Assembly (NCBI GenBank): GCA_018054895.1
Contig: JAGPIQ010000013.1
Span: 1 to 33,868, forward strand
Source of the DNA: Lutibacter sp.
GTDB lineage: Bacteria > Bacteroidota > Bacteroidia > Flavobacteriales > Flavobacteriaceae
DNA length: 33,868 nucleotides
Reading direction: 5' to 3'
Of the stretch, positions 1 to 33,868 are shown piece by piece (the stretch's first letter is position 1; every line of letters begins with the position of its first letter). The notes under the pieces are model-generated. The model saw only the letters and a list, made by a program, of their open reading frames with translations. It searched no databases and was not told where the DNA came from. Made by a program: the position numbers and the translations under genes.

Positions 1-11
1 TTTCCGCGCTG

Positions 12-72
12 CTTCTCGACTGCGCTCAACTTCTCAACTGCGCTCGACTTCTCGACTGCGCTCGAAGTGACA
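12..72. repeat. Three tandem 18-bp REP-like units inside the ISP reading frame
   Basis: Units CTTCTCGACTGCGCTCAA (12-29), CTTCTCAACTGCGCTCGA (30-47) and CTTCTCGACTGCGCTCGA (48-65) are followed by AGTGACA. Each is 18 bp, so the minus-strand frame stays open and reads a repeating S-[SL]-S-A-V-E-K-like hexapeptide. The core GAGCGCAGTCGA on the minus strand is shared, with one change, with repeats at 1668-1692 and 27519-27540. Such short palindromic repeats are common in flavobacterial intergenic DNA; location inside a gene is less usual. Confidence 0.85.
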
Positions 73-1667
73 AATTGTGGCTTATCGACTATATTAGTAC
101 CACTTTCAGGATAGCTGGTAATATAATTTTCCACTATTGGACTTTCTAATAAATGAATGTTGCGGATTTCACCACCTAATTTTACCAATTGCCAAAAAGT
201 TTTTGCGTTTTTTGGATATGGAATTTTTGGAAAATCTATTTTTAAAAATTCTTTGTATGTTGAACGGTAAGTTGGTGAGTGTAATACTGCATAAATATAA
301 TCTAACAAATCTATTGGTGCGAAAGTGTTTTCTGCTGTTTCTTTTTCAGTTGTAAATGTTAAGCTTAATTTTTTAGCTACTTCTGAAACAATTTTTGGGT
401 CTAGGTTTGGGACTCTTGCTGTGGTTTCTGTTGGGTTGGTTGTTAGTTGTTGGTTGTTGGTTTCTGGGTAGAGATAAAGTGGAAAAATTGTTCCTCCACC
501 TCTTCTATATACGTTTTGGTCTGTTAGATCTTTACAAGTAAAAACGACATTCCATTCATCTCCACCAACTACTTGACCTTGTCTACAAATTATCAATCCT
601 GTATTTTCGTTTATAAAATGATTTAATACTTTGGTATTTGTTCTAGCAACAAAATAGGGGTTATAAAAAACCATTCGACTATCAAATGGTCTATATTGAA
701 TATTTCTTATTTGTTTTGGAATTTCCGATTGTAAAACATTTGCTTTTGTTTGATGAGCATCCCACTTATCTTTGTCCTTTATAACTAAATTGAAATGATT
801 ACATACTTCTTCAACGGTTTTGCTTTCATCTAAAAAGTAATTTATTTTGATTGTCAATTCTTGAGAATTAAAACCCACTGAAAGGTTATCTCTTTTTGTA
901 AGTAACCCGAGAGAATTTAATGGAAATAAATCAGGAATTGAAAATCCTTTATTGTATAAATCTTGTTGCTCAAAATCTATATACTTGAATAAATAATTTG
1001 GTTTGTCAATTTTCAGTTCTTTATATGGAGTTGTTTTTAAATTATTTTTGGTTAAAAAGCCATATTTAACTTCTCGTTTTCCATACAAATCATAATGAAA
1101 TACTTTCCCTAATTCAGTTGTGTTCTTTTTACCTGTTTTCACAAAAATATTAATGGAAACTCCTTGTTCAATATCAAATACATTTACATCCGCAGATCCA
1201 TCAGGTGCAGTTTCTTTCTTTTTTGCATTACCGTGTAAATCAATAGTATAAATTTTGTCGTATGTTTTTAACAAATTCCAACGCATTCCTCTAAATGTTG
1301 GGTTATCTAAAAAACCGTGCGGATTTATAAAAGCCAACACACCACTACCATTTTTTTCAATATAATGTTGTCCGTAACGTAAAAACTTTACATAATCATC
1401 ATTTATAAATTTAGAGTTTTGCTCTTTTAATTTTTCTTTGCCTCCTGGTTCTTTTTTATAATCTTCCATAAGGCTCATAATCCATTCTCCTTTATTGGCA
1501 CTTTCTCCGCTATACGGTGGATTTCCTAGAATACACATTACAGGAGTGTCACGTTTTATATGGTTTGCTTCGTTGGCTTCATTTGCAATGGCATTAGCCC
1601 AAAATGTACCTGTATCTGGGTGGTGTTCTTCTAAACTATTGGTTAAATACACTCGTGTTCGTTGGTT

Positions 1668-1692
1668 CTTCTCGACTCCGCTCGAAGTGACA
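1668..1692. repeat. Single REP-like repeat copy inside the ISP reading frame
   Basis: CTTCTCGACTCCGCTCGA followed by AGTGACA matches the unit at 48-72 except for one base (TCC instead of TGC). On the minus strand it is translated in frame as VTSSGVEK, between GYKPT and NQRTR. It appears as a length insertion in an otherwise ISP-like segment. Confidence 0.85.
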
Positions 1693-1801
1693 GTTGGTTT
1701 ATAACCAGTTTCTTTCAGCAATAAATCTAGTTGTAAATGTGCCATAGCGTAACTTGCCATTAACAACTCAAAACCATTAAGGCGTGGTAACAAATGTTCA
1801 T

Positions 1802-2077
1802 CTACATAACTACTCCAAAATCGTCTACTTCATCTTTTCCAAAAAAGTGACTGTACCCAGAAGCGATCCCGATTCCTAAATTAGGGTTTATTAAATATTG
1901 CCCTCTTAAGTCTAAACCTGCATTAAATGAAGACACGTCGCTTGCATCACCTACTGGAACTCCGGCTGTAATCCCTACTTTTAACCAAGAATTATCTGGT
2001 GTAATATCAATTTCCGTTTGCTGTGCAAATAATTGACTGAATCCTAATAAACCTGCAATAAAAAATAATTTTTTCAT
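1802..2077 (-). pseudogene. Outer-membrane beta-barrel protein, C-terminally truncated
   Basis: The 91-residue product starts with a clear signal peptide (MKK, hydrophobic stretch, LFAQ cleavage region near residue 18). It continues with alternating strand-like segments (WLKVGITAGVPVG, LDLRGQYLINPNLGIGIASGY) typical of small porin-like outer-membrane beta-barrel proteins of Bacteroidota, usually around 170-200 residues. The frame ends at TAG (1802-1804), after DDFGVVM, only about ten bases after the sequence begins to resemble the neighbouring type ISP enzyme in another frame. Half of the barrel is therefore missing. I infer a deletion or rearrangement fused this 5' half to the restriction gene. 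It might still be secreted as a fragment but is unlikely to fold as a pore. Confidence 0.7.
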
Positions 2078-2312
2078 GTTTTTAATTTTTAATTAGACTG
2101 TAAATTTACAAATAATGGATGAGCGTTAATTACAGAGTTTTTAATAAATATTACATAATTATTAGATTCCAATTATTAATAAATTGATGAATCTTGTTGC
2201 CCTATTAAAAAACTTAAAAAGGGTTACAAACAATCTGAAGGAATAATAAATGAAAACTTAATGAAAAATTACCCATAAGAACTTCCTTGAGTTAAACTCC
2301 TTTTAATATCGT

Positions 2313-3692
2313 TTATATAACCTTCTTTATGATATTAAAATACTTAAAAGGCACATATTTAAAAGGTATATCAATCCAAGTAGGTGCTGTTACAACTGCT
2401 CTTTTATTGCTAAACGCTAAAAAACTTTCGTATCCGTGGTACTTTCCCATGCCGCTATTTCCTACACCTCCAAAAGGTAAATTATGATTCCCAATATGCA
2501 TCAATGTATCATTTACACAGGCGCCACCTGATGTTGTTTTTGCCAATACTTCTTTTGCCTTTTTGTTTTTTCCAAAATAGTAGAGTGCTAAAGGTTTTTC
2601 ATTCATATTGATGTAATTTATCGTTTCATCAATGTGTTTAAAAGTCATTACTGGTAAAATAGGACCAAATATTTCTTCTTGCATCACCAAAAAATCAGGC
2701 TGAACATTGTCAATAATTGTAGGTGCTACAAATAATTCTTCGGCATCAATTTCTCCACCTGTATGAATGGTGCCTTGATGTACTAATTCTGCCAATCTAT
2801 CTACAGCTCGTTTATTTACAATACGTGGGTAAAAACGACTTTCCTTTATATTTTCACCATACATTAACTGTATGTTCGTGGCTATTTTAGTTAATAATTC
2901 ATCTTTAATGGATGCATGTGCAAAAAGATAATCGGGTGCAATACACGTTTGTCCAGCATTTATTAATTTACCCCAAATAATGCGTTTAGCTGCAATATCA
3001 ATATCGGCATCGGCATCTACAATACACGGACTTTTACCACCTAATTCCAACACTACAGGTGTTAAATTTTCGGCAGCTGCTTTCATAACTACTTTTCCAA
3101 CTTTTGAACTTCCTGTAAAAAAAATAATATCAAACCGTTGCGCGAATAAGATAGTATTCACTTCTCGCCCACCTTGAACAACACAGATATAATTAGAATC
3201 AAAATTTTCAACAATCATCGCTTCCATTAGTTTTGCAATTGTTGGTGTATCTGGTGATGGTTTTAAAACACTACAACACCCAGAAGAAATAGCACCAACC
3301 AATGAATTAAAAACCAATTGAAAAGGATAGTTCCAAGGCGAAACAATTAATGCGACACCCAAAGGTTCATAAATTATTTTACTTGATGAAGGCAACAAAT
3401 GAATAGGTGTTGAAACTCTTTTAGGTTTCGCCCATTTTTTTAACTGTTTTATATGGTTGTCTATTTCGCCAGTTACAATGCTAATTTCCGTTAAATAAGC
3501 TTCTTCAGGAGATTTGTGCAAATCCTTCCACAAAGCTTGTTCTATTTTTTGTTGATTTTGAAGAATGACTTTTTTCAACTTATGAAGTTGTGCCAATCTA
3601 AAATTAATAGCTTTTGTTTGATGCGTAGAAAAAAAAGCTTTCTGATTCGCTATATATTCAACGATACTATTTTCTGAAGTGTCTATCATCAT
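2313..3692 (-). CDS. Aldehyde dehydrogenase (class 3 / fatty-aldehyde type)
   Basis: NAD(P)-dependent oxidation of an aldehyde to a carboxylate. The 459-residue length fits the short class 3-like ALDH group. Visible landmarks are PWNYPF with the oxyanion Asn121, the cofactor segment FFTGSSKVG (191-199), general-base Glu216 in LELGGK and nucleophile Cys250 in NAGQTC. The C-terminus is aromatic and basic (FKYVPFKYF), which could favour membrane association as in fatty aldehyde dehydrogenases, though this is inference. It lies six bases downstream of an SDR gene on the same strand, so the two are probably co-transcribed and may act in sequence on a long-chain alcohol/aldehyde. Substrate cannot be read from the sequence. 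Confidence 0.9.
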   Translation of the reverse strand: MMIDTSENSIVEYIANQKAFFSTHQTKAINFRLAQLHKLKKVILQNQQKIEQALWKDLHKSPEEAYLTEISIVTGEIDNHIKQLKKWAKPKRVSTPIHLLPSSSKIIYEPLGVALIVSPWNYPFQLVFNSLVGAISSGCCSVLKPSPDTPTIAKLMEAMIVENFDSNYICVVQGGREVNTILFAQRFDIIFFTGSSKVGKVVMKAAAENLTPVVLELGGKSPCIVDADADIDIAAKRIIWGKLINAGQTCIAPDYLFAHASIKDELLTKIATNIQLMYGENIKESRFYPRIVNKRAVDRLAELVHQGTIHTGGEIDAEELFVAPTIIDNVQPDFLVMQEEIFGPILPVMTFKHIDETINYINMNEKPLALYYFGKNKKAKEVLAKTTSGGACVNDTLMHIGNHNLPFGGVGNSGMGKYHGYESFLAFSNKRAVVTAPTWIDIPFKYVPFKYFNIIKKVI

Positions 3693-3698
3693 AATGTA

Positions 3699-4505
3699 TT
3701 ATTTTTTGTGACCTGTAAAATGCTCCATCGTTTTATAAATTCCAAGTAAGCTGCCAGCAAACCAATCGAATACATTAATGGACATCAATGCTTGACCTAA
3801 TCGTGTAAACCTGTAAATGTAACCCGGAATAGTTACCATTTTTTTATTGTTTTCAATGGCCTTAATTATGGTAAGTGCCGCTGCTTCTGGTTCCAAAATA
3901 GGAATTTTTGACTGAACACCTGCAAACATTCCTGTATGTATATAATAGGGCATTATGGTTGTTACAAATACCTCCTTATTTAACTGTTTCATTTCAAGCC
4001 TCAAACTATCTGACCAACCAATTACCGACCACTTACTTGCCGCATAAACAGCCATTTTAGGGTTTGAAATAAGTCCTCCTGAAGATGCAATATTACAAAT
4101 ATGTCCTGAATTTTGCTGGAGCATATCTTTTAAAAACGCACTGGTAACCAACATTGGAGCATTGGCATTTATTTCCATGGTTTTTAATATTTCATCTGTA
4201 GTATGTTCATAAAAATATTTTCCCACAATAATACCTGCATTGTTTATAAGCATATCAACTACACCAACTTCTTGCTTTACTTTTTTAGCGGTTTCTTGTA
4301 TTTGTGCTAAATTAGAAACATCCACATTAAAACCAATAATAGTTCCCTTGGAAGAAAATTCAACAACAGTTTCATCAATTTTTGATTGATTTATATCCCA
4401 AATTATAACGGTTGCTTTTCGTTCTAATAATAAGCGAGCCATAATTTTCCCAATACCAGATGCTCCTCCAGTTATTAACGCTATTTTACCCTCTAATTGT
4501 TTCAT
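3699..4505 (-). CDS. Short-chain dehydrogenase/reductase (SDR)
   Basis: Classical SDR of 268 residues. The Rossmann glycine motif TGGASGIG is at 12-19 and an acidic residue after the second strand (Asp37) suggests preference for NAD(H). NNAG is at 88-91. The catalytic set is Ser141 or Ser142, Tyr154 and Lys158 in YAASK. The C-terminal third is hydrophobic and basic, resembling membrane-associated retinol/17-beta-hydroxysteroid dehydrogenase-like SDRs. It is the first gene of a pair with an aldehyde dehydrogenase six bases downstream, consistent with alcohol to aldehyde to acid conversion. Which lipid or alcohol is used is unknown. Confidence 0.9.
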   Translation of the reverse strand: MKQLEGKIALITGGASGIGKIMARLLLERKATVIIWDINQSKIDETVVEFSSKGTIIGFNVDVSNLAQIQETAKKVKQEVGVVDMLINNAGIIVGKYFYEHTTDEILKTMEINANAPMLVTSAFLKDMLQQNSGHICNIASSGGLISNPKMAVYAASKWSVIGWSDSLRLEMKQLNKEVFVTTIMPYYIHTGMFAGVQSKIPILEPEAAALTIIKAIENNKKMVTIPGYIYRFTRLGQALMSINVFDWFAGSLLGIYKTMEHFTGHKK

Positions 4506-4612
4506 TTTTAGCTATTTTAATTATTATTTCAGAACCTATATTTTTATTCCGATAGCATTATTAGTTTCATAAAAATAATCAAATAAAAATTGGAAACTAC
4601 CTTAAAACAAAA

Positions 4613-4640
4613 AAAAGCACTCAAAAAAATGAGTGCTTTT
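4613..4640 (-). terminator. Rho-independent terminator after tRNA-Arg
   Basis: A perfect 10-bp inverted repeat, AAAAGCACTC (4613-4622) and GAGTGCTTTT (4631-4640), with an 8-base loop. Read on the minus strand it is followed by a run of eight T residues. It lies eight bases after the 3' end of the tRNA and would end the yqeY/tRNA transcript. Confidence 0.85.
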
Positions 4641-4647
4641 AGCATTG

Positions 4648-4721
4648 TGACCTCGGAGGGATTCAAACCCACAACCGCTGGAGCCGAAATCCAGTGCGCT
4701 ATTCAGTTGCGCCACGAGGCC
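4648..4721 (-). tRNA. tRNA-Arg (anticodon UCG)
   Basis: A 74-nt cloverleaf on the minus strand. The acceptor stem GGCCTCG/CGAGGTC has one G-U pair and discriminator A; no CCA is encoded. The D-stem is GCGC/GCGC. The anticodon stem is CTGGA/TCCAG with loop TTTCGGC, giving anticodon TCG (Arg, CGA codons). The T-stem is GTGGG/CCCTC with one T-T mismatch (50-64). Two normally near-invariant elbow bases differ together: the D-loop reads AACTGAATA (A at 19 where G is usual) and the T-loop reads TTTGAAT (T at 56 where C is usual), so the 19-56 tertiary pair would be A-U instead of G-C. It lies 19 bases downstream of yqeY and may be co-transcribed. Confidence 0.93.
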
Positions 4722-4740
4722 TATAATATTGATATTAGAA

Positions 4741-5190
4741 TTACCCTAACAATTGTTTCACTGCAATTGAAATAGCTTTTCCATCCGCCTTTCCAGCTAA
4801 TTCTTTTGAAGCTTCTGCCATAATAGCTCCCATATCTTTCATTGAGGTAGCTCCAACTTTTGCAATTATTTCAGCTACAACTTTTTTAACATCTTCATCG
4901 CTCATTTGAGCTGGTAAAAATTGAGCGATAACTTCCATTTGAGCTAATTCTGGTTCCGCTAAATCTTTTCTATCTTGCTCAAGGTAAAGCGCTGCACTAT
5001 CTTTACGCTGTTTTACTAATTTTTGTAATAATTTTATTTCTTCGTCCTCTGAAATTTCTTCAGTAGCTCCACTTTTCGTTTTTGCTAATAATATTTCCGA
5101 TTTAATGGCTCTTAAAGATTCTAAAGCAACAGTATTCTTTGCTTTCATTGCTTCTTTAATCTTTTCCATTAATAATACTTGTAAACTCAT
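4741..5190 (-). CDS. yqeY: GatB/YqeY domain protein
   Basis: A 149-residue, highly helical protein matching the stand-alone YqeY family. It has an N-terminal MSLQVLLMEKIKEAMKAKN segment, LESLRAIKSEI, then a C-terminal domain with GATSMKDMGAIMAEASKEL and a terminal AVKQLLG. The C-terminal domain is homologous to the tail of GatB, the tRNA-dependent amidotransferase subunit, where it contacts tRNA. A role in tRNA-linked metabolism is therefore often proposed, but the biochemical function is not established. It sits between the ftsZ terminator and tRNA-Arg on the same strand. Confidence 0.92.
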   Translation of the reverse strand: MSLQVLLMEKIKEAMKAKNTVALESLRAIKSEILLAKTKSGATEEISEDEEIKLLQKLVKQRKDSAALYLEQDRKDLAEPELAQMEVIAQFLPAQMSDEDVKKVVAEIIAKVGATSMKDMGAIMAEASKELAGKADGKAISIAVKQLLG

Positions 5191-5218
5191 GTGTTTTGAA
5201 ATTTGATTCTGCGAAGAT

Positions 5219-5267
5219 AAAAAAAAAGAACTCGAAAATCTCTAATTTTCATTAAAGATTTTCGAGT
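5219..5267 (-). terminator. Rho-independent terminator of the dcw operon, after ftsZ
   Basis: A 12-bp inverted repeat, ACTCGAAAATCT (5230-5241) and AGATTTTCGAGT (5256-5267), with a 14-base loop. On the minus strand it is followed by TTC and a run of nine T residues. It lies between the ftsZ stop codon and the yqeY start, so it should close the long division operon. Confidence 0.85.
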
Positions 5268-5313
5268 CCAAAACTTAGAAAATTGGTCTAAGAATTTGTC
5301 TTTGGGTAAAGTT

Positions 5314-7257
5314 TTAATCTACATTGTCATGTAAATATGAATTATTAGAACGGAATTGCAAATCGTCATTCTCATCTATATTTAACGTTGTTCTTGATTG
5401 ATTAGATTCCGAAGAGTGTGAACTTTCATTTAATTGAACACCCATACGCTTATATGCTGGTTCTTTTTCTATTTCATCTATATTTTGATTTACCTTATTT
5501 ACAAATTTGTAATTAAAGTTTTTCATTTTTTCACGTCTTTCTGAGGCTCTTTTTTGAAGCTCTACAATTGTTAGATCTAATGGCGAAATTTCTTTATAAT
5601 CAACAACCTCATGCTCATTCACATCTACAATAGTAGTTTTACGTACTGATAGTTGCATTTCATCTTTTACTACTTCCTTTTTTGCTACTACTGGTTTTCT
5701 AGCTCTTGCAAAGTTATCTTCCAGCTCCGAATAATCTTCTAACGTAAAATGTACTACTGGATCTACTCTTTTCGGCTCTACTATTTTTGAAACTACAGCT
5801 TCAATATTTTGAACCTCAATAGGCTTTACTTCTTCAACTATTTTAGTTTCAATTTTTTGAATTGGTTCATCAATCGGATTTTTTTTAATTTGTGTAATCG
5901 GTAAATCAAACGTAAAAGAAATTTGTTGTTCTTCTTTTTCAGCAACTGGCTCAGGTGCGATTTCTTCTTGAACAGCTTTTACCTCAGTAATTACAAAATC
6001 ATTATAATTTGCAGGTGTAATTTGTTCATAAACCACGTCTAAATTTTTAATAAATTCCGACGTTGGAATAATATCAAACTCATCTTCTTCCTCTTCACCT
6101 AAATCATATACTACAAATTTTGGCTCTTCCTCTTTTAATTCAGTTACTGGTTCATCAATTTTATTCGTTGATTTCTCCATTAGTTTTTTTTCGGAAAAAT
6201 CAAAGGTAGCTTCTTGTTCATCACCTAAGGTGTGAATAATTTTTTTTGCTTCCGTGTTTGAAATTTCACTTTGTTGATCTTTATTAAATCCTGTTGCAAC
6301 TATTGTTACTGCAATGGCCTCCCCTAAAGATTCATCTTCACCAACACCCATAATGATATTTACGTTGGATTTGGCTTCCGACTGAATATAATCGTTTATT
6401 TCTCCAATTTCGTCAATTGTAATTTCATCAGTTCCAGAAACGATTAATAACAATACGTTTTTGGCCCCAGTTATTTTATTATCATTTAATAAAGGTGAGT
6501 CTAATGCTTTTGAAATTGCCAATTCTGAACGATTAATACCCGATGCTGTTCCAGATCCCATAATAGCAGTTCCACTATTCGACAATACTGTTTTAGCATC
6601 TCGTAAATCGATGTTTTGTGTGTAATGGTGTGTAATTACTTCAGCAATACCACGAGCTGCCGTAGACAATACCTCATCCGCTTTTGAGAAACCAGCTTTA
6701 AAACCTAAATTTCCGTAAACTTCACGAAGTTTATTATTATTAATTACAACTAATGAATCTACATATTCACGTAATTTTTCAATCCCCTTTTGAGCTTGTT
6801 CGTTTCTTGTTTTTCCTTCAAAGGAGAATGGAATAGTAACAATACCAATAGTTAACAAATCCATTTCTCGAGCAGCTTTTGCAATTATAGGAGCGGCACC
6901 AGTTCCTGTACCTCCACCCATTCCAACTGTTATAAAAACCATTTTAGAATTAGTAGATAACATTTCTCTAATTTCTTCAATACTTTCTTTAGCTGCATGC
7001 TCACCCACATCTGGGTTTGCTCCAGCACCTAATCCTTCTGTTAGGGTTAAACCTAGTTGAATTTTAGTTGGTATTGGACTTGTTTGTAATGCCTGAGCAT
7101 CCGTATTACAAACTACAAAATCTACTCCGTTAATTCCTTGTGTGTACATGTGGTTAACGGCATTACTACCTCCGCCTCCTACGCCAATAACTTTAATTAC
7201 GTTAGATTGATTTTTTGGTAAATCGAAGGAAATGTTGCTAAAATCTGAACTGCTCAT
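5314..7257 (-). CDS. ftsZ: Cell division protein FtsZ
   Basis: Tubulin-like GTPase that polymerises into the Z-ring and recruits the divisome. The GTPase domain is intact: GGGGSN at 27-32, the tubulin signature GGGTGTG at 114-120, and the T7 loop N215-x-D217-x-x-D220, which completes the active site of the neighbouring subunit. The protein is 647 residues, far longer than the roughly 380 of E. coli FtsZ. Residues from about 335 to 590 form a low-complexity, Glu/Lys/Val-rich linker. The tail contains EKEPAYKRMGVQL and ends LHDNVD, similar to what I recall for other flavobacterial FtsZ proteins, rather than the proteobacterial CCTP. It is the last gene of the dcw cluster, 50 bases after ftsA and before a strong terminator. 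Confidence 0.98.
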   Translation of the reverse strand: MSSSDFSNISFDLPKNQSNVIKVIGVGGGGSNAVNHMYTQGINGVDFVVCNTDAQALQTSPIPTKIQLGLTLTEGLGAGANPDVGEHAAKESIEEIREMLSTNSKMVFITVGMGGGTGTGAAPIIAKAAREMDLLTIGIVTIPFSFEGKTRNEQAQKGIEKLREYVDSLVVINNNKLREVYGNLGFKAGFSKADEVLSTAARGIAEVITHHYTQNIDLRDAKTVLSNSGTAIMGSGTASGINRSELAISKALDSPLLNDNKITGAKNVLLLIVSGTDEITIDEIGEINDYIQSEAKSNVNIIMGVGEDESLGEAIAVTIVATGFNKDQQSEISNTEAKKIIHTLGDEQEATFDFSEKKLMEKSTNKIDEPVTELKEEEPKFVVYDLGEEEEDEFDIIPTSEFIKNLDVVYEQITPANYNDFVITEVKAVQEEIAPEPVAEKEEQQISFTFDLPITQIKKNPIDEPIQKIETKIVEEVKPIEVQNIEAVVSKIVEPKRVDPVVHFTLEDYSELEDNFARARKPVVAKKEVVKDEMQLSVRKTTIVDVNEHEVVDYKEISPLDLTIVELQKRASERREKMKNFNYKFVNKVNQNIDEIEKEPAYKRMGVQLNESSHSSESNQSRTTLNIDENDDLQFRSNNSYLHDNVD

Positions 7258-7307
7258 AAGCTTGTTTTTAATGGTATTATAAATCTCTTTTTCTTTATTC
7301 TTATTTT

Positions 7308-8654
7308 TTACTCTGCATTGTCTAAAAAGTCTCTAAACTTATCTCCCCATTTGTCAAACATGGACTTCTTAGGTTCTCTTACTTTTTTTGGTTCTTCAGG
7401 AACTATTTCTTCTTCTTCACTAGGTTTAGACACTACCTCTTGTTCCTTAGCTAAAACCTTATTTAATTCAGCAATTCTTGCTTTTTGCTTATCAATACGT
7501 TTTAAACCGTTCATTAATAAACCAACTGCTGTAGCATATTGTGGACTTGATATGCTTTCATCAGAATCGCCAGCTAAATTTTCGTTTGGATAACCAATTC
7601 TGGTATCCATTCCTGTAATATATTCAACTAATTGCTTTAAATGTTTTAATTGCGCTCCGCCTCCTGTTAAAACAATACCTGCTATCAATTTCTTTTTAGG
7701 CTCCTCATGCCCATAATTTTTTATTTCTAAAAATACTTGTTCTATAATTTCAACAACTCTAGCGTGAATTATTTTTGATAAATTTTTAAGCGTAATTTCT
7801 TTTGGTTCTCTTCCTCTTAAACCTGGAATTGAAACAATTTCATTATCCTTATTTTCACCTGGCCAAGCAGAGCCAAATTTTGTTTTTAATAATTCGGCTT
7901 GTTTTTCAATAATTGAACAACCTTCTTTAATATCTTCCGTAATTACATTTCCACCAAAAGGAATCACTGCTGTATGACGTATGATTCCATTTTTGAAAAT
8001 GGCTAAATCCGTTGTTCCTCCTCCTATATCAATAATAGCGACACCAGCTTCTTTTTCTTCATTACTTAAAACGGCTTCTGCAGATGCCAAAGGTTCTAAG
8101 GTAATACCGGCTAAATTTAAACCTGCACTTTTTATACAACGCCCCACATTTCTAATAGAAGAAACTTGACCAACTACAACATGAAAATTAGCTTCCAATC
8201 GTCCTCCATACATCCCAACAGGTTCTGTTACTTCTGCTTGTCCATCTATTTTAAATTCCTGTGGTAATACGTGAATTATTTCTTCACCAGGCAACATTAC
8301 CAATTTATAAACCTGCTTTTCAAGCTTCTCTAAATCATCATCACTAATAACTTCTTCAGCATTTGGCCGTGTAATATAATCACTGTGTTGTAAGCTTCTA
8401 ATATGTTGCCCTGCAATTCCAACAACTGCTTCATCAATTTTTATTCCTGATACAGCTATTGCCTCATCAACTGCCAATTGAATGGATTGAATTGTTTGTG
8501 TAATATTATTTACTACTCCTCTGTGTACACCTAAACTTTTTGCTTTACCTGTACCAAGTAACTCAATTTTTCCGTACTCATTTCTACGACCAATCATAGC
8601 AACAATTTTTGTTGTTCCTATATCTAACCCTACTGAAATATCATCGTGTTCCAT
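7308..8654 (-). CDS. ftsA: Cell division protein FtsA
   Basis: Actin-fold ATPase that tethers FtsZ to the membrane. It has phosphate-1 motif GLDIGTTK at residues 9-16 of the chosen start, phosphate-2 IDIGGGTTDLA, and adenosine motif GIVLTGGGAQL. It ends in a short amphipathic segment (MFDKWGDKFRDFLDNAE) that probably inserts in the membrane. An upstream in-frame ATG at 8678 would add eight residues (MCVQKMQI), and another ATG lies at 8663. I prefer 8654 because MEHDDISVGLDIG aligns best with the usual family N-terminus. With any start the gene overlaps the end of ftsQ, implying translational coupling. Confidence 0.96.
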   Translation of the reverse strand: MEHDDISVGLDIGTTKIVAMIGRRNEYGKIELLGTGKAKSLGVHRGVVNNITQTIQSIQLAVDEAIAVSGIKIDEAVVGIAGQHIRSLQHSDYITRPNAEEVISDDDLEKLEKQVYKLVMLPGEEIIHVLPQEFKIDGQAEVTEPVGMYGGRLEANFHVVVGQVSSIRNVGRCIKSAGLNLAGITLEPLASAEAVLSNEEKEAGVAIIDIGGGTTDLAIFKNGIIRHTAVIPFGGNVITEDIKEGCSIIEKQAELLKTKFGSAWPGENKDNEIVSIPGLRGREPKEITLKNLSKIIHARVVEIIEQVFLEIKNYGHEEPKKKLIAGIVLTGGGAQLKHLKQLVEYITGMDTRIGYPNENLAGDSDESISSPQYATAVGLLMNGLKRIDKQKARIAELNKVLAKEQEVVSKPSEEEEIVPEEPKKVREPKKSMFDKWGDKFRDFLDNAE

Positions 8655-9381
8655 AATCTGCATCTTTTGTACACACAACTTGTTTGTTGTATTTTAAATT
8701 TATTGATGAATACATGGCAAGTGTACCATCAGACATTGTTTTATTATAAAATGAACTAAGGTTCTTAAACTTTTCTTTTAAATTTTCTACTTTACCTAAA
8801 TTAATAGTTTGCCCACCCATTCGGGTTTCTAAATTATATTCATTGTTCGGCATTTTTTCAATCCCAATGATTTGTTTTTTTAAAAACACATCATTTAAAA
8901 TAGTGGTAACTAAGTGATGAATATCCACAAAATCTCTTTCATTTACGTTCCCTGAAACAATCATAACACGCTCGGAGTAATTTACTGATAAAGGCATTTT
9001 TTCTGCTTGTTTATCAATATAATAACTCAAATTATTGTTAATAACTCTAGCTATAGGTGTACGCTGCTTCACACTTGCTTTAAGCGAACCTTCAACTGTT
9101 AAAAACACAGCCGCACTCTCTACCATTGGATGTGATAGAACACTTAACTCTAGTTTATGTAAATCTATAACAGATTTTTCTTTATTTTTAACTGTTGCGC
9201 CATTTTGTATTAACAACTTATTAACCATTTCAAAGTTCATAAAAAGGTTGTTTCCTTTCTCAAAAGACACAAAAACGTGTGTTATTTTCCTATCGTTATT
9301 TTTATGATTTGCAAAACCATATAAAAACGCGATTAGGGTAAATAACGCACCCATTTTTATGTAATGCCAGTTAATTTTCAA
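8641..9381 (-). CDS. ftsQ: Cell division protein FtsQ/DivIB
   Basis: Bitopic divisome protein of 246 residues. It has a short cytoplasmic N-terminus, one transmembrane segment (about residues 8-25), then a periplasmic POTRA-like domain (about 35-110, with the LSHPMVESAAVFLTVEG block) and a beta domain (YIDKQAEKMPLS). Sequence conservation is low, as usual for FtsQ, so position between murC and ftsA carries much of the weight. It starts inside the end of murC (11-base overlap) and ends inside the start of ftsA. It would link FtsZ/FtsA to FtsL and FtsI/FtsW. Confidence 0.92.
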   Translation of the reverse strand: MKINWHYIKMGALFTLIAFLYGFANHKNNDRKITHVFVSFEKGNNLFMNFEMVNKLLIQNGATVKNKEKSVIDLHKLELSVLSHPMVESAAVFLTVEGSLKASVKQRTPIARVINNNLSYYIDKQAEKMPLSVNYSERVMIVSGNVNERDFVDIHHLVTTILNDVFLKKQIIGIEKMPNNEYNLETRMGGQTINLGKVENLKEKFKNLSSFYNKTMSDGTLAMYSSINLKYNKQVVCTKDADYGTR

Positions 9382-10717
9382 GGTTCAATTCGTTTTTAAC
9401 TTTATTTACTAATTCTCCTATATCTCCAGCGCCAATCATAACATTTATCGGCGATTTTGATGCTTTTATATTTTTAATTAAATCTTCTTTACTTGAAACT
9501 ATTTTATGTTCTAAAGTCACTTTACTCAACAACCATTCTGAAGTGATTCCTTCCATTGGTAATTCACGCGCTGGATAAATATCCAACAAAATCAATTCAT
9601 CAAATAATGACAAACTTGCAGCAAAATCATCTACAAAATCACGTGTTCTACTAAATAAATGAGGCTGAAAAACCCCTAGTATTTTTTGTGTAGGATACAT
9701 TTCTCTCACTGCTTCTGCTACCGCTTTTATTTCTGTTGGGTGATGTGCATAATCATCAATTAACACTAAATTTTCAGTGTTAATTTTATAAGAAAAACGT
9801 CGTTTTATTCCTTTAAAAGAAAGCAACGCTTGTGCAATAACTTTTAAAGATATTCCGTAATTATTAGCTATTGCCAAAGCTGCCACCGCATTTAGCACAT
9901 TATGTTTTCCTGGCAAATATATTTTTACATTTTCAATTATTTCAGATGGCGTTTTAACATTAAAAACGTATGCTCCATCTTCAATTTTCACATCAAAAGC
10001 TTCATAGTCCGCTCCATCTTCAATTCCGAAAGTTGCTGCATCAATAGGCAATCCTTTTCTAACGATTAATTTATCTGAAACTTTATTCCCAAATTCTTTA
10101 AATGAATCTTCTAAAGCCGAATGCTCTCCATAGATATCCAAATGATCCGCATCCATAGACGTAATACAGGCAATATTTGGTGAAAGACGTAAAAATGAAC
10201 GGTCAAATTCATCTGCTTCTACAACTGAAACTTCATTTCCACCCAAAATTAAATTTGAGTTATAATTTTCTGAAATCCCACCTAAAAACGACGTGCAACT
10301 CACTTTCGCTTCATGCATAATATGACCTAACATGGTGGATGTAGTCGTTTTCCCATGAGTTCCTGCAACCGCTAAACAAAACGTATTTTTAGTAATTTCA
10401 CCTAACACTTCTGAACGTTTTAATACCTCAAAATTATTTTCAATAAAGAAATTGAAACCAATATGGTTTTTTGGTATTGCAGGTGTATAAATAATTAACG
10501 TTTTTTCAGTGTTTTTAAATTCACTTGGAATAGCTTCCAAAGTATCTTCAAAATGAATTTGCATCCCTTTTTCAACCAATGAATCCGTGATTTCAGTAGC
10601 CGTTTTATCGTATCCCGCTACTTTTTTTCCAATACTATTGAAATATAGCGCCAGTGAACTCATACCAATTCCACCAATACCTACAAAATAAACGTTATGT
10701 ATATTATTTAAATTCAA
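9371..10717 (-). CDS. murC: UDP-N-acetylmuramate--L-alanine ligase
   Basis: ATP-dependent addition of L-Ala to UDP-MurNAc, the first amino-acid step of peptidoglycan precursor synthesis in the cytoplasm. The N-terminal nucleotide-sugar motif GIGGIGMSS is at 13-21, the Mur ligase P-loop GTHGKTTT at 119-126 and the family motif DDYAHHPTE in the C-terminal half. The 448-residue length is normal. The start codon overlaps the murG stop by four bases (ATGA) and the end overlaps ftsQ. Confidence 0.97.
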
Positions 10718-11808
10718 TTGTTTAGTAATTTTTCTATTTCGGTTACTATATCATTTGTTGCATTTGGTAATGCTAAACTTTTTATATTTTTACTTAATGC
10801 TGCTTGTTGCTCTTCATTTGAAATTAGTTCTTCAAGTACTTTTTGAAATAATTCCAACTCAGATTCTTTCAACAGAATTCCTCCTTTTTTATCTACAACC
10901 GCCAACGCATTTTTTGTTTGATGATCTTCCGCAACATTGGGTGAAGGAATGAAAATAACTGGCTTTCCAACAATACATAATTCAGAAATAGAACTTGCAC
11001 CAGCACGACTTATAATAAAATCTGCTACAGCATAGGTTAAATCCATTCTATTTAAAAACGCATGCGTTTGAACCCCCTTTAAATCATCGTATTTTTTAAA
11101 TTCTTCAAAATACAACTTCCCTGTTTGCCAAATAACTTGTATTTCTTTTTCAACCAACCAATTAATATGTTTTTCAATTAAATTATTAATGGCTCTTGCT
11201 CCTAAACTTCCGCCAATGACAACCAACGTTTTTTGACCTTCATTTATATTAAAAAACTTTATAGCTTCACTTCTTTTATCAGTCACATTCAATAAATCTT
11301 GACGAACAGGATTTCCTGTTTTTACAATTTTATTCTTTGGAAAAAAAGCATCCAATCCATCATAAGCAACACAAATTGTATCTGCATTTTTGCTTAACAA
11401 CTTATTTGTAATTCCTGGATACGAATTTTGCTCTTGAATTACCGTTTTCACCCCTAATTTATTCGCCATAAATAAGGTTGGCCCACTAGCAAAACCACCA
11501 GTTCCAACTACTACAGCAGGCTTAAACTTTTTAATTATTTTATATGCATTCCATAAACTGCTTATTAATTTCAAAGGAAATAGCGCATTTTGAAATGTTA
11601 ATTTTCGTTGCAAACCAGCAATCCACAAGCCTTTTATTTCATAACCAGCTTGAGGAACTTTTTCCATTTCCATTTTATCCTTTGCTCCCACGAACAAAAA
11701 TTTTGCCTCTGGATATTTTTCTTTCAACCCATTTGCAATTGATACTGCTGGATAAATATGTCCACCTGTACCTCCGCCACTCAATATAATCTTAACCGAT
11801 TGCTTCAT
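10714..11808 (-). CDS. murG: UDP-GlcNAc transferase MurG (lipid II synthesis)
   Basis: Transfers GlcNAc to lipid I on the inner face of the membrane to make lipid II. It is a GT-B glycosyltransferase with glycine loop [12 protein letters not shown] at the N-terminus, a second loop [10 protein letters not shown], and the UDP-GlcNAc site region [10 protein letters not shown] and [11 protein letters not shown]. From the chosen ATG the length is 364 residues. An ATG at 11817 adds three residues; I chose 11808 because [13 protein letters not shown] matches the usual spacing before the first loop. Either start lies inside the end of ftsW, so translation is likely coupled. Confidence 0.96.
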
Positions 11809-12988
11809 GTAATACATCTAATGGATTTTCTTCTTGACCTTCTTCTGTTATTTCTTCCTTTTCTTTATCAGCTGTAACACTTAAAATGATCCCAATTGCA
11901 ATACACGTCATCCAAATTGACGTACCTCCACTACTAATTAATGGAAGTGTTTGCCCTGTTACCGGAAACAAGTTTACCGCAACTGCCATGTTTATAATGG
12001 CTTGCACAATTATTGGCACTCCAACCCCTATTATTAAAAGGGTCGCAAATATAGTCGTTGCTTTTTTAGCTGCAATTAAAATTCGAATTAATAAAAATAA
12101 ATAAGAAAGAATGACTGTTACAGCTCCTAATAAGCCAAATTCCTCAACAATTATAGCAAAAATAAAATCGGATGATGACTGCGGTAAAAAGTTTTTTTGA
12201 ACACTTTTCCCAGGCCCTCTCCCTTGGATACCTCCAATTGCTATGGCTATCTTCGCTTTTTCTACCTGATATCCTTCTTCTGCATTAGCGTCAGAAAAAC
12301 TTTCAACTCTACTTATCCAAGTATCTACTCTATTCGGCAAGAAACCGGGCGCCGCTTTTGCTACAAGCACAAATAACGCTAAGCCCAGAATACCTGCACC
12401 TACTACGGCTAATAAATATTTTACAGGATACCCTCCAATAAAAGTCAACATTAAAACCATCATAAATATAATGGCTGTGGTTGAAAAGTTTGCCGGTAAA
12501 ATTAACGCCAATGTAACTGCTACTGGCAACCATAATTTCCAAGCGCTATCTTTTAAAGTAAATTCTTTATCTTTATTTTGAGCTAAGTAACGAGAAACAT
12601 ATACCATCAAAACCAACCCTGCCAACGTTGAAGTTTGAAAACCAACTCCAATAAACGGTATTTGAATCCAACGGCTGGCATTTGCTCCTCCAATAACGGT
12701 TCCTTTTGCTAACGTATAGACTAACAAGCCTATAACTAAAGGCAACATAATAATTGAACCTCCGCTAAAATATCGAAATGGCACTTTGTGAATTCCATAA
12801 ATGATCATAAAACCACAAATCAACAAAAATGCATGTTTAATTAAATGAAAGGTTGGCGTACCGTTATTTGCAACGTACACCAAATTAGTACTTGCACTGT
12901 AAATAGGTAAAAACGACATTAACGACATTACCGTAACTACAGCCCAAATAGCTTTATCTCCTTCTATATTTTTAAACAATTCTTTCAT
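11792..12988 (-). CDS. ftsW: FtsW, SEDS-family peptidoglycan glycosyltransferase
   Basis: Polytopic inner-membrane protein of 398 residues with many hydrophobic helices, including [18 protein letters not shown] and [19 protein letters not shown]. It has the SEDS hallmarks of a large extracellular loop (around [11 protein letters not shown] and [11 protein letters not shown]) and the C-terminal [10 protein letters not shown] motif. SEDS proteins polymerise glycan strands from lipid II, paired with a class B PBP; the partner here is FtsI in the same operon. The C-terminal tail is acidic and cytoplasmic. It starts immediately after the murD stop codon, with no gap. Confidence 0.97.
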
Positions 12989-14323
12989 TTACAACTGCCT
13001 AACTGCGTTTTTAAATTTATTTCCTCTATCCTCGTAATTTTCAAACAAATCGAAACTTGCACAACATGGCGATAATAATACAGTATCTCCTTTTTCTGCA
13101 ATTTTATAAGCTACTTTAACAGCTTCCTCCGCGCCTGCAGTTTCCACAATTAAATCTACTACATTGCTAAATGTTTGTATAATTTTTTGATTTTCAACAC
13201 CTAAACAGATAATAGCTTTTACTTTTTCGCGAACCAATGACATTAATTCTAAATAATCATTTCCTTTATCCACTCCACCTACAATCCAAACTGTTGGTGT
13301 TTTCATGCAATCTAATGCATAAAAAGTAGCGTTCACATTGGTCGCTTTCGAATCATTAATATACTGTACACCATTAATTTTCAACACTTCTTCCAACCTA
13401 TGCTCTGCTCCTTCAAAATCTTCTAAACTTTCTCTGATTGTATTGCTACGCACTTTTAATAAGGATGATGCCATTGCTGCCGCCATCGCATTCTTTGCGT
13501 TGTGTTTCCCCTTTAATGTTAAAGTTGTTATACTCATTAGTGTTTGTTCTGTTTTATAATTTATTATTATATTGTTATCTTGTATGTATGCGCCTTGTTC
13601 TAATTTTTTCTCAAATGAAAAGGGCATTAAAACAGCCTTTACAGTATTCTTTTTTAACCAATTAGTAATTACCTCATCATCTGCATCATAAATTAAAAAG
13701 TCGTTTTCAGTTTGATTTTTTGTGATTCTAAATTTTGAATCGATATAGTTTTCAAATTTATAATTGTACCTATCTAAATGATCTGGTGTAATATTTGTTA
13801 AAATTGCAATGTGTGGTGCAAAATCAACAATACCATCTAATTGAAAACTACTTAACTCTAACACATGGAAATCAAAGTTATTTTCAGCAACTTGCAAGGC
13901 AAAACTATCACCTATATTTCCACCCATTCCTACATTTAAATTGGCTTTTGTCAAAATATGATTTACCAACATTGTTGTGGTAGTTTTACCGTTTGAACCC
14001 GTAATACCAATTAAAACTCCATCGGTGTATTTTGAAGCAAATTCTATTTCAGAAATTACTGGAATTCCTTTTGCTTTCAACGCTACTATTATTGAAGCTT
14101 TTTCTGGAATACCAGGACTTTTCATCACCACATCCGCTCCTAATATTTTTAATTCGGTATGAAAACCTTCTTCAAATTGAATTCCATTAATTGTAAGAAC
14201 TTCTTTGTATTTAGCGGCTATATTTCCTTTATCAGAAACAAAAACTTCAAAACCTTTTTGTTTTCCTAAAATGGCAGTTCCAATGCCACTTTCTCCAGCT
14301 CCAAGTATGACTAACTTTTTCAT
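12989..14323 (-). CDS. murD: UDP-N-acetylmuramoylalanine--D-glutamate ligase
   Basis: Adds D-Glu to UDP-MurNAc-L-Ala. It has N-terminal GAGESGIG (8-15), the Mur ligase P-loop GSNGKTTTT starting at 109, the central HLDRYNYKFENY region, NDSKATN, and the C-terminal LSPCCASFDLFENYEDRG block diagnostic of MurD. Its 444 residues are normal length. It is flanked without any gap by mraY upstream and ftsW downstream, so all three are surely one transcript. Confidence 0.97.
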   Translation of the reverse strand: MKKLVILGAGESGIGTAILGKQKGFEVFVSDKGNIAAKYKEVLTINGIQFEEGFHTELKILGADVVMKSPGIPEKASIIVALKAKGIPVISEIEFASKYTDGVLIGITGSNGKTTTTMLVNHILTKANLNVGMGGNIGDSFALQVAENNFDFHVLELSSFQLDGIVDFAPHIAILTNITPDHLDRYNYKFENYIDSKFRITKNQTENDFLIYDADDEVITNWLKKNTVKAVLMPFSFEKKLEQGAYIQDNNIIINYKTEQTLMSITTLTLKGKHNAKNAMAAAMASSLLKVRSNTIRESLEDFEGAEHRLEEVLKINGVQYINDSKATNVNATFYALDCMKTPTVWIVGGVDKGNDYLELMSLVREKVKAIICLGVENQKIIQTFSNVVDLIVETAGAEEAVKVAYKIAEKGDTVLLSPCCASFDLFENYEDRGNKFKNAVRQL

Positions 14324-15550
14324 TTATCGTAGTTTTAATGTTATAATGGTAAATACCGCTAACATAATTCCTACAATCCAAAAACGAGTTACTATTTTAC
14401 TTTCATGATAACCTGATTTTTGATAATGATGGTGTAATGGAGACATTTTAAAAATACGTTTTCCTTCACCAAATCTTTTTTTGGTATATTTAAAATAACT
14501 AACCTGAAGAATTACTGATAAATTTTCGACTAAAAATATTCCTGCTAAAATTGGAATTAGTAATTCCTTACGAACAGAAACCGCCAATACTGCTATGATT
14601 CCACCAATGGTTAAACTACCTGTATCACCCATAAATACTTGTGCTGGATAGGTATTATACCATAAAAATCCGACCAATGCTCCTACAAAGGCGGCAATAT
14701 AAATCGTCATTTCACCGGAGTTCGGAATATACATGACATCCAAATAATTAGCGAAAATAATATTCCCCGAAACCCACGTAAAAATTCCGAGCGTAAGCAC
14801 TATAATTGCCGAAGAACCTGCGGCTAACCCATCAATTCCATCTGTTAAATTTGCTCCGTTTGAGACTGCTGTTATAATAAATATTACAATTGGTATAAAA
14901 ACTAACCAAGCATAATCTCTTAAACCTTCACCCATCAAATCCATTGCATCAGCATACTCTAACTGATTGTTTTTCATAAAAGGAATGGATGTTTTTGTTG
15001 ATTTTTTTGCTTCACCAAACAATACTGGAGTACCGTCTTCAGCAACATATTGAAACTTAGTTGGCAGCTTTTCTTTCATATTTACACTTGGGTGAAAATA
15101 CAACATAGCACCAACAAACACTCCTAATGAAATTTGCCCAGCTATTTTAAAACGCCCTTTTAAGCCGTCCTTATCTTTTTTAAATACTTTAATATAATCA
15201 TCTACAAAACCAATCATCCCCATCCAAATGGTTGTAACTAGTAAAATAACAATATATACATTATCCAATTCCGCCAATAACAATACAGGAATTAGCGTTG
15301 CCAAAATTATAATTACACCACCCATTGTTGGTGTTCCTGCTTTTTCAATTTGTCCTTGCAACCCTAAATCACGTACCGATTCACCTACTTGTTTAAAACG
15401 TAAATAGTTGATAATTCGCTTTCCATAAATAGTTGAAAACAATAAAGACATTATAAAAGCCAAGGCAGATCTGAATGAAATATATTGGAACAGACCTGCT
15501 CCAATAACATCAAATTGTTTATCTAAATACTCGAATAAATAATATAACAT
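14324..15550 (-). CDS. mraY: Phospho-MurNAc-pentapeptide transferase MraY
   Basis: Integral membrane enzyme that moves phospho-MurNAc-pentapeptide onto undecaprenyl phosphate to form lipid I. Conserved features are GTPTMGG near the N-terminus, the catalytic aspartate region [31 protein letters not shown], and the [15 protein letters not shown] cluster near the C-terminus. Its 408 residues exceed the roughly 360 of E. coli MraY. The extra length sits in the cytoplasmic/periplasmic loop around residues 145-190 ([15 protein letters not shown] to MKNNQLEY), an expansion I believe is common in Bacteroidota. Confidence 0.97.
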
Positions 15551-15554
15551 GGTG

Positions 15555-17015
15555 TTAGTTTTCTGATTTTAATAATTCAGTAATAATCTCATAATCATCA
15601 AAATGAGTACGAATTCCTTTCACTTCTTGATACGTTTCGTGTCCTTTTCCAGCAATTAAAATAATATCTCCTTTTTTAGCTAGTTTAGTCGCTGTTTTAA
15701 TGGCTTGTAATCGATCTAAAACACTAATTGTTTTCTTATAATTATGTGCTTCAACCCCACTTTCAATTTCGTTTAAAATAGTTTGCGGATCTTCACTTCT
15801 TGGATTATCTGACGTAAAAACAACGTGCGAACTTAACTGAGATGCGATATTCCCCATAATTGGTCGCTTTGTTTTATCTCTATCGCCACCGCAACCAACA
15901 ACCGTAATTACTTGCTCATTTCCAGTTCGAATATCATTTATAGTTTCTAACACATTTTTTAAAGCGTCAGGTGTATGTGCATAATCAACCACCGCTATAA
16001 TTCCTTCTTTTGAAGTAAAATGTTGAAACCGTCCGCTTACACTTTCTAACTCACTAATTAATGTTAACGCCTCTGTAGACTCCAAGCCTAATAAACTAGC
16101 TACACCATAAACTGCACTAATATTATAGGCATTAAAACTACCTGTCAATTTTGTCCAAACTTCATTTCCATTCACGTTTAAAAGCAACCCTGAAAACTGA
16201 TTTTCAATAATTTTGGCCTTAAAATCAGCCATTGTTTTTAATGAATAGGTTTGTTTTTTTGCTTTTGTATTTTGAAGCATGACTTCTCCATTTTTATCAT
16301 CAACATTTACCAATGCAAAAGCAGTTTTTGGCAACGAATCAAAAAACGATTTTTTTACATCACGATACTCTTTAAACGTATCGTGGTAATCTAAATGATC
16401 ATGCGTTAAATTGGTAAAAACACCACCAACAAAACTTAATCCTTCAGTCCTTTTTTGATGAATTCCATGAGAACTCACTTCCATAAAACAATAATCTACC
16501 CCAGCTTCCACCATTTCATTTAAATATCTATTGATAATTAATGAATTTGGAGTTGTATGCGTCGCCTCATATTGAATTTCATTAACCAATATTTTAACAG
16601 TTGATAATAACCCTGTTTTAAATCCAGCTTTTTGAAATAAATTATATAATAAAGATGCTACCGTTGTTTTCCCATTGGTTCCAGTAACGCCAACTAATTT
16701 TAATTTTGAAGATGGATTATCATAAAAATTTGAAGCTATTATTGCTAATGCTGTATCCGAATTTTCAACTTCAACATACGTAATTGAAGTATCTAATTTT
16801 TCAGGAAGTTCTTGACAAACTATTGTTATTGCACCTAATTCAATCGCTTTATCAATAAATTTATGACCGTCAAAAACCAATCCTTTTTGAGCGACAAAAA
16901 GGCTATTTACCTTAATTGCTCTTGAATCAAATTCCACAGACGCTATCAGTTTATCCGTATTTCCATGAATACTGACCACTGCAACTTTATACAATATGTC
17001 TTTAACCGATTTCAA
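15555..17015 (-). CDS. murE: UDP-MurNAc-tripeptide synthetase MurE
   Basis: Adds the third amino acid to UDP-MurNAc-L-Ala-D-Glu. The P-loop GTNGKT is at 112-117, with THDHLDYH, a family SSHGIHQKR block and GKGHETYQ near the end. The specificity motif DNPR at 403-406 is the signature for meso-diaminopimelate rather than lysine, predicting an mDAP-type peptide stem. Its 486 residues are normal. It starts directly after the ftsI stop codon and is followed four bases later by mraY. Confidence 0.97.
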
Positions 17016-19004
17016 TTATGATAATTTTATTTTTATTGATGTTCCTTTTACTATTTTTTCACCTTCATTAATAGATTGCTCTATCACTTTTCCATTTCCT
17101 TCGAATTTTACTTTTAAACCCAAGTTTTCAAGCAATGAAATTGCATCCATCCCTGCCATTCCTTTTACATTTGGAATAGAATTTAATCCCTTATTTGAAT
17201 TGGTATAATACGTGTCAAAATTATTATTGACACCTTTAAAATTTGGAATTGCATTCTGAACTTTATTAATTATGTGGTTTGAAGTATATATTTTTTGTGC
17301 AATATCTTTAAATACTGGACCAGAAACATCTGCCCCATAATATCCTTTAGATAAATTAGGCTTATGAATAACCACTATGCAAGAATACAGCGGATTTTCC
17401 GCTGGAAAATAACCTGTAAACGAAGATATATACAACCTATTTGACCCCCAGTCTGATTTCCAATACTCTGTACGCGCAGTTCCTGTTTTTCCTGCCATAG
17501 AAAAGTTTTTAGAGTACATTTTTGAACCGGTACCACGAACAATTACATTTTTTAGAACAGCTTGCATTTTATCAACAGTCTCTTTAGAACATATTGCAGG
17601 ATTAATAACCGTTTTCCCAAAAGTTTCAACATGTTTATCCCATGTTCTAATTTCTTTTACAAAAATGGGTTTTACCATTTCTCCATCATTTGCAATAGCA
17701 TTATAAAATGTTAATGTTTGCAATGGTGTTAATTGTAAATTATAACCATAAGACATAGAAGGCAATGCATTTTTGCTCCATTTTTTTTCACCTGGTGCTG
17801 GAATATCAGGGCGACCCTCTCCTTTTATTGGCAAACCAAGCTGCTGATTCAAATTCATTCTTTTTATAATATCAATAAATTTATTTGGGTTAGAACCAAA
17901 ATTTTCTTCAATTAAACGAGCAAATCCAATATTTGATGAAACCTCCAAAGCCCTAGCGGCAGATATCTTCCCATAACCACCTCTATGAGAATCATTAATA
18001 TACCTACCATATAATCTGTACTTTCCATCGCCCGTATCTACAATAGTTCCTGTATCAATTACCTTAGAATCTAACGCCGCAACCATTGCCATTACTTTAA
18101 ATGCTGAACCTGGCTCGTGAGATTCTCCTACTGCATAATTCAAGCGCTCGTAATAATTACCACTAGCCCCTCTTCCTAGGTTTGAAATTGCCTTAATTTC
18201 ACCTGTTTTAGTTTCCATTACCACCACACATCCATGATCTGCTTCATAATACTCTAATTGACGTAACAATGAATGATGCGCAATATCTTGAATATTAACA
18301 TTTATAGTAGTTACAATATCGTTACCATTCACTGGCTCAATTTCATTATTATCACTAATAGGTCGCCATTGACCTTTTGCTATTTTTTGTTTTAATCGAA
18401 ATCCGTTTTTCCCTTTTAAAAAACTTCTGTACGCTCCTTCAATTCCGGGAGCCCCTCTATAATCGTCATAACCAATAGTTCTTTCTGCAACTTTCCCTAA
18501 AGGATGTGCTCTAACGGTAGTCTGTTCTGCAATAAACCCGCCTTTGTACACTCCTAATTTAAAAATAGGAAACTTTTTCACTTCTGAATAAGCGGTATAT
18601 CCCAAGTTTCTAGCAATCAACAAATACCTATTTTTTGTAGTTCTGGCTCGTCTAATTTTGGTTTCCCAATAAGAGGTGGATTTTCCAAATTTACCAGAAA
18701 GTTTTTGCGACAATCCTAAAATATTATTCTCAAAAACGGTAGCATCAACCGCAAAAGGATCCATTCTAATTTCATAATTAGACATAGAGGTCGCTAACAA
18801 ACTACCTTCATCTGAAAAAACACTTCCTTTGTTAGCAAAAATAGTATCACTTCTCAAGGTTAATTGCTCAGACAATTCCCTGTACTCATCACCTTCATTA
18901 AACTGAATATCAGATAGCTTCACTATAATAGCAACAAAAAACAACGTGATAAATATAAACACGATGTATAATTTGTTCAATATGCTTTTTTTAGTAGTTG
19001 CCAA
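17016..19004 (-). CDS. ftsI: Peptidoglycan transpeptidase FtsI (PBP3-type) with PASTA domain
   Basis: Class B penicillin-binding protein that crosslinks septal peptidoglycan. It has an N-terminal transmembrane anchor (about 11-29) and a pedestal domain. The active-site motifs are S300-AF-K303, S356-S-N358 and K506-T-G508. The last 50 or so residues (from about 610, SIPNVKGMAGMDAISLLENLGL) form a single PASTA domain, absent from E. coli FtsI. At 662 residues it is longer than the proteobacterial enzyme for this reason. It follows ftsL by three bases and precedes murE with no gap. Confidence 0.97.
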   Translation of the reverse strand: MATTKKSILNKLYIVFIFITLFFVAIIVKLSDIQFNEGDEYRELSEQLTLRSDTIFANKGSVFSDEGSLLATSMSNYEIRMDPFAVDATVFENNILGLSQKLSGKFGKSTSYWETKIRRARTTKNRYLLIARNLGYTAYSEVKKFPIFKLGVYKGGFIAEQTTVRAHPLGKVAERTIGYDDYRGAPGIEGAYRSFLKGKNGFRLKQKIAKGQWRPISDNNEIEPVNGNDIVTTINVNIQDIAHHSLLRQLEYYEADHGCVVVMETKTGEIKAISNLGRGASGNYYERLNYAVGESHEPGSAFKVMAMVAALDSKVIDTGTIVDTGDGKYRLYGRYINDSHRGGYGKISAARALEVSSNIGFARLIEENFGSNPNKFIDIIKRMNLNQQLGLPIKGEGRPDIPAPGEKKWSKNALPSMSYGYNLQLTPLQTLTFYNAIANDGEMVKPIFVKEIRTWDKHVETFGKTVINPAICSKETVDKMQAVLKNVIVRGTGSKMYSKNFSMAGKTGTARTEYWKSDWGSNRLYISSFTGYFPAENPLYSCIVVIHKPNLSKGYYGADVSGPVFKDIAQKIYTSNHIINKVQNAIPNFKGVNNNFDTYYTNSNKGLNSIPNVKGMAGMDAISLLENLGLKVKFEGNGKVIEQSINEGEKIVKGTSIKIKLS

Positions 19005-19007
19005 CTG

Positions 19008-19340
19008 TTACTTTTTTATTTTTGAAATTACTTTTATTACTTGCGGAGGAGTTTCTACAGGTTTTAATTCCATAGGCTCCACTCTCTTTCTTATGGTAGA
19101 TTCCAGTTTCATTTCCATAAAAATAGTTCTGGTATCTAAAAATTCCGCTCTTTTTTCATTTATTTCTGAATTCAACTGTGCTATTTGCATCACCTTTTTA
19201 TCTGCGCTATGTGAACTTGCAATTATCAGCAACATCAATCCAACTAAAAACAATATAAATCGCCAATTTTTAAAAGAATCATCACTTACTAAGAAGCGTC
19301 CTTTTAATACATTAAATAGTTGATCCTTAACCTGACTCAT
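19008..19340 (-). CDS. ftsL: FtsL-like division protein
   Basis: A 110-residue bitopic protein: cytoplasmic N-terminus, one transmembrane helix (about 27-43, FILFLVGLMLLIIAS), then a periplasmic coiled-coil (about 48-80, KVMQIAQLNSEINEKRAEF) and a Pro-rich basic tail. Sequence similarity within FtsL is weak, but topology, size and position between rsmH and ftsI are diagnostic. It would bridge FtsQ to FtsI/FtsW. Its ATG shares one base with the rsmH stop codon (TAATG), suggesting coupled translation. Confidence 0.88.
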   Translation of the reverse strand: MSQVKDQLFNVLKGRFLVSDDSFKNWRFILFLVGLMLLIIASSHSADKKVMQIAQLNSEINEKRAEFLDTRTIFMEMKLESTIRKRVEPMELKPVETPPQVIKVISKIKK

Positions 19341-20242
19341 TACTTAAGTGTTGCGATTCTTAATTTTGCACTTCTCGCTCTGTTATTTTCTTTGATTTCA
19401 TTTGAATTTGGCACCACCATTTTCCCAACAGTTTTTAACGGAACACTTATATTTCCATAAAAATCTTTCTCTGGCTCTCCTTCAAACAAACCCATTTTCA
19501 TAAAACGCTTCACCAATCTATCTTCTAAAGAATGGTATGAAATCACACTCAACCTACCTTCTTTATTCAACAATTCTGGCATTTGAAGTAAAAACTCCTT
19601 CAATACTTCAATTTCTTGATTCACTTCAATTCTAATTCCTTGAAATATTTGCGCCAATACTTTATGTTCCACTTTTTTCGGAACAAATTCCGCCAAAATA
19701 CTTTTTAACTCAAAACTTGTTCTAATTGGTGCTGCTAAACGCGTATCTACAATTTTTTTTGCAATTGCTTTCGCATTTCGCAATTCACTGTACTGAAACA
19801 GCACACTACTTAATTGCTCTTCGCTATAATTATTCACAACTTCAAAAGCAGACAGACCAACAGTTTGATTCATTCGCATATCCAAATCAGCATCAAAACG
19901 TGTAGAAAACCCTCTTTCAGCTTCATCAAATTGATGTGAAGAAACTCCTAAGTCAGCCAACACACCATCTACTTTTTTTACATTATAAAAACGCAGGTAC
20001 CTTTTAATATGTCTAAAGTTTTGAGGAATTAGCGTAAAACGCACATCATCAATGGCATTTTTTTGAGCATCCACATCCTGATCAAAAGCATATAACCTAC
20101 CATTTTCATTAAGTCTGCTCAAAATTTCTTTTGAATGACCGCCACCACCAAACGTTACATCCACATAAACGCCAGCAGGATTTATATTTAACCCATCCAC
20201 ACTTTCTTTCAATAAAACTGGATTATGATAATTCGTTTCCAT
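19340..20242 (-). CDS. rsmH: 16S rRNA (cytosine1402-N4)-methyltransferase RsmH
   Basis: SAM-dependent methylation of C1402 in the decoding centre of 16S rRNA (old name MraW). The SAM motif TFGGGGHS is at 30-37. Also visible are GVLADLGVSSHQFD, ERGFSTRFDADLDMRMN, QIFQGIRIEVNQE and SYHSLEDRLVK, all family hallmarks. Its 300 residues are normal. It overlaps mraZ upstream by 20 bases and ftsL downstream by one. Confidence 0.97.
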   Translation of the reverse strand: METNYHNPVLLKESVDGLNINPAGVYVDVTFGGGGHSKEILSRLNENGRLYAFDQDVDAQKNAIDDVRFTLIPQNFRHIKRYLRFYNVKKVDGVLADLGVSSHQFDEAERGFSTRFDADLDMRMNQTVGLSAFEVVNNYSEEQLSSVLFQYSELRNAKAIAKKIVDTRLAAPIRTSFELKSILAEFVPKKVEHKVLAQIFQGIRIEVNQEIEVLKEFLLQMPELLNKEGRLSVISYHSLEDRLVKRFMKMGLFEGEPEKDFYGNISVPLKTVGKMVVPNSNEIKENNRARSAKLRIATLK

Positions 20243-20696
20243 AATTTGTTTGATTACCCATTACATCTTCTGCTAATTCTGAAAACTCACCTGTTGAGTC
20301 ATCAATAGCTTTTTCATAATTGTCTTTATCCCAAATTTCAATAATATTTACCGCCGATGAAAACACTACATTTTTATCTATGGAAGCAAAAATTTGTAAA
20401 TCTTTCGGAATTAATAGTCGACCAGAAGCATCCAACTCAACTATTTTTACACCTGCAGTAAACCTTCTAATGAAGTCATTATTCTTCTTAACAAACCTAT
20501 TCAGTGTGTTCACTTGCGCCATTACCACATTCCATTGTTTCATTGGGTACAATTCCAGACATGGCTGAAACACAGACCGTTTCAACACAAACCCATCATG
20601 TAATATAGGGTCGAGCTGCTTTTTTAACGCAGAAGAAAGCACAACCCTTCCTTTTGCATCAGCCTTCCCTTCATATGTTCCAATTAAGTTTATCAT
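20223..20696 (-). CDS. mraZ: Transcriptional regulator MraZ
   Basis: A 157-residue protein with two AbrB/SpoVT-like swapped-hairpin units: GTYEGKADAKGRVVLSSALK near the N-terminus and VELDASGRLLIPKDLQ in the second half. MraZ forms ring-shaped oligomers and binds clustered TGGG repeats upstream of its own operon to control the dcw genes. Such repeats are present here at 20734-20798, starting 38 bases before the gene. It is the first gene of the cluster. Confidence 0.96.
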   Translation of the reverse strand: MINLIGTYEGKADAKGRVVLSSALKKQLDPILHDGFVLKRSVFQPCLELYPMKQWNVVMAQVNTLNRFVKKNNDFIRRFTAGVKIVELDASGRLLIPKDLQIFASIDKNVVFSSAVNIIEIWDKDNYEKAIDDSTGEFSELAEDVMGNQTNYGNELS

Positions 20697-20715
20697 TAAG
20701 CGCTAGATATAGGTT

Positions 20716-20723
20716 CAAAAATA
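20716..20723 (-). promoter_or_regulatory. Putative -7 promoter box of the mraZ/dcw operon
   Basis: On the minus strand TATTTTTG matches the Bacteroidota sigma -7 consensus TAnnTTTG exactly, 20-27 bases before the mraZ ATG. A clear TTG at the usual -33 distance is not present; the region where it would fall is occupied by MraZ-type boxes. Confidence 0.5.
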
Positions 20724-20733
20724 TGATTTTTTT

Positions 20734-20798
20734 CCCACAATTTTCCACTTTCACCCACTTTGTTGATAACTTTTACCACTTTCCCCCATTTTTACCCT
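20734..20798 (-). promoter_or_regulatory. MraZ operator: two groups of three TGG(G) boxes
   Basis: On the minus strand, TGGG-like boxes end (5' T) at plus positions 20737 (TGGG), 20747 (TGGA), 20757 (TGGG), 20778 (TGGT), 20788 (TGGG) and 20798 (AGGG). Spacing is exactly 10 bp within each group of three and 21 bp between groups, so all face nearly the same side of the helix. Known MraZ operators are TGGG repeats with five- or six-base spacers. The proximal group lies just upstream of the -7 box, so binding could block RNA polymerase. Confidence 0.75.
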
Positions 20799-20873
20799 AT
20801 TTTTTTGAATATCAAAAACTTAAATAATAATTATTCATCGTATTTAAAAAAGTCGTATTTTAGAAAAAAAAGC

Positions 20874-20881
20874 TACCTTTG
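20874..20881 (+). promoter_or_regulatory. Putative -7 promoter box for the hydrolase/engB operon
   Basis: TACCTTTG matches TAnnTTTG exactly, 24 bases before the ATG of the alpha/beta hydrolase. No clear -33 TTG is seen at 17-19 bases upstream. It makes the intergenic region a divergent promoter region with mraZ. Confidence 0.5.
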
Positions 20882-20904
20882 CACTAAGGTTAAAACCAAT
20901 ATTA

Positions 20905-21669
20905 ATGAGCATGAATCTTAAAAAAGAGGGGAAATTTAGTTATCTTGAAGCTGGGGAAGGACAACCTATAATTGTACTTCATGGGCTTTTAGGTGCACTA
21001 AGTAATTTTGAAGGTCTTTATGATTACTTTTCAAAAAACGGATATAAGGTTATTATTCCTGCACTTCCTATTTATGAACTTCCTATTTTAAAAACAAGCG
21101 TTAAAAGTCTTGCTAAGTACTTAAAAGACTTCTTAAAACACAAAGAAATTGATGATGCCATTTTGGTGGGAAACTCATTAGGAGGACACGTAGCACTCTA
21201 TTATTCAAAATTAAATTTACCAACTGTAAAAGCATTAGTGCTTGCTGGTAGTTCTGGCTTATATGAAAAATCATTAGGAGATACCTACCCTAAAAGAGGT
21301 GACTATGAATACATTAAAAAGAAAACAGAAGAAGTTTTTTTCGACCCTAAAATAGCCACAAAAGAATCCGTTGATGAAATATTTGCCGCTGTAAATGATA
21401 GAAATAAAGTAATTAGAACATTAGCCTTGGCTAAAAGTGCTATTCGACATAACATGGCAAAAGATTTACCGAAATTAAATACACCTACGTGTATCATTTG
21501 GGGAAAAAATGATCTTGTTACACCACCAGAAGTAGCTGTAGATTTTCAAAAATTATTACCAGATGCTGATTTATTTTGGGTAGATGAATGTGGGCACGCT
21601 CCAATGATGGAACACCCTGATACATTTAATGAATTATTACATAATTGGCTAAAGGAAAGAAACTTATAA
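20905..21669 (+). CDS. Alpha/beta hydrolase
   Basis: A 254-residue alpha/beta-hydrolase fold protein without signal peptide. It has the oxyanion HGLLG at 26-30, nucleophile elbow GNSLGG with Ser91, probable catalytic Asp203 in GKNDLVTP, and His231 in CGHAPMMEHP. The cap region is around 120-180. It resembles small cytosolic esterase/hydrolase members often annotated only at fold level, so substrate is unknown. It starts an operon with engB three bases downstream and an RluA-type gene after that. An alternative ATG (Met3) two codons downstream is possible. Confidence 0.9.
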   Translation: MSMNLKKEGKFSYLEAGEGQPIIVLHGLLGALSNFEGLYDYFSKNGYKVIIPALPIYELPILKTSVKSLAKYLKDFLKHKEIDDAILVGNSLGGHVALYYSKLNLPTVKALVLAGSSGLYEKSLGDTYPKRGDYEYIKKKTEEVFFDPKIATKESVDEIFAAVNDRNKVIRTLALAKSAIRHNMAKDLPKLNTPTCIIWGKNDLVTPPEVAVDFQKLLPDADLFWVDECGHAPMMEHPDTFNELLHNWLKERNL

Positions 21670-21672
21670 AAG

Positions 21673-22284
21673 ATGATTATTAAAACCGCTGATTTTATAA
21701 TTAGCAACACCAATGTTTCAAGGTGCCCGAAAGATAGACTCCCAGAATATGCTTTTATAGGGCGTTCAAATGTTGGAAAGTCATCACTAATAAATATGCT
21801 TACTGGCCATAGTAAATTGGCTAAAACTTCAGGAAAACCTGGGAAAACACAGCTAATTAACCATTTTAAAATTAATGGCGATTGGTTTTTAGTGGATTTA
21901 CCAGGATACGGCTACGCTAAAGTTTCAAAAAAATTAAGACAAGGATTTCAGGAGTTTATTAAAGATTACTTTTTACAACGTGAGCAATTAATTTGCACTT
22001 TTGTTTTAATTGATTCACGCTTGGAGCCTCAAAAAATAGATCTTGAATTTATGGAGTTTTTAGGTGAAAATGCCATTCCTTTTTGCATTGTTTTTACAAA
22101 AGCGGACAAACTTAAATTGAACCAACTCAATAAAAATATTGAAGTTTATAAAAAACAATTGACAAGTACCATTTGGGAAGAAATGCCTCCGTATTTCTCC
22201 ACTTCTGCTACTGAAGGATCTGGAAAAGATGATATTCTTGATTTTATTGACGATTTGAACGGTAAAATGCTTGAAAATAGTTAA
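21673..22284 (+). CDS. engB: Ribosome biogenesis GTPase EngB (YihA/YsxC)
   Basis: Small TrmE/Era-class GTPase involved in late assembly of the 50S subunit. All G motifs are visible: G1 GRSNVGKS at 30-37, G2 region around Thr59, G3 DLPGYG starting at 75, G4 TKAD at 142-145 and G5 STSATEG at 177-182. Its 203 residues match the family. It lies in a plus-strand run with the hydrolase and a pseudouridine synthase, the latter starting two bases after its stop. Confidence 0.97.
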   Translation: MIIKTADFIISNTNVSRCPKDRLPEYAFIGRSNVGKSSLINMLTGHSKLAKTSGKPGKTQLINHFKINGDWFLVDLPGYGYAKVSKKLRQGFQEFIKDYFLQREQLICTFVLIDSRLEPQKIDLEFMEFLGENAIPFCIVFTKADKLKLNQLNKNIEVYKKQLTSTIWEEMPPYFSTSATEGSGKDDILDFIDDLNGKMLENS

Positions 22285-22286
22285 AA

Positions 22287-22973
22287 ATGGCTTCAACACT
22301 TGAAAATTTATCGGTGTTATTTGAAGATAACCATTTGATAATTATCAACAAACAATCTGGAGATATTGCACAAGGAGACAAAACTGGTGATGCTCCATTA
22401 AGTGATATTGTTAAAGCTTACATCAAAAAAAAATACAACAAACCTGGCAATGTTTTTTTAGGAGTTGTGCATCGGCTAGATAGACCTACAACTGGAGTTA
22501 TTGCGTTTGCCAAAACTTCCAAAGCATTAGAACGTTTCAACAAAATGTTACGTGATAAAGAGGTCAGTAAAACCTATTGGGCAGTTGTAAAAAATCTTCC
22601 CAACAAATTAGAAGATACCTTAACAGGTTTTTTATTGAAAAACCCAAAAAACAACAAATCAACTTCTTATGCTACTGAAAAAAACGGTAGTAAAAAAGCC
22701 ATTCTTCACTATAAAGTTATAAAATCACTCGATAATTATCATTTATTAGAAGTGGATTTAGAAACAGGTAGACACCATCAAATTCGTTGTCAATTGGCTG
22801 CAATTGGTTGCACAATTAAAGGCGATTTAAAATATGGTTTTGACAGAAGTAATAAAGATGGAAGCATTCATTTACATGCGCGTAAAATTGAATTTATTCA
22901 TCCTGTTACCAAAGAAACTATTTCATTAATTGCCCCTACTCCAAAAGATCCTATTTGGGATGCGTGTAATTAA
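22287..22973 (+). CDS. RluA-family RNA pseudouridine synthase
   Basis: Isomerises uridine to pseudouridine in rRNA or tRNA. The family motif HRLDRPTTG is at 62-70 with catalytic Asp65. LLEVDLETGRHHQIRCQ and LHARKIEFIHPV near the C-terminus are also typical. At 228 residues it lacks an N-terminal S4 RNA-binding domain, like the short RluA/TruC-type members. The target position cannot be deduced. It is translationally close to engB, linking two ribosome-related functions. Confidence 0.93.
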   Translation: MASTLENLSVLFEDNHLIIINKQSGDIAQGDKTGDAPLSDIVKAYIKKKYNKPGNVFLGVVHRLDRPTTGVIAFAKTSKALERFNKMLRDKEVSKTYWAVVKNLPNKLEDTLTGFLLKNPKNNKSTSYATEKNGSKKAILHYKVIKSLDNYHLLEVDLETGRHHQIRCQLAAIGCTIKGDLKYGFDRSNKDGSIHLHARKIEFIHPVTKETISLIAPTPKDPIWDACN

Positions 22974-23033
22974 TTTATAATATTTTTACAAAGCAGACGT
23001 TACATAGTACTACTAAAAACTAAAAAGAACAAA

Positions 23034-23471
23034 ATGATCAAAAAATTCATGTTTGGTGCATTGCTTATTTGCGCATCAATAGCTGGAAATGCTCAAAATT
23101 GGCTGACAAATTTTGAAGATGCTACTTCCTTAGCTTCAAAATCAAATAAAAATATTGTTTTGGTGTTTCAAGGCTCGGATTGGTGCGCTCCCTGTATTAA
23201 ATTAGATCATGAAATTTGGAGCACTTCCGCTTTTATAGACTATTCAAAAGAACATTTTATACTTGTGAAAGCTGATTTTCCTAGAAAAAGTAAAAATCAA
23301 TTATCAAAGGAACAGGAACTTCAAAATAAAAATTTAATGGAAAAATATAACAAACAAGGTTATTTTCCATTTGTAGCTGTTATTAATAAAAAAGGTGAAT
23401 TATTAGGAAGTACTGGTTATAAAAAAACGACTCCAGAAGATTATATAAAAACACTTACTTCGTTTAAATAA
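23034..23471 (+). CDS. Exported thioredoxin-like protein
   Basis: A 145-residue protein with a signal peptide (about 1-20, ending NAQ). A thioredoxin fold follows, with the redox motif W50-C51-A-P-C54. It resembles the Thioredoxin_7/DUF255-like secreted group: FEDATSLASKSNKNIVLVF leads into the active site, and FPFVAVINKKGELLGSTGY carries the cis-Pro side. It is the first of four closely packed genes with an ApbE flavin transferase, a Cys-tailed lipoprotein and an outer-membrane barrel. I infer that it reduces or protects cysteines of a partner, perhaps the CGC tail of the lipoprotein. Confidence 0.88.
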   Translation: MIKKFMFGALLICASIAGNAQNWLTNFEDATSLASKSNKNIVLVFQGSDWCAPCIKLDHEIWSTSAFIDYSKEHFILVKADFPRKSKNQLSKEQELQNKNLMEKYNKQGYFPFVAVINKKGELLGSTGYKKTTPEDYIKTLTSFK

Positions 23472-23475
23472 ATCA

Positions 23476-24459
23476 ATGAAAAAATCACTTTTTCTAATTG
23501 TATTTCTAATTGTAGCATCTCAACTATTTAGCCAAAATATTTACAGAAAAACATTGAAATTAATGGGAAGTCGCTTCGACCTTACCGTTGTTGCAAATGA
23601 TTCTTTGAATGGGGAAAAATATATCAATTTAGCAGTTGAAGAAATTACACGAATTGAAAAATTAATATCGTCTTGGGACCCGAATTCCCAGACTTCGGAA
23701 GTCATTAGGAATGCTGGAATTCAACCTGTAAAAGTGGATGCTGAATTATATAATTTAATTGAACGATCCATAGCTATTTCCAAATTAACCGATGGCGCTT
23801 TTGACATTAGCTATGCTTCAATGGATAAAATTTGGAAATTTGATGGAAGTATGAAAGTTATGCCTTCTGAAGAAGAAATAAAAGCTGCCATTTCAAAAAT
23901 AGGATTTCAAAATATTATTCTTGATAAAACAAACCAAACGGTTTTTTTAAAACTAAAAGGAATGAAAATTGGTTTTGGCGCCATTGGAAAAGGCTATGCT
24001 GCTGATGTTGCTAAAAATTTACTCATTTCAAAAGGTGTTGTAGCTGGAATAATAAATGCTTCTGGCGACATGAATACGTGGGGAAAACAGCCGAATGGCG
24101 ACGATTGGACGATTGCTATTACAAACCCACTAAATAAAAATATTTCTTTTGCTATTTTTCCGATTTCTAATAAAGCAGTAGTTACTTCAGGCGATTATGA
24201 AAAATTTGTAACTTTTAACGGTATACGATATTCACACATTATTGATCCAAGAACTGGCTATCCTGCAACAGACATTATTAGCGCTACAGTTTTTGCTCCA
24301 AAAGCAGAATTGGCAGATGCACTTGCTACATCTATTTTTGTAATGGGTACTGAAGTCGGAATAAACAGAATAAATCAATTAAAAAACGTGGAATGTATTA
24401 TTATAGATTCCAAGGGCGGAATTCACACTTCTAACAATATAAATATCAACAATAAATGA
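23476..24459 (+). CDS. apbE: FAD:protein FMN transferase (ApbE)
   Basis: Mg-dependent transfer of FMN from FAD to Thr/Ser of exported proteins. A signal peptide (about 1-19, LFSQ cleavage) has no lipobox Cys. Family motifs are MGSRF at 30-34, GAIGKGYAAD at 168-177, NASGD at 194-198, His254 with IDPRTGYP at 256-263, and probable Mg-binding Asp281 and Thr285 in DALAT. Its 327 residues are typical. It starts four bases after the thioredoxin-like gene and its last four bases overlap the next start (ATGA), so the genes are one translation unit. No Nqr/Rnf or FMN-bind target is nearby, which makes its neighbours the likely clients. Confidence 0.96.
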   Translation: MKKSLFLIVFLIVASQLFSQNIYRKTLKLMGSRFDLTVVANDSLNGEKYINLAVEEITRIEKLISSWDPNSQTSEVIRNAGIQPVKVDAELYNLIERSIAISKLTDGAFDISYASMDKIWKFDGSMKVMPSEEEIKAAISKIGFQNIILDKTNQTVFLKLKGMKIGFGAIGKGYAADVAKNLLISKGVVAGIINASGDMNTWGKQPNGDDWTIAITNPLNKNISFAIFPISNKAVVTSGDYEKFVTFNGIRYSHIIDPRTGYPATDIISATVFAPKAELADALATSIFVMGTEVGINRINQLKNVECIIIDSKGGIHTSNNININNK

Positions 24460-24668
24460 TTAAAAAAATAGGTTTACTCACCTTTATAATTGTTGCATTC
24501 TCATCGTGTGTAGCAGTTAAAGAATACGAAAAAGTTTATTTAAACGACCCAGATATGGTGTTATCATCCAAAAAAATAGATAAGTTTGAAACAAGTTTTC
24601 AGGTATATCGCGAGGCAGCTTCGGGTGCCAATGGAGGAAAATCAGGTGGTGGATGTGGTTGTAATTAA
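24456..24668 (+). CDS. Small lipoprotein with Gly-rich CGC tail (DUF4266-like)
   Basis: Only 70 residues. A lipoprotein signal with lipobox FSSC predicts lipidation at Cys18. A short middle (YEKVYLNDPDMVL, FETSFQVYREAASGA) is followed by the C-terminal tail GGKSGGGCGCN with Cys67 and Cys69. This layout matches the DUF4266 family, of unknown function, found next to DUF3570 and ApbE genes. The mature form would be a membrane-anchored peptide of about 53 residues with two exposed thiols, suited to metal or redox cofactor binding; that is inference. It overlaps apbE by four bases and precedes the DUF3570 gene by nine. Confidence 0.85.
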   Translation: MIKKIGLLTFIIVAFSSCVAVKEYEKVYLNDPDMVLSSKKIDKFETSFQVYREAASGANGGKSGGGCGCN

Positions 24669-24677
24669 TTAAATTCT

Positions 24678-26138
24678 ATGAAAAATATATTTTTAACAAC
24701 GCTTCTTCTGACTTCATTTTTGGGATTTTCCCAAACTACAGAAGACAGCTCGAAAACCTTCACAAAACGTGTGTTGGAAAATACTGAAGTCGATTTAATA
24801 ACTAGTTTTTACGGACAAGATGGCGATAATGCAGCGGTAACTGGTGGTATTGGAACTGAAAAATTAACCGATATAGCAACTACAATAACTGTTTCTATTC
24901 CCTTAAATGCTAATGATGTTTTAACCATTGATGGAACAATTTCAGCATACAGTTCGGCATCCTCAAGTAATTTGAATCCGTTTGATGCTTCTGGCGCTTC
25001 AAGAAACGGAGATGATGATGATGATGATAAAAAATCAAAATCGAGTGCTGCTGAACCCGTAACTGGAAGCCCTTGGGTGGAATCATCAGGCGCATCCAAA
25101 TCTGACGTTTGGGCAAATGGAGACATTGGTTATAGCCATTCTTCAAACGACAGAAATACTATAGTTGGTGCAAATCTTTCATTTGCTAATGAATTTGATT
25201 ATACTTCAGTTGGAATTGGCGGAAATTTCACTAAACTTTTCAATGAAAAAAATACTGAAATTAGTATAAAAGGAAACGTATATTTTGATAGTTGGCAACC
25301 TGTTTATCCAACAGAAATAAAATCATACAATGAGGTAAATAAAAATTTAAACAAAGGTTTTTTTGAAGGTATCGATATTTTGAATCAAAGTGGTGCTGTT
25401 ATTAATAAAACTGGAACCACCATTTGGAGTCCTTTTAACACTACTTTAGTTGAAAATAAATCTCGGAACACTTATTCAGCATCCTTAAGTTTTTCTCAAA
25501 TAGTAACAAAAAAAGCTCAAATTTCTATTTTTTTAGATGTAGTTCAACAAAGCGGCTGGTTATCAAACCCTATGCAGCGTGTGTATTTTTCCGATAGACC
25601 AAATTACTATATTGGAAACGCTTCGAACATTACTAATTATACTTCTAAAAAAAATACCGATGTTTTTCAATTAGCTGATGATATTGAACGATTACCCGAT
25701 ACACGTTTAAAAATACCAGTTGGTGCTCGTTTTAATTATTATATAAATGAAGTTGTTGCATTAAGAACCTATTACAGGTATTATTATGATGATTGGGGAA
25801 TAACATCACACACGGCATCTATTGAATTGCCTGTGAAAATTTCTGACAAGTTTACTTTATATCCAACATACCGTTATTATACGCAAACAGCAGCTGACTA
25901 TTTTGCTCCGTTTGAAGAATTAATATCTACGGATGAATTTTACACATCAGATTATGATTTATCGGAATTCAACTCAAATCAGTTTGGCTTTGGAATCACC
26001 TATACTGATATTTTCACTTCTAAACGAATTTGGAAATTAGGATTGAAAAGTGTGGACTTAAAATACAGTAATTACAAAAGAAACACAGGTTTAACGGCAG
26101 GAATTATTTCGGCAGGATTAAAATTTGTGATGGATTAA
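24678..26138 (+). CDS. DUF3570-like outer-membrane beta-barrel protein
   Basis: A 486-residue protein with a signal peptide (about 1-18, GFSQ). It is built of alternating amphipathic strands (LNEVVALRTYYRYYYDDWG-like and FTLYPTYRYY) and ends in a strand (GIISAGLKFVMD), as in the DUF3570 barrel family. Residues 103-140 form a probable extracellular or plug loop with two SGAS motifs (105-108, 137-140) and six consecutive Asp (112-117). SGA[ST] resembles the flavinylation site recognised by ApbE, whose gene lies two genes upstream; flavinylation is hypothesis only. Function of the family is unknown to me. It ends the four-gene unit and is followed by a terminator. Confidence 0.88.
   Translation: MKNIFLTTLLLTSFLGFSQTTEDSSKTFTKRVLENTEVDLITSFYGQDGDNAAVTGGIGTEKLTDIATTITVSIPLNANDVLTIDGTISAYSSASSSNLNPFDASGASRNGDDDDDDKKSKSSAAEPVTGSPWVESSGASKSDVWANGDIGYSHSSNDRNTIVGANLSFANEFDYTSVGIGGNFTKLFNEKNTEISIKGNVYFDSWQPVYPTEIKSYNEVNKNLNKGFFEGIDILNQSGAVINKTGTTIWSPFNTTLVENKSRNTYSASLSFSQIVTKKAQISIFLDVVQQSGWLSNPMQRVYFSDRPNYYIGNASNITNYTSKKNTDVFQLADDIERLPDTRLKIPVGARFNYYINEVVALRTYYRYYYDDWGITSHTASIELPVKISDKFTLYPTYRYYTQTAADYFAPFEELISTDEFYTSDYDLSEFNSNQFGFGITYTDIFTSKRIWKLGLKSVDLKYSNYKRNTGLTAGIISAGLKFVMD
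25011..25028 (+). repeat. (GAT)6 trinucleotide run within the DUF3570 gene
   Basis: Six perfect GAT codons encode Asp112-117. Triplet slippage would change the length of the acidic run without shifting frame. Confidence 0.9.
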
Positions 26139-26144
26139 AACAAA

Positions 26145-26175
26145 AAAAACGAGGATTTTAAAGATCCTCGTTTTT
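26145..26175. terminator. Bidirectional terminator between DUF3570 gene and argH
   Basis: A 12-bp inverted repeat, AAAAACGAGGAT (26145-26156) and ATCCTCGTTTTT (26164-26175), with a 7-base loop. It has T-runs in both directions and sits between two converging genes, so it can stop both transcripts. Confidence 0.9.
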
Positions 26176-26179
26176 CTAA

Positions 26180-27457
26180 TTATATTCTATTCTTCTTAGC
26201 TACAATTTCATCCAAACATAAATTCCCAACGCTTCCTTTGTGCGTATGGTTTACACTTTTATCTGGGTTAAATGTACCATCATTTATATCTCTACCAACT
26301 TGTTTGTAAGCATCTCTAAAAGGAGTGCCGTTTTGAACCAGTTTGTTCACTTCTTCAACACTAAATAAATACAAGTATTTTTCTTCTTCAACAATATTGG
26401 TCCGAACCTTAATATTTTTTAAAGAATAGGTTAACATTTCCAAACACGCTTTTAAGGTTGAAAATGAAGGAATTAAGCCTTCTTTTAACAACTGTAAATC
26501 ACGATGGTAACCGCTTGGTAAATTGTTAGATATCAATGTAAATTCATAAGGTAATGCTTGAAGTTTATTACATTTTCCTCTAATTAATTCGAAAACATCT
26601 GGATTTTTTTTATGAGGCATAATGCTCGAACCTGTTGTTAATTCATCTGGAAAAGAAATAAAATTAAAATTCTGACTCATATACAAGCAAATATCCATAC
26701 TCATTTTTGAAAGTGTACTCGCAACCGAACTAATGGCAAAAGAAACAGATCTTTCTAATTTACCACGTCCCATTTGTGCTGCCACTGAATTGAATTTCAA
26801 CGTTTCAAAATGCAATAATTTGGTAGTTTCATCTCTATCAATTGGGAATGAACTACCGTAACCTGCCGCAGAACCTAACGGATTTTGATCCGCTACTTTA
26901 TAAGCCGCTTTTAGGAAATAAATATCATCAATCAAGGTTTCCGCATACGCTGAAAACCACATTCCAAAAGAGGAAGGCATTGCAACTTGTAAATGTGTAT
27001 AACCAGGTAATAATACATTTTTGTACTGTTCCGCTAACGAAATTAACAAGTCGAATAAATCATCTACTTCTGCATTAATTTCATTTAAAGCATCTTTTAA
27101 ATATAAATGTACATCCACTAAAACTTGATCGTTTCTTGAACGTGCCGTATGAATTTTTTTTCCAGTATCGCCTAATTTTTGAGTCAATAAATACTCAACT
27201 TTAGAGTGTACATCTTCAAAAGTATCTTCAATAGTAAAAGTACCTTCTTCAATAGTTTTTAAAATTACATTCAACTCAATTTCCAATGAATTTATTTCTT
27301 CAGAAGTTAGTAATCCAATTTTATGTAACATTTTAGCGTGCGCTAAATTTCCAATAACATCATATTTTGCTAAAATCAAATCTAGTTCCCGGTCGTTTCC
27401 AACGGTAAATAAATCTATTTTTTTATCTGTTGAAAATCCTTTATCCCAAAGTTTCAT
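26180..27457 (-). CDS. argH: Argininosuccinate lyase
   Basis: Last step of arginine synthesis: argininosuccinate to arginine and fumarate. It belongs to the fumarase/aspartase superfamily with HTARSRND at 103-110, PGYTHLQVAMP at 151-161 and the signature loop GSSIMPHKKNP at 276-286 holding the catalytic Ser. At 425 residues it is somewhat shorter than the roughly 460 of E. coli ArgH, ending after GSVGNLCLDEIVAKK. It is the last gene of the arg cluster, separated from argE by 92 bases that hold a short palindrome. Confidence 0.96.
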   Translation of the reverse strand: MKLWDKGFSTDKKIDLFTVGNDRELDLILAKYDVIGNLAHAKMLHKIGLLTSEEINSLEIELNVILKTIEEGTFTIEDTFEDVHSKVEYLLTQKLGDTGKKIHTARSRNDQVLVDVHLYLKDALNEINAEVDDLFDLLISLAEQYKNVLLPGYTHLQVAMPSSFGMWFSAYAETLIDDIYFLKAAYKVADQNPLGSAAGYGSSFPIDRDETTKLLHFETLKFNSVAAQMGRGKLERSVSFAISSVASTLSKMSMDICLYMSQNFNFISFPDELTTGSSIMPHKKNPDVFELIRGKCNKLQALPYEFTLISNNLPSGYHRDLQLLKEGLIPSFSTLKACLEMLTYSLKNIKVRTNIVEEEKYLYLFSVEEVNKLVQNGTPFRDAYKQVGRDINDGTFNPDKSVNHTHKGSVGNLCLDEIVAKKNRI

Positions 27458-27518
27458 AAGTATTGTTTTAAAAATTGGTGGTTAAACAAAGTCTAAACCA
27501 CTTAATAATTTATTATTA

Positions 27519-27540
27519 TCACTTCGACTCCGCTCAGTGA
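27519..27540. repeat. REP-like palindrome between argE and argH
   Basis: A 22-base imperfect palindrome with ends TCACT and AGTGA. On the minus strand it contains the core GAGCGGAGTCGA, identical to the core of the copy at 1668-1692. It could form a hairpin in the argE-argH transcript. Confidence 0.75.
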
Positions 27541-27549
27541 CCTTTTAAT

Positions 27550-28608
27550 TTATATTATTTCTTCTAATATTTTAATATATAAATCCACACCTTCTTCAAT
27601 TTCATTGATGTAAATAAATTCATCCGCAGTATGTGAACGTAAACTTTGTCCTGGTCCTAATTTTAAAGAAGCACAACTAAGTACCGCCTGATCCGATAAT
27701 GTTGGCGAACCATACGTTTCTCTCCCTAATTTAATTCCAGCCTGAACAATTGGATGTTCTTTTGGAATGGAAGACGAGTTTAAACGCACTGAACGTGGGC
27801 AAACTACCGATTTTACGTTGGATTGAATGATTTCAAAAACCTCCTGATTTGAGTACGCATCCGTTACACGAACATCTACTACGTATTTACAATTTGAAGG
27901 AATTACATTGTGTTGATTTCCAGCCTCAATCTGAGTCACTGTCATTTTTACTTTTCCTAAAGTATCTGAAACCTTTGGAAATTGGTACGTTTGAAACCAG
28001 TTAATATCTTCAATGGCATTGTAAATAGCATTATCTACAATTCCGTGTGCAGCGTGACCTGCGGTTCCGTGAGCTTCACAATTCAACACCATCAAGCCTT
28101 TTTCAGCAATAGCTAACTGCATTAAAGTTGGTTCGCCAACAATAGCAAAATCAATTTCAGGAATTGTTTTAAGCATACTGTTCAGTCCATTTGGCCCTGA
28201 GTTTTCTTCTTCCGCAGAAGCTACAATCACAAAATTGTATTTTAAATCTGTACGCTCATAAAAATAGGTAAATGTTGCTAATAACGACACTAAACAACCT
28301 CCAGCATCATTACTTCCTAACCCATACAATTTACCTTCGGAAACCTCTGGATTTAACGGGTCTTTTGTATAACCTTTATTTGGTTTTACGGTATCGTGAT
28401 GAGAATTTAATAAAATGGTCTTTTTTGAAGCATCAAAATACTTATTTACAGCCCAAACGTTATTTTTTTCTCTTTCAAATTTTATGTTATGACTCGAAAA
28501 CCATTGTTCAATTAACAACGCCGTTCCTGTTTCTTCTTGAGAAAAAGACTGAGTTGAAATCATTTTTTTCAGAAGCGCGATTGCTTCTTGTGTTAGTTTT
28601 TCAATCAT
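27550..28608 (-). CDS. argE: ArgE-type M20 deacylase (predicted N-succinyl/acetyl-citrulline or ornithine deacylase)
   Basis: Zinc aminoacylase of the M20 peptidase family, 352 residues. Metal-site residues are visible: His70 and Asp72 in NSHHDTV, bridging Asp101 in GSNDAGG, and the acidic triad Glu133-135 in SAEEENSG with the catalytic Glu. GTAGHAAHG marks the dimerisation lid domain. In pathways using ArgF'-type transcarbamylases, the deacylation step follows carbamoylation, so the likely substrate is N-acyl-citrulline; given Ser90 in ArgF' the acyl group is probably succinyl. Its ATG shares one base with the argB stop. Confidence 0.88.
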   Translation of the reverse strand: MIEKLTQEAIALLKKMISTQSFSQEETGTALLIEQWFSSHNIKFEREKNNVWAVNKYFDASKKTILLNSHHDTVKPNKGYTKDPLNPEVSEGKLYGLGSNDAGGCLVSLLATFTYFYERTDLKYNFVIVASAEEENSGPNGLNSMLKTIPEIDFAIVGEPTLMQLAIAEKGLMVLNCEAHGTAGHAAHGIVDNAIYNAIEDINWFQTYQFPKVSDTLGKVKMTVTQIEAGNQHNVIPSNCKYVVDVRVTDAYSNQEVFEIIQSNVKSVVCPRSVRLNSSSIPKEHPIVQAGIKLGRETYGSPTLSDQAVLSCASLKLGPGQSLRSHTADEFIYINEIEEGVDLYIKILEEII

Positions 28609-29393
28609 TAGTTTAAACTTATAGTTGTATATAAAGTTGCTACTTTATCAATCATAGTAGCATCTCCAATTTTCACTTTTTGAACACCTCTATTTAAGGC
28701 ATTGAAACAATTTTGCATTTTAGGAAGCATTCCGTCTGCAATAGTTCCATCTGCAATTAACTGTTCATATTTCTTTGAATTAATATGTGTTATAACGGAG
28801 TTTTTATCCTCAATATTCTCTAAAACTCCTTTTAATTCAAAAACAAAATTTAATTCGGTTTGGTATAACTCACTCATACCAATTGCCACTTCTGAAACAA
28901 TTGTATCCGCATTTGTATTCAATAATTGTCCGTTTTTATCGTGTGTAATTGCACAAAAAACAGGCGTTATATTATTTTGAAGCAACACATTAATAAAATC
29001 TGAATTTACAGCATCTACATCACCTGCAAAACCATAATCCACCTCCTTTACAATACGTTTATGCGCTAAAATACTGTTTCCATCAGTTCCTGATAATCCA
29101 ATAGCATTACAGTCCAATTTTTGCAATTGTGAAGTGATTTTTTTGTTCAACAAACCAGCATACACCATTGTTACAATTTCTAAGGTAGCTTCATCCGTTA
29201 CTCTTCTACCGTTTATCATTGTTGGAACAAGTCCCATTGCTGAAGAAATTTCAGAAGCGCGTTTACCTCCACCGTGCACTAAAATTTTAGGACTCGGTAA
29301 TTCGGCAAAATCCTTTAAAAAAGAAAGCAATGCTTCATCGTTATTTATTACGTTTCCGCCTATTTTAACAATTTGTAGGGTTTGTTTTTCCAT
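28608..29393 (-). CDS. argB: N-acyl-glutamate kinase ArgB
   Basis: Phosphorylates the gamma-carboxylate of N-acetylglutamate, or N-succinylglutamate in Bacteroidota with the succinyl variant. It has an amino-acid kinase fold with KIGG at 10-13, HGGGK at 40-44, NGRRVTD, GLSGTDGN and the C-terminal DGMLPKMQNC segment. Its 261 residues are normal for a form without the N-terminal arginine-sensing helix extension, so I expect no strong hexamer-type arginine feedback; that is inference. It follows argF' after 119 bases that contain a REPIN-like element. Confidence 0.95.
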   Translation of the reverse strand: MEKQTLQIVKIGGNVINNDEALLSFLKDFAELPSPKILVHGGGKRASEISSAMGLVPTMINGRRVTDEATLEIVTMVYAGLLNKKITSQLQKLDCNAIGLSGTDGNSILAHKRIVKEVDYGFAGDVDAVNSDFINVLLQNNITPVFCAITHDKNGQLLNTNADTIVSEVAIGMSELYQTELNFVFELKGVLENIEDKNSVITHINSKKYEQLIADGTIADGMLPKMQNCFNALNRGVQKVKIGDATMIDKVATLYTTISLN

Positions 29394-29411
29394 CTATTTT
29401 CTAAATTAAAA

Positions 29412-29490
29412 CGTCATTCTGAAATTGTTTCAGAATCTCATCAAAGTAATTTCTAACAGTATGCGAACCTGAAACAAGTTCAGGTTGACG
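29412..29490. repeat. REPIN/MITE-like element: paired inverted palindromes
   Basis: Two 22-base ends (29412-29433 and 29469-29490) are inverted copies with 19 of 22 matches, each starting CGTCA. Each is itself a hairpin: ATTCTGAAA/TTTCAGAAT (29416-29436) and AACCTGAA/TTCAGGTT (29466-29486). The 79-bp unit fills most of the gap between argF' and argB and lacks coding capacity. The design matches REPIN elements mobilised by RAYT transposases; none is in the window. Confidence 0.8.
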
Positions 29491-29512
29491 ACCGCTTTTA
29501 TGAGCTTTAAAA

Positions 29513-30460
29513 TTATAAATTTTCAAGAATCTTTTTCAACACAATTTGCGCTGAATAGGTTCTGTTATTTGCTTGTTGAATCACCACAGAATTTTCTGAA
29601 TCAATTACCTCATCGGCTACAATTACATTTCTTCTAACTGGTAAACAATGCATAAATTTACCATTGTTTGTCAACTTCATTTTATCAGCAGTTACCGTCC
29701 AATTTTCATCCTTATTTATAACTTTTCCGTACTCGTTGAAATTACTCCAGTTTTTAACATACACAAAATCAGCATTTTCAAAAGCTTTATTTTGATCGTA
29801 TTCAATTCTTGAGTTTTTGGTAATATCTGGATCTAATTCATAGCCTTCAGGGTGCGTAATTACAAATTCCGCATCTTGTAACTGCATCATTTCAACAAAA
29901 GAATTTGCAACAGCCTGCGGTAAAGCTTTTGGATGCGGCGCCCAAGACAATACCACTTTTGGTTTATGAGCCGTTTTATACTCTTCCATTGTTATGGCAT
30001 CCGCCAAAGCCTGTAATGGGTGACCAGTAGCACTTTCCATATTTACAACAGGAATTCCAGCGTATTTTTTAAAGCTGTTCATTACAATTTCAGCTTTATC
30101 TTTTTCTTTATCTGTTAAAGATGCAAAAGCTCTAATAGCCACAATATCACAATATTGCGCAATAACTTTGGCTGCTTCTCTAATATGTTCGGATTTGTTT
30201 TGGTTCATTATGGCGCCATCTTCAAACTCCAATTCCCAACCTTCACTACCAAAGTTCATTACAATAGTGTTTAAACCCAAGTTTTGAGCTGCTTTTTGCG
30301 TACTTAAACGTGTACGTAAGCTGTTGTTAAAAAACAATAAACAAATTGTTTTTCCTTCACCTAAAGCTTTAAACTTCAACTCATTTTTCTTTAAATCGAT
30401 CGCTTCTTGAACTGTTTTCTCAAGACTATCTAAATCGTTTATACTTAAATAATGCTGCAT
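29513..30460 (-). CDS. argF': ArgF'-type N-succinylornithine (or N-acetylornithine) carbamoyltransferase
   Basis: Transfers carbamoyl phosphate to an N-acylated ornithine. The 315-residue sequence is clearly of the Bacteroides SOTCase / Xanthomonas AOTCase group, not classical ornithine carbamoyltransferase. It has the carbamoyl-phosphate loop NNSLRTR at 45-51, LSWAPHPKALPQAV, HPEGYELDP, KNWSNFNEYG and the C-terminal FMHCLPVRRN. The residue that separates the two substrates (Pro90 in B. fragilis SOTCase, Glu92 in X. campestris AOTCase) is Ser90 here, in NKSEHIREA. Published mutants of AOTCase with Ser at this site use succinylornithine, so I predict a succinyl pathway. It follows proB by one base. 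Confidence 0.93.
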   Translation of the reverse strand: MQHYLSINDLDSLEKTVQEAIDLKKNELKFKALGEGKTICLLFFNNSLRTRLSTQKAAQNLGLNTIVMNFGSEGWELEFEDGAIMNQNKSEHIREAAKVIAQYCDIVAIRAFASLTDKEKDKAEIVMNSFKKYAGIPVVNMESATGHPLQALADAITMEEYKTAHKPKVVLSWAPHPKALPQAVANSFVEMMQLQDAEFVITHPEGYELDPDITKNSRIEYDQNKAFENADFVYVKNWSNFNEYGKVINKDENWTVTADKMKLTNNGKFMHCLPVRRNVIVADEVIDSENSVVIQQANNRTYSAQIVLKKILENL

Positions 30461-30461
30461 T

Positions 30462-31244
30462 TTAATGTATTGTTATTTTTGTAAATTCACTTTTATTCTG
30501 AATAGCACTCACCATAAAATCATCTTTTAATCCGTTTACAATCCAAGTTTCAATATTTGCTTGTTTTGCAATTTCAGACGCTTCAATTTTAGTGGTCATA
30601 CCTCCAGTTCCGTGTAAAGAAATCGATTTTTGAATTTGATCTCTTAACATTTGAATGTCAGATGTCTCACTAATCGTTTTTGCACAATCACTTTCTATAG
30701 ATTCTTTTGTGTAAATTCCATCGGTATTTGTTGCAATAATTAACAAATCGGCATCTAACAAAACGGCTGTTAACGCGGATAATTTATCGTTATCTCCAAA
30801 CTTAATTTCATCCGTTGCTACGGTGTCATTTTCATTAATTATTGGAATATAATTATTTTCAACCAAAACATTTATGGTATTTTTTATATTTTCTCTGGAT
30901 TCTTTTTTGCTGAAATCAGAGTAAGACAATAAACACTGTGATGTTAATAAACCGTGCTCTCTAAATGTTTCTTGATAAATACGCATTAAATGTGGTTGTC
31001 CAATAGAAGCTAAGGCCTGTTTTACTCTAATTTCTTTCCCTTTACTTTCTAAATCGACAAATTGTTTTGCGACTGCAATAGCACCAGAAGTGACAATTAC
31101 AAACTCATATTCATCTTTTAAAGCTGCAATTTGACTCGCAATATCTTCAATTTTACCACGTGAAATATAATTAGTTTCTTTTGTTAAAACATTTGAACCA
31201 ATTTTTAATAATATTCTTTTTTTACCTGATTTGCCCATCACCAA
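30462..31244 (-). CDS. proB: Glutamate 5-kinase, short form
   Basis: First step of proline synthesis, ATP-dependent phosphorylation of glutamate. The amino-acid kinase domain is complete: KIGSNV at 14-19, VTSGAIA at 51-57, NENDTV at 137-142, FGDND at 149-153 and LHGTGGMTTK. At 260 residues it lacks the C-terminal PUA domain of the roughly 367-residue E. coli enzyme, a known short form. The start overlaps proA by 23 bases; Met3 (31238) is an alternative. Confidence 0.95.
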   Translation of the reverse strand: MVMGKSGKKRILLKIGSNVLTKETNYISRGKIEDIASQIAALKDEYEFVIVTSGAIAVAKQFVDLESKGKEIRVKQALASIGQPHLMRIYQETFREHGLLTSQCLLSYSDFSKKESRENIKNTINVLVENNYIPIINENDTVATDEIKFGDNDKLSALTAVLLDADLLIIATNTDGIYTKESIESDCAKTISETSDIQMLRDQIQKSISLHGTGGMTTKIEASEIAKQANIETWIVNGLKDDFMVSAIQNKSEFTKITIH

Positions 31245-32415
31245 AAACGTACCACTTGTTTGTTACTAAATGTTGTAACCCCATTGGGCCTCTGTGATGC
31301 AATTTGTCTGTACTAATTGCCAACTCACCGCCTAAACCAAATTGCCCACCATCCGTAAAACGAGTAGACGCATTTTGATACACTGCTGCCGTATCTACAG
31401 ATTCCATAAATTCCATTGCAGTGCTGTTGTTTTTTGTAATTATGGAAGCTGAATGACCGCCTCCGTATGTATTTATTTTTGAAATAGCTTCTTCTGTTGA
31501 AGAAACACTTCCAATTACAATTTTATAATCTAAAAACTCCTCATACCAAGTGTGCTCATCTTCAATAGGAGCCACATTATCAAAAGAAGTTAAACTTTCA
31601 TCACCTAAAATTTCAACATTGAATTTTTGTAATTCAGCAATTAATGTTTCAACAACTTCTTTTTTATTTGGAATAGCATTATTAATTAACACTTTATCAA
31701 CTGCATTACACGCTGAAATTTTAGCTGTTTTACCATTGATAATTACTTTTAGTGCAGTATCAACATCAGCTTCAGCATCAATATATACAAAGTTATTTCC
31801 ACGTCCACTCACAATAACCGGACAATTGGCATGTTGCTTTACAAAAGCAATTAATTGTTCACCACCACGAGGCACAATTAAATCCACTTTCTGCGTCGGA
31901 TTTTCTAAAAAAGCCTGCGTTTCAGTCCTATTATAGTTTAAATATTCTACCCAATCCGTTGAAATATTGTTTTCAATCAACGCTTTATGCCACAATTCAA
32001 CAATTTTTAAATTTGAATTTAGCGACTCTTTTCCTCCTTTTAATAAAATCTTATTTCCAGATTTAAAAGCAATTCCACCAGCCTCAACAGTTACGTCAGG
32101 ACGCGATTCATAAATAATTAACACAGTTCCAAAAGAAGCTGTTTTATTAATCATTTTTAAACCATTTTCGTGGGTAAAATTGTATAATTCCTTGCCAATA
32201 GGATCAATATCTGCAATTAATTGCTCTAAAGACAAAATCATCCCGTCAATTTTAGCATCGTCCACCTTTAAACGGTCGTACATTGCTAAATCATCACCGC
32301 TATACGCAGCAACATCTGTTTTATTAACACTCAAAATAGCGTTTCTTTCAGCAGCAATTAAGTTTGCCATTGAATGTAAAACATTATTTCGTTGTTGTAT
32401 TGTTAATCCTTTCAT
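31222..32415 (-). CDS. proA: Gamma-glutamyl phosphate reductase
   Basis: NADPH-dependent reduction of gamma-glutamyl phosphate to glutamate semialdehyde, an ALDH-fold enzyme. Visible are YESRPDVTVEAGGIAFKSGN at 102-121, LKGGKES, VPRGGEQL, catalytic Cys236 in SACNA, and a C-terminal GPMGLQHLVTNKWYVFGDGQIR segment. Its 397 residues are slightly short of the usual 415. It shares one base with the argD stop (TAATG) and overlaps proB, forming a proA-proB pair inside the arginine cluster. Confidence 0.96.
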   Translation of the reverse strand: MKGLTIQQRNNVLHSMANLIAAERNAILSVNKTDVAAYSGDDLAMYDRLKVDDAKIDGMILSLEQLIADIDPIGKELYNFTHENGLKMINKTASFGTVLIIYESRPDVTVEAGGIAFKSGNKILLKGGKESLNSNLKIVELWHKALIENNISTDWVEYLNYNRTETQAFLENPTQKVDLIVPRGGEQLIAFVKQHANCPVIVSGRGNNFVYIDAEADVDTALKVIINGKTAKISACNAVDKVLINNAIPNKKEVVETLIAELQKFNVEILGDESLTSFDNVAPIEDEHTWYEEFLDYKIVIGSVSSTEEAISKINTYGGGHSASIITKNNSTAMEFMESVDTAAVYQNASTRFTDGGQFGLGGELAISTDKLHHRGPMGLQHLVTNKWYVFGDGQIR

Positions 32416-33542
32416 TACGCTAGTAATTCTTTCAATGCGTTTATAAAAATGTCTATATCCGATTTGGAAATGGACAATGGGGGTAAAATTCTCAATAAAT
32501 TTTTATTGTTTGAACCACCTGTAAATATATTTTTTTCGAAAATTAATTTTTTTCGAAGTTCACCAACTTCAAAATCAAATTCAGTACCTAACATTAATCC
32601 TCTTCCTTTAATTTGCTTAATTTTTGAAATGGATTTTATTTCTTGTAAAAAATAGGCAGAAACTTCATTTACATTATCAATCAAGTTTTCTTTTTCAATA
32701 ATATCCAATACTGCAATGGCAGCTGCACAGGCTAAATGACTTCCGCCAAACGTTGTTCCCAACATTCCATATTTCGCTTTAAAAACATCCGAAATTAGTA
32801 CGCCACCAATAGGAAAACCATTTGCCATTCCTTTCGCTGTTGTAATAATATCTGGTTGAATATTGTGGTATTGAAATGCGAAAAACTTTCCACTTCTTCC
32901 GTAACCAGACTGAATTTCATCTAAAATAAGCAACACACAATTTTCATTACATACTTTTTGTACTTCCTGAAAAAATGCCGTTGTTCCTTCATCCAAACCA
33001 CCAACACCTTGAATTCCTTCAATAATTACGGCCGCTACATCACCTTTTGAAATTTCACTTTTGAAGACTTCAATAGCATTCAAAGGTAAAAAAGCAACCT
33101 CTTGTTGTAAGTTAATAGGAGCATTTATAGCTTTATTATCAGTAACCGCAACAGCTGCTGAAGTTCTTCCGTGGAAAGAATTATTAAACGAAATAATTTT
33201 ACTTTTCCCCGTAATAAATGATGCTAATTTTAATGCATTTTCATTCGCTTCAGCTCCTGAATTACACAAAAACAAATTGTAATTTTCGCAACCAGAAATA
33301 CGTCCTAACTTTTCAGCCAATTCCACCTGCAAAGGCATTTGAACAGAATTGGAATAAAATCCAATAGCGTTCAATTGGTTGGTTAATGAAGCCACATAAT
33401 GTGGATGCGAATGTCCTACGGAAATAACTCCGTGACCTCCATAAAGGTCTAAATATTTTATATTTTTATCATCCCACACATAACTTCCTGCAGCTTTTAC
33501 AGGCGTTACATTGTATAAAGGATATACGTCAAATAGTTTCAT
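32415..33542 (-). CDS. argD: Acyl-ornithine aminotransferase (ArgD-type, class III PLP)
   Basis: PLP-dependent transfer of an amino group to N-acylglutamate semialdehyde in arginine synthesis. It has a class III aminotransferase fold with NSGAEAN at 94-100, FHGRT at 123-127, the Asp-Glu pair 208-209 in LDEIQSGYGR and PLP-lysine Lys237 in TTAKGMANGFPIGG. Its 375 residues are at the short end of the family. It could also be an ornithine aminotransferase (RocD); position next to argF'/argB favours ArgD. A 99-base gap separates it from proC. Confidence 0.92.
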   Translation of the reverse strand: MKLFDVYPLYNVTPVKAAGSYVWDDKNIKYLDLYGGHGVISVGHSHPHYVASLTNQLNAIGFYSNSVQMPLQVELAEKLGRISGCENYNLFLCNSGAEANENALKLASFITGKSKIISFNNSFHGRTSAAVAVTDNKAINAPINLQQEVAFLPLNAIEVFKSEISKGDVAAVIIEGIQGVGGLDEGTTAFFQEVQKVCNENCVLLILDEIQSGYGRSGKFFAFQYHNIQPDIITTAKGMANGFPIGGVLISDVFKAKYGMLGTTFGGSHLACAAAIAVLDIIEKENLIDNVNEVSAYFLQEIKSISKIKQIKGRGLMLGTEFDFEVGELRKKLIFEKNIFTGGSNNKNLLRILPPLSISKSDIDIFINALKELLA

Positions 33543-33641
33543 GTGTTTCTATTTATTGTTTTTAATGTCACATGCTGTTCGCTATTAATCATTCCGTTTA
33601 ATGATAATATTTTGAACATGCTCGTTTCATTTTTTTACAGT

Positions 33642-33868
33642 TTAAATCTGATTAATTTTTTCAAAAGAAGTTACTAATCCTCTAATTAAAGAGGAACTTA
33701 ACCCTTGGTGTTCCATTTCGTTTAATCCTTCAATGGTACAACCACTTGGCGTTGTAACTTTATCAATTTCTTGTTCTGGGTGATTTCCTGATTGAATCAG
33801 CAAACTCGCTGCTCCTAAACAGGTTTGAACAGCCAACTCTTGCGCTTCCTCAGCATCAAAACCTAACT
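33642..33868 (-). CDS. proC: Pyrroline-5-carboxylate reductase, C-terminal part (runs off right edge)
   Basis: About 75 codons are visible, open to the window edge; the stop is at 33642-33644. The segment (LGFDAEEAQELAVQTCLG, then VTTPSGCTIEGLNEMEHQG) matches the C-terminal dimerisation domain of P5C reductase, which makes proline from pyrroline-5-carboxylate. A TTG at 33834-33836 is not a real start: the frame and the family similarity continue upstream. Together with proA and proB it completes proline synthesis within this cluster. Confidence 0.9.
   Translation of the reverse strand, partial: LGFDAEEAQELAVQTCLGAASLLIQSGNHPEQEIDKVTTPSGCTIEGLNEMEHQGLSSSLIRGLVTSFEKINQI

Follow-up and report, generated by a model that had tools for sequence, protein, structure and literature searches.

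A four-gene envelope unit of Lutibacter sp. as a likely exported electron relay ending on a predicted outer-membrane flavoprotein

Our analysis favours the view that four adjacent genes of Lutibacter sp. encode an exported relay in which electrons would pass from DsbD to a thioredoxin-like protein, then to a CGC-tipped tether and to FMN borne on a barrel-shaped flavoprotein of the outer membrane, and finally to an external acceptor. The unit lies in a window of 33,868 nucleotides (contig JAGPIQ010000013.1), which is the whole stretch of DNA that we analysed. This kind of gene set and the flavinylation of DUF3570 have already been published (Meheust et al. 2021; PMC8238504, as given in the sections consulted), and the present unit is a further member. 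What we add are the co-occurrence of DUF4266 and DUF3570 in 54 of 198 genomes, the [S/T/A]SAS form of the first flavin site, a topology model, the CGC and cysteine counts, the frequent adjacency to Cyc2-like genes in green sulfur bacteria and the ApbEs that seem to lack a signal peptide. The features of the locus are as follows.

23034..23471, + strand: thioredoxin-like exported protein (Thioredoxin_7; PF13899, 46.8 bits against a cut-off of 27), 145 aa, CAPC active site
23184..23195, + strand: CAPC codons (C51-C54), read from the sequence
23476..24459, + strand: ApbE, FAD:protein FMN transferase (PF02424, 278 bits)
24456..24668, + strand: DUF4266 lipoprotein (PF14086, 73 bits), 70 aa, lipobox Cys18, C-terminal CGCN
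24654..24665, + strand: CGCN codons of DUF4266, read from the sequence
24678..26138, + strand: predicted outer-membrane barrel of the DUF3570 family and likely substrate of ApbE (PF12094, 141.6 bits), 486 aa
24951..24962, + strand: flavin site 1, S92-S95 (SSAS), candidate acceptor S95; motif aligned in 41 of 42 diverse copies
24990..25001, + strand: optional middle site, S105-S108 (SGAS), preceding an Asp run; 3 of 42 diverse copies at 108
25086..25097, + strand: flavin site 2, S137-S140 (SGAS), candidate acceptor S140; present in 30 of 42 diverse copies, with one more aligned at 137
26143..26177, no strand assigned: terminator-like hairpin after the unit, called by the scan on the - strand only; + reading by eye

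The coupled four-gene unit proposed in the earlier note is borne out by the positions of the open reading frames, with spacings of 4, -4 and 9 bases, and by matches to four families (E-values of 3.4e-12 for Thioredoxin_7, 9.1e-83 for ApbE, 3.8e-20 for DUF4266 and 4e-41 for DUF3570), all of which exceed the curated cut-offs. Its claim that all four products carry export signals agrees with the hydrophobic N-terminus found in each of the four and with a lipobox-like FSSC in DUF4266, ending by eye at residue 18. The hairpin after the unit is flanked by T-runs. The terminator scan gave two hits, not above shuffles (mean 1.8), and the promoter scan gave 12 hits, compared to 15.9 in shuffles.

In a Bacteroidota-phylum sample of 198 genomes, DUF4266 and DUF3570 were present in exactly the same 54, which is more than chance, and in 52 of these 54 the two genes shared a strand and were no more than 1.5 kb apart. 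The earlier note would have counted a lack of joint conservation of the four genes as a refutation; co-conservation turned out to be strong. No relative was observed among the viral contigs searched, and a plasmid search returned five records, two from Hymenobacter with an annotated DUF3570 and three partial Vibrio matches. One of the three Vibrio records carries 3 annotated features in all.

Judging from its motifs, DUF3570 is probably the flavin carrier of the unit and the likely substrate of its ApbE. The DUF3570 of Chlorobium luteolum is flavinylated by its own ApbE on Ser motifs, as reported from co-expression and site mutants in the part of the article consulted (PMC8238504). DUF3570 is thus a recognised target, and the earlier description of an FMN transferase lacking one does not hold; the expectation that the client lies inside the unit is supported by the homology of the sites to those of the Chlorobium protein. 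The protein studied here has two [S/T]GA[S/T] motifs, SGAS at 105-108 and at 137-140, and at least two such motifs occur in 54 of the 81 DUF3570 copies of named loci. In alignment, the first site of the copies from the green sulfur family f16 corresponds here to SSAS at 92-95; among the diverse copies in which this site aligns, it reads [S/T]GAS in 17 of 17 from f16 and [S/T/A]SAS in the other 24, including two from family f14. The acceptor Ser of site 2 is invariant across a 79-row alignment. Two observations count against the relay: the Gly normally present in the motif is missing from site 1 here, and in 6 of the 42 copies just a single motif can be recognised. We also considered DUF4266 as the ApbE substrate and rejected it because the SGA-like stretch of that protein varies between copies (SGAN, AGAN, VGAN, GGAN, VPAN, SGGS and others).

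The genome also encodes RnfG and NqrC elsewhere, and its two matches to PF04205 (FMN_bind, NqrC/RnfG type) are both outside the unit. In an ApbE tree, a clade holding Nqr-linked ApbEs also takes in the genome's second ApbE, and the unit ApbE is placed on the other side. This clade of 12 includes six fetched ApbEs located downstream of nqrF-like genes (nqrF by eye), and NqrC was found by BLAST in the same six loci. As it is the second ApbE that groups with the Nqr-linked enzymes, we rejected the idea that the unit ApbE serves Nqr or Rnf only; likewise, a flavoprotein elsewhere that would explain all the flavinylation, as raised in the earlier note, is not what we find: RnfG and NqrC exist, but it is the second ApbE, and not that of the unit, that lies in the clade with the Nqr-linked enzymes. 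The unit side of the tree also holds nine ApbEs from outside such units, so no single clade is made up of all the unit ApbEs and nothing else. Seven of these nine form a single clade, and for five of the seven a PepSY-like gene (by eye) lies upstream at a distance of at most 270 bases.

In the proposed relay, cytosolic electrons would exit through DsbD and reduce the thioredoxin-like protein. The active-site context of this protein reads SDWCxPC in the Bacteroidia relatives, as against ASWCxPC in families f16 and f14. Its nearest solved sequence is 2ju5 (E 2.6e-14), annotated as a thioredoxin disulfide isomerase, which we take to be Chlamydia DsbH, a reductase. Two DsbD_TM proteins are encoded in the genome, one on contig C41 and one on C110; the unit is on C238, and no DsbD was found on that contig, which counts against the relay. 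A DsbD gene is present in 10 of 40 fetched unit stretches, every one of family f16. It adjoins the unit in only one of 80 named close relatives, which likewise counts against the relay.

Thiol-disulfide exchange would then carry the electrons from the thioredoxin-like protein to the CGC end of the lipoprotein DUF4266; a C-terminal CGC followed by one or two residues is present in all 118 DUF4266 copies. The CGC dithiol may then reduce the FMNs of DUF3570 directly, because DUF3570 here has no cysteine to accept the electrons. Its translation is devoid of cysteine, and hence of a CXXCH haem site of the Cyc2 type, and 108 of 123 DUF3570 copies have none after residue 40.

Whether the flavins would reach the surface depends on the topology of the barrel. 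In our hand-assigned 16-strand model of DUF3570, short and long links alternate in part: links after even strands have 2-10 residues, and every link of widely varying length, the flavin loop (19-71) among them, comes after an odd strand. Of the eight odd links, however, three are short too (1, 2 and 5 residues), which counts against the outward reading. With automatic strand segmentation, the 79-row close set showed the parity of the hand model under one penalty out of the three used; results for other groups were inconsistent, in part through signal peptides being read as strands. According to the hand model, both flavin sites would be on the outer side, so that FMNs on long loops at the outer strand ends might pass electrons to an acceptor outside the cell. 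To reach them, the tip of DUF4266 would have to enter the barrel or be surface-exposed, which counts against this reading.

We regard it as rather unlikely, yet deserving of weight, that the same relay operates with flavins facing the periplasm or the barrel lumen, serving an envelope oxidoreductase and never reaching the surface. Such flavins would be easier to reach for the tip of a periplasmic lipoprotein, long outer loops of barrels can fold into the barrel, and the DUF3570 profile found no relative among solved structures. The loop parity of the hand model speaks against it, as does the relocation of the second site: in five of six f16 copies lacking site 2, the first loop, which is on that same side of the modelled barrel, has a second SGAS.

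ApbE would attach FMN to the Ser motifs before the DUF3570 chain folds; the client is established in a relative, and the timing is our suggestion. The ApbE studied here has a signal-like N-terminal sequence and, by eye, no lipobox, unlike the 12 f16 copies read; 21 of 35 unit ApbEs seem to have no signal peptide. Where ApbE apparently lacks an export signal, FMN would therefore be loaded before export from the cytosol. Taken in full, the relay might be a cytochrome-free outer-membrane conduit, carrying dithiol electrons of DsbD and thioredoxin via the CGC-tipped lipoprotein to covalent FMNs that a 16-strand barrel displays towards the outside, with FMN loaded on the unfolded chain, in many lineages apparently before export by a signal-less ApbE, and found beside Cyc2-like cytochrome-porins in green sulfur bacteria. 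We put this full version forward tentatively.

The earlier note had proposed a periplasm-to-surface redox or metal-handling system. Its redox part is our best reading; its metal part received no direct support, and iron or copper handling, by a barrel flavin reducing Fe(III) for uptake or a CGC tail binding Cu(I) kept reduced, appears unlikely. VIT1 was reported in 25 clusters in the consulted part of Meheust et al. 2021 (PMC8238504). In the flanks of 80 named loci, with gene names judged by eye, RND-efflux-like genes were among the nearest genes in six and a response regulator was directly downstream in 17; however, no neighbour, and no metal gene, was constant. Moreover, His and Met are both absent from the last 30 residues in 83 of the 118 DUF4266 copies. 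A sulfhydryl-oxidase-like disposal of periplasmic protein thiols into the DUF3570 flavins, aiding disulfide formation and not cytosolic electron delivery, would explain the joint presence of a CGC tail, a flavin and a thioredoxin fold, which together make up a thiol oxidase relay (a CXC shuttle is described for Erv2; PMC4019985, consulted in part), and the absence of DsbD beside the unit here and in 79 of the 80 named relatives, but it is quite improbable, as both the DsbD genes in the fetched stretches and the 2ju5 match favour a reducing route.

We agree with the earlier note that the function is not established: the gene sets were described in 2021, and the partial texts returned by our literature search held nothing further on the four-gene unit. 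If the topology of the electron relay is right, a system present in those 54 of 198 genomes would carry electrons over the outer membrane by means of thiols and covalent flavins, not haems, and DUF3570 and DUF4266 would gain a testable function. The ApbE target motif would then include [S/T/A]SAS, one would have to ask whether flavinylation can precede export, and flavins would become connected with the electron-exchange gene clusters found in green sulfur bacteria.

Among 33 unit-bearing green sulfur genomes, a Cyc2-like match was within 13 kb of the unit in 18 and beyond 13 kb in two; seven had it on another contig and six had no match. In all 20 same-contig pairs, the Cyc2-like gene and the unit were on the same strand. 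The close pairs speak for the relay; the distant, separated or missing matches count against it, as does the Lutibacter genome, which gave no Cyc2-like match. One Cyc2-like query found none among solved structures.

The closest known counterparts are the DsbD systems of Meheust et al. 2021 (PMC8238504), which, in the sections consulted, share the same four families, with DUF3570 as the ApbE substrate; DsbD is absent from 316 published clusters, as from ours. The present unit differs in its SSAS at site 1 instead of SGAS, its signal-bearing ApbE, and its order, thioredoxin-ApbE-DUF4266-DUF3570, compared to thioredoxin-DUF4266-DUF3570-ApbE-DsbD in most f16 stretches. The thioredoxin-like protein resembles the disulfide reductase DsbH as a relative with 2ju5 nearest among solved sequences; however, it does not reach the DsbH equivalog NF043050 (93.4 against a cut-off of 190 bits). 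The sulfhydryl oxidase Erv2 has a C-terminal CXC shuttle disulfide that passes dithiol electrons towards flavin (PMC4019985, in the part consulted), and the proposed relay would be similar, but here shuttle and flavin would be on separate proteins, the flavin would be covalent, and no Erv/ALR family was among the Pfam hits of the unit. In its role, the relay would be akin to the haem-based Cyc2 or Mtr conduits. DUF3570 has FMN motifs on loops where Cyc2 has a haem domain on an N-terminal plug, and the likeness is that both are predicted outer-membrane barrels with, on the present reading, a covalent redox cofactor of their own, that 16 strands are predicted for Cyc2 also, and that Cyc2-like genes neighbour the unit in many green sulfur genomes.

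The four genes of the unit are closely packed, and all four score above the Pfam cut-off:

23034-26138, + strand: unit of Thioredoxin_7, ApbE, DUF4266 and DUF3570 genes, in this order, with gaps of 4, -4 and 9 bases
26143-26177, scored on the - strand: terminator-like hairpin, a kind of hit not above the number in shuffled sequences

A hydrophobic signal-like N-terminal stretch is present in all four products. In DUF4266 a lipobox was recognised by eye, and the C-terminus is CGCN. Upstream of the unit are alpha/beta hydrolase, GTPase and pseudouridine synthase genes (Pfam), and downstream is an argininosuccinate lyase gene (by eye). The nearest of the fetched relatives of the window DUF3570 is a Lutibacter MAG copy (83% identity). 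L167, L118 and L129, whose titles name Klebsiella pneumoniae, Chlorobiota and KSB1 MAGs, hold copies 57–63% identical to the window DUF3570 and are probably mislabelled or contaminated bins.

Among 198 genomes of the phylum, 54 encode DUF4266 and precisely these 54 encode DUF3570. The sample is uneven, 31 of the 54 belonging to one family, f16; counted by genus, each is present in 18 of 103. The two genes lie on one strand within 1.5 kb of each other in 52 of the 54 genomes, and in G024, one of the two exceptions, DUF4266 sits at a contig end. ApbE is present in 131 of the 198 genomes, including 53 of the 54 (it is missing in G181), and lies on the same strand within 5 kb of the pair in 50. 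A profile search recovered all four genes in 29 of 40 stretches drawn from the 54 genomes. The named loci are the best 80 of 565 confirmed matches and hence close relatives of the window unit; 76 of them hold all four genes in the window's order (one with its thioredoxin gene split into two ORFs). Of the remaining four, three are truncated at the end of a contig and the fourth has no called DUF4266. The survey of gene order proposed in the earlier note thus shows the four genes to be co-conserved. In the same best 80, a response regulator gene lies directly downstream on the same strand in 17 loci, and a sensor-kinase-like gene is second downstream in 15 (both by eye). DUF3570 was also observed on the Hymenobacter plasmids L212 and NZ_CP010056.1, and is preceded in L212 by a thioredoxin family gene.

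The unit is real and conserved, and it belongs to a kind that is already published and whose client family is proven. Meheust et al. 2021 described the set of ApbE, DUF3570, thioredoxin-like protein and DUF4266 as typical of 285 flavinylation clusters with DsbD, reported 316 clusters having all four genes without DsbD, and called the function of the set uncertain (PMC8238504). Flavinylation was seen when Chlorobium luteolum DUF3570 was co-expressed with its own ApbE in E. coli, and was abolished only when the serines of both [S/T]GA[S/T] motifs were replaced (PMC8238504). Because of this result, the earlier view that ApbE has no recognised target is wrong, and the proposal that its client is inside the unit is right, the client being DUF3570. 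When we searched full texts for DUF3570 or DUF4266, PMC8238504 was the sole hit, and DUF3570 does not occur in the available main text of a 2024 follow-up (PMC11334425).

We aligned 42 diverse DUF3570 copies. A motif ending at window S95 is present in 41, as [S/T]GAS in all 17 f16 copies and as [S/T/A]SAS in the remaining 24, two of which are the copies of family f14. Another motif, ending at S140, occurs in 30 copies, with one more aligned at 137, and three copies, the window's and two from its own family, have a third at S108. Within the first 260 residues, six of the 42 show a single recognisable motif. Both acceptor serines are invariant in a 79-row close alignment. [S/T]GA[S/T] is wholly absent from 15 of the 42 copies, 10 of which keep two [S/T]SAS motifs. 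The usual ApbE target motif is D-x-x-[S/T]-G-A-[S/T], and one substrate with Gly changed to Ala retained about half of its flavinylation (PMC12052999); by analogy, Ser in the Gly position is plausibly acceptable.

A profile search of solved structures found no relative of DUF3570, and 16 strands were assigned to it by hand from the alignments. In this model, the links after even strands are 2–10 residues long and almost constant. Three links vary widely, all after odd strands, one of them being the loop between the two flavin sites (19–71 residues); three further odd links are short too. Under the usual porin rule, the N-terminus is periplasmic and periplasmic turns are short (PMC8406198). As the short even links read as such turns, both flavin sites would lie on the outer side of the barrel. 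The S140 site is missing in six f16 copies, five of which have a second SGAS in the first loop, likewise on the modelled outer side. However, automatic segmentation gave the hand-assigned pattern for the close set only, in one of three settings.

The window genome encodes two ApbEs, one RnfG, one NqrC and two DsbD_TM proteins. In a tree of 69 ApbEs, including 48 from units, the second ApbE is one of 12 in a clade with full support, to which the six ApbEs encoded next after nqrF-like genes also belong. Across the tree from them, the window ApbE groups with all 48 ApbEs from units and nine more. Therefore, the Nqr/Rnf proteins do not account for the window ApbE; the earlier note had named a known flavoprotein elsewhere as a possible alternative client. 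Since the trait 'unit' takes three changes on this tree, unit ApbEs are clustered, not exclusive.

Reading 35 unit ApbE N-termini by eye, we found 12 with a signal peptide, two ambiguous through uncertain starts and 21 seemingly without one:

f16 (12 of 12): L092-L096, L098, L099, L101, L104-L107
Bacteroidia (nine): L068, L069, L075, L077, L078, L079, L082, L083, L084

Of six f16 copies whose upstream DNA was checked, five have a stop codon no more than 30 codons before the ApbE start. DUF3570 carries a signal peptide in the loci whose ApbE seems to have none (by eye). The named loci have 79 ApbEs, all of which pass a loose hydrophobicity screen, but so do 8 of 14 green sulfur copies, which makes this screen weak. 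FMN may be loaded on DUF3570 before assembly, perhaps before export, and this would account for the marking of a loop that ends outside by an ApbE in the periplasm or cytosol.

The FMO protein (PF02327), a green sulfur hallmark, is present in all 15 f16 and both f14 genomes tested and in none of three others, including G000. Of the 33 green sulfur genomes with the unit (31 f16, two f14), 18 carry a Cyc2-like match no more than 13 kb away, and in eight the match is within 3 kb and on the unit's strand. Wherever the two share a contig (20 pairs), they also share a strand (two pairs are more than 13 kb apart); the match is on another contig in seven genomes and was not found in six. Within f16, a match occurs in 26 of 31 genomes with the unit versus three of nine searched genomes without it. 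In three stretches the unit shares its direction with genes for a Cyc2-like cytochrome-porin, parts of cytochrome b and an 8-haem protein:

L208:2444-15226
L209:1769-14096
L210:1692-17359

The order in L208, where alone Rieske, ferredoxin and cytochrome b are Pfam-confirmed, is Cyc2-like, Rieske, ferredoxin, cytochrome b (two pieces), 8-haem protein, one-haem protein, next protein, unit. The last three proteins before the unit were assigned through L092 copies; the L092 relative of the adjacent one has a carboxypeptidase-regulatory-like domain. DUF4266 is hidden in L208 by an overlapping ORF and is seen in L105, from the same region. Read by eye, the Cyc2 motif AxPxFAR[Q/K][T/Y] (PMC8406198) is exact in L102, L208, L209 and one of two L210 copies, and has W for F in L101 and L104. 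Of the copies read, just two have the downstream PxL motif (L102 and the remaining L210 copy), so most of these neighbours are by sequence Cyc2-like rather than proven Cyc2. As the window genome has no Cyc2-like match, the green sulfur findings are no more than a hint for the family of the window. Our literature search returned no paper linking the unit to such clusters, including the available text of PMC8125076, PMC12285243 and PMC8302410. The product of the gene directly upstream of DUF4266-DUF3570 at L090:3663-5936 combines two CxxCH motifs with a hydrazine synthase alpha middle domain.

Every one of the 118 DUF4266 copies has a C-terminal CGC followed by one or two residues (114 CGCN, three CGCG, one CGCAK), with a median of 53 residues from the presumed lipobox Cys, which one truncated copy lacks. 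The thioredoxin is not of one family, being Thioredoxin_7 in the window and Redoxin/AhpC-TSA in three f16/f14 proteins checked, suggesting replacement of the protein with conservation of its role. We infer a route, with its direction, from DsbD through thioredoxin and the DUF4266 CGC to DUF3570-borne FMN and an external acceptor. As 108 of 123 DUF3570 copies have no Cys beyond residue 40, a disulfide relay cannot extend into most of them, and the final step would run from dithiol to FMN. In Erv2, a C-terminal CXC serves as shuttle disulfide to the FAD site (PMC4019985), and in Erv1 a shuttle disulfide measured at -250 mV feeds a flavin at -148 mV (PMC7318334).
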